From assembly GCA_024278985.1 (NCBI GenBank), contig JAJRSC010000024.1, positions 1-44,462 of the forward strand: a stretch of DNA of 44,462 bases, written 5' to 3'. This document shows positions 1 through 44,462 of the stretch, in pieces. The stretch is from an archaeon (GTDB taxonomy: Archaea; AGJL01; Methanococci; Methanococcales; Methanocaldococcaceae). Every line of letters begins with the position of its first letter. The first letter of the stretch is position 1. A model generated the notes under the pieces. That model saw only the letters and a program-made list of their open reading frames with translations. It did not search any database and was not told the DNA's origin. The position numbers were made by a program, and so were the translations under genes.

Positions 1-1
1 A

Positions 2-787
2 GTTAAAATCAGACCGTTACGGTATGGAAACATGTCTTGGATACTAGACACAATGATATTAGTAGTAGCATTGGTTAAAATCAGACCGTTACGGTATGGA
101 AACTTTTTGCTTTTCTTTTGTGGCAATATTTCGACTTTTGTTAAAATCAGACCGTTACGGTATGGAAACAATTCTTTATTTTTTATTAATTTTTTTATTG
201 TTTCTAAGTTAAAATCAGACCGTTACGGTATGGAAACATGTCTTGGATACTAGACACAATGATATTAGTAGTAGCATTGGTTAAAATCAGACCGTTACGG
301 TATGGAAACTATATATCTTTTCACCTTTAAGTTCCACCTCAATCTCTGTTAAAATCAGACCATTACGGTATGGAAACTTTATTTTTTTATTCTCTGTTAT
401 TTTTCTCACATCTTTGTTAAAATCAGACCGTTACGGTATGGAAACTCATAAATTCCCCAAACGACCGCCTTAAATCCGTCTTTGTTAAAATCAGACCGTT
501 ACGGTATGGAAACTCTTTCTAATCTTTTTTAAATCATTTTCTATTCTTTTCATTAAGTTAAAATCAGACCGTTACGGTATGGAAACATTTTATCACTTGA
601 GAATGCCATTTTATATGAATACTTTAAATGTTAAAATCAGACCGTTACGGTATGGAAACTCATATTCATCATTATAATAACCTTCCACCAAATAATAGTT
701 AAAATCAGACCGTTACGGTATGGAAACATAACATCTTTATATCTATTATAAATTTTATAATTAGTTAAAATCAGACCGTTACGGTAT
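2..787 (+). CRISPR. CRISPR array, trailer end; 12 repeats and 11 spacers
   Basis: Twelve copies of a 30-bp repeat beginning GTTAAAATCAGACC and ending GGTATGGAAAC start at 2, 74, 140, 208, 280, 348, 416, 484, 557, 630, 698 and 764. Spacers are 36-43 bp. The repeat at 348 has one change (G to A at repeat base 15). The last repeat keeps only its first 24 bases and then degenerates into A-rich sequence, which marks it as the leader-distal end. Transcription is therefore inferred left to right, and the 3' end ATGGAAAC would form the 5' tag of the crRNA. The leader lies outside the window to the left. Spacers 32-73 and 238-279 are identical. The repeat resembles those of Methanocaldococcus. No cas gene is in the window. 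Confidence 0.98.
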
Positions 788-878
788 AAAAAAGAAAATT
801 AGAAATTATCTAAAAATCTAATAATAACAATATTAAAATAAGGAAAGGTTTAATTTAAAAAAGAGAAAATAAAATTTA
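788..878. other. AT-rich spacer between CRISPR trailer and mmp5-like gene
   Basis: About 90 bases of almost pure A/T. I see no ORF, hairpin or box motif in it. It separates the rightward CRISPR transcript from the end of the leftward operon, so it probably holds both transcript ends. Confidence 0.5.
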
Positions 879-1316
879 CTATTCTAAAGTTTTTAAGAAA
901 TGAATTATCTTATTAACAACTATTTCAGCCTCTTTTTCATTTTTAGGATATCTTACTTTTATTGTAGGAACTCCTTTTCTTCTGATTAAATATAAAGTTA
1001 ATTCATTTGTTCTTTGGCAGCCTATACAACCAAAAGAGATAGGAGTATCCTCCATTATTATAGCTGCTTCTGCTTCTTCTATTAATGGACCTATTAATGC
1101 CATTCTCCCCCTAACCCCAGAAGGAACTTCTATAGCTGCATATTTTAATCCTTTTTTAGGTTCTTCATCTGTTATATTCATTGGAGGACTATCTATCTCA
1201 GGATTTTTTACTAACTTACCAATAACAGTTTGTAAGGTTAATGGTTTATGACCAAATCTTTCAACTAAATCAGTCAAGATTAAACTATTTGGTGGATATA
1301 TAAATATTTTTTTCAA
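879..1316 (-). CDS. Methanogenesis marker protein 5-like (DUF2102)
   Basis: A 145-residue protein with the look of the methanogen-restricted marker 5 family (DUF2102). Its start reads [21 protein letters not shown], a conserved opening as I recall the family, and it is near the usual length. A CxxC pair lies at residues 97 and 100, in [11 protein letters not shown], and could bind metal or a cluster. The role of the family is unknown beyond its restriction to methanogens. The start is TTG at 1316; the stop of the upstream CobQ-like gene overlaps it (TTGA type), so the two are probably translationally coupled. The family call is from sequence recall, not a search. Confidence 0.72.
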
Positions 1317-2692
1317 TTTATCACCTTTTTAATCCACTTATCTAAATGATTTATAAAGTTGTTATCATCTTCTTCCTTTTTCTCAAAATCTAACTTAGGA
1401 ATATCTATATCTATATTAACCTTTAAGGCTTCTCTACAAAAATTTTCATAATCTATCTCTATCTCAGGAATTAATCCTCTTTCCTCATTGGCAACTTTCT
1501 CAATACAATATAATTTTATCCCATACCTTTTAGAAATTTCATTTATTTTTTTAAAATGTTCTTTATTATAAACCTTATTTAAAATTATTCCTTCAACTTT
1601 AAGACCAATACTTTTTAAAAAAATATATATATTAACTGCCTCAAAAAATGCCCCTTCAATCCCTGATAAATTACAGCCAGCAACTATATATATTGGAAAA
1701 TTTAACTTCTTAGCTATTTGATAAGAGGATATATTTTTTAAGGCCCCTGTTAAAGCACCCATAACTCCTTCAACAATATAAAATTTATAGTTAGATTTTT
1801 TTACAAACTCTATAAACTCCTCTACCCCAACCCATCCTCTATTACCCAACTTTATACTTCTATATTTATCCATCTTTTCCCTAATCATATAAAGGGCTGG
1901 AACTATATCTCTAACATCTCCTCCCATCTTTGCAACATAAACATCTTTTAATCTTGCTGATAATGCTGTTGTTAAAAAAGTTTTTCCTGAGTTAGAGGAA
2001 GTTCCTAATAAAATAATCCCTCTCTTTTCTTTACTATCTTTCTTTTTAATATTATAGGATAAAGCTCTCTTTTTTAATTCTTCTTTAATTCTTTTGTTCT
2101 TTTCTTCTATTTCATCAATTTCATTATCCAGTCCAATATGTTTTAAAAATTTATTTCTAATCCCCTTATTATCCAAAAATCCATGAATCATAGTTCCAAA
2201 TATTTTATTGTTATAAACTCCAGAAATTATTTTTTCCTCTTTAAATCTATAATTTATTTTTTCAACATAAGAATAAGTAAATATTTTCTCATTTGTTATT
2301 ATCTTTCCATAAGTATGACAATGAAACCCTTCACCTTCTCCAAAAATACTATTAAATTTAACTCTATCAGTACATATAAGAGGATAAAATTCTACATCCA
2401 ACAATCCTAAACCTTTTCTAAAAATTGGAACCTTGCTTTTTCTTCCCACATCTACCCTTTTCCCTAAGATTTGGAAGCCACTACAAACACCAAAAATATA
2501 ACCATCAAAATTTAAAATTTCTTTTTTTATCTCTTCAGGAATACCTCTTTCAATTAAAGAACCTCCTGGTATTATTAAAAGTTCTAAATCTTTAATATCC
2601 TTATAATTATTTTCATCAATTATTTTAGTTGGAAGATTGCCAAAATCTTCAAAGAGTGGTAATGTTCCTTTAATATCTAAAATACCAATCAT
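1313..2692 (-). CDS. CobQ/CobB-like glutamine amidotransferase with inverted domain order
   Basis: 459 residues in two parts. Residues 1-180 form a class I glutamine amidotransferase of the CobQ type: the nucleophile is C70 in [11 protein letters not shown], and the catalytic His is H170 in [10 protein letters not shown]. Residues 225-440 form a dethiobiotin-synthetase-like P-loop domain with GTSSNSGKT at 230-238. In CobQ/CbiA/CfbB the synthetase domain comes first and the amidotransferase last; here the order is reversed. It probably amidates a carboxylate using ATP and glutamine. The substrate is unknown, but coupling to a methanogen marker gene suggests a methanogenic cofactor. The start overlaps the stop of the EhaD-like gene (TAATG). 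Confidence 0.75.
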
Positions 2693-2931
2693 TACTCATC
2701 CACTCTTTGGGTTCTTCTAACAGTAAATGCAAAAAGTGTTGGTAATATTGCACCTCCCAAAATTGCAGAAGTTAAAGCTACATCAGGAGCTAATAATGCA
2801 TAAAATAGATAAGAAACACATAATCCTGAAAAGCCAGAGAGAATAATACATTTAATTAAATCCTTCTGTAAGAGAGATGCTAAACTTGTTAATATTGTTA
2901 ATATAATAACAATATAGTTAATTATCTCCAT
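2692..2931 (-). CDS. MbhD/EhaD-like small membrane subunit (DUF4040)
   Basis: 79 residues with two or three membrane helices. The segment [19 protein letters not shown], after a [12 protein letters not shown] stretch, matches the MbhD/MnhB-type domain (DUF4040) found in ion-translocating membrane hydrogenases and Mrp antiporters. In methanogens the stand-alone version is EhaD of energy-converting hydrogenase A. No other eha gene is visible here, so it is either displaced from the operon or a paralogue. It overlaps the UPF0104 gene upstream by 10 bases and the amidotransferase downstream, so it sits inside one transcript. Confidence 0.6.
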
Positions 2932-3914
2932 ATTTCCACCTTTCTTTTAATATAGATATAGGATAAATATCCTAATACTGTTGGAAATAAATAAGAAATA
3001 AACCTATCTAATATATTAACAGCTCCTGCTATTGAAACAGGAACATTAAACATTGTAAATACTCCTATTGTAATGGCATCTGCTGAACCTAAACCTGATG
3101 GAGTGATGGAAAAAACTCCTGAAAGTAATGCTAATAAATAGACCACAGCAACTACAAATATATTAACACTATAGTATAATGCTAAGAAAAAGATATAATA
3201 CTTTGTTATATCTACAACTATCCATAATAAAGAAAATATAAATGATAATTTTGTATATATGTTATTTTTATTACCTTTAAAAAATAATATTCCTCTGTAA
3301 AATTCATCTATTATTTTAATTATTTTCTCCTCATTATATTCATATGGTAAATATTTACATATAAATCTATATGTTTTTATTGTAATTTTTTCTAAAAGTT
3401 TTCTATTTATAAATATATATAAAACTCCTAAAGATATTATAAGTAAGGATATCCAGGCAAATATTAAAACTCCTTTATAAGAGAAACCTAACATTATAAA
3501 GTATAATATAACAAAAAATGTGGCAATTATGTAGATTAATGTATCTAAAAATCTCTCTATAAAAACAGATGAATAACATATACCTTTTGGAATTTGCTCA
3601 AGTTTAGATAAATAATAAGCCCTAAAAACTTCTCCCCCTCCTCTCATAGAGGGAGTTATATTATTAAAGAACTGTCCTAACAATACATTTAAAAAAATAT
3701 TAATAAATTTTGCATTATATCCCAATGCTTTTATAACACACTTCCATCTAATACCCATAACAATAAAAACAATAATTTGCATAAAGATGGCCAAAAGTAT
3801 ATAAAAAATATTTGCCTCCTTTAACACCAACAAAATCTCATTTATTCCTATAATATACAAAATAATAAGTAATAACCCTCCTCCAATAATAAAACCAATA
3901 TATTTATTAATCAT
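2922..3914 (-). CDS. UPF0104 / YbhN-family integral membrane protein
   Basis: 330 residues with about eight hydrophobic spans. It belongs to the lysylphosphatidylglycerol synthase transmembrane-region family (UPF0104, flippase-like), judged by NNITPSMRGGGEVFRAYYLSK near residues 84-104 and the late GVFSITPSGLGSADA motif near 267-281. M. jannaschii has homologues annotated as UPF0104. The family is thought to transport or modify lipid or polyprenyl-linked substrates, but the archaeal role is not established. The start ATG overlaps the stop of the nuclease-like gene. Confidence 0.85.
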   Translation of the reverse strand: MINKYIGFIIGGGLLLIILYIIGINEILLVLKEANIFYILLAIFMQIIVFIVMGIRWKCVIKALGYNAKFINIFLNVLLGQFFNNITPSMRGGGEVFRAYYLSKLEQIPKGICYSSVFIERFLDTLIYIIATFFVILYFIMLGFSYKGVLIFAWISLLIISLGVLYIFINRKLLEKITIKTYRFICKYLPYEYNEEKIIKIIDEFYRGILFFKGNKNNIYTKLSFIFSLLWIVVDITKYYIFFLALYYSVNIFVVAVVYLLALLSGVFSITPSGLGSADAITIGVFTMFNVPVSIAGAVNILDRFISYLFPTVLGYLSYIYIKRKVEIWR

Positions 3915-4425
3915 AATCTATAACCTTTTTAAGTTTATTATTTTCAAGAACATAAACAAAAAAATTGTATTTTTTGGCAATATTTATAACCTCCTTCCAT
4001 TCTTCTGCTAAACAAAAAATAACTTTAATTTTTCTATTTGTTGTTATTGGTAGAGAATATATATTTTCTAAAGATTTATATATCTTATTCATTTTTTTTA
4101 AAGTTCTTCTTTTATCTGTTTCTATTTCAATAATTATTATTTCTTTTTCTGATATTAAAACTATATCCGGCCTAAATCCTAATTTTACAAAATTTAAACT
4201 TTTCGATTCAACATAACACCCCAACTTATTACCTAAAATATTTAAAATCATTTCTCTCATTAATGAATGATAATACTCTTCTCTTCCAATTTTTTTTCCT
4301 GATGATATAAAGATTTTTAAGTTATTTATAGCACTTTCAATTGCCTTATCATTTAAATCTTTATTAATAATTGTTAAATCTTCAACCATCTTTTTAATTT
4401 TTTCTACAACTTCAGATTTTTGCAT
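3907..4425 (-). CDS. PD-(D/E)XK nuclease-like protein overlapping mutS
   Basis: 172 residues without a family name I recognise, but with the layout of a PD-(D/E)XK nuclease. An early helix carries acidic residues (E49, E50). A strand ends in RPDIVLI with D87. The next strand, IIIIEIETDK, has E100 and E102, i.e. an E-x-E version of the D-(E)xK site as in BamHI. A Lys/Arg-rich helix and two more beta-alpha units follow. The hydrophobic strand pattern resembles RecB or Hjc-like nucleases. Its first 22 bases overlap the end of mutS in another frame, so it is likely co-translated with MutS. Activity is inferred; it could also be a non-catalytic relative. Confidence 0.55.
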   Translation of the reverse strand: MQKSEVVEKIKKMVEDLTIINKDLNDKAIESAINNLKIFISSGKKIGREEYYHSLMREMILNILGNKLGCYVESKSLNFVKLGFRPDIVLISEKEIIIIEIETDKRRTLKKMNKIYKSLENIYSLPITTNRKIKVIFCLAEEWKEVINIAKKYNFFVYVLENNKLKKVIDYD

Positions 4426-6880
4426 TTTCTCACAATTTTGTCCAACTCATTCAACGCCTGAATTGGAGTAAGATGGTTAATATCTATCTTTTGAATTTCT
4501 TTTATAATCTCTTTAACCTCATTGTTAATATCCTTTTTATTTAATTCCTTATATATCTCATAAGCCCTCTCTACCACTTCCTTAGGTAAAACAAACTCAG
4601 CAATCTTTATTCCATAACTTTCATTACTTGCTCCTCTTTTTATCTTTCTATCAAACTCTAAACCCTTATCTGTCTCAATAACTCTAAAATGGTAGTTTTT
4701 AACACCTTCCAATTTTTCCTCCAACTCAGATATTTCATGGTAGTGTGTAGCAAAAAGTGTTTTAGAGCCAATCTTATGGAGATATTCAACAATTGCCCAG
4801 GCTAAACTTGCCCCATCTTTACTTCCAGTACTTTTCCCCACTTCATCCAAGAGAACTAAACTTTTACTTGTAGAATTCCTTAAAATTTGTCCAACTTCAG
4901 AAATTTCAACCATAAAACTACTGTATCCTCTTGTAATGTCATCAACTGTTCCAATTCTTGTAAATATTCTATCAACTACTCCAATAGATGCATAACTTGC
5001 AGGAACAAAACAGCCAATTTGTGCCAGTATTGTTATTAGGGCTGTCATTCTTAAATATGTAGATTTTCCAGCCATGTTTGGCCCAGTTATTAATATAATT
5101 TTACTTTCTCTTGTTAAATTAACATCATTAGGAATAAATTTAGTATTTAATTCAACAGTTGGATGCCTACCATCTTTTATTATTATACTATATCCATTAT
5201 TTACTTTTGGTTTTTTATAATTGTAAAGAACAGAAATTTCTGCAAATGTAGATAATACATCAATCTCAGCAATGTTGTGGGATATCTCTCTAATATCATC
5301 AACCTTTTCAGCAACTTTTTCCCTAACTTCTAAAAATAGCTCATATTCTAATCTTTTAATCTTTTCATCATAAATTAAAATCTTCTCTTCTATCTCTTTT
5401 AATTCATCTATAACATACCTCTCACTATTTGCAAGAGTTTGTTTTCTTTTATAGTCTTTAGGAACTAATTTAGTTTTTGTTTTGGAACTTCTATATAATA
5501 CCCAATAACTGTATTATATCCAATTTTTAATTTTTCTATTCCAGTTCTTTGTCTTTCTCTATTTTCTATTTCATAAAGTTTATTTAAATAGTTATTTTTA
5601 GCTTCTCTAAGATTATCCAACTCTTCAGAATAGTTTTCTTTTATAATTCCTCCATCAGTTATATTTATAGGAGGTTCATCTACAATAGCATTATCAATTA
5701 ATTCAACAATCTCATTTAACAATTTTAAGTTTTCTACTATACTACTTAACTTTTTAGAGACAAATTGGAAATTTTTAATTTCTTTAACATTTTTTAAAGA
5801 TTCTTTTAAAGCTACTAAATCCTTTGGAGATGCTTTATTATATTCAATCCTACTGACAATTCTATCCAAATCATAAATTTCTTTTAAGATTTCTCTTAAA
5901 TTCTGTCTTATAAAACTTTTTTGATATAGTTCTTCAACACTTTCTAATCTATTTTCTATTTCATCAACATTTAATAAAGGTCTTTGAAGCCACCTTTTTA
6001 ATAATCTACTTCCCATAGATGTCTGTGTTTTGTCCAAAATTTCAATTAAAGAGCCTCTTTTACTACCATCTATTAAATTTTTAAATATCTCAAGATTCTT
6101 TAATGTTGTAGAGTCAAGAATCATATAGTCCTTACTTTCATATTTTTGTAATCTAAGTTTTAAATTTTTTATTAAAAGAGATTCACTAACATACTTTAAA
6201 ACTGCTCCAACAGCAAGAAGTTCCTCATTATCAAGTTTAATATCTTTATGATTGGTTATATATTCACTAACATAATATTTTGCTTCATTTAAATTAAAGT
6301 AATCCTCAACAAGAGGATGCACTACTTTGATTATTTTTTTAATTTCTTCAATATTTTCAAAGTTTTTAGGAAGGATACACTCAACTGGAGAGAATTTTAA
6401 TATTTCTGCAACTACATCATCAAAATTTTTAACTGATGTAACTAAAAACTCACCTGTAGAAATATCTATTAGGGCAATTCCATATTTAAAACCTTTGTAT
6501 ATTGAGATTAAATAATTATTTTCTTTTGTTAATAGTTCTTCTTCTATTAAAGTTCCTGGAGTAATTACTCTAATAACTTCTCTTTTAACTAATCCTTTAG
6601 CTTTTGAAGGGTCTTCCACCTGCTCACAAATAGCTACTTTATAACCTTTTTCTATTAACCTTTTAATATATGGAAGAGCAGCATGATGAGGAACTCCTGC
6701 CATAGGATGTTTTTTATCTCTTGTAGTTAATACAATTCCTAACTCTTTAGCAGCAATTTTTGCATCTTCATTAAATAATTCATAAAAATCTCCTACTCTA
6801 AAAAAAAGAAGGCAGTCTTTATAATGCTCTTTAATTTTGTAGTATTGTCTCATCATTGGAGTTATAGACATAAAATCCAC
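4404..6880 (-). pseudogene. mutS: DNA mismatch repair protein MutS (bacterial type), one frameshift
   Basis: Full-length MutS1 of about 825 residues, read in two frames. The N-terminal part (6880 to 5465) has the mismatch-reading F-x-E motif, F32-Y33-E34 in RVGDFYELF, then connector, lever and clamp domains. It stops at TAG after IEVPKQKLN. The second frame resumes exactly there and continues LVPKDYKRKQTLANSERY through the Walker A GPNMAGKST (about 5084-5058), the LVLLDE Walker B and ATHYHE, ending with an ordinary MutS C-terminus at 4404. Restoring one A in the A-runs near 5470-5482 joins the frames. The post-Walker B signature is GKSTGSKDG instead of the usual GRGTS-x-x-DG. No mutL is in the window. 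Indel error, recent decay or -1 slippage on A5 are all possible. Confidence 0.93.
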
Positions 6881-7206
6881 CTTTTTTTAATTAAAATTTA
6901 AAACTAAAATAATATTCTTAATTAAAAATTTATTATGTGCAAATTTACAAAATAATAATTTTGAAAATGGAAAGTTATTAGGATATTTTTAATATATTAT
7001 TTATCTCAACTATTTAAAACTTCTTAGTTAAATTTATTAATGTAAGTTTATTATTTTAAAATAAATAAAAATATTTTTTTAGTGAAATTATTAACTTAGA
7101 AAAAATTAATAATAATGATGTATTTAAAAAAATTAAATTTGATAAAGATGAGGAAATTAAAGAAAATAAAAATTTTAATCATAATATAATTATAAAAGGA
7201 GATAAA
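6881..7206. other. AT-rich divergent region between mutS and PP2C
   Basis: About 325 bases. The left half (to about 7068) is extremely A/T-rich and holds the mutS promoter side; I see no ORF there. From 7069 a frame stays open into the PP2C gene and reads like protein (Lys, Glu, Asn and Ile rich) but has no ATG, GTG or TTG. A GGAG at 7198-7201 precedes the first conserved PP2C strand. Confidence 0.5.
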
Positions 7207-7914
7207 GTTTATGGAATATCAGATAAGGGAAATAGAGAAAATAATGAGGATAATATAATAATTAAAAAGATAGAAGATATCTATATATTAGGAGTAGCGG
7301 ATGGATTGGGCGGGCATAATGCTGGAGAAGTAGCATCGAAAATAGCAATTGAAACATTAGAAGAGGAATTTACAAAGAGATATAATAAAAAATTATCAAT
7401 AGAAGAGATAAAAGAACTTTTAAGGGAAATATATAATAAGGCACATGAGAAAATAAAAGAAAACGCGATAGAAGATAAAGAAGGGATGGGAACAACATTA
7501 ACAACAGCAATAATAAAAGGAGATAAATGTATTGTAGGAAATTGTGGAGATAGTAGGGCATATTTAATAAGAAATGGAAAAATAATATTTAAAACAAAAG
7601 ACCATACCTTAGTTCAGACATTAGTAGATGAAGGGCATATAACAGAGGAAGAAGCGTTTTATCATCCTATGAAAAATATTCTTAACTATGCTTTAGGAAT
7701 AGATGATATTAAAGTTGATATTTATGAATTAAATCTAAAAAAAGGAGATATAATATTATTAAGTTCTGATGGTCTTCATGATTATCTTAAAGAATCTGAA
7801 ATATTAAAAATTGTTAATGAATATTCTTCTCCTGAACTTATAGCCAAAGAACTTTTAAATTATTCTTTAAATATTTCCAAGGATAATATTAGTATTATAG
7901 TATATAAACACTAA
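7207..7914 (+). CDS. PP2C-family protein phosphatase, start unresolved
   Basis: A metal-dependent Ser/Thr phosphatase. Motifs in order: VYGISDKGNRENNEDN from 7207, VADGLGGHNAGE with the metal-binding DG at 7300-7305, GMGTTLTTAI, GNCGDSRAYLI, LLSSDGLHDYL and a final SKDNISIIV. That is a complete catalytic domain. The puzzle is the start: the only in-frame standard codon is TTG at 7306, which would remove the first motif and the metal-binding Asp. The frame is open back to 7069 with no ATG, GTG or TTG. A GGAG at 7198 points to translation beginning near 7207 (GTT), a non-standard start. An upstream indel or a dead gene are the alternatives. No protein kinase is next to it. Confidence 0.8.
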   Translation, partial: VYGISDKGNRENNEDNIIIKKIEDIYILGVADGLGGHNAGEVASKIAIETLEEEFTKRYNKKLSIEEIKELLREIYNKAHEKIKENAIEDKEGMGTTLTTAIIKGDKCIVGNCGDSRAYLIRNGKIIFKTKDHTLVQTLVDEGHITEEEAFYHPMKNILNYALGIDDIKVDIYELNLKKGDIILLSSDGLHDYLKESEILKIVNEYSSPELIAKELLNYSLNISKDNISIIVYKH

Positions 7915-7957
7915 ACATAAAACTTTTTTAATAAAATAAAATCTTGAAAATATCAAT

Positions 7958-9079
7958 TTAGACTAAATAAAACACTTCAGTATCTAACCCACCAAATTTT
8001 ACTCTAAACCTTTCTTTAATTTCTAAATTGTTCTTATATATTGCCTCTTCCATAAACTTTATTTCTGCTGTTATTACTATAATCCTTGAATCTCCATGCA
8101 TATTTTCTTTAGCTGATTTTAGGAAGTTAGTGTATAATTTTTTTATATATCCTTTTCTTCCCATTCTTATACCATAAGGTGGATTAACAATTAAAACATC
8201 AAAATCTTCCCTTAAATTTTCAGCATCTCCTTCTTTAAAAGTAATGGTTTCTAATATATTAGCAGCATTTAATGCATTTTGTCTTGCTCCTAACAAATAT
8301 TTTTTATTTTTATCAATTCCCACAATATTATATATATTGTTGTTTTGATTAACTTTTATTTTATTTAATATCTCATCACCATATAACTTTAAAAATTGAT
8401 AACCATATTTTTTTAATCTAAAAACTCCTGGGGGTATATTTCTTTTTATTAAAGCCCCTTCTATTGGAATAGTCCCACTACCACACATACAATCTAATAG
8501 TTTTTCATCATCTTTCCAATTACTTAGATATATCAATGCAGATGCAATAGTAGCATTTAAATGAGCTGGATGATTAAAAACTCTCCATCCTCTTTTATCT
8601 AATGCAATATCTCCAGTAGTATCTAAACCAATTAATAACTCATCAAATATTAACTCAACTCTAATTATTACATCTGGCTCATCTAGATTTACCTTTAACC
8701 TTACATTTTTATCTTTTAAATATCTCTTTATAACTGCTTCTCCTGCAACTCTTCCAATATCTATAGATGTAAAGTTATGTTCTCCAACTCTTAAGGGTCT
8801 AATAGCAAAACTAAAATTCTCATTTATAAAATTCCAATCTAAATTATAAACTACATTATAAATATCTTCTAAACTTTCAACTCTTCCCCTATATAAAAGA
8901 ATATTAATCCTCTCTAAAACTCTTGATAAGTAATTAGTTTTAGCTATTAAATCTTCATCTCCCTTAAAAAATATTCTTCCTTTGTTCTCTCTAACTTCAT
9001 AAACTTTTCCTCCAAAACTTTCAATTTCTTTCTTTCCAAATCTTTCCAATCCAGGTGTTAATGTTGCAAAAAATTCCAA
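7958..9079 (-). CDS. trm14: tRNA (guanine(6)-N2)-methyltransferase Trm14
   Basis: 373 residues with an N-terminal THUMP domain (about 1-160) followed by a Rossmann methyltransferase domain. The SAM-binding loop is CMCGSGTIPIEGA near residue 197, and the catalytic motif IV is VNPPYG near residue 305, typical of N2-guanine methylases. It matches M. jannaschii Trm14 (MJ0438), which makes m2G at position 6 of tRNA. The start is TTG at 9079, placed six bases after a GGTGA ribosome binding site. It lies six bases downstream of the aminotransferase gene. Confidence 0.88.
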   Translation of the reverse strand: MEFFATLTPGLERFGKKEIESFGGKVYEVRENKGRIFFKGDEDLIAKTNYLSRVLERINILLYRGRVESLEDIYNVVYNLDWNFINENFSFAIRPLRVGEHNFTSIDIGRVAGEAVIKRYLKDKNVRLKVNLDEPDVIIRVELIFDELLIGLDTTGDIALDKRGWRVFNHPAHLNATIASALIYLSNWKDDEKLLDCMCGSGTIPIEGALIKRNIPPGVFRLKKYGYQFLKLYGDEILNKIKVNQNNNIYNIVGIDKNKKYLLGARQNALNAANILETITFKEGDAENLREDFDVLIVNPPYGIRMGRKGYIKKLYTNFLKSAKENMHGDSRIIVITAEIKFMEEAIYKNNLEIKERFRVKFGGLDTEVFYLV

Positions 9080-9085
9080 ACATTC

Positions 9086-10378
9086 TCACCAATTATTTAT
9101 AAATTCTTCAATTTTTTCTCTTATTGTATCAAAAATAAAATTAAATTTTTTATCATCCTTTTCTAATAATGTTATTCTAAAACCATTTAACTCAGTACAA
9201 AATGATGTTAAAGGAACTACACAAATTCCTGTTTCTGCTAACAGTTGATAACAAAACTTTCTGTCTAAGCTTTTTCCTTTATATAGTTTTTCAACAAATT
9301 CCTTTAAATTTGGATTAGTTATTTTTATTTCTCCATTAACCCCATTCTCAAATACTATACTCATATAAAAAGCTCCATTAGCTCTATTAACTATAACTCC
9401 ATCTAAATTTTTTAGTTTGTTATATGCATCATTACTTCTCTTTTCATAAAACTTATTTCTCTCTTTTAAATATTTGCTATATCTCTTATCTCCAAATATT
9501 TTAGGTATTACTTTCTGAGGGAGAGTTGTAGAGCAAACCTCTATTAACTTAGCTTTGTAAATACTATTTATATATCTTTTAAATTCTTCATCCTTGTTAT
9601 AATTATAAACTTCAATCCATCCACATCTTCCTCCTGGCCATGGAAGTTCTTTAGATATACCTTTTAATGATATACCTGGAACATCATCAATAACATCACT
9701 AAGTAAAACTTTCTTTTTATTGTTATATATTAAATTACAATAAATTTCATCACATATAATAAATAAGTCAAATTCATTGGCAATATCTACAATTTCATCC
9801 AAAACCTTTTTTGAATAAACTGCTCCTGTAGGATTATCTGGATTTATTATTAATATTCCAGATACTGCAGGATTGTACTTTATTCTATTATATAAATCAT
9901 CCATATCTGGATACCAACATTGGCAAGGGTCTAAAAAATAGGTTATTGGTGGAGCTCCTGCATGTGATGCCTCTGCTGATGAATGAGTAGAGTATGATGG
10001 AGAAGGATTTATAACTCTAATTTCTCTCCTTAATAGCCCATAAATCTTAGCAATAGCATCCCCCAATCCATTGAAAAATATTATATCTTCTGCAGTTATT
10101 TGTGTTTTTCCTCTTTTGTTTGTTTGTTCAGCTAAAAATTCTCTTGTTTCATATAATCCTTTTGTAGGACAGTATCCATAAGAGGAATCATTTCTAACCT
10201 CTTCTACAATAATCTCCTTTATCCAATCAGGAAGTTTTTCCCCCTTAGCTATTGGGTCACCAATATTTTCCCAAATTATTTCTTTTCCAAATTCTTTAAC
10301 TTTATTGGCAATATCAACAATCTCTCTAATTTCATAAGTTAATTCTTTAGCTCCAATGTCAATTATTGGATTCCTCAT
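9086..10378 (-). CDS. Class I/II PLP-dependent aminotransferase
   Basis: About 430 residues of fold-type I aminotransferase. Visible features are the INPDNPTGAVYS loop, ICDEIYCNLIY with the PLP-contacting Asp and Tyr, the Schiff-base Lys in KGISKELPWPGGRCGW, and a C-terminal arginine in GFRITLLE. It resembles the archaeal aminotransferase group that includes M. jannaschii MJ1479, often labelled alanine or aspartate aminotransferase; the substrate cannot be read from sequence. AGTGA sits five bases before ATG at 10378, which favours that start over the GTG at 10387. The dphB stop is just upstream. Confidence 0.85.
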   Translation of the reverse strand: MRNPIIDIGAKELTYEIREIVDIANKVKEFGKEIIWENIGDPIAKGEKLPDWIKEIIVEEVRNDSSYGYCPTKGLYETREFLAEQTNKRGKTQITAEDIIFFNGLGDAIAKIYGLLRREIRVINPSPSYSTHSSAEASHAGAPPITYFLDPCQCWYPDMDDLYNRIKYNPAVSGILIINPDNPTGAVYSKKVLDEIVDIANEFDLFIICDEIYCNLIYNNKKKVLLSDVIDDVPGISLKGISKELPWPGGRCGWIEVYNYNKDEEFKRYINSIYKAKLIEVCSTTLPQKVIPKIFGDKRYSKYLKERNKFYEKRSNDAYNKLKNLDGVIVNRANGAFYMSIVFENGVNGEIKITNPNLKEFVEKLYKGKSLDRKFCYQLLAETGICVVPLTSFCTELNGFRITLLEKDDKKFNFIFDTIREKIEEFINNW

Positions 10379-10387
10379 AATCTTCAC

Positions 10388-11155
10388 TTATTCAATATTT
10401 TCAGCCAAATATTTTAATGCTTCCTCTTCCATAAAGTGTAATTTACCAGGAATAATTATAGTGTGTAAGGGCTTACCAAAGTTATAATTTATTAAGTCCT
10501 TAATTTTACCATAAACAATTTTTGGTTTTAATGAGCCAGCCCTTGCTAAAACAACAACCTTTAAATTTTCATTAATTATATTTTCTTTCTCTTTTTTTTC
10601 CATCTCCAGCAGTAATTTTAAAGCCTCATTAGCAGTCATATATCCCCTATTTTCATCTATATCTAATAAACATAATGTATGTAATCCTCTTTCTAAGTTC
10701 TCTTTTATAACTTTATAGGGTGTTGTAGGAAAATAATGCTCTGTTGGGAATACTATTGATGTTGTTTTACCAAACTTATACAACTGTAAGCCAGTTATAC
10801 CAACAGCTGAATATATGGAAGATGCATTTATTATAATTAATTCAACTCCCTGTTTTTTTGCCTCTATTGCTAAATCTACGTGGGTAGTTGCTACCATAGG
10901 GTCTCCAGCTGTTAAAAACATAATATTTTTAGTTTTTGCTTCTTCTATAATTTTATTTCCTTTTAATTCTACATCCTCTCTTTTTAAAATAACTATTTTT
11001 TTCTTTAAAATCTTCTCTATCCTTTCTATTGTGGTGCCCATTAATGAGGATGTGTAAAATTCAGCATATATTTTATCAGCTTTCTCAGCATATTTTAATG
11101 TTTTTAATGGCATATCTAACTCATCATACAATCCTAAACCAGCCAATATTAACAT
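10388..11155 (-). CDS. dphB: Diphthine synthase (DphB/Dph5)
   Basis: 255 residues of the tetrapyrrole/diphthine methylase fold. It opens MLILAGLGLYDELDMPLKTL, has LTAGDPMVATTHVDL near residues 82-96, and FPTEHYFPTTPYKVIKENL further on, all hallmark Dph5 segments. It methylates the modified histidine of elongation factor 2 on the way to diphthamide, using SAM. The ATG at 11155 follows GGGATAAAT. The upstream sequence carries the divergent C/D box sRNA. Confidence 0.93.
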   Translation of the reverse strand: MLILAGLGLYDELDMPLKTLKYAEKADKIYAEFYTSSLMGTTIERIEKILKKKIVILKREDVELKGNKIIEEAKTKNIMFLTAGDPMVATTHVDLAIEAKKQGVELIIINASSIYSAVGITGLQLYKFGKTTSIVFPTEHYFPTTPYKVIKENLERGLHTLCLLDIDENRGYMTANEALKLLLEMEKKEKENIINENLKVVVLARAGSLKPKIVYGKIKDLINYNFGKPLHTIIIPGKLHFMEEEALKYLAENIE

Positions 11156-11192
11156 ATTTATCCCAATATATTAATAAGTTGTAAAACAGATG

Positions 11193-11208
11193 GGTATATA
11201 TAATATAA
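11193..11208 (+). promoter_or_regulatory. TATA box for the C/D sRNA and helicase
   Basis: The stretch GTATATATAATATAA is centred about 25 bases before the predicted 5' end of the sRNA at 11228, the usual distance for an archaeal TATA element. Its near-symmetry means it might also serve dphB on the other strand. Confidence 0.55.
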
Positions 11209-11227
11209 TTTAGTATTATAAAAAAAA

Positions 11228-11285
11228 TGCGGATGATGAACGGAGTAGCTACTGAACTATGATGAGTGATGGGCGAACTGACGCA
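11228..11285 (+). ncRNA. Archaeal C/D box guide sRNA
   Basis: All four boxes occur in order and at proper distances. Box C is ATGATGA at 11233-11239, D' is CTGA at 11252-11255, C' is TGATGA at 11260-11265, and D is CTGA at 11278-11281. TGCG at 11228-11231 pairs with CGCA at 11282-11285 as the terminal stem. The guide before D' is CGGAGTAGCTA, and the guide before D is TGATGGGCGAA. By the five-nucleotide rule the targets are a U (opposite 11247) and a C (opposite 11273). The target RNA was not identified. The gene lies 45 bases before the helicase start. Confidence 0.88.
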
Positions 11286-11303
11286 CTATTTTTTTTAATA
11301 GTG
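11284..11303 (+). terminator. Hairpin with T run after the sRNA
   Basis: CACTATT and AATAGTG form an inverted repeat around a run of six further T. It directly follows the sRNA 3' stem and could end the sRNA transcript, or be read through into the helicase gene. Confidence 0.5.
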
Positions 11304-11330
11304 TGATTAAATAATTGTGAGGATATAATT

Positions 11331-12422
11331 ATGACAACTTTTGAAAATTTTAATCTATCAGAAAGTATGATAAAATCTATAAAAAATAAGGGTTTTAAAG
11401 AACCAACTGATATTCAAAAGCAGGTAATTCCTATTTTATTAAATGAAGAGGTTAATATTGTAGGACAGGCACAAACTGGAACAGGTAAAACTGCAAGCTT
11501 TGGAATTCCTATTATTGAAAAAATAGATGAAAATTTAAAATGTGTTCAAGCACTTATTTTATCACCTACAAGAGAGTTATCTTTACAGATAACTAAGGAG
11601 TTGGTAAGTTTAAAAAATAAAAATATAAGAATTTCAACAATATATGGAGGAGTGCCAATACAAAAACAGGTAAGATATCTAAATAGCCATATTATTGTAG
11701 GAACTCCTGGAAGAGTTTTAGATTTTCTAAGAAGAGGGGAATTAGATTTAAGAAATTTAAAATACTTTGTCTTAGATGAAGCTGATGAAATGCTAAATAT
11801 GGGCTTTATTGATGATGTTAGAGAGATATTAAGATATACAAATAAAAATAAAAAGATTCTTCTATTTTCTGCAACTCTTCCTAAAAAGATTTTAGATTTA
11901 GCTAAAGAAGAATTAAAAGAGTATATACTATGTAAAGTTAAAAAAGAAAAAGAAACTGCTGAAAATATAGAGCAATATTATTGTAAGTTAAAAAATTATG
12001 AAAAAATTAAAAAACTCACCAACATTATAGATAAAGATTTTTATGGTATAGTATTTTGTGCAACCAAAAAGGACACTAAAGAATTGGCTAAAAATCTATT
12101 CAAATTAGGATTTAAAGCAGATACTTTACATGGAGATTTATCTCAAAAAAAGAGAGAGAAAGTTTTAGATAAATTTAAAAAAAAGAAGATTAATATTTTA
12201 GTGGCAACAGATGTTGCTTCAAGAGGTTTAGATATTAATAACCTAACTCATGTTATTAACTATTCCCTACCTCAAGATGTTGAGTCTTATATCCATAGAA
12301 TTGGAAGAACTGGAAGAATTGGAAAAAAAGGAATAGCAATAACATTTATTCATCCAAAAGAAATAAAAAAATTAAAATTATTTGAAAAAAGAATAAAATC
12401 AAATATAAAAAGGTTTATATAA
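11331..12422 (+). CDS. DEAD-box ATP-dependent RNA helicase
   Basis: 363 residues, a minimal two-domain DEAD-box core without extra tails. Q-motif residues FKEPTDIQKQ are at 22-31, Walker A AQTGTGKT at 47-54, PTRELSLQ near 79, GTPGRVLDF near 125, the DEAD box at 149-152, SAT near 180, and HRIGRTGR near the end. It is close in length and sequence to M. jannaschii MJ0669, whose structure defined the family core. It unwinds short RNA duplexes and may act in ribosome assembly or RNA decay. It starts downstream of a C/D sRNA and overlaps rnhB convergently by eight bases. Confidence 0.95.
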   Translation: MTTFENFNLSESMIKSIKNKGFKEPTDIQKQVIPILLNEEVNIVGQAQTGTGKTASFGIPIIEKIDENLKCVQALILSPTRELSLQITKELVSLKNKNIRISTIYGGVPIQKQVRYLNSHIIVGTPGRVLDFLRRGELDLRNLKYFVLDEADEMLNMGFIDDVREILRYTNKNKKILLFSATLPKKILDLAKEELKEYILCKVKKEKETAENIEQYYCKLKNYEKIKKLTNIIDKDFYGIVFCATKKDTKELAKNLFKLGFKADTLHGDLSQKKREKVLDKFKKKKINILVATDVASRGLDINNLTHVINYSLPQDVESYIHRIGRTGRIGKKGIAITFIHPKEIKKLKLFEKRIKSNIKRFI

Positions 12423-13059
12423 AGTTATCTAAAGTTTTTTGTTTATTTATTATCTTCTCAACAGTTTTCCATTTTTTTCTAACAATTGGTGGTAATTTTT
12501 TATATCTCTGATAATAATCCTCTAAAAATTTTATAGTTTTTGCATCTGAAGGGTATCCACTTCCAAAATCTCCATATTCCTTTTTATAGTTTTCTATTAT
12601 CTCATCTCTTATAACTTTTGCCAATATTGAAGCAGCAGAAACTATTGGATATTTACTATCTGCTTTATGTTCAGCAACAATTTTAATATTCTTATTTAAC
12701 TTTTTTAAAAATTCTTCTTTAAACTTCTTTATATTAGTTGAACAGGCATCAATATATACAGTTGCATCTTCATTATTTTCTAATAACTTAGAAACTGCTT
12801 TGGCAAATGCTTCAATTTCTATTTCATTTAAATTTTTTTGTTCCATCAACTTATTTAACTCCTCTGGATAAATTATTACTACACTATATTTTCCAATTTC
12901 TTTAAGTTTTTTACTTAAGTTTTCTCTTTTTTTCTTACTGAGTTCTTTACTGTCTTTAACTCCTATTTTTTCTAAGTTTTTTAAATTTGTTGAATATGCA
13001 ACTATAACCATTGGTCCAATAACTGGTCCTCTTCCTGCTTCATCAACTCCTATAATCAT
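12415..13059 (-). CDS. rnhB: Ribonuclease HII
   Basis: 214 residues. It begins MIIGVDEAGRGPVIGPMVIV with the catalytic Asp and Glu of the DEAGRG motif at 5-10; further acidic residues are in VYIDACSTN and in the EHKAD segment. It cleaves RNA in RNA-DNA hybrids, including single embedded ribonucleotides. The length is normal. The start ATG abuts the tfrB stop, and the 3' end overlaps the helicase gene tail to tail. Confidence 0.95.
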   Translation of the reverse strand: MIIGVDEAGRGPVIGPMVIVAYSTNLKNLEKIGVKDSKELSKKKRENLSKKLKEIGKYSVVIIYPEELNKLMEQKNLNEIEIEAFAKAVSKLLENNEDATVYIDACSTNIKKFKEEFLKKLNKNIKIVAEHKADSKYPIVSAASILAKVIRDEIIENYKKEYGDFGSGYPSDAKTIKFLEDYYQRYKKLPPIVRKKWKTVEKIINKQKTLDNFI

Positions 13060-14484
13060 CTATATCACTTTCCTTAATAGAGAAACAATATTTAAAACCT
13101 CAAGATTACTATTTTCTTTTAGATGATATTCACAAAATGGACATACTGTTACAATAACATCAACTCCCAAACTTTCAAGTTCTTTAGCTCTTTTTTTTCC
13201 TATTATTTTGGAAAGTTCTTTTTTTCCACTTCTAACTCCTCCACCAGCTCCACAGCATTTTGGCTTACTATCTATAAATTCTAAATTAGGAATACTCTTT
13301 AAAATTTTTCTTGGCTCTTCTTTTATTTTTTGTCCTCTTAATAAATGACAGGGGTCATGATATGTAACTTTTAAATTTATTGGTTTATAGTTTATTAATC
13401 CTACTTCATTTAAAACCTCTGTTATATCCCTAACATTCTTTAATTTATAATCATTTTTTAATGTATTTCCACATCCTGCACATACAGTTACTATATAATC
13501 AACATCCAAATTTTTAAAGACTTCTTTATTCCTTTCAATTAATTTTTCAGCAACATCTCTAAATCCTGTCCTAAGCATTGGTGAAGAGCAACAAACTTGA
13601 TTTTTTGGAATATATACTGAAATTCCATGAGCATTTAATACTTTAATTGTATCATATCCAACATCTTTTAACCTATAATCAACTAAACAACCTGTAAAAA
13701 ATGCTACCCTTAATTTTTCATTTTTAGCCTTATAATACTCTTTAACTTCATCTAAAAAACTCTTTTCTATTTTTGAAACACTTCTATTATATTTTAAAAT
13801 ATTATTTTTAACTTCTATGTGTTTATTTAAATATAATGATTTTTTAGTAGATAAAGACCTTAAATATTCTATAGCTTTAACTAAATCTATCTCCATAGGA
13901 CAAACTTCAACACATTTATGGCATGTTGTACAGTTATATAAATTTTCAAAAAAAGCAATTTTCTCTCTATCTTCTTCATCTCTAACATCTTTGGCAAATC
14001 TTGCCAATGCTCTCATTAATGTAGCTCCAGGATATTCAGAGTTTTCTCTTGCAGGACATTGAGATAGACATGATAAGCACTCAATGCATTTTTTTAACTC
14101 CTTTACATTTTCAACAACTTTATCATTAATTTTTTCTAATGTATCTGGATAGTGTTTTCTTATTAGATAATTTCTAATATTTAGAAGTTTTTTATTATAA
14201 CTTTCTCTATCTACAATCAAATCTTTAATCACTCTAAAACCTTTTAATGGCTCAATTAAAATTCCCTCCTTTACCTTCTCAATACAGGCAAGTTTTGCCT
14301 CTCCATCTACTGTTAAGGCACAACTACCACACTGTCCATTTCTACATCCCGCTCTAAATGCAATATTGGCATTATAATTTTTATTTATATATTCTAAAGC
14401 TTCTAATATAGTCCCCTCAGGAACATTATAACTTTCTATCCAACTTTTTCCATTGTTGTATCTTTTTATATATATCTTCTTCAT
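13060..14484 (-). CDS. tfrB: CoM/CoB fumarate reductase subunit B (TfrB)
   Basis: 474 residues. The N-terminal [2Fe-2S] ferredoxin domain carries GCRNGQCGSC and a later Cys near residue 68. Two [4Fe-4S] motifs follow, CIECLSCLSQCP and CTTCHKCVEVCP. Two CCG domains end the protein (CCSSPMLRTG; DPCHLLRGQ with KCCGAGGG), as in HdrB. That layout is TfrB of the thiol:fumarate reductase, which oxidises CoM-SH and CoB-SH while reducing fumarate for biosynthesis. M. jannaschii MJ0092 is the likely counterpart and lies beside its Na+/Ca2+ exchanger gene, as here. TfrA is not in the window. ATG overlaps the exchanger stop (ATGA). Confidence 0.87.
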   Translation of the reverse strand: MKKIYIKRYNNGKSWIESYNVPEGTILEALEYINKNYNANIAFRAGCRNGQCGSCALTVDGEAKLACIEKVKEGILIEPLKGFRVIKDLIVDRESYNKKLLNIRNYLIRKHYPDTLEKINDKVVENVKELKKCIECLSCLSQCPARENSEYPGATLMRALARFAKDVRDEEDREKIAFFENLYNCTTCHKCVEVCPMEIDLVKAIEYLRSLSTKKSLYLNKHIEVKNNILKYNRSVSKIEKSFLDEVKEYYKAKNEKLRVAFFTGCLVDYRLKDVGYDTIKVLNAHGISVYIPKNQVCCSSPMLRTGFRDVAEKLIERNKEVFKNLDVDYIVTVCAGCGNTLKNDYKLKNVRDITEVLNEVGLINYKPINLKVTYHDPCHLLRGQKIKEEPRKILKSIPNLEFIDSKPKCCGAGGGVRSGKKELSKIIGKKRAKELESLGVDVIVTVCPFCEYHLKENSNLEVLNIVSLLRKVI

Positions 14485-15392
14485 AATATCCCAAAGTATA
14501 GAGCAGTTATAAATACAAAGTAAAGAACTAATAAAACTATCCCTTCCAATTTATTTATTTTATTTTTAAGTGAAAAGATGAATAATAATAATGATAAAAT
14601 TAATAATGCATATAAACCTCCAATTTCAGATGGTAGTTTAATGAATATAGAAGGCAACCCTAAGGCAAATCCTATATCTATAACATTACTTCCAAGTATA
14701 TTACCTAAAACAATTCCCCCCAATTTCCTTTTTGCAGATATTATTGAAACCATTAACTCAGGAACAGAGGTTCCAAAAGCTACCAAAGAAAAACCTATAA
14801 TAAAATCAGAAATTCCAAAACTATGAGCTAATCCTTTAGCCCCTTCAACTAAAAACTTAGACCCTAATAAAACAGATATTAATCCTATAATAGTAATAAA
14901 TAAATCCATTATAAGATATAGATTTTCTTTATTTTCATTGTTGTTATCTTCTAATTTTCCATCTTTTATTGTTTTTAGTATATAAAATATAGATAGAATT
15001 ATCAAAAAAAATCCATCTATTTTATCATAGCCATCAATCCCTAAAATAAAGGTAATTATTATAAATATTATATAATAAACAATATTCCTTTTTAATTTAT
15101 TATTTAGTATTATTGTTGAAAATAGTAATGAAGTTCCTAAAATTAATCCAATATTACAGACACATGAACCAATAGCATTTCCAACAGCAATACCTCCAGA
15201 ATTTGTAAATGCAGCATATATAGATGTGACAATTTCAGGTAATGATGTCCCAATTGCAACAACAGTAGCACCAATAACAAAATTAGAGACATTAAAAAAT
15301 TTTGCAATTCTCTCCGCTCCAAGAACAAACCAATCACTACCATAATATAAAAGTACTAATCCAACAATAAAGTAAATTAAATCAATAATCAT
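14481..15392 (-). CDS. Na+/Ca2+ exchanger (NCX_Mj-like)
   Basis: About 303 residues with ten predicted membrane helices. The two inverted alpha repeats are clear: GTSLPEIVTS in the first and GTSVPELMVS in the second carry the two ion-coordinating glutamates, and GNAIGSCVCNIG and GNILGSNVIDIG follow. It is very like NCX_Mj (MJ0091) of known structure, and should extrude Ca2+ against Na+ entry across the cell membrane. GGGG six bases before ATG at 15392 supports that start; an in-frame ATG at 15404 would add four residues. It is coupled to tfrB. Confidence 0.92.
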   Translation of the reverse strand: MIIDLIYFIVGLVLLYYGSDWFVLGAERIAKFFNVSNFVIGATVVAIGTSLPEIVTSIYAAFTNSGGIAVGNAIGSCVCNIGLILGTSLLFSTIILNNKLKRNIVYYIIFIIITFILGIDGYDKIDGFFLIILSIFYILKTIKDGKLEDNNNENKENLYLIMDLFITIIGLISVLLGSKFLVEGAKGLAHSFGISDFIIGFSLVAFGTSVPELMVSIISAKRKLGGIVLGNILGSNVIDIGFALGLPSIFIKLPSEIGGLYALLILSLLLFIFSLKNKINKLEGIVLLVLYFVFITALYFGIL

Positions 15393-15485
15393 TTCTGTCC
15401 CCATAAATATTTAAATATATTTATAATCCAATTTTATCAAGGTATATAAAGAAAAAATAATAAATACTAAAAATATAAAATAGAA

Positions 15486-15497
15486 CTTTTATATTTT
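15486..15497 (+). promoter_or_regulatory. TATA-like element before ftsZ
   Basis: TTTTATATTTTT lies about 60 bases before the ftsZ start, inside a 150-base A/T-rich divergent region that also serves the exchanger operon. The assignment rests on position and composition only. Confidence 0.4.
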
Positions 15498-15553
15498 TTT
15501 ATTGGTTATTAATAAAATTTTCACAGTTAAAATATTAAAAAAGGATGGTGATT

Positions 15554-16636
15554 ATGAAATTAGTTAAAGAAGCTTTATCAAGAAACTCACCAACATACTC
15601 AAATGAGTTAGGAGAAGCAAGAATAATAGTTGTTGGATGTGGTGGAGCTGGAAATAATACAATTAACAGATTGATGGAGTTGGGAATACAAGGAGCTGAG
15701 ACAATTGCAATTAACACAGATAAGCAGCACTTAGAGGTTATACAAGCACATAAAAAGATATTAATAGGTTCAAGTTTAACAAGGGGTTTAGGAGCAGGAG
15801 GATATCCTGAGATAGGAGAAAAAGCTGCAGAAATGGCAAGAAATGTTTTAGAGGAACAATTAAAAGGAGCTGATTTAGTATTTGTTACTGCTGGGATGGG
15901 TGGAGGGACTGGAACAGGTTCTGCTCCAGTTGTTGCTGAGATTGCTAAAAATTTGGGAGCTATAGTTGTAGGGGTAGTTACATATCCATTTAAAATAGAA
16001 AGAGCAAGAATGCAGAAGGCAGAAGAAGGAATAAGAAAAATGGTTAATGTTTGTGATACTGTTATTATTGTAGATAATAACAAACTTTTAGAGTTAGTTC
16101 CTAACTTACCATTAAATGATGCATTTAAAGTAGCTGATGAAATTATTGCTCAAGCAGTTAAAGGGATAACTGAAACTATTGCAGTTCCAAGTTTAATAAA
16201 TATTGACTTTGCAGATGTTAGGGCAATAATGTGTAATGGAGGAGTAGCTTTAATTAGTGTTGGAGAAGTTGATAATACAGATAGAGGGGATAGAGTACAG
16301 AATGTAGTTAATGAAACATTAAAATGTCCTCTTTTAGATGTTGATTTTAGAGGAGCTAAAGGAGCATTAATTCATATAACAGGAGGGCCAGATTTAACTT
16401 TAAAGGAGGCAAATGATATTGGAGAAGGAATTACCAAATATTTAGATCCAAATGCAAATGTTATTTGGGGGGCAAGAATTGAAAAAGAAATGGAAGGTTG
16501 TATAAGAGTTATGGCAATTATTACTGGAGTAAAATCTCCACATATTTTAGGAAAAGATTCATTAAGTAATAGAATAATTCCTAAAGAGGATAAAAAAGTA
16601 AAGAAAAATATAGGTGGAATTGATTTCATAATTTAA
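15554..16636 (+). CDS. ftsZ: Cell division protein FtsZ
   Basis: About 360 residues, tubulin/FtsZ family, close in length to M. jannaschii FtsZ1 (MJ0370). The nucleotide-binding glycine motif [12 protein letters not shown] is near residues 114-125 from this start, and the T7 loop [15 protein letters not shown] contains the catalytic Asp. It polymerises with GTP into the division ring at mid-cell. A GGTGATT runs into ATG at 15554; the ATG at 15545 is in frame and would add three residues. An HTH gene follows 11 bases later. Confidence 0.97.
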
Positions 16637-16647
16637 AAAAAGGGTTA

Positions 16648-17166
16648 ATGTATATGAAACTTAGAAAAAGATTATTATATAATCTTGTCTCATTACAAAA
16701 ATTTTCAGAAGAATTTAAAAAAATTTTAAATGACCTTAATCTTAGCCTAAAAGAATTTTCAGAGTTATCTAATATTCCATATGGAACTCTATATAAAATT
16801 TATAAAGGGAAAGATTTTAGGGTTTCTACATTAATAAAAATTTTAGAAACATTAAAAAAATTTGAATCTGAGGAAAAAAAGGATTTTATTGCAGTTATTG
16901 CTGCAAGAACTGTTTTAAATAATTTAACAAAAAGAGAAATTACAATTAATAATAAAAAATACATAATAAAAGAATTTCCTGCAAATACTTTAGAGGAGTG
17001 TATCATCTCAGCAATATGGGCTGAAAGATTAGGAGCTAAGGGAATAATTTGTGCCCCAATAGTTAGTTCAACAATTGAAAAAATAGTTTCTATTCCTGTT
17101 GTTGTAGTAATTCCTGAAAAGGATGCTTTTGAAAAGGTAATAAATATTATATCAAAGAAAATTTAA
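16648..17166 (+). CDS. HTH-type transcriptional regulator
   Basis: 172 residues. Residues about 20-65 form a Cro/XRE-like helix-turn-helix (LSLKEFSELSNIPYGTLYKI). The C-terminal half has alternating strands and helices (AIWAERLGAKGIICAPIVSS, then IPVVVVIPEKDAFEKVI), perhaps a ligand-binding or dimerisation domain. It sits 11 bases after ftsZ and may be co-transcribed; whether it controls ftsZ is unknown. A second ATG at 16654 is equally possible. The last 15 bases overlap the convergent unknown gene. Confidence 0.7.
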   Translation: MYMKLRKRLLYNLVSLQKFSEEFKKILNDLNLSLKEFSELSNIPYGTLYKIYKGKDFRVSTLIKILETLKKFESEEKKDFIAVIAARTVLNNLTKREITINNKKYIIKEFPANTLEECIISAIWAERLGAKGIICAPIVSSTIEKIVSIPVVVVIPEKDAFEKVINIISKKI

Positions 17167-17643
17167 TGTCCTTATAATGTATGGCTTGGCAGTATATTTT
17201 ACTTTTTTTAAATTTGTTAAATCAATTTCTAAATTATCAATAATAATTCCATTATCTGTTATAATAATTTCCTTATCCTCAATAACTTCTCTAATTTTTC
17301 TCTGTTCCTCTTCTGGAAATGAGTAGTCTATATACTTTTTTATACTATATCCAACAATAAAAATACTTAACCCCCTAACAGATAAAAGAATTTCAGCAAT
17401 ATATTCATTATCAAGTAAATAATTTAAGTCTGTTATAGCTTCATAAGATATATTAATAAATTTGATTTTATCTTTCCAAATACTTGGTGTTGGAGTACAA
17501 AAATAATTTAATATATTTTGTTGAGAAAAATAGTATATTAAAGCTAATATTACCTCTCTCCTAACCCATTTATTTTTATTTCCCTTTGTTAATGTATATA
17601 TTATAAAGTGTAACTTTTCTTTATTTTCATCCAAAATTACCAC
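17152..17643 (-). CDS. Conserved-looking protein of unknown function
   Basis: 163 residues that I do not recognise. The composition is soluble, mixed alpha/beta, with no Cys cluster and no membrane helix. The C-terminal part (EDKEIIITDNGIIIDNLEI) is strand-rich. The likely start is GTG at 17643, overlapping the thpR stop. It is the last gene of the aMBF1-bioD-zinc ribbon-thpR cluster. Confidence 0.6.
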   Translation of the reverse strand: MVILDENKEKLHFIIYTLTKGNKNKWVRREVILALIYYFSQQNILNYFCTPTPSIWKDKIKFINISYEAITDLNYLLDNEYIAEILLSVRGLSIFIVGYSIKKYIDYSFPEEEQRKIREVIEDKEIIITDNGIIIDNLEIDLTNLKKVKYTAKPYIIRTLNFL

Positions 17644-18158
17644 TCTTTTATAATTTCATAAATTGGCCCTGTAGGGGTTAATGTTGATTTATACAACTTT
17701 ATACTATCAGCAACAAAATAGCCAAAATCTATATTTTTATATTTTTCTATTTTATCCTTTAAAAGTTTTTTATTATCTATAAATTTAACTCTTCCAATTG
17801 TTAAGTGAGGAATATAATTTTTCTCTTTTTTAAAACCCAATTTATAAAGTTTATTATCAACATATTTAAATGTATCTATTAGATTTTCTCCATATGCTCC
17901 AATCCATATAACCCTTATATAGTTCTCATTTGGAAATGTTGAAAGATTTTTTAAATGTATATTTATTGGCTGAATTGATAAATCTAAATCTAATATATTA
18001 TTTAATAACTTCTCATTAACTTCTCCTAAAAATTTGACTGTTATATGTAAATTTTCTCTCTCAACTAATTTAATTCCCTTAATCTTAAAATTTTTTTGAA
18101 AATTATAAATTTTTTCTTTTATCTCTTTAGGGATATCTATAGCTAAAAAAACTCTCAA
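17637..18158 (-). CDS. thpR: RNA 2',3'-cyclic phosphodiesterase (ThpR/LigT)
   Basis: 173 residues of the 2H phosphoesterase superfamily. The two signature motifs are HITVKF near residue 43 and HLTIGRV near residue 127. It opens MRVFLAIDIPKEIK, typical of ThpR. It hydrolyses 2',3'-cyclic phosphate ends of RNA to 2'-phosphate and can ligate tRNA halves in vitro. The start is TTG at 18158 after GAGGTGG. Confidence 0.93.
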   Translation of the reverse strand: MRVFLAIDIPKEIKEKIYNFQKNFKIKGIKLVERENLHITVKFLGEVNEKLLNNILDLDLSIQPINIHLKNLSTFPNENYIRVIWIGAYGENLIDTFKYVDNKLYKLGFKKEKNYIPHLTIGRVKFIDNKKLLKDKIEKYKNIDFGYFVADSIKLYKSTLTPTGPIYEIIKEW

Positions 18159-18161
18159 TAT

Positions 18162-18305
18162 TTACCACCTCAATAAAATAGGAATGTTATCAACAATATC
18201 AAACTCTTTTTTACATTTTTTACATATTAATTTATTATCCTTTAATAATAACTCTCCTCTACAGTATGGACATCTTAATATGTTAAGATAATCTTTAATC
18301 CACAT
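18162..18305 (-). CDS. Small zinc-ribbon protein, Trm112-like
   Basis: A 47-residue ORF between bioD and thpR. It starts MWIKDYLNILRCPYCRGEL, has a second cysteine pair in ICKKCKKEF, and ends with a DIVDNIPILLR segment. That is the UPF0434/Trm112 pattern: a single zinc ribbon followed by a conserved D-x-I-P-x-L tail. Trm112 proteins bind and activate several SAM-dependent methyltransferases for tRNA, rRNA and release factors. ATG at 18305 is six bases after the bioD stop and the stop is three bases before thpR, so it is part of the operon. Confidence 0.8.
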   Translation of the reverse strand: MWIKDYLNILRCPYCRGELLLKDNKLICKKCKKEFDIVDNIPILLRW

Positions 18306-18311
18306 AGTTAT

Positions 18312-18947
18312 TCATTTTATTTTTTCTATATCAATATTATAATTTTCTTTATTATGAACAATTCCAATTATTTCTACTCCAAAACTTTCAATAGTCTCAA
18401 AAGTTTTATTATAATATAAAACATCTTCCAATTTTGTTATACAATTTATTATAACTCCTCTAACATTAATATCCTTATTCTCAAGATGTTTAACAGTTAA
18501 TAAAGTATGATTTATAGTTCCTAAGTTTGGTCTTGATACAACAACAGCATCTAAACCTAAAAATTTTATTAAGTCACTCATAACAAACTTATCCTTTATT
18601 GGGACATAAACCCCTCCTGCACCTTCTACTATTAAATAACTATACTTTTCTTTTAAATAATTAAAGGATTTTTTTATTTTATCTAAAATATAATCTAAAT
18701 CATAATTCTTTTTTTCAACTTCAAGAGCAATATTTGGAGATAAAGGAAGAGAACAATTTATAGGATTTAGAATTTCTAAATCTTCACTTAAATTTAAAGC
18801 ATTCTTAAGATTTAATGTATCTTCTCTCCCACCTGTTTCTATTGGTTTAAAATAACCAACATTTAAAGATTTTTTTAGTTCTTTTCCAATAATTTCAGAG
18901 ATGTAGGTTTTACCTACACCTGTATCAGTTCCTGTTATAAAAATCAT
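18312..18947 (-). CDS. bioD: Dethiobiotin synthetase
   Basis: 211 residues. P-loop GTDTGVGKT is at 5-13, with KPIETGG near 34-40 for substrate contact and VEGAGGVYVPI near 108. It closes the ureido ring of dethiobiotin from diaminopelargonate, CO2 and ATP. bioA of the same pathway lies about 6.5 kb away, so the biotin genes are not clustered. The start is four bases after the aMBF1 stop. Confidence 0.93.
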   Translation of the reverse strand: MIFITGTDTGVGKTYISEIIGKELKKSLNVGYFKPIETGGREDTLNLKNALNLSEDLEILNPINCSLPLSPNIALEVEKKNYDLDYILDKIKKSFNYLKEKYSYLIVEGAGGVYVPIKDKFVMSDLIKFLGLDAVVVSRPNLGTINHTLLTVKHLENKDINVRGVIINCITKLEDVLYYNKTFETIESFGVEIIGIVHNKENYNIDIEKIK

Positions 18948-18950
18948 ATC

Positions 18951-19430
18951 TTATCCCTTCTTTAAAAAATCCCCCAAAGTAAAGCTATCTTCTGAAGATG
19001 TTGAATAATAAGAGGAATCTTCATATTTATCAGTTAATTTTATTTTTAAAAATTTCTCTAAAATTTTAATTTCTTTATCATTTGGCTCTAACTCATATCT
19101 TTCAAATTTTCTCAATACTGTCTCTTTCATTTTTAATTTTTTTGCCAATTCTTCTATACTTAGTCCCAACCTTTCTCTTGCTTCTCTTATAACATCTCCA
19201 TAGTCTTCTCTTAAATCAGGAACAATATCAAAAATATCTCTCTTATATCTTCTTTTTACAGGTTGTTGCTGTTTTTTTGTAGTTATTATTTTTTTCTTAC
19301 CTAATCTTGAATAAGTTTTAGGAGTTTTTCCATGTCTTGCACAATCTTTACAAACATTCATTTCTGCTCCTTCTATAATTACCTTATATAACTTATTACA
19401 TAACTTACCACATAATTCACAAACTTGCAT
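18951..19430 (-). CDS. Archaeal multiprotein bridging factor 1 (aMBF1)
   Basis: 159 residues. The N-terminal zinc ribbon has CELCGK and [11 protein letters not shown], a basic linker follows, and then an XRE-type helix-turn-helix ([29 protein letters not shown], residues about 81-109). This is the archaeal MBF1 arrangement. It is a ribosome- or transcription-associated factor; its archaeal role is not settled. First gene of a leftward five-gene cluster. Confidence 0.9.
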
Positions 19431-19693
19431 ATTCCTACCTTAATAATTATTAAGTTTAATATTTAGTAGATTCATTTTTAAGATATATATTTATTATGTT
19501 ACAATATAAATATTAAGTTTATTTTAATTTTTAATTTTATTTAAAAAAATTGGCTGGATTAATAAATAGATTAGTTTTACTATCCAATTATTTAAATTAA
19601 TGAAAAAACTAAAACAGAAATATCAAATAATTAAGAGATAAATTTTATTCTTAACTCCACAAAAATTATTAAAATTTAAGTAAGGTTAAGATT

Positions 19694-20137
19694 ATGAAAA
19701 AGGTCGTTGTTGGAGGAACATTTGATAAACTTCATAGAGGACATAAAGAACTGTTAAAATATGCATCTCAATTTGGTAAATTAATTGTTGGAGTAACTTC
19801 TGATGAATTTGTAAAGAAATATAAAAAACATGAAGTTGAGCCCCTATCCATAAGAATTAAAAATCTTAAGGATTTTTTAGACTCTCTAAATATAAACTAT
19901 GAGATTAAAGTTATAGATAATCCATTTGGAGATGCTATAAAAGAGGACTATGACATAATTGTAGTTACTCCTGAAACTTTAAATAATGCTGAAAAAATTA
20001 ATGAAATTAGAAAAAAGAATAATTTAAAACCTTTAAAGATAATTATATTTAACTATATATTAGCAAAGAATGGTAAGCCAATATCATCAACAAGAATAAG
20101 AAAAGGAGAAATTAATGGAGAAGGGAATATACTATGA
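19694..20137 (+). CDS. coaD: Phosphopantetheine adenylyltransferase, archaeal type
   Basis: 147 residues of the nucleotidyltransferase fold. [11 protein letters not shown] at 7-17 holds the HxGH motif, and the C-terminal [10 protein letters not shown] is the ISSTxxR motif. It transfers AMP to phosphopantetheine in CoA synthesis. Its stop overlaps the trmG10 start (ATGA). About 260 bases upstream are A/T-rich with no ORF. Confidence 0.92.
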
Positions 20138-21138
20138 TAGGTTATAAGTTAAGTGGTGAGCATGAATCACTACCATATGCTGAGTTAAAAGCATTATTGG
20201 AGTTATTTAACTACAACTCAGATATAAAAAGATATGGAAGATATTGTATAACTGAAAAAAGTCCTGGAAGAGAAATAGTTAATAGAGCTGGATATATTGA
20301 TGAAAGCCATAAAATAATTTATATTCATAACAATTTAAATTTAGAAGAGTTCTATAATAGTATTAAAGATATAGATTTTAATTTTACTGGAACTTTTGCT
20401 GTTAGAACTTTAAAATTGGATAAAGAATATACAAAAGATATAAAGAGTTTAGATATTGAGAGAAAAGTGGGAGGTATAATTAAAGAAAAATCAAATAATA
20501 AAGTAAATTTATCTAAGCCAGATAATTTATTTAAAGTTATTTTATTAAAGGATAAAATTATCCTTGGGAAGTTAATAAATGAAAGAGATAGAGAATATTT
20601 TAAGAAAAATAGACCTCATTTAAGAAAATTTTTCCATCCAGGATGTATATTACCAAAACTTGCCAGGGCCATGGTAAATTTAGCAAGAGTAAAAGAGGGA
20701 GATATTGTTTTAGACCCTTTTTGTGGAACTGGTGGATTTTTAATAGAAGCAGGACTAATAGGGGCTAAACTTATAGGAACAGATATAGATTGGAGAATGG
20801 CATCAGGAACATTATTAAATTTAGAAGAATATAATTTAAATAATCAAATCTTAGGAATAAAGAAATTGGATGCTAAAAATATTAAAGATTATTTAAGAGA
20901 GTTAAATATTGATAAAGTTAATGCTATTATAACAGACCCTCCTTATGGAATATCTACAGCAAAAAAAGGAGAAATTGAGAATATTCTTTATGAACTTCCA
21001 GAAGTTATAAAAAAAGGAGGATATTTTGTTTTTGCATATAATAAATTTGTAGAGTTGGATTTGGAATTAGAAGGATTATTTAAAATATATATCCATAAAA
21101 ATCTTATTAGACATGTACATGTCTATAAAGTACTTTAA
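20134..21138 (+). CDS. trmG10: tRNA (guanine(10)-N2)-dimethyltransferase Trm-G10
   Basis: 334 residues: an N-terminal THUMP-type RNA-binding half, then a methyltransferase domain with [14 protein letters not shown] near residue 194 and the catalytic TDPPYGIS near 268. These match archaeal Trm-G10 (MJ0710), which makes m2G and m2,2G at tRNA position 10. It is translationally coupled to coaD. The last 32 bases overlap the ThiF-like gene on the other strand, and both end in RHVHV-type residues because of a palindrome. Confidence 0.9.
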
Positions 21139-21718
21139 GACATTCAATAACAATTTTTTTGGCTATCTTGTTCAGAGTATAGGGTGTTATAGGTAGGCCA
21201 TCTTTAATAAATCTTTCAGTTCCTACAACGATATGCCCCTCTTTCTCTAAGTTTAATAATTTAGCAGGTCCTCTTGTATATAAAGCATCAGAAACTTTAA
21301 CTTTCTCATCAATACCAAAAACTCCATTTGTTCCAATGGTTTTAATATTATTTTTCCAGCAGTATTCTATAATTTTTTTGGTTATTGGAATTGTATCTCC
21401 ACCAGCTATACAAATAATAGCTACATCTCCCTTAATAAGAGATAAATTTTTTTCAGAAATATTTTCCCTATATGCAACAACTCTATCTCCAAAAAATCTT
21501 TTTATAAAATCAACCTTATACTCTCCTATTTTTCCTCCTAATTTTCTATGAATTATATCATTTTCTTCTATCTTTGCATTATCAAATATATAAAGCTTCT
21601 TTACTCCACCTCTATGCACTTCTAATAAATCAAATGCCACTCTAACCCCTAATCTACCACAACCTATTAAACTAACTTCTCCAAAAGGTTTAAGTTTATT
21701 TTCCAACTCTTCAACCAT
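21107..21718 (-). CDS. ThiF-family (E1-like) protein, possibly HcgE
   Basis: 203 residues. The Rossmann glycine motif GCGRLGVRVAFDLLEVHRGG is at 19-38, followed by a DNAKIEENDIIHRKLGG stretch that in ThiF/MoeB positions ATP and the adenylated carboxylate. It is short and has no CxxC zinc pair or catalytic Cys of a canonical E1. It resembles HcgE, the ThiF-like adenylyltransferase for the Fe-hydrogenase (Hmd) guanylylpyridinol cofactor, but that is a recall-based guess. It starts at the stop codon of the radical-SAM gene, so the two are coupled. Confidence 0.7.
   Translation of the reverse strand: MVEELENKLKPFGEVSLIGCGRLGVRVAFDLLEVHRGGVKKLYIFDNAKIEENDIIHRKLGGKIGEYKVDFIKRFFGDRVVAYRENISEKNLSLIKGDVAIICIAGGDTIPITKKIIEYCWKNNIKTIGTNGVFGIDEKVKVSDALYTRGPAKLLNLEKEGHIVVGTERFIKDGLPITPYTLNKIAKKIVIECLKVLYRHVHV
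21108..21125. repeat. 18-bp perfect palindrome in overlapping gene ends
   Basis: TAGACATGTACATGTCTA is a perfect palindrome in the tail-to-tail overlap of trmG10 and the ThiF-like gene. Both strands read RHVHV in it. It could fold into a hairpin in either mRNA. Confidence 0.85.
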
Positions 21719-23013
21719 TATATCATCTCAGCAACATAGATATTATCTTTATTTCTTAAAATTTTTACTTTGACTTTTCTTCCTAATAATTTCTCTTCAC
21801 TTTCTTTACAGTTAATTATTTGAATAACTCTATCCTTAGCAACTCCAATAACTTCCCCTTTTACTCTACCATCTAATACAACATCTACTAAAGTTTTTTC
21901 ACCTACTTTAAAAACATAGGGTAGTTTTTTTCTTCTATGAGTTCCAAAATCTTCAGGTTTTAAAATAAGTTTTACATTAATCCCTTTCTTTTTATATTCT
22001 TCCTCATAACTTTTTAATAAAGAATAAAATTTTTTATAGTTCCAAACTTTCATTTTTTTAGGTTTTCTACCTAATTGATAAACCTCACACAATTGACATC
22101 CTAAAATAGGGTCTTTTTTATTTGTGAGAGGATTTATAACATTCTGTTTAATTCTTAAATCTAAGTTGATAGTATAATCAATAACTTTTTTAAATTCTTC
22201 ATCATTGACATTGGGAAGTAATATAGGAGCAACCAATAAATGTATTTTAGAATTTTTTATATATTCAGCAATATCTAAAATTTTTTCTATCTTATAATCT
22301 CTTTTTCCAGCAAGCATTTTGGCCATTTTTTCATCAATTGCATTTATTGATAAGTTTATTCTATGTAATCCAGCCTCTTCAAGTTCATCAATTAACTTAT
22401 ATGATAATGGTACTCCATTACTTTGCATTGTTATAATGCCATCCTTATTTATTTCTTTAAGTTCTTGAACTAAATCTACAAGAGGATAGTATAATGAGGG
22501 TTCTCCTTGTCCATCTAAATGTGCCTCTAACTTTTTAATTCCTTTAAATTCAGCTAATTTTTTATATTCTTCAACTAAATAATCTAAATCTACATAAAAG
22601 TCATTTTTTCTTGTTTTTGAAAATTCTCCTTCATCAACAGAACAAAATATACAATTTAAATTACAACCACAGTGTCCTCTAACTTGGATTATATTCCTTC
22701 CTCTATCTATTAAACCAAAAGCAGTATGTCCTATTAGAGGAATATTTTGAGAGATGTATATAGTTCTCCTCTTAGTTATTTTACTCTTTAAATTTGTGGC
22801 AATATTGTAGGATATTAAATTTAATATTCCCATTTTTAAATTTTCTGCTCTTTTAGGATGTGTATTAATCTTTATTATACTTCCTTCAATCTCTACCTCA
22901 GGATAAGGAATATTAACCTCAGTGCAATAGTTTTTATTTATTTCTAAAATTAATTTATTTCCGATATTTTCAACATTAGTTATCATTTTAAATTTAGATA
23001 AATCTATTTGCAT
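21718..23013 (-). CDS. Radical SAM protein with C-terminal TRAM domain
   Basis: About 431 residues. The radical SAM motif is CNLNCIFC (Cx3CxxC), followed by LDGQGEPSLY, which holds the SAM-binding GEP. A cysteine pair CQLCEVYQLG lies near residue 310. The last 60 residues form a beta-rich TRAM-like domain (VDVVLDGRVKGEVIGVAKD), which usually binds RNA. That suggests an RNA-modifying radical enzyme, but the substrate is unknown. TGATAGTT before ATG at 23013 favours this start over 23025. The ThiF-like gene follows with shared bases. Confidence 0.8.
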   Translation of the reverse strand: MQIDLSKFKMITNVENIGNKLILEINKNYCTEVNIPYPEVEIEGSIIKINTHPKRAENLKMGILNLISYNIATNLKSKITKRRTIYISQNIPLIGHTAFGLIDRGRNIIQVRGHCGCNLNCIFCSVDEGEFSKTRKNDFYVDLDYLVEEYKKLAEFKGIKKLEAHLDGQGEPSLYYPLVDLVQELKEINKDGIITMQSNGVPLSYKLIDELEEAGLHRINLSINAIDEKMAKMLAGKRDYKIEKILDIAEYIKNSKIHLLVAPILLPNVNDEEFKKVIDYTINLDLRIKQNVINPLTNKKDPILGCQLCEVYQLGRKPKKMKVWNYKKFYSLLKSYEEEYKKKGINVKLILKPEDFGTHRRKKLPYVFKVGEKTLVDVVLDGRVKGEVIGVAKDRVIQIINCKESEEKLLGRKVKVKILRNKDNIYVAEMI

Positions 23014-23147
23014 AACTATCAACATTTAACATTTAGTAATTTGTAATGAAAAATAATGAAAATATATTTATAAGATTAAGTATGTATTATTTAAGTAATA
23101 ACTTATTTAGCTAATAAAATAAAAATGATGTCTGTATTGGGGATTTT

Positions 23148-23696
23148 ATGATTGATGTTCCTGTTGTCATACTAATGAGCAAGCCGTTATTTGCAAGATA
23201 TAATACACCTATTAAAAAAGTTATGGAATTAATGGTTAAAAAGAATAAGAATTATTGTATTTTATTAGATGAAAATAATAATCCTGTTGGAATTGTTACA
23301 AGTACTGATATAATAAAATATTTAGTTATTAATAAAGGTAATTATAAAACACCAACTTATGAAATTGCAACTAAAAAATTAATTTCTGTATCTCCAAATA
23401 CTAAACTTGAAGAAGCTTTAGAAATTATGAGAAAACATAAAATTTCTAAGTTACCAATAGTAAATAATGGAAAAGTTGTTGGAGTTATAAGTGCTGATGA
23501 ACTTTTAGATGTTCTTCCATATATAATAGATGCTCTAAAAAGTTTAGCAGATTATTTAACAGAAGTTATTAATCAAGAAATTTCTAAGAAAGAAGAAAAT
23601 AATAAAAATGATAAACATGATGATAAAAATTCTAAAGATAATATAAAAGAAGAAGATATAAAAAATAACAAGATAATGTGTATAAATAAAGAATAA
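23148..23696 (+). CDS. Tandem CBS-domain protein with charged tail
   Basis: 182 residues. Two CBS motifs are at about 12-75 (IKKVMELMVKKNKNYCILLD, GIVTSTDIIKYLV) and 78-135 (EEALEIMRKHKISKLPIV, GVISADELLDVL). The last 40 residues are a Lys/Asn/Asp/Glu-rich, probably disordered tail. CBS pairs bind adenosyl ligands such as AMP, ATP or SAM. The gene overlaps the next, nrdG-like gene at its stop (TAATG), so it may sense nucleotide state for that enzyme. Confidence 0.85.
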   Translation: MIDVPVVILMSKPLFARYNTPIKKVMELMVKKNKNYCILLDENNNPVGIVTSTDIIKYLVINKGNYKTPTYEIATKKLISVSPNTKLEEALEIMRKHKISKLPIVNNGKVVGVISADELLDVLPYIIDALKSLADYLTEVINQEISKKEENNKNDKHDDKNSKDNIKEEDIKNNKIMCINKE

Positions 23697-23707
23697 TGTT
23701 GATAATT

Positions 23708-24412
23708 ATGGTTTATGTTTCTGGAATTATTGATTTTTCTACTATAGATTATCCTAAAAAATCATCTTCTGTTATTTTTTTATCTGGCTGTAATATGAAG
23801 TGTAAATATTGCCATAATTTGCATTTTATTAGTAATAATAGATATAATCTATCTGTTGATGAGGTTATCAATAAAATAGATTTCTTTTTTACTGATGCTG
23901 TTGTAATTTCTGGAGGAGAACCAACACTACAAAGTGAAGTTATTGATTTAGCAAAAAAAATTAAATCCTTAGGATTTCCTATAAAAATAGATACAAATGG
24001 AACAAATCCAGAGATTATTGAAAAATTAATAAAGGATAATTTAGTTGATTATGTTGCCTTAGATGTCAAATGTAAATTTGATAAATATCCTGAACTTACC
24101 AACTATAAAGGAGATATCAAAAATAAGATATTAAAAATAATTAATATGTGCAAAGATAACAACATATTTATAGAGTGTAGAACAACATTTATTCCAAAAT
24201 TTATGGATGAAACAGATATTATAGAGATTTGTAAAACTATTAAAGATTGTGACTTATATGCAATTCAACAGTTCAATCCAAAAGATGCATATGATGATAA
24301 CTTTAAAAAACTACCTCAACCAAAAATGGAAGAACTTATAAAACTTGGAAAGTTGGCTAAAAAATATGTTAAGAATGTTGTTATTAGAGGAGACTGGATA
24401 GTAGAATTATAA
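23708..24412 (+). CDS. Anaerobic ribonucleotide reductase activating protein-like radical SAM enzyme
   Basis: About 234 residues, small radical SAM protein with CNMKCKYCHN near the N-terminus, then SGGEPTLQ for SAM binding. It matches the archaeal NrdG-type activase (M. jannaschii MJ1227), which would install the glycyl radical of class III ribonucleotide reductase. Pyruvate-formate-lyase activase-like relatives of other function are possible, as no nrdD is in the window. ATG at 23708 is preferred; an upstream ATG at 23696 overlaps the CBS gene stop. Confidence 0.75.
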   Translation: MVYVSGIIDFSTIDYPKKSSSVIFLSGCNMKCKYCHNLHFISNNRYNLSVDEVINKIDFFFTDAVVISGGEPTLQSEVIDLAKKIKSLGFPIKIDTNGTNPEIIEKLIKDNLVDYVALDVKCKFDKYPELTNYKGDIKNKILKIINMCKDNNIFIECRTTFIPKFMDETDIIEICKTIKDCDLYAIQQFNPKDAYDDNFKKLPQPKMEELIKLGKLAKKYVKNVVIRGDWIVEL

Positions 24413-24432
24413 ATATTATTTTAAGGATAACC

Positions 24433-25416
24433 ATGATAAATATAAGAGAACTAAAAAGGTATGTTAATCCATTTTTTATAACAATTAGAAAAGACAAAAT
24501 TTTAGTAAATAATAAAAGAATGGCCAGATTATCAAAAAAAAAGATGCTTGAAATTGAGGACATTTTTGGAGTTCCTGTTATATATTCAAAAACATATGAA
24601 TATATCTCTACAAAAGTAGGAAGATTCATAACTAAGCATAAACTTCTTTCTCCTAAGGATGTTATTTTAGTTGGTTTTAGTGGAGGTAAAGATAGTTTAT
24701 TGCTCTTACATATGTTAGAGCCATATAGGAGAAAAATGGGAATTAAAATAATTGCTGTAACTGTTGATGTAAATATTTCTGGTGTAAGACCCTGGGAAAG
24801 TGAAAGAATTGATATATTAAAAAGAGAGTGTGATATGTTAGATATTCCATTAGTTGTTTTAAGATATGATAAAGATGTTTCCTACTTATCTGAACTATTA
24901 ACAAAACATTCTAAGGGTATGGGATTTTCTCCATGCTTTTCCTGTTCTATTGTTAAAAGATATTTAATAGGAAAGTATGCTAAAAAATTATCAGTGGAGG
25001 AAAATATACCCTATGAGAAAATAAAAATTGCCTATGGTCATAACTTAGATGATAATTCTGATACAATACTCTCAAATATATTTAAAGGAGAAAGAATAAA
25101 AATGATGAATCCTATAACAAAGTTCAATAAAAGGGTTGTTGATTTCATAGAGTTTAAACTTGAACTTGAAGATTGTACTATTATAAGACCCCTCTTACCA
25201 GTATTGGAAGATGATATAATTAAGGCATTAGAAGAATGTGGAATTAAATATTATAAAGATAAAGAAGTTTGCCCATACAGTAGAGAAAGAGGGGACAGTA
25301 TAAGAAGAAGATGTCATGAGATTTTAGAAGAACTTGAAAAAGAAATTCCAAATATCAGAGAAATGGTAGTAAGTTCTGCAATAAAAACAGTTGAATTTTA
25401 TAAAAAATCATCCTAA
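24433..25416 (+). CDS. PP-loop ATPase, TtcA/Ncs6-like
   Basis: 327 residues. The PP-loop GFSGGKDS is near residues 82-89. A CxxC follows in FSPCFSCSIVKRY, then GHNLDDNSDT, which is typical of the TtcA/TtuA/Ncs6 tRNA-thiolation ATPases, and a late Cys in VCPYSRERGDSIRRR. The N-terminal zinc fingers of TtuA/Ncs6 are missing, so it is a diverged member. A tRNA sulfur-transfer role is likely by family but not proven. Its end overlaps the bioA stop by nine bases, convergently. Confidence 0.8.
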   Translation: MINIRELKRYVNPFFITIRKDKILVNNKRMARLSKKKMLEIEDIFGVPVIYSKTYEYISTKVGRFITKHKLLSPKDVILVGFSGGKDSLLLLHMLEPYRRKMGIKIIAVTVDVNISGVRPWESERIDILKRECDMLDIPLVVLRYDKDVSYLSELLTKHSKGMGFSPCFSCSIVKRYLIGKYAKKLSVEENIPYEKIKIAYGHNLDDNSDTILSNIFKGERIKMMNPITKFNKRVVDFIEFKLELEDCTIIRPLLPVLEDDIIKALEECGIKYYKDKEVCPYSRERGDSIRRRCHEILEELEKEIPNIREMVVSSAIKTVEFYKKSS

Positions 25417-26785
25417 AGCTTCTTTTATAGCATCATAAACATTTTTACATAAAAATTCAATTTCTTCCTCAGTTATAGATAGTGGTGGATTAATAATAAC
25501 AACATTTCCAATAGGTCTCATATAAATTCCTCTTTTTAATAATGCCTTAGCAACTCTAAAACCTGCTTTGTATCCATATTCATATGGTTCTTTTGTTTTT
25601 TTATCTCTAACCAATTCAATCCCAATCATAAAGCCCCTACCTCTTACATCTCCAACATGTTCCAATTCTTTAACTTCTCTAATTAATTCATTTAACATTT
25701 TTATCTTTGGTTGTATCTTCTCAATAATATTTTCTTTTTCAAATATCTCCAAGGTAGCCAGTCCTGCAGAACATGCTAATTGGTTCCCTGTATATGTATG
25801 TCCATGATAAAAATGCTTTGCCTCTCCATAACTCTCCTAAAAATTCATTAAATATTTTTTCTGTTGTTAAAGTTGCTGCTAATGGTAAATATCCTCCAGA
25901 GATTCCTTTACCTAAACAAATAATATCTGGCTTTTTTAACTTTTTTAATTTTTTATTTTCAGAGAAGAACATTTTTCCAGTTCTACCAAAACCTGTAGCA
26001 ACTTCATCCAAAATAAGAATAATATCATTTTCTTTGCAAACTTTAGCAACTTCTTCAATATATCCATCAGGGTAGGGAATCATTCCAGCAGCTCCTCTAA
26101 TTCCAGCCTCAAGAATAACACAAAATATTTCATCTTTCTTTTCCTCTATTGTCTTTAACATCTCTTCTAAACATTTCATAGAACAAAGTTTTTCATTTCT
26201 TTCATCAGTATCTTTAAAGTTGTTGTATTTACATCTATAGCAGTATGGAGGATTAACATGATAACCTTCAAATAATAAAGGTCTAAATATCCCATGAAAC
26301 AATTCAGAGCCTCCTACAGACATTGCTCCAACAGTATCTCCATGATATCCTTCTTTAACAGAAATAAATTTTTTCCTTTTTTCTCCTTTTAAATAATAGT
26401 ATTGATAAGCCATTTTTATAGCAATCTCAACAGCTTCAGAGCCATCTTCAGAATAAAAAACTTTTGTTAAATGTTTTGGAGTTATATCCACTAATTTTTT
26501 AGCCAATAATATAGATGGAACATTTCCAGAACCAAGAAGTGTAGAGTGACATATCTTATCTGCTTGAGATTTTATTGCATCAATAATTTCCTTTCTACTA
26601 TGTCCAAATACGTTACACCATATTGATGAAACAGCATCTAAATATTTATTTCCATATATATCTATTAAATAATTCCCTTCTCCTCTCTCAATAATTAAAT
26701 TTTCTTCATTTATATAATCCTGCATTTGAGTATAAGGATGCCAAATATATTTTTTGTCCCACTCTTCCAAAAGTTTTTTATCCAT
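25408..26785 (-). pseudogene. bioA: DAPA aminotransferase BioA, one frameshift
   Basis: Class III aminotransferase acting before BioD in biotin synthesis, transferring an amino group from SAM to KAPA. It starts [22 protein letters not shown], has [14 protein letters not shown], the [16 protein letters not shown] loop and the PLP Lys in [15 protein letters not shown]. The first frame runs to about 25837, then turns into nonsense. The second frame continues the family sequence ([10 protein letters not shown], then [18 protein letters not shown]) to 25408. Removing one base near 25836-25837 (CC on the plus strand) restores a normal protein of about 459 residues. Indel error or recent inactivation are the two explanations. 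Confidence 0.92.
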
Positions 26786-26813
26786 AAATAATCACTCAAA
26801 AAAGATTTTAATT

Positions 26814-27086
26814 TTAAAAGATATCATCATTATCATTAAAATCAAAATCATCATTATTATTATCATTTTCCTCAGATTCAGCAATATCTTCAATAGCATC
26901 AGCTATTAAACTACCAGCAACAACACCTGCAGCAGTTTTTAGTATATCTACATTATTATTTATGTTACTGTTACTATCATTAATAGCTGGAGAACTTCTA
27001 TTATTATAATTATTACTACCTCTTCCTGATAATAAATATCCAATAAATATTCCAATCATAATAGCAAATAATATCTCCAAAATCAT
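26814..27086 (-). CDS. Small membrane-anchored protein, Asn/Asp-rich
   Basis: 90 residues of unknown function. The N-terminus is one membrane helix (MILEILFAIMIGIFIGYLL). An Asn/Ser-rich linker, a second hydrophobic patch (ILKTAAGVVAGSLIADAIEDI) and a very acidic Asp/Asn tail follow. A GGGATAATTT ribosome site precedes the ATG. It lies between pgk and bioA on the same strand, three bases from pgk. I recognise no family. Confidence 0.65.
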   Translation of the reverse strand: MILEILFAIMIGIFIGYLLSGRGSNNYNNRSSPAINDSNSNINNNVDILKTAAGVVAGSLIADAIEDIAESEENDNNNDDFDFNDNDDIF

Positions 27087-27089
27087 AAA

Positions 27090-28325
27090 TTATCCCTTTT
27101 TAAATTTTTTATAGGATTCTTTTAACATTTCTATAACAGGTAATTTTTCCCCAGCTAAAAATGATAATGTTGCTCCTCCTCCTGTACTAATATGGTCTAT
27201 TTTATCTGCAAAACCATACAATTCTGCAGCAGCCCCTATATGGCCTCCTCCAATAACTTTAAATCCTTTAGAGTTTGCAATAGCCTCCAACAGTTTTATA
27301 GTCCCTAAAGCAAATTTTTCATTTTCAAATACTCCTGCTGGACCATTGGCAACTATTGTTTTAGCCTCTTTTATTATCTCACTGTATAACTCAATAGTTT
27401 TCTGTCCAATATCATTTATTGGATATTCTATTTTTCCATTTAGTTCTTTTTCTACTCTCTCACCATTTACATTTAAAGCAACATCTATAGGAGTGTAAAT
27501 TTTATCTTCATACTCTTTTAGTATTTTTTTAGCCTCTTCTATTAAATTCTCAAACCCCATATTTTTTATAACGTTATAGTTCTCCCCTAAATCATAACCC
27601 TTTGCTATTAAAAATATATTTCCAACAATTCCAGAGGTTAAAATGTAATCCACTTTATTTATGACATTTTTTATAACTTTTATAGAATCTTCTGCTTTTG
27701 CCCCTCCTAAGCAATATATACAGGGATTTTCTGGATTTTCTACAACTTTACTCAAAATTTTAACTTCTTTCTCTAATAATCTCCCTGCAATCATTGGCAT
27801 ATAATAAGAAAATCCTACTAATGATGGCTGAGCTCTATGACTTGCTGCAAAGGCATCATTAACAAAATAGTCAAAATATTTATAAAGAGACTTTATTAAA
27901 ATTGTCTTTGCTTGTTTTTTTGGTGTTATCTTTTCCCACTTTTTCCAATCACTTAAAACTTCTTCAGAATAAAATCTAACATTTTCTAACATTAAAACCT
28001 CTCCAGGTTTTAAAGATAATATTTTTTCTCTTGCTCTTTCTCCAATAACTTCATCTACATAATAAACATTTTTATTAATTATCTTACTCAACCTTTTAGC
28101 ATGTTCTTTTAAAAAAGTAAAATCTTTCTTTCCTGGCCTACTTTGGTGTGCTAAAATAACAACCTTAGCATTTTTATTTATTAACTCATTTACTGTTTTT
28201 TTAATTTCTCTTATTCTTTTGTCATCCAATATTTCCCCTGAACTTGGGTCTATAGGACAATTTATATCTACTCTTAAAACAACTGTCTTATCTTCAAAAT
28301 TAAAATCATCCATTGTCAGGAACAT
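27090..28325 (-). CDS. pgk: Phosphoglycerate kinase
   Basis: About 411 residues. Hallmarks are [11 protein letters not shown] with substrate contacts, [22 protein letters not shown], and the C-terminal nucleotide loop [15 protein letters not shown] with [11 protein letters not shown]. It interconverts 1,3-bisphosphoglycerate and 3-phosphoglycerate with ATP. GGTGA lies five bases before ATG at 28325, inside the tail of the upstream radical-SAM gene; the GTG at 28334 is too close to that site. The overlap implies translational coupling. Confidence 0.95.
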
Positions 28326-29832
28326 ATCTCTCACCAGTTATAGACCTTTTTCCATAATCAACAACTTTAATATCTATAAACTCTCCTACATTAGCATTTC
28401 CTTTTATACCTACTAAAATAGGATATGTTCCTAACTGTCTTCCAAAATATAAATTATTTTCTTTAACTTCAACTAAAACATTTCTTAATATAGTCCCTTT
28501 TGGTAGAATTCTTTTAAGCATTTTATTATCTATCTCTTCTCTAATCTTTTCTTTAAACCATAAAAATAATTTTTTTCTTTTTTCAGCTTTTTTAATGTCC
28601 TTTTCTTTAATTTCAGTTCCATAAAATGGAACCACTTGCCTTATATTTATCCTTCTTAACATTAATCCCATATCATAAATCTCTTTTAAATACTCATAGT
28701 TAATTTTAAAAGTTTTTTTACTCTCTCCTTTTAATCCAAACAATAAATTTATTCCAGATAAAAGATATGGTAATCCAGTTTCTCCTCTCTTTCCTCCAAT
28801 CTCATTTAATATTTTAATGGCCTTTATAACATCTTCAGGGGTTGTATATAAATTATTTGCCTTAACAACTTTTATATCAAAACTTTCAACACCAAAAGCT
28901 GCAACATTTCCAGAAGTACAATATTTAACTAATATTTTAGTTATTTTCCTACTCTCATCTTCATATTTTGCTATTACTCCAGGATTTGCATTATCTATAT
29001 GTAAAACTTTTGGATTTAATGAAGATAATGATTTAAACAGTTTTTCAACAGCTTCAACATTTGGTTTGGGTATTTCTTCTCTCCCTATATCAATAGATTT
29101 ATAACTATATATACATGGCTGTCTTCCAACTCTAAAATATTTAGCTCCTTCATATGATAAAGCTTTTGCTTCTTCAAAAATGTCCTTCTCATCTCTAAAT
29201 TCTGGAAGTCCAAATCTTCTTGGTTCAACACAAAAAGAACAACCTCCAGTTAAAGCTCTTGAACAACCTCTATAACTTTCTAACTCAATTATAACATTTG
29301 GATAATTTGGATGCTTTTTTATAATCTTTGCCCCTCTTATAGCAATTTCTTTAAGTTCTTTATAACTTCTAAATCTCTCAGTATCTATTTTTTCAATACT
29401 TAAATTTTCTTCTAATAAGTCCTTTAAAACTATTTCAACATCTCCCTCTACAACAACATCAAAAATTTCCTTATATTTTTTCTCATCTTCTAACTTTCCT
29501 CCTATATATGATGACCCAAATTTTGTTGCTGCAGGTCCTGCTAAAATCTTTAAAGAGTTATATTTATAAACAATTTTTGCAAATTCTTTTAATGTTGCTG
29601 GTTTAGCAGTTAAATATTTTCCTGGTGTATGAAAACCACATATACATATTATTAAATCATATCTATCTAAATTAATTGGATTTTTTCTAAATTCATCAAT
29701 AGTTATATAATCTGTCTCAACATTAAATTTATCTAAAACTCCATAGCAATATCTTGGATAAGTCCCAATATATGGAGGAACTCCTAACCCTGCAGGTTCG
29801 TCAGTATAACCATCAAAAATTAACGCCCTCAT
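28306..29832 (-). CDS. Radical SAM protein, B12-binding-like N-terminus and TRAM-like C-terminus
   Basis: 508 residues. The N-terminal 150 look like the B12-binding-type domain common in this superfamily ([16 protein letters not shown]). The cluster motif is expanded: C190, C198, C201 in [14 protein letters not shown], i.e. Cx7CxxC where the YgiQ-like relatives have Cx3CxxC. The C-terminal 60 residues form a beta-rich TRAM-like domain ([20 protein letters not shown]). An RNA or protein substrate is possible; none can be named. The 3' end overlaps pgk by about 20 bases. The sRNA at 29838 lies just before its start, on the other strand. Confidence 0.8.
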
Positions 29833-29837
29833 AATTT

Positions 29838-29897
29838 TCCCGATGATGATTAGTTTTTTCTGATATAATAATGATGAACCGTATGAGCTCTGAGGGA
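29838..29897 (+). ncRNA. Archaeal C/D box guide sRNA
   Basis: A 60-base C/D sRNA. TCCC at 29838-29841 pairs with GGGA at 29894-29897. Box C is ATGATGA at 29843-29849, D' is CTGA at 29860-29863, C' is ATGATGA at 29871-29877, and D is CTGA at 29890-29893. The D guide is ACCGTATGAGCT, predicting 2'-O-methylation of a C opposite 29885. The D' guide is TTAGTTTTTT, so A/U-only that it may not be used. The targets were not identified. It lies just upstream of a divergent radical-SAM gene whose 5' leader would be antisense to it. Confidence 0.85.
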
Positions 29898-30010
29898 TTA
29901 TATTTAATTTTAAGTATAAAAAAGAATCAAAAAATGTTTTTATATGTTAATCTCTTTTTAAAATACAAAAAATAAAATATTTAAATTTAATAAGAAATAC
30001 TATTTTAAAA
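29898..30010. other. AT-rich spacer, promoter region of the radical-SAM gene
   Basis: About 110 A/T-rich bases between the sRNA and the end of the protease gene. No ORF or clear box motif is visible beyond A/T tracts that could serve as TATA sites for the leftward radical-SAM gene. Confidence 0.4.
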
Positions 30011-30826
30011 CTATTTAACACTTGCAGGAGTATATTCAACAGTACCTCTCTCTTTTATTGGTTGTTTATAAAGTTCCATAAGGTTATAAACTTCTTCTGG
30101 AACATCAGTCTCTACAGGAAGACCTAAACTTTTAGCTTCTTCATAAGTTATAGGATAATCATGAGTCCATCTACCCTCAGTTAATATCTTAGCAAGTTCT
30201 TTAGCTTTTTCCTCTCCAAGCTTATCCTTTAAAAGATAATAAACAAAATTTTGGACTTGTCTAATTGCTTTTTTTCCAACATCTGCCAATATTAGGGTTT
30301 TATCATCTACTTTATCCTTACCTTTTTCTTCTACTGCCTTAACAATACTTGGAGCAGGATACTGACCAAGTTGTGGGTCAACTGGCCCAAGAACGGCATT
30401 TTTATCCATAATAATCTTATCTGCTGCTAAGGCTATTAATGTACCTCCACTCATTGCATAGTGAGGAACTATAACCCTTTTTTCAGCTGGATGATTTTTT
30501 AATGCTTTAGCAATTTGAGTAGCTGCTAAAACTAAACCTCCTGGTGTATGGATTATTAAATCTATTGGTTTATCTTTTGGGGCTTCTCTTATTGCTCTTA
30601 AAATCTCTTCACTATCTTCAATATTTATAAATCTGTAAATTGGAATTCCAAATAATCCAATACTTTCCTGCCTATGAATTAAGGTGATAACTGTTGAATT
30701 TCTTTTATTTGATATTTCTTTTAGTAATCTTAATCTTGCAAGTTGCAACTGTCTATAATGTATTTGAGGAGCCATTATAAGATAAAAGAAAAATATCCAC
30801 CATAATAAACTAATAAAATCTATCAC
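30011..30826 (-). CDS. SDH-family Clp-fold membrane serine protease (DUF114)
   Basis: About 271 residues. One N-terminal membrane helix (VIDFISLLWWIFFFYLIM) is followed by a ClpP/SppA-like domain. HTPGGLVLAATQIAKAL is the oxyanion strand, and PHYAMSGGTLIALAADKI carries the nucleophile Ser at about residue 126. MDKNAVLGPVDPQLGQYP follows with the Asp of the Ser-Asp-His set. It is probably a membrane protease or signal-peptide hydrolase. GGTGA sits five bases before GTG at 30826, which I take as the start; a 45-base longer frame from 30871 has no such site. Confidence 0.85.
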   Translation of the reverse strand: MIDFISLLWWIFFFYLIMAPQIHYRQLQLARLRLLKEISNKRNSTVITLIHRQESIGLFGIPIYRFINIEDSEEILRAIREAPKDKPIDLIIHTPGGLVLAATQIAKALKNHPAEKRVIVPHYAMSGGTLIALAADKIIMDKNAVLGPVDPQLGQYPAPSIVKAVEEKGKDKVDDKTLILADVGKKAIRQVQNFVYYLLKDKLGEEKAKELAKILTEGRWTHDYPITYEEAKSLGLPVETDVPEEVYNLMELYKQPIKERGTVEYTPASVK

Positions 30827-30849
30827 TACACTCACCTTTTTAATATAAC

Positions 30850-30885
30850 AAAATATATATACCCCATACAACTTATATAAATATT
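30850..30885 (+). promoter_or_regulatory. TATA-like elements before the H/ACA-like RNA
   Basis: Two A/T motifs occur, AAATATATATA at 30851 and TTATATAAATATT at 30873. The first is about 35-40 bases before hairpin 1 of the RNA, near the normal distance if transcription starts around 30881. Either could instead serve the protease gene on the other strand. Confidence 0.4.
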
Positions 30886-30892
30886 GTTATAT

Positions 30893-31006
30893 GATGGTGA
30901 CCCAATGAGGGGATGAACCATCTCTATAAACCCTACCCACAAGGCGGCCTGGCAGAGTTGGCGTAAGCTAACGATGAAGCTTTAAGGTTTTCCAAGGGTA
31001 GGGACA
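30893..31006 (+). ncRNA. H/ACA-like RNA with two kink-turn hairpins
   Basis: Two structured hairpins of unusually high G+C. Hairpin 1: GATGGT (30893-30898) pairs with ACCATC (30917-30922); inside it, GA-CCC faces GGG-GA-TGA, a textbook kink-turn with a three-base bulge. Hairpin 2: CCCTACCC (30931-30938) pairs with GGGTAGGG (30996-31003) and is followed at once by ACA (31004-31006). Its inner stem GTTGGC-GTAA-GCTAAC has GA on one side and GA-TGA on the other, a second kink-turn. A lower stem, unpaired pocket, kink-turn and 3' ACA are the layout of an archaeal pseudouridylation guide. The pocket strands are near 30939-30947 and 30988-30995. The target is unknown. Confidence 0.78.
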
Positions 31007-31011
31007 ATTTT

Positions 31012-31636
31012 TTATTTTTCAACCCTTAAAATAATAATAGGAACCTTAACAAGCTTTTTTTTATGAAATTCATAACTTGCTGGGATTTTAAAAAAGGTTT
31101 CACAAATATGTGTAATTTTTCCACCTTTATCTTTAATATAATTTATAACAAAATCCTTGGTTGGATAATTGTGAATAGTATATATTATATCTCCTACTTC
31201 TAAGGCCTTATCAATAAATAACCTATCAGCACCTTTTTTTTGGGCTCCAAAGGGAGGATTTTGTATAATAATCTTTTTTAAATTTTTATCTTCATCTAAC
31301 AAATTATAAATAATATCTTTATTAATATTTTTAATATCTTCACAATAAAACTTTATATTGTCTAAATTTAGTTTTTTAGCATATTCATTAGCAATTTTTA
31401 TACACTCTTCATCAATATCAAAGCCTAAAACTTTTTTAGCTCCTAACAACTTAGCCCCAATTCCTAATCTTCCAGTACCACAGCCAAAATCAATAACAAC
31501 ATTATTTAAAAAATCTTTTTGAGCAAAAAATAGTATTTCTGCTGCTAAATCTCCATCAATTGTATATTGTTCTAATTCTATTTTTGGTTTTGGATGTTTT
31601 GGAATACTATCAAGTATCATTTTTAAATGTTTCTTC

Positions 31637-31644
<8 letters not shown>
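31012..31644 (-). CDS. METTL5-like rRNA adenine methyltransferase
   Basis: About 210 residues of SAM methylase fold: VIDFGCGTGRLGIGAKLLGAK for SAM binding, VLGFDID, and the catalytic QNPPFGAQKKGADR. The NPPFG motif with the adjacent GADRLFI segment is characteristic of METTL5 and its archaeal relatives, which make m6A in small-subunit rRNA. The ATG at 31644 overlaps the aksF stop; a TTG at 31653 would add three residues. It forms an operon with aksF and the PP-loop gene. Confidence 0.85.
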
Positions 31645-32670
<1,026 letters not shown>

Positions 32671-32674
<4 letters not shown>

Positions 32675-33486
32675 ATTTTTAGCCCTCTCCTTCTTAATTC
32701 TTCTTTAAGTTCTTCAGGAACTTCTGGCTTTTTTAAATATTCTTTGGCTTTATTTTTATCTAATAGCCCTAATCTAACCAATGTTGCAATTCTATCAATT
32801 TCAAAACTAAACCCATATTTTTCATAAAACCTTTCTAAGGCTACTCCTAAAACTAAGCAGTTAGTTGTATATCCATATAAGTTGGGTTTTTTAAATGGAA
32901 GGTTCTTAAGTATATTATATTTATCCTCCTCAGTTAATTTATATGGAGATAATAATCTAATCATTTTTATGCCTTCTTTCATCTCTCTAATTACTGAATG
33001 TCCAAAAGGTATTTCATGGCCTGTAATAATATACTTTATATTTAACATCTTAGCAATTCTCCAGACTTCTCTCATTATTAATCTTGAGCATCTTCTACAA
33101 GGACTCTCTCCTTTTTTTATAACTTCATTAAAAATTTCAGTAAAATCTCTATTTAAAATAAGTAAATCTAAGTTATAATATCTCGCCAAATTTTTAGCAT
33201 TCTCTATAGCAATATCTGAAAGATAGTTATTATCTACTAAAACACATAATGGTTTTATATTAAAATCTTCTACCAATATCTTTAAAGCTACTGAACTATC
33301 TTTCCCACCAGAAAATGCTAAAATACAAGAATATTTTTTATTTTTTAATTGTTGTAAGATATTTTCAACTTCTTTTTTTAATTTATTAAAATCTATGGGA
33401 TATTTTTTATAAGTTAAGCAATCTACACATATCCCATCAATAATTTTTTTTGTTTTTTCAGTATGGACACATATTGAACATTCCAT
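32671..33486 (-). CDS. PP-loop ATPase with N-terminal zinc ribbon
   Basis: 271 residues. A zinc ribbon opens the protein (CSICVHTEK, then GICVDC). A PP-loop follows in LAFSGGKDSSVALKIL near residues 57-72. SPCRRCSRLIMREV gives a middle CxxC, and GHEIPFGHS marks the nucleotide-binding region. It belongs to the adenine-nucleotide alpha-hydrolase superfamily, with tRNA thiolation or tRNA modification as the usual role. Its end overlaps the aksF start (ATGA), so it may be the first gene of that operon. Confidence 0.75.
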
Positions 33487-33499
33487 AATATATTCACTT

Positions 33500-35806
33500 T
33501 TAATAAATTCTACTAACTATAAAATCTGCTAAATCTTCCAAATCTTTCCTTTTCTCAGCATCAAATATTTTTAAAAGTTCTTTTGCTTTTTTATTATTTT
33601 CTTCCATTAGTTTTTTAGCATATTCTATAGATGGTTTAAGTATATTTATTGCCTCTTCAATTTCTTCATCAGTTATATCTTTCTTTCCTAATAGAGATAT
33701 TAATTTTTCTTTTTTATCATTATCTAAAGTTTCAAGGGCATGAATAACAATTATAGTTTTTTTACCTTCTCTTATATCACTTCCAACAGGTTTCCCTATC
33801 TTATTTTTATCTCCTATTAAGTCAAGGATATCATCCTGTATTTGAAAATTCATTCCTATTAATTCAGCAAATTCTTTAACTGCCTTTAATTCTTCTTCAC
33901 TAAAATCTGCTAAAATTCCACCAATTAAAGCACTTGCCTCCAATAACGCCCCTGTCTTTTTCTTAATCATATCTAAATATTCATCCATCTTAGGGAAATA
34001 ATTTTCAAATTCCATATCCTTTGCCTGTCCTTCACAAACATCTACACACGCCTTAGACAAGATTTTTAAAACTTTATGAGCCTTCTCACTATCCTCTATG
34101 TTTGATACTGCCTCAAATGCTTTGGCATATAATAAATCTCCTGCTAAAATAGCCATTGGCTCTCCAAAAACTTTATGAACTGTTGGCTTTCCTCTTCTTA
34201 AATCATCATTGTCCATTATGTCATCATGTATTAAAGTATAGTTATGTATTAACTCAACAGCAACAGCTCCAGGTAATGCTTTTTCTATATCATCTCTCTT
34301 TAATTTGTATGTTAGTATTGTAAGATAAGGTCTTATCCTCTTTCCTCCTGCAAATGTTAAGTGTTTTGATGCTCTATATAGTGTGTCATCCTTGTAAAGA
34401 TACTTTTCTAACTCTTTATCTATTAATTTTAAAATATCCTTATTTATCATACTATCCCTATACAATATTCTTTCAAAACTTAAGCACTGCCCATTTCTTA
34501 ATAGATGGACATTATCTCCCAATCTATAACCTTCTTCCTCTGCTAATTTTGTATATTCTGCTGTTAAATTAAAATCTCCATGAGATGGGATAATATGCTC
34601 TGGATTTAACCATCTTAACATATCTCTATGGTCTTCTTTAGAAGCATGCCCTGAAACATGAGCACCTTTAAATATTCTAACTCCTAAAAGTTTTAATCTT
34701 GATTCTAACATATACCTCTGAGCTGCATTCATAGGGTTTGGTATTGGGTCAGCAGAAAAAACAACACAATCATATTTTTCAAATACATAAGGGGTTTTAT
34801 TAGTGGCCATTCTTGATAAAACAGCTCCCTCCTCTCCCTGGTGTCCTGTAGCAATAATTAAATACTTATCTTTTCCTTCTTTTCTAATCATTTTTAAAGC
34901 CATTTCTATAGAACTTGGGTCTCCATATATTCTTAAATCTTCTGGAAACTTAACAATTCCTAAATCTTGAGCTATTCCACAGTATCTTAGCATACTTCTA
35001 CCTAAAAGAACAGGAGTTCTATTCATTTTTTCAGCAATTTCTGTTATTGATTTAATTCTTGCTATATGTGATGAGAATGTTGTTACAATAACTCCATTAT
35101 TATCATTATCAGCAGCAAGTAAATCATTCTTTAACAATCCTGAAGCAATAATTTCAGGTGGTGTTTTTCCTTCATGGTTTATTCTTGTTGTTTCAGAGAT
35201 AAAACATAAAACTCCATTTTTACCTACTCTTTTTATACTTTTATAATCAGGTTTTTCTCCAACAACTGGAAAGTTGTCAAATTTAAAGTCATTACCATAA
35301 ACTATTGCACCATAAGGAGTATATAAAACAGGTAAGACTGAATCAGGAATACTATGAGTTATTCTAATAAATTCAAGTGTTAAGTTTGGAGTTAAATCAA
35401 TACTTTCTCCTGCTTCAAGGACAATTAAAGGGTTTCTAACATCAAATTTTTTCTCACTTAGTATTTCTCTTTTAACTAATTCAATAGTGTAAGGTGTTCC
35501 AATTATAGGAGCATTATATCTATGAGCTAATTTAGGGACTGCTCCAATATGGTCAAGATGTCCATGAGATAAAACAATTGCCTTAACTTCTCCTTCAATA
35601 TTTTTCATAACTGTATCATTAGGAATTATCCCCTTTTCAATTAACTCTAAACTATGTAGTTTAGAAATGTCTGTATCTTCATGTATTAAAACTCTATCTA
35701 ATCTTACACCCATATCAAATATTATTATTTCTCCATCTACATTAACAGCTGTCATGTTTCTACCAACTTCTTCATAACCACCAATAGCAATAATCTCTAA
35801 TTTCAT
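33500..35806 (-). CDS. RNase J fused in frame to geranylgeranyl diphosphate synthase
   Basis: One open frame of 768 residues covers two normally separate proteins. Residues 1-452 are archaeal RNase J of the metallo-beta-lactamase/beta-CASP family, with SHGHLDHIG at 80-88, HSIPDS, and PSHGDF near 420; it is a 5'-3' exoribonuclease. From M453 (ATG at 34450) the rest is IdsA, the short- and long-chain prenyl synthase, with first Asp motif IHDDIMDNDD and second QIQDDILD. An AGGGAT lies four bases before this ATG, so an independent start is likely. M. jannaschii has the two as neighbouring genes (MJ0861, MJ0860). Loss of one base could have removed the stop. The gene overlaps fni upstream. Confidence 0.88.
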   Translation of the reverse strand: MKLEIIAIGGYEEVGRNMTAVNVDGEIIIFDMGVRLDRVLIHEDTDISKLHSLELIEKGIIPNDTVMKNIEGEVKAIVLSHGHLDHIGAVPKLAHRYNAPIIGTPYTIELVKREILSEKKFDVRNPLIVLEAGESIDLTPNLTLEFIRITHSIPDSVLPVLYTPYGAIVYGNDFKFDNFPVVGEKPDYKSIKRVGKNGVLCFISETTRINHEGKTPPEIIASGLLKNDLLAADNDNNGVIVTTFSSHIARIKSITEIAEKMNRTPVLLGRSMLRYCGIAQDLGIVKFPEDLRIYGDPSSIEMALKMIRKEGKDKYLIIATGHQGEEGAVLSRMATNKTPYVFEKYDCVVFSADPIPNPMNAAQRYMLESRLKLLGVRIFKGAHVSGHASKEDHRDMLRWLNPEHIIPSHGDFNLTAEYTKLAEEEGYRLGDNVHLLRNGQCLSFERILYRDSMINKDILKLIDKELEKYLYKDDTLYRASKHLTFAGGKRIRPYLTILTYKLKRDDIEKALPGAVAVELIHNYTLIHDDIMDNDDLRRGKPTVHKVFGEPMAILAGDLLYAKAFEAVSNIEDSEKAHKVLKILSKACVDVCEGQAKDMEFENYFPKMDEYLDMIKKKTGALLEASALIGGILADFSEEELKAVKEFAELIGMNFQIQDDILDLIGDKNKIGKPVGSDIREGKKTIIVIHALETLDNDKKEKLISLLGKKDITDEEIEEAINILKPSIEYAKKLMEENNKKAKELLKIFDAEKRKDLEDLADFIVSRIY

Positions 35807-36870
35807 AAAAATTCACCTTTTAATCTTTGAGAAATCCAATTTTTTAACTCTCCTTTAATAATATATGGTGTGTTTCTTAGTTGTTCAATATTTTCAGCAC
35901 CAATCAAAAACATAGTTATTTTTAATTCATTTATAAGATTCTCCAAAACCTTAACTACTTCATTAGCATTTTTTAATGCTGCTTTTAAAATTGGTAAGGC
36001 AATTCCTGAACAGCTACATCCTAAGGCAATACATTTAGCAATATCTATTCCACTTCTAACTCCACCTGAACCTATAACAATTTTATCATATACCGATTTA
36101 ACCTCTAAAATTGATACAGCTGTAGGAATTCCCCACTCAGAAAAATTTTCTAATATTTTTTTATTTTTATTATCTTTAACTCTCAAAAGTTCAACCTTTG
36201 CCCAGGAAGTGCCACCACTTCCCTGAATATCAATAGCATCAAAAAATTTTAAGTTTATAGCATCTTCTTTTGAAAAACCTTCACCTACTTGCTTAGCAAT
36301 AAATGGTATATCTCTATAATTTTTTTTATAGTTTGTTATAATTTCCTTAAGTTTATCAAAATTTTTAAAATTAACATCACCCTCTGGTTGTATTATTTCC
36401 TGTAGAGGATTAAAATGAATAGCCATAGCATCAGCATCTATCATATTAACAGCTTTCTCTATTTCCTCCTCTCCCCAGTTATCCATTAAATTGACAGCTC
36501 CTAAATTTCCAATAACTAAGTTGTCAGTGTATTTTCTTACTATACTATATGTTTCAGATAACTTTTCATTTTTTAATCCAGCTCTTTGAGAACCTACTCC
36601 CATTCCTAAATTTAACTCCTCTATAGCAATGGCTATGTTTTTATTTATCTCTTTAGCCCCTTCAAATCCTCCAGTCATTCCTGAGACTATTATAGGAGCA
36701 GATAATTTTTTTCCAAATAGATTTATCTCTGTTGAGATATCTTCATAATCTACCTTAGATATTCCTCTATGTATAAGTTCAACATCATTTAATAATGTAG
36801 ATTTTTTATATTCTATATCACAATATTCACATATAAAAATATGTTCTAATTTTCTCATTTCTATATCCAT
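35803..36870 (-). CDS. fni: Type 2 isopentenyl-diphosphate delta-isomerase (FMN)
   Basis: 355 residues, FMN TIM-barrel. RKLEHIFICEY opens the protein, APIIVSGMTGG carries the FMN contact, GVGSQRAGL and the DIQGSGGTSWAKVE segment follow, and the phosphate-binding IGSGGVRSGID lies near residue 263. It interconverts IPP and DMAPP for archaeal lipid synthesis. It is followed by RNase J-idsA with a four-base overlap (ATGA type), the same order as in M. jannaschii. GGGGAAAT precedes the ATG. Confidence 0.94.
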   Translation of the reverse strand: MDIEMRKLEHIFICEYCDIEYKKSTLLNDVELIHRGISKVDYEDISTEINLFGKKLSAPIIVSGMTGGFEGAKEINKNIAIAIEELNLGMGVGSQRAGLKNEKLSETYSIVRKYTDNLVIGNLGAVNLMDNWGEEEIEKAVNMIDADAMAIHFNPLQEIIQPEGDVNFKNFDKLKEIITNYKKNYRDIPFIAKQVGEGFSKEDAINLKFFDAIDIQGSGGTSWAKVELLRVKDNKNKKILENFSEWGIPTAVSILEVKSVYDKIVIGSGGVRSGIDIAKCIALGCSCSGIALPILKAALKNANEVVKVLENLINELKITMFLIGAENIEQLRNTPYIIKGELKNWISQRLKGEFL

Positions 36871-36906
36871 ATTTCCCCTCGAGATATATACTAAGTGTTT
36901 AATAAT

Positions 36907-38079
36907 TTAACATTTAAGTTTGATAATTGTAAATAACCCTAAGATAACAATTAATACTGCTGAGGTTAATGTGGCAATACTCCCTCCAACTATTCCAAAA
37001 TTTTTTATTAGTATTATATTTAAAAGAATATTTAAACTAATCCCAAAAATTATTATATAAAATGAAATATTTGCATAACCTAAACCTTGTAAGGTTGAAG
37101 ATATTATATAAAAGTATCCCATAAATAAGGAAGAAATAGATAAAATCTTTAAAGATAAAGAACCATCAGGATTATCTACTCCAAAAAATAAATGTAAAAA
37201 GAAATCTGAAAATAAAATAAATAATATTACTACTGGTAAAGATAAGAGAGTATTAAAAATAACTGATTTATATAAATCTCTTATATCCTTATTTTTTGCT
37301 ATTTTTGGTAATAATGGAATTGATATAGATGTTGAGAACATTATTATTCCTCTTGATAAAAGGGCAGAATAACCATAAATACCACTCCAATAAGGTCCAA
37401 GAAATGACATGATTATTATATTATCAATATCTCCAAATATTCTATATGCTGAGGATGTTAATGATATTGGAATAGAGTAGAAAAAAATATTTTTTATATA
37501 ATTAAAATTAAAAGAAAAATCTATATATTTTCTTATATAGATAAAAAATATAAGTCCTGTTGTTAATGAAGATAAAGCTAATGCTAAAAAGGCTCCAAAA
37601 ATTTTTATTATATTTATAAGTATAATTAAAAAAATAATTTTTAAAGTACTTTCAACAATCCAAGTTAATGCCAATTCTTTAAATCTAAAATTACCCTGTA
37701 AAGTACCTCTAACAAATGAAACTATTGGAGAAAATAAAATACAAACTCCCAAAATAATGTAAAATAAATTATTTAACTTTAAATAATGTCCTCCTAAGAT
37801 ATATTTTATATTTAAAACAACAAGAACCCCAATAATTGATAAAAAAAACATAAATATTAATATGGATATATTTACTTTTTTTCCTTCAGCAGAAAATTTG
37901 GCTATAGAAACAGGAATTCCAGAGCTAAATATAATAGTTAAAGTATCTAAAATAGGTAATAATCCCCTTAATATTCCAAAACTTTCAGTTTTAAGAAAAA
38001 AAGATGTTAAAAAATAAAATAAGTATGCCATACCTTTGGCATAGATATTTGATATTAATATATATATACTTTCTCTCAT
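36907..38079 (-). CDS. Polysaccharide/oligosaccharide flippase (MATE-like)
   Basis: About 390 residues and roughly a dozen hydrophobic spans. It has the features of the RfbX/MurJ-like lipid-linked oligosaccharide flippase family: an early Gly/Phe-rich loop ([16 protein letters not shown]), GTLQGNFRF, and an interior [15 protein letters not shown] segment. It would flip a lipid-linked glycan for S-layer glycosylation or surface polysaccharide; the cargo is unknown. ATG at 38079 overlaps the ahcY stop (ATGA), and GGAG lies nine bases before it. Confidence 0.88.
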
Positions 38080-39323
38080 GTTACTTCTCTCCAATCTTCT
38101 AAGTATCTTTTTTGTTCTTCAGTTAATTCATCTATTTCTATCCCAAAGGACTTTAATTTTAATTTAGCAATCATTTCATCAATTTCATAAGGAATTCTAT
38201 AAACTTTTGGCTCTAATTTATCTCTATTTTTTAGTAAATATTCAGCACCTAATGCCTGATTGGAAAAACTCATATCCATAACTTCACAAGGATGTCCATC
38301 AGCACATGCTAAATTAACCAATCTTCCCTCTCCTAATAAATATACTTTTTTATCTCCTAAATTATACTCTAAAATATTATTTCTAACTTCTTTTATTTCT
38401 ATGGATAACTCTTCTAAATCTTTTTTATTTATCTCATTATCAAAATGTCCTGCATTTGCTAAAATAGCCCCATCTTTCATTTTTAATATATGTTCCTTTC
38501 TAATCACATCCTTACATCCAGTTGTTGTTATAAATATATCCCCCTCCTCTGCAGCTTTTTCCATTTTCATAACTCTAAAACCATCCATTCTGGCCTCTAA
38601 TGCCCTAATTGGATTTACCTCAGTAACAATAACATCAGCCCCTAAACCTTTAGCCCTTAATGCTACTCCTCTACCACACCATCCATAACCTGCAACAACT
38701 ACAGTTTTTCCAGCTATTAATAAATTAGTTGTTCTTATTATTCCATCCCATGCACTTTGTCCTGTTCCATATCTATTATCAAATAAATATTTTGTATATG
38801 CATCATTGACATCTATAACTGGAATTTTTAAAGCTCCTTCTTTTTCCATAGCCTTTAATCTAATAATTCCTGTTGTTGTCTCTTCACATGCTCCAATTAC
38901 TTTATCCAACAACTCTGTCCTTTTAGTGTGGAGTAAAAAGATTAAATCACAACCATCATCAATAACAATATCCGGCTCATGGTCTAAAACTCTGTTTAAA
39001 TTTTCATAGTATTCTTCAGTTGTTTCTCCTCTCCAGGCATAGACATGCATACCTTTCTTAGCACATGCTGCTGCAACATCATCCTGAGTAGATAATGGAT
39101 TACATCCAGTTATTGCTATTTTTGCCCCTCCAGCCATTAAGGTCTCTGCTAAAACTGCAGTTTTTGCCTCTAAGTGTAATGCCATTCCTATAGTTATTCC
39201 TTTAAATGGTTTTTCTTTCTCAAATCTTTTTCTAATTAATCCTAAAACAGGCATATGTTGCTTAGCCCATTCTATTTTTTTTTCTCCTTCTTTCCATAAA
39301 TTTATATCTTTAACTTTATACAA
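38076..39323 (-). CDS. ahcY: S-adenosyl/S-inosylhomocysteine hydrolase
   Basis: About 415 residues, SAH hydrolase family. Seen are [56 protein letters not shown], the NAD motif [13 protein letters not shown], and a C-terminal [13 protein letters not shown]. It clears the by-product of methylation. The M. jannaschii homologue MJ1388 prefers S-inosylhomocysteine over SAH, and this close relative may do so too. AGGTGA lies five bases before TTG at 39323, better than the GTG at 39332. Confidence 0.93.
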
Positions 39324-39369
39324 AAATCTCACCTATCTATTTAATAAGATTAAATAAAAAAATAAGTAG

Positions 39370-39382
39370 TTTATATATAAAT
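39370..39382. promoter_or_regulatory. TATA element in the ahcY/rraA divergent region
   Basis: TTTATATATAAAT is nearly symmetric, lies 40 bases from the rightward start (39425) and about 45 from the leftward one. It is placed as a core promoter for the rightward operon, with possible use by ahcY. Confidence 0.5.
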
Positions 39383-39424
39383 ATCATATATTAAATCATA
39401 TTAAATCTTCATGTATGTGATTAA

Positions 39425-39994
39425 ATGTTCTACTCAACACCAAATTTATCAGATGCTGGAGCTTATGTATTGAAAGGAATAAGGCCAATGATAGATATAG
39501 ATAAAGTAATATATGGTGAAGCTGTAACTGTAGAAGTTGATGCCAATGATTGGGGAAGTGTAGTTAAGGCAATATCCTATTCAAAAAATAAAATTTTGGT
39601 TGTTAAAGTTGTCAATGGAGATAATGCAGTTTTTGGAGGTTTAGCATGCTTAAATTGTAAAATAAAGGGGGTTAAGGGAGTTGTTATAGATGGGTATATT
39701 AGGGATTTAGAAGACATTAAAAAATTGAAATTTCCAGTTTTTGCAAAAGGTATAAATCCAAAAGCAGGGAAACCTTTAAACAGGGGTAAAATTAATATTT
39801 CCATATGTATAAATGATATTATTATTGAACCAGGAGATATTGTGGTTGGGGATATTAATGGAGTAGTTGTAATAAAAAAGTATCAATTTAATGAAATTTT
39901 AAATAAAGTTTGTGAAATAAAGAAAAAAGAAAAATATATAAAAGATAGAATTTTAAGAGGAGATGATTTAAAAGATATTTTAAATTTAGGGTGA
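39425..39994 (+). CDS. RraA-family protein
   Basis: 189 residues of the RraA/MenG-like fold: STPNLSDAG at the start, GEAVTVEVDANDW, GGLACLNCKIKGVKGVVIDGYIRD with the conserved Asp and Arg, and PGDIVVGDINGVVVI. Family members include aldolases acting on 4-hydroxy-4-methyl-2-oxoglutarate and RNase E inhibitors; archaeal members are mostly uncharacterised. The GTG of the next gene overlaps its stop. Confidence 0.85.
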   Translation: MFYSTPNLSDAGAYVLKGIRPMIDIDKVIYGEAVTVEVDANDWGSVVKAISYSKNKILVVKVVNGDNAVFGGLACLNCKIKGVKGVVIDGYIRDLEDIKKLKFPVFAKGINPKAGKPLNRGKINISICINDIIIEPGDIVVGDINGVVVIKKYQFNEILNKVCEIKKKEKYIKDRILRGDDLKDILNLG

Positions 39995-40566
39995 TAAAAA
40001 TAAAGAATAGATTTAATACTTTTAAAAAACTAATAAATAATGAATCAACCACGAGATATATTGTTAGGGGATTAATAGATGGTTCATTATCTGTTTTGGG
40101 AGTAATAATAGGTGCAAGTGGCTCAGCAGACCCTTCAATTATAATTTCAGCAGGTTTGGGTGGAGGAATTGCAAATGGATTATCTAATATCTTAGGAGCA
40201 TTAACTGCTGAAAAGGCAAGTTTAGAAAAAGAAAGAATCCAAAAAGAAAAAAGTCTATTAAAAAATAAAGGATATTTAAAAAAATCTATAATATACAAAA
40301 AAGCTATAAGAGAATGTATTTTTTGTGGAGTTATTGATGGTCTATCAACTATGGCAGGTTCAATAATTCCAATAATTCCATTTTTTATATTTAATATATA
40401 TATAGCCCTCTATACTTCAATTGCTTTAACTATCTTTCTCTTGTTTATTTTAGGTGTATTTATTGGAAAAATATCCCATGAAAATATTATTATATCTGGG
40501 TTAAAATTAGTTATTGGAGCAATATTTGTGGCAATATTATGTTTTATAGTTGAGGGATTATTTTGA
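39991..40566 (+). CDS. VIT1/CCC1-family transporter
   Basis: 191 residues, integral membrane. YIVRGLIDGSLSVLGVIIGASG and GLGGGIANGLSNILGALTAE match the VIT1/CCC1 (DUF125) family of iron and manganese transporters, with a charged cytoplasmic loop (EKASLEKERIQKEKSL) that holds metal-binding Glu residues, and three further membrane helices. It should export Fe2+ or Mn2+. The start is GTG at 39991 overlapping the previous TGA (GTGA); the end overlaps the next start. Confidence 0.8.
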   Translation: MIKIKNRFNTFKKLINNESTTRYIVRGLIDGSLSVLGVIIGASGSADPSIIISAGLGGGIANGLSNILGALTAEKASLEKERIQKEKSLLKNKGYLKKSIIYKKAIRECIFCGVIDGLSTMAGSIIPIIPFFIFNIYIALYTSIALTIFLLFILGVFIGKISHENIIISGLKLVIGAIFVAILCFIVEGLF

Positions 40567-41042
40567 GAGCTAAGGAACTATTAAAAATTTTAAAAGAAAA
40601 AGCTAAGAATTTTGGAATCTATGATATAATAAAAATAAGGTCTTTCTTGGAGAAAGATGCTAAATATTTACCAGAAAATTATAGAGAGGAATATGTTAAT
40701 GCTATGATTAAATATTATATAGACACTTTAAAAGAAATAAAAAATAAAGATTTACCTTATGATTATGAAATTGATGATAATAAATTAAAAAATCTTTTGG
40801 ATAGAATTGAAAGTTTTAGAGTTTATAATACAGAAGAGGAGCAAAGATTTATAGAACTATCAAAAATTATTTGTCCATATTTATGCTTTATTGCCAAAAA
40901 ACCATTTCATCCAGAATATTTAAAATTTCCTGGAGGATTAAAAATTATAAAAAAAGGAGATTCATATTATTGTCCAGTTAAAAATAAGCAATTAAATAAA
41001 TATTCCCTATGTGAGTTTTGTGTTTCAAAACCTATAAATTAG
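40563..41042 (+). CDS. DUF2115 (UPF0305) family protein
   Basis: 159 residues, soluble, mostly helical. The C-terminal cysteine set (YYCPVKNKQLNKYSLCEFC), together with Cys in IICPYLC, looks like a metal or cluster site. This matches the methanogen family DUF2115/UPF0305 as I recall it; the function is unknown. TTG at 40563 overlaps the previous TGA, so it is coupled to the VIT1-like gene. Confidence 0.75.
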   Translation: MRAKELLKILKEKAKNFGIYDIIKIRSFLEKDAKYLPENYREEYVNAMIKYYIDTLKEIKNKDLPYDYEIDDNKLKNLLDRIESFRVYNTEEEQRFIELSKIICPYLCFIAKKPFHPEYLKFPGGLKIIKKGDSYYCPVKNKQLNKYSLCEFCVSKPIN

Positions 41043-41063
41043 ATAAATAAAACATGGATTAAA

Positions 41064-42545
41064 ATGAATGCCCTAATTATTGATTGTTTGGCAGTTGGAA
41101 AAGGAAAAAAGTTATTAACAAGAGATGTAATAGGTGCAGGACCAAGAACAGTAAAGGGAATTTTAGAGAGTGAAGGAATTTCTACTAAAATAGTTCCATA
41201 TGAAAATTTTAATATAAATAATACTAAAGATTATGATTTAATTCTTATAAGTGCTATGACATCTGATTTTAGAGCAGTCAAGAACTTAGTTTATTCTATA
41301 AAACTAAAAACAAATAAAAAGATATTAATTGGGGGTCCAATATCAACAGATTTATATCTATTGGAAAAGATTGAAGGAGATATAACTGTTGTTGGTGAGG
41401 GAGAAATTACTTTAAGGGAATTAATAAAAAAAGATTTCAATCCTGAAAATATAAAAGGAACTACCTACTGGAAAGATGGTTTAAAAATAAATCCTCTTAG
41501 AGAAGTATTAAAAAATTTAGATTTAATTACACCATCAACTAAGATAGATGATTATAAAAACTATAAAACAGCTAGAGTTTATGTTGAAGTAGTTAGAGGA
41601 TGTAGTAATTTTAAAAGAGCTCTTTTATTATGTAAGTATAAAAATTGTAATTTATGTAAAAATGGAACCTTAAAATGCCCTTCTAATATAAATCCTGGAT
41701 GTGGTTTTTGTTCTGTTCCTTCAATATTTGGCTATGCAAAAAGTAGAAAAGAAGAAAAAATATTGGAAGAGGTAGAAGAACTCTTAAAATTTGGATGTAA
41801 AAGGATTGTATTGTCAGCTCCTGATTTTTTAGATTATGGTAGAGAAAGCTATAATCCTTATGAAAAACCTAATTATGATGCAATAGAATCATTATTATCC
41901 CAATGTCATGAACTATCTAAAAAATATGATGCTAATATTATGGTTGAAAATGTTAAGGCAAATCTATTTGATGAAAAAATAGCTAAAATTTTATCAAAAT
42001 ATATTAAATCAACAATATATATAGGTTGTGAGACAGGAGATAAAGAACATGCTAAGTTATTAGGAAGGCCATCATATCCTGAAGATGTTTTAAAAGCTGT
42101 TAAATTAGCTAAAAAGTATAATTTAAAAGCTCAAGTTTATTTTATATACTCTTTACCAGGAGAAACAAAAGAAAGGGCAAAAAATACAATAAAATTTATG
42201 TATAAAATAAAGCCATATATTGATAAAATAACAGTTTATAAATTTAGACCACTCCCTTTTTCTGCATTTCAAAATCTAAAACCTAAAGTTACAAAGTACT
42301 CTTTAATGATAAAAGAAACTGCCAATAAAATTAATTTAGAAATAAAAAAGAAATATATTGGAAAAGTTTTAGATGTGCTAATATCTGAAGAACATTTTAA
42401 AAATAAAAATGATGCTGTTGGTTATTTAGAAGATAGTGGTTTAATGGTTGTTGTAAAAGATGGAAAAAATTATATTGGAAAGAAAAAGAAAGTTAAAATA
42501 ATTGATGCATATCCTAAATACTTAATAGGAAAGTTAATATACTAA
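41064..42545 (+). CDS. Radical SAM protein with an expanded, cysteine-rich cluster motif
   Basis: 493 residues. The N-terminal 140 look like a B12-binding-type domain (YDLILISAMTS, ILIGGPISTDLYL, GEGEITLREL). The radical SAM motif is split: C180 in RGC is followed 33 residues later by C213 and C216 in PGCGFCSVPS. Between them lie C190, C195, C198 and C205. The rest is a normal barrel (FIYSLPGETKERAKN), and the C-terminus is TRAM-like (IGKVLDVLISEEHF, KKKKVKIIDAY). This could hold an extra cluster or metal. The substrate is unknown. Confidence 0.78.
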   Translation: MNALIIDCLAVGKGKKLLTRDVIGAGPRTVKGILESEGISTKIVPYENFNINNTKDYDLILISAMTSDFRAVKNLVYSIKLKTNKKILIGGPISTDLYLLEKIEGDITVVGEGEITLRELIKKDFNPENIKGTTYWKDGLKINPLREVLKNLDLITPSTKIDDYKNYKTARVYVEVVRGCSNFKRALLLCKYKNCNLCKNGTLKCPSNINPGCGFCSVPSIFGYAKSRKEEKILEEVEELLKFGCKRIVLSAPDFLDYGRESYNPYEKPNYDAIESLLSQCHELSKKYDANIMVENVKANLFDEKIAKILSKYIKSTIYIGCETGDKEHAKLLGRPSYPEDVLKAVKLAKKYNLKAQVYFIYSLPGETKERAKNTIKFMYKIKPYIDKITVYKFRPLPFSAFQNLKPKVTKYSLMIKETANKINLEIKKKYIGKVLDVLISEEHFKNKNDAVGYLEDSGLMVVVKDGKNYIGKKKKVKIIDAYPKYLIGKLIY

Positions 42546-42560
42546 CTCTTTTGGGATAAT

Positions 42561-43694
42561 ATGGGGAAATTAGTAAGAATATTTTTAGTTATATCAGTTT
42601 TAATAATATTTGCCAATTATTTTATGCTAATAATAAACCCCAAAGATATTGAGAAATTTACAAACTATAATAAAAATGCTGAATATGAAAATATAGAATA
42701 TAATAATTATACAATGAATATAATCAACAATAAAATCCATATAATTAAAAAAGAACAAATTTCAACAGATTCAAATATCCTTTGGAGATACTCTCTTGAA
42801 AAGGCAATTATTCATGCTCTATCTAATGAAGAACTTGAAAAAATAAAGTCTTTAGCAGATAATTTAAAGGGAAATACTATTCAAGAAAGTGTATGGAATA
42901 TCTTAGAATGGGAAAATAAAAATATAAAATATGATTACAAAAAGGCCTCCTTACCAAACCCAGAATTTATAATATATAGTAATGGAAGTATTAAATTTAT
43001 AAAAGGTAAAGAAAATATAATTCAAACTCCTTATGAAACTATAACACTAAAAAAAGGAATTTGTGGAGATTATGCAATATTAACTGCAGGATTATTATTA
43101 TCTATGGGTTATTCTCCAGTTTATATATTCTCAATTAAGTTTAAAAATAATGATTCTGGGCATGTTGTAGCAGCTATTAATATAAATGGAGGATTTTTTA
43201 TTTTAGACCAGCATCCTCCAGTATATGATTTAGGTTCTTATTATAAGTATATGAAAACTAAGGAAAATAAAATTATTGCAAATGCAACAATATACGAAAT
43301 TGAGTTAAATAATGGAAGTGCAACAATAACTAAAAAAGGAATAGTCAAGGGTTCTGATTTTTTATTACAGGACTATACTTTTACAGATAAAGATAGGAAG
43401 ATAATTACTAAGGATTTATTATTAATGATTATACATAACTTTAATTTAAAACCTGACAGCTCTCTCCCAGAGTTTCCAAAATCTTATAGGTATTTCAAAA
43501 AATGGGTAATTACTTATGATTATTTTCCAGAATATTATAATCCAATATTTCATAAAGAGTTTGTAACTTACTTATATAAAGGAATAATATCAGATAAAAA
43601 AATATTAGAAGATTTAAAAGATTATTCTGCTATATGGGTAGATTCTAAGATAAAAAATGATAATTTGGAGGTTATTATCTACTTAGCTAAGTAA
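42561..43694 (+). CDS. Transglutaminase-like protein with N-terminal membrane anchor
   Basis: 377 residues. A hydrophobic segment at 5-25 (VRIFLVISVLIIFANYFML) anchors it or serves as signal. The papain-like core has catalytic C168 in KKGICGDYAILTAG, H201 in SGHVVAAI and D216 in FILDQH. Charged, Asn-rich surface regions suggest it lies outside the membrane. It may be a cysteine protease, amidase or cross-linking enzyme. It follows the radical-SAM gene by 15 bases and ends tail to tail with the next gene. Confidence 0.8.
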   Translation: MGKLVRIFLVISVLIIFANYFMLIINPKDIEKFTNYNKNAEYENIEYNNYTMNIINNKIHIIKKEQISTDSNILWRYSLEKAIIHALSNEELEKIKSLADNLKGNTIQESVWNILEWENKNIKYDYKKASLPNPEFIIYSNGSIKFIKGKENIIQTPYETITLKKGICGDYAILTAGLLLSMGYSPVYIFSIKFKNNDSGHVVAAININGGFFILDQHPPVYDLGSYYKYMKTKENKIIANATIYEIELNNGSATITKKGIVKGSDFLLQDYTFTDKDRKIITKDLLLMIIHNFNLKPDSSLPEFPKSYRYFKKWVITYDYFPEYYNPIFHKEFVTYLYKGIISDKKILEDLKDYSAIWVDSKIKNDNLEVIIYLAK

Positions 43695-44460
43695 ATCTTC
43701 TAAATAAATAACCTCCAAAGAATCCAATAATAATCCCTACAAAGAGTCCAATAATTGTATTGTAAGGATTGAACTCTTCAGTATTCTCTATATATATAGG
43801 TTTTTCAATTGAGTATGTTGGTTCATACTTTATATATGAACTATTTAATGCTTTTAAAATATCTACATCCATTTGAGCATAGTAGGAACTATATTTATAG
43901 TACATTGCCTTAGAAATAGTGTCATTTAGATTATTGGCATATTCATAGTAAGATAATGCTGATAGAGGGATAATATTATATGATTCAGCATAATTAATTT
44001 TATTTTTAGCATATTCTTTAAGATAAGATAAATCATTTGTTAATATTATTAATGGCATTTCACATTTAACTGATGAATCTATACTTTTAGCAATAGATAA
44101 AAGATAATCTCCATTATTATATGCTTTTTTAGCATATTCCAAATCATTTGAATCTATATTTAACATTGGATACATACTTGTTATGTATGCATAAATAACT
44201 TCTGCATTTGATAAATATTGCTGTGCTAATGGTTAAAGTTTCTTAATATCTATTTTTTTACCTGTATCATTATCTAAATTTATCCACCATATTGCTGATT
44301 CACTTCTTAATTTAGCATATGCACCATATTATATAGCTTTATCAAGTTCTCCAAGATAATAGGATTTCCAAGCTTTGTCCATTAAATTTTTTGCTTCAAA
44401 AATTCTTTCTCTTCCAGCTAAGATTACCTCAAAATTATCTGTTGTTATTGGTTTGCTATA
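43687..44460 (-). pseudogene. C-terminal part of a membrane-anchored protein, two in-frame stops
   Basis: The end of a gene that runs off the window. The intact stretch from ATG at 44175 is 162 residues: helical repeats, then one membrane helix at the C-terminus (IIGLFVGIIIGFFGGYLFRRF). The same frame continues upstream through 95 codons of good protein sequence ([60 protein letters not shown]), broken by TAA at 44331-44329 and TAA at 44235-44233. It resembles the C-terminal region of archaeal membrane-anchored Lon-like (COG1750-type) serine proteases, but that is a weak guess. A truncated real gene, a decayed gene or substitution errors are possible. Confidence 0.6.
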
Positions 44461-44462
44461 AA

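Follow-up and report, generated by a model that had tools for sequence, protein, structure and literature searches.

A mutS1 gene and its overlapping neighbor

The window analyzed here, a stretch of 44,462 nucleotides, is one contig of a draft Methanocaldococcaceae genome (1.107 Mb in 30 contigs, 85.8% complete). Its minus strand carries a mutS1 gene (4404 to 6880) and, immediately downstream, a gene for a 172-residue protein (3907 to 4425) that AlphaFold models, Foldseek searches, and weak Pfam matches in family members point to as a PD-(D/E)XK-type nuclease. The ORF coordinates confirm the 22-base overlap claimed in an earlier note on this DNA, in which the start of the predicted nuclease gene lies inside the end of mutS (4404 to 4425, minus strand).

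In the assembly, a one-base frameshift divides mutS into two minus-strand ORFs, over which Pfam recognizes domains MutS_I, II, III, IV, and V in order. The 5′ piece of 471 amino acids (5465 to 6880) contains mismatch-binding domain I, domains II and III, and the start of domain IV, while the 3′ piece of 369 amino acids stop to stop (4404 to 5513) contains the end of domain IV, ATPase domain V, and the C-terminal helices. Thus, of the single mutS gene described earlier, the MutS1 assignment with domains I to V stands, but the assembled sequence, with one base missing, holds two frames instead of one. The hallmarks read from the sequence were all found: the F-Y-E mismatch-recognition motif (6779 to 6787), the Walker A motif GPNMAGKST (5058 to 5084), and the C-terminal segment of the bacterial MutS1 type, which runs up to 4404. 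In the intact relative L017, domains I to V lie within a single ORF, whose product scores 971.7 bits against the NCBIfam MutS equivalog model NF003810 (cut-off 480) and 922.4 bits against TIGR01070 (cut-off 641.7). The C-terminal piece of the window MutS alone reaches 443 and 420 bits, respectively, falling under these cut-offs because the gene is split.

Alignment with four relatives (G008, G009, G013, and G042) places a single-base deletion between 5479 and 5480 (minus strand, CCAAAA-CAAAAAC), which is the sole internal gap in the window row. The mutS gene is intact in every full-length two-gene relative (~820 to 830 codons; products of 818 to 824 amino acids in the intact relatives used for comparison). 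A second gene of the window, bioA (25408 to 26791, minus strand), is likewise broken into a pair of ORFs that overlap in different frames (25739 to 26791, 350 codons; 25408 to 25836, 142 codons), probably by another frameshift error of the draft. Given the intact relatives and the split bioA, the mutS frameshift is likeliest to be a draft sequencing or assembly error, and programmed frameshifting is unlikely; a real, recent mutation is possible.

The plus strand of the window has a PP2C-type phosphatase frame (7069 to 7914) whose first ATG, GTG, or TTG falls inside the domain; the N-terminal motif is encoded farther upstream, where no usual start codon is present. The translation of positions 2 to 253 repeats VKIRPLRYGN, which suggests that direct repeats of a CRISPR-like kind lie at this end of the contig. 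In two relatives, CRISPR direct repeats (RF01358) are located just downstream of the mutS-nuclease pair (L018 of G008, 5965 to 7391; L017 of G013, 7041 to 7071).

Linkage to mutS and shared ancestry

Homologues of the small protein were recovered from 15 genomes, as 13 separate genes (4 in Methanocaldococcus and 9 in Archaeoglobaceae) and 2 fusions in ANME-1 archaea. A search of 61 relatives found it in five genomes, namely the window's own, three of the same genus, and one more distant, and in each it adjoins mutS. A profile of these five sequences matched 11 genomes of a 394-genome sample of the phylum of G042: nine belong to family f9, in which the members with names are Archaeoglobaceae, and two to family f29, one being the ANME-1c archaeon Candidatus Methanoxibalbensis ujae. 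Among 84,980 species genomes scanned, nine loci were detected, all archaeal and all adjoining or fused to mutS. Within a Methanococcales sample, MutS and the nuclease each occur in 4 of 36 genomes, and the four are the same for both. The nuclease is present in 9 of 55 Archaeoglobaceae, always next to MutS; MutS domain I was found in eight of these nine, and in the ninth (G333) the contig end cuts mutS. One further Archaeoglobaceae genome, G352, has MutS domain I, and its mutS leaves the 4,666-base contig before the expected nuclease position.

In 13/13 two-gene loci, the nuclease gene and the 3′ end of mutS share 22 or 25 bases, the nuclease ATG lying inside mutS in all nine Archaeoglobaceae and all four Methanocaldococcus cases. 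In two ANME-1 genomes, each from its own genus, a single ORF (1133 and 1054 codons, counted from stop to stop) encodes both proteins, with the nuclease domain at the MutS C-terminus. Since the domain is fused to MutS in two genera, the interpretation of a MutS-nuclease pair gains independent support. None of the 15 recovered homologues lies away from mutS. The linkage, which the earlier note had proposed to count, is therefore complete and far beyond chance. Tight packing and overlap of genes are common in archaea, and the pairing could in principle be a neutral accident of operon structure. We give this reading practically no credence: adjacency holds in 13 of 13 loci across two lineages although the outer neighbors of the pair vary between loci, the shared MutS clade speaks against it, and the fusions contradict it. 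Nor is there a sign of a mobile defense gene, since plasmids and viral contigs yielded no relative of the small protein.

A tree of 32 MutS sequences unites the two-gene and fused MutS proteins in one clade (support 100/100) that is distinct from the MutS-MutL type of MutS, ordinary ANME-1 MutS included. The FxE motif is common to the MutS relatives, being F-F-E in the fused proteins, and their Walker A motif reads GPN[MA][AS]GKST. Following Walker B, two-gene and fused MutS have LLDEVGK in common, while the MutL-type sequences examined read LDEIG[RK]. Domain II, inspected for a lost MutL contact, is only slightly more diverged in the pair than in MutL-type MutS. Methanocaldococcus is nested within Archaeoglobaceae in the MutS tree, which suggests that the pair was transferred between lineages, into Methanocaldococcus. 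The nuclease tree agrees, grouping Methanocaldococcus with G042 and G110. Because of the conserved overlap, the fusion, and the shared ancestry, MutS and the small protein very likely constitute a functional unit.

Predicted fold and active site of the small protein

The 172-residue window protein has no match over cut-off in Pfam, NCBIfam, PHROGs, or PADLOC, and a sequence search of solved structures gave none that was significant (best E 0.1). AlphaFold2 yielded fairly confident models: that of the window protein has a mean pLDDT of 83.2 (from an alignment of five sequences) and that of its G110 homologue one of 86.0 (fifteen sequences); both consist of two N-terminal helices followed by an alpha-beta core. 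The top Foldseek PDB match of both models is the N.BspD6I nickase, and further matches include XisH, EndoMS/NucS, Cdn1/Can2/Card1, R2 retrotransposon, and cap-snatching endonucleases, with modest scores (best E 8e-4, TM 0.3 to 0.45). All of these belong to the PD-(D/E)XK superfamily. Seven of the 15 family members weakly match Pfam PDDEXK_10 (best 1.7e-4) and nine of the 15 AHJR-like (best 0.0024), all below the curated cut-offs. The evidence thus supports a PD-(D/E)XK nuclease fold in its E-x-E variant, with nuclease activity as a prediction, in line with the restriction-endonuclease-like fold that had been expected from the sequence. Three known identities were considered and set aside: the families that Pfam scans of the members list at E <= 1 include neither NucS (PF01939) nor MutH, and the pair does not qualify as MutS7, as no HNH is among the families listed and MutS domains II and IV are present.

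Thirteen alignment columns are invariant in 15/15 members, including E49, H53, R85, P86, D87, E100, E102, and K111. R85-P86-D87 (4165 to 4173, minus strand) would provide the putative catalytic aspartate of the core, and E100-x-E102 (4120 to 4128, minus strand) the putative catalytic pair, in which the third position is E instead of the K of (D/E)XK. D87, E100, and E102, the residues singled out in the earlier note, have thus been lost in no homologue, and E49, H53, and K111 join the conserved set.

The replacement of the (D/E)XK lysine by glutamate might mean that the protein keeps its fold but is catalytically inactive, contributing to MutS as a structural or DNA-binding subunit. Its rate of change could be read in the same way, as the nuclease evolves at ~3 times the rate of MutS (branch lengths 0.87 versus 0.27 for the window and 0.58 versus 0.16 between G110 and G042). 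The long branch of the window nuclease is, however, proportionate to that of its MutS, and so gives no sign of special relaxation. Against inactivity, E49, H53, D87, E100, E102, and K111 are invariant even in the fused forms, which share 20 to 23% identity with the G110 protein, and the E-D-ExE arrangement recalls BamHI, in which an E-x-E active site is catalytic. We therefore regard an inactive subunit as quite improbable and favor an active nuclease.

MutL, NucS, and a proposed route to incision

Neither MutL (PF01119) nor NucS was found in the source genome, which is 85.8% complete. MutL is absent from 13/13 two-gene genomes (controls matched in 11/14), and NucS from 12/13. The exception is G196, in which a NucS frame of 168 codons (L112, 5350 to 5856) lies on a 9.2 kb contig; it may be truncated or a contaminant. 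In the 394-genome sample, MutL is missing from 10 of 11 nuclease-bearing genomes versus 11 of 287 other MutS1 genomes (Fisher 3e-12, uncorrected for kinship, with most of the ten MutL-less genomes belonging to one family and representing few independent events). No Archaeoglobaceae were among the MutL-positive genomes found. The co-distribution involves few independent lineages, namely Archaeoglobaceae, one apparent transfer into Methanocaldococcus, and ANME-1c. The two fused genomes differ from each other: in G382, of the ANME-1c type, MutL occurs together with two matches to MutS domain I, while in G192 (89% complete) two MutS domain I matches and no MutL were found. The “MutL-free” repair pair of the earlier note therefore holds for the two-gene form and does not extend to the fused form as a whole. 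Otherwise, the computational checks that were run bear out the interpretation given in that note. Among 14 Methanocaldococcus genomes, the pair is present in four, NucS in five sister species without MutS, and neither in five; the two do not overlap, yet p is ~0.13 by hand, and this exclusion was not taken as evidence by itself.

With MutL missing and the MutS1 hallmarks kept, the best reading, which we consider probable, is that MutS, once bound to a mismatch, guides its own nuclease to incise DNA, with no involvement of MutL. Like other MutS1 proteins, the MutS of the pair would recognize mismatches by its FxE wedge and ATPase. Recruitment of MutL (and MutH) would be replaced by direct control of a dedicated small PD-(D/E)XK nuclease, which would be made from the overlapping downstream gene, probably via translational coupling, and would cut DNA at or near the mismatch. 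While the linkage, the fold, and the co-distribution are computational results, we infer a physical complex of the two proteins, a mismatch-dependent nuclease activity that may leave a nick rather than a double-strand break, and a role in repair.

The main rival to mismatch repair is a role in the control of recombination, in which MutS would bind mismatched or branched intermediates and the nuclease would cut them, in the manner suggested for MutS2-Smr and plant MSH1-GIY-YIG. These known nuclease-bearing MutS proteins (MutS2, MSH1) are indeed tied to recombination (PMC12292046). The weak sequence resemblance of the small protein to nuclease families of the Holliday-junction type (AHJR-like, Hjc) and the co-occurrence in G382 of the fused form with MutL and another MutS match point in the same direction. 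MutS2, on the other hand, is without the MutS1 mismatch domain, whereas the MutS of the pair has domains I to V with FxE and scores as MutS1 instead of MutS2. In addition, the absence of MutL from all 13 two-gene genomes and of NucS from 12 of them leaves the replication-error role vacant. We thus hold a recombination role to be unlikely, if still the strongest of the alternatives to mismatch-triggered incision.

Less likely again is that the small protein is a MutH-like accessory, for which MutS alone would be insufficient and a further matchmaker or clamp would be needed. In E. coli, MutS1 likewise works with a PD-(D/E)XK nuclease for incision, namely MutH, which depends on MutL for its activation. 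Neither the MutS nor the nuclease sequences of the pair showed a classical PIP box, which would fit such a need for a further factor. In contrast to the E. coli system, the two-gene genomes are without MutL, the small protein has no MutH Pfam match, and the nuclease is genetically coupled or fused to MutS; its direct fusion to MutS in two genera favors direct control by MutS, the reading that we prefer.

Prokaryotic mismatch repair has been described as either MutS-MutL or NucS, with few species possessing neither (PMC5290159, PMC8228993). NucS/EndoMS, which is among the Foldseek matches, is a PD-(D/E)XK mismatch endonuclease of many archaea lacking MutS-MutL; it recognizes mismatches by itself, without MutS, and differs in this from the scheme proposed for the pair. 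MutS proteins with attached nucleases have been reported as MutS7-HNH, of which the octocoral mtMutS was proposed to be a self-contained mismatch repair protein without MutL (PMC3166940), and as MSH1-GIY-YIG and MutS2-Smr, while Cyanophora MutS1 has a weak Mrr-like extension (PMC12292046). The octocoral protein resembles the pair in having its own nuclease and in the MutL-free proposal, but the nuclease is HNH instead of PD-(D/E)XK and is fused, whereas that of the pair is mostly a separate overlapping gene; mtMutS also shows no domains II and IV. Plant-type MSH1 also combines MutS with a C-terminal endonuclease proposed to cut at recognized mismatches (PMC12292046); its nuclease fold is a different one, and it is known from plants, giant viruses, and a small Gammaproteobacteria clade. 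MutS2-Smr is a MutS-family ATPase with an attached putative nuclease (PMC12292046); this has the Smr fold, and the roles of MutS2-Smr are in recombination or ribosome rescue. Within the open full-text literature, we found no report of an archaeal MutS1 with a PD-(D/E)XK partner. MutS with its own nuclease is thus a known kind, and the archaeal pair appears to be unrecognized.

The low mutation rates of MutL-less archaea, above all hyperthermophiles, are an old question that NucS answers for some of them only. If our reading is true, the MutS-nuclease pair and its natural fusions provide a second answer besides NucS, and mismatch repair is predicted in genomes now scored as lacking a complete pathway. 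It would also offer a minimal two-component system for studying incision triggered by the MutS clamp and strand choice without MutL. We lean, if only slightly, toward a third form of prokaryotic mismatch repair besides MutS-MutL and NucS, in which a thermophilic-archaeal MutS1 with its own PD-(D/E)XK endonuclease would carry out MutL-free, mismatch-triggered incision, the pair having passed from Archaeoglobaceae-like donors to Methanocaldococcus and become fused in ANME-1c.

In a second Methanococcales family, f2 (G014 to G035), MutS was found in 0 of 22 genomes and NucS over the cut-off in G024 only. The NucS match of L034 (G005) has an in-frame TGA and an open frame of 124 codons, so that this nucS is possibly broken. 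Lastly, an ANME-1-family MutS encoded by a 1407-codon frame (L123 of G124, 3103 to 7326) has an apparent intein inside Walker A, with FVGNGFLNHN preceding STFMRQ.
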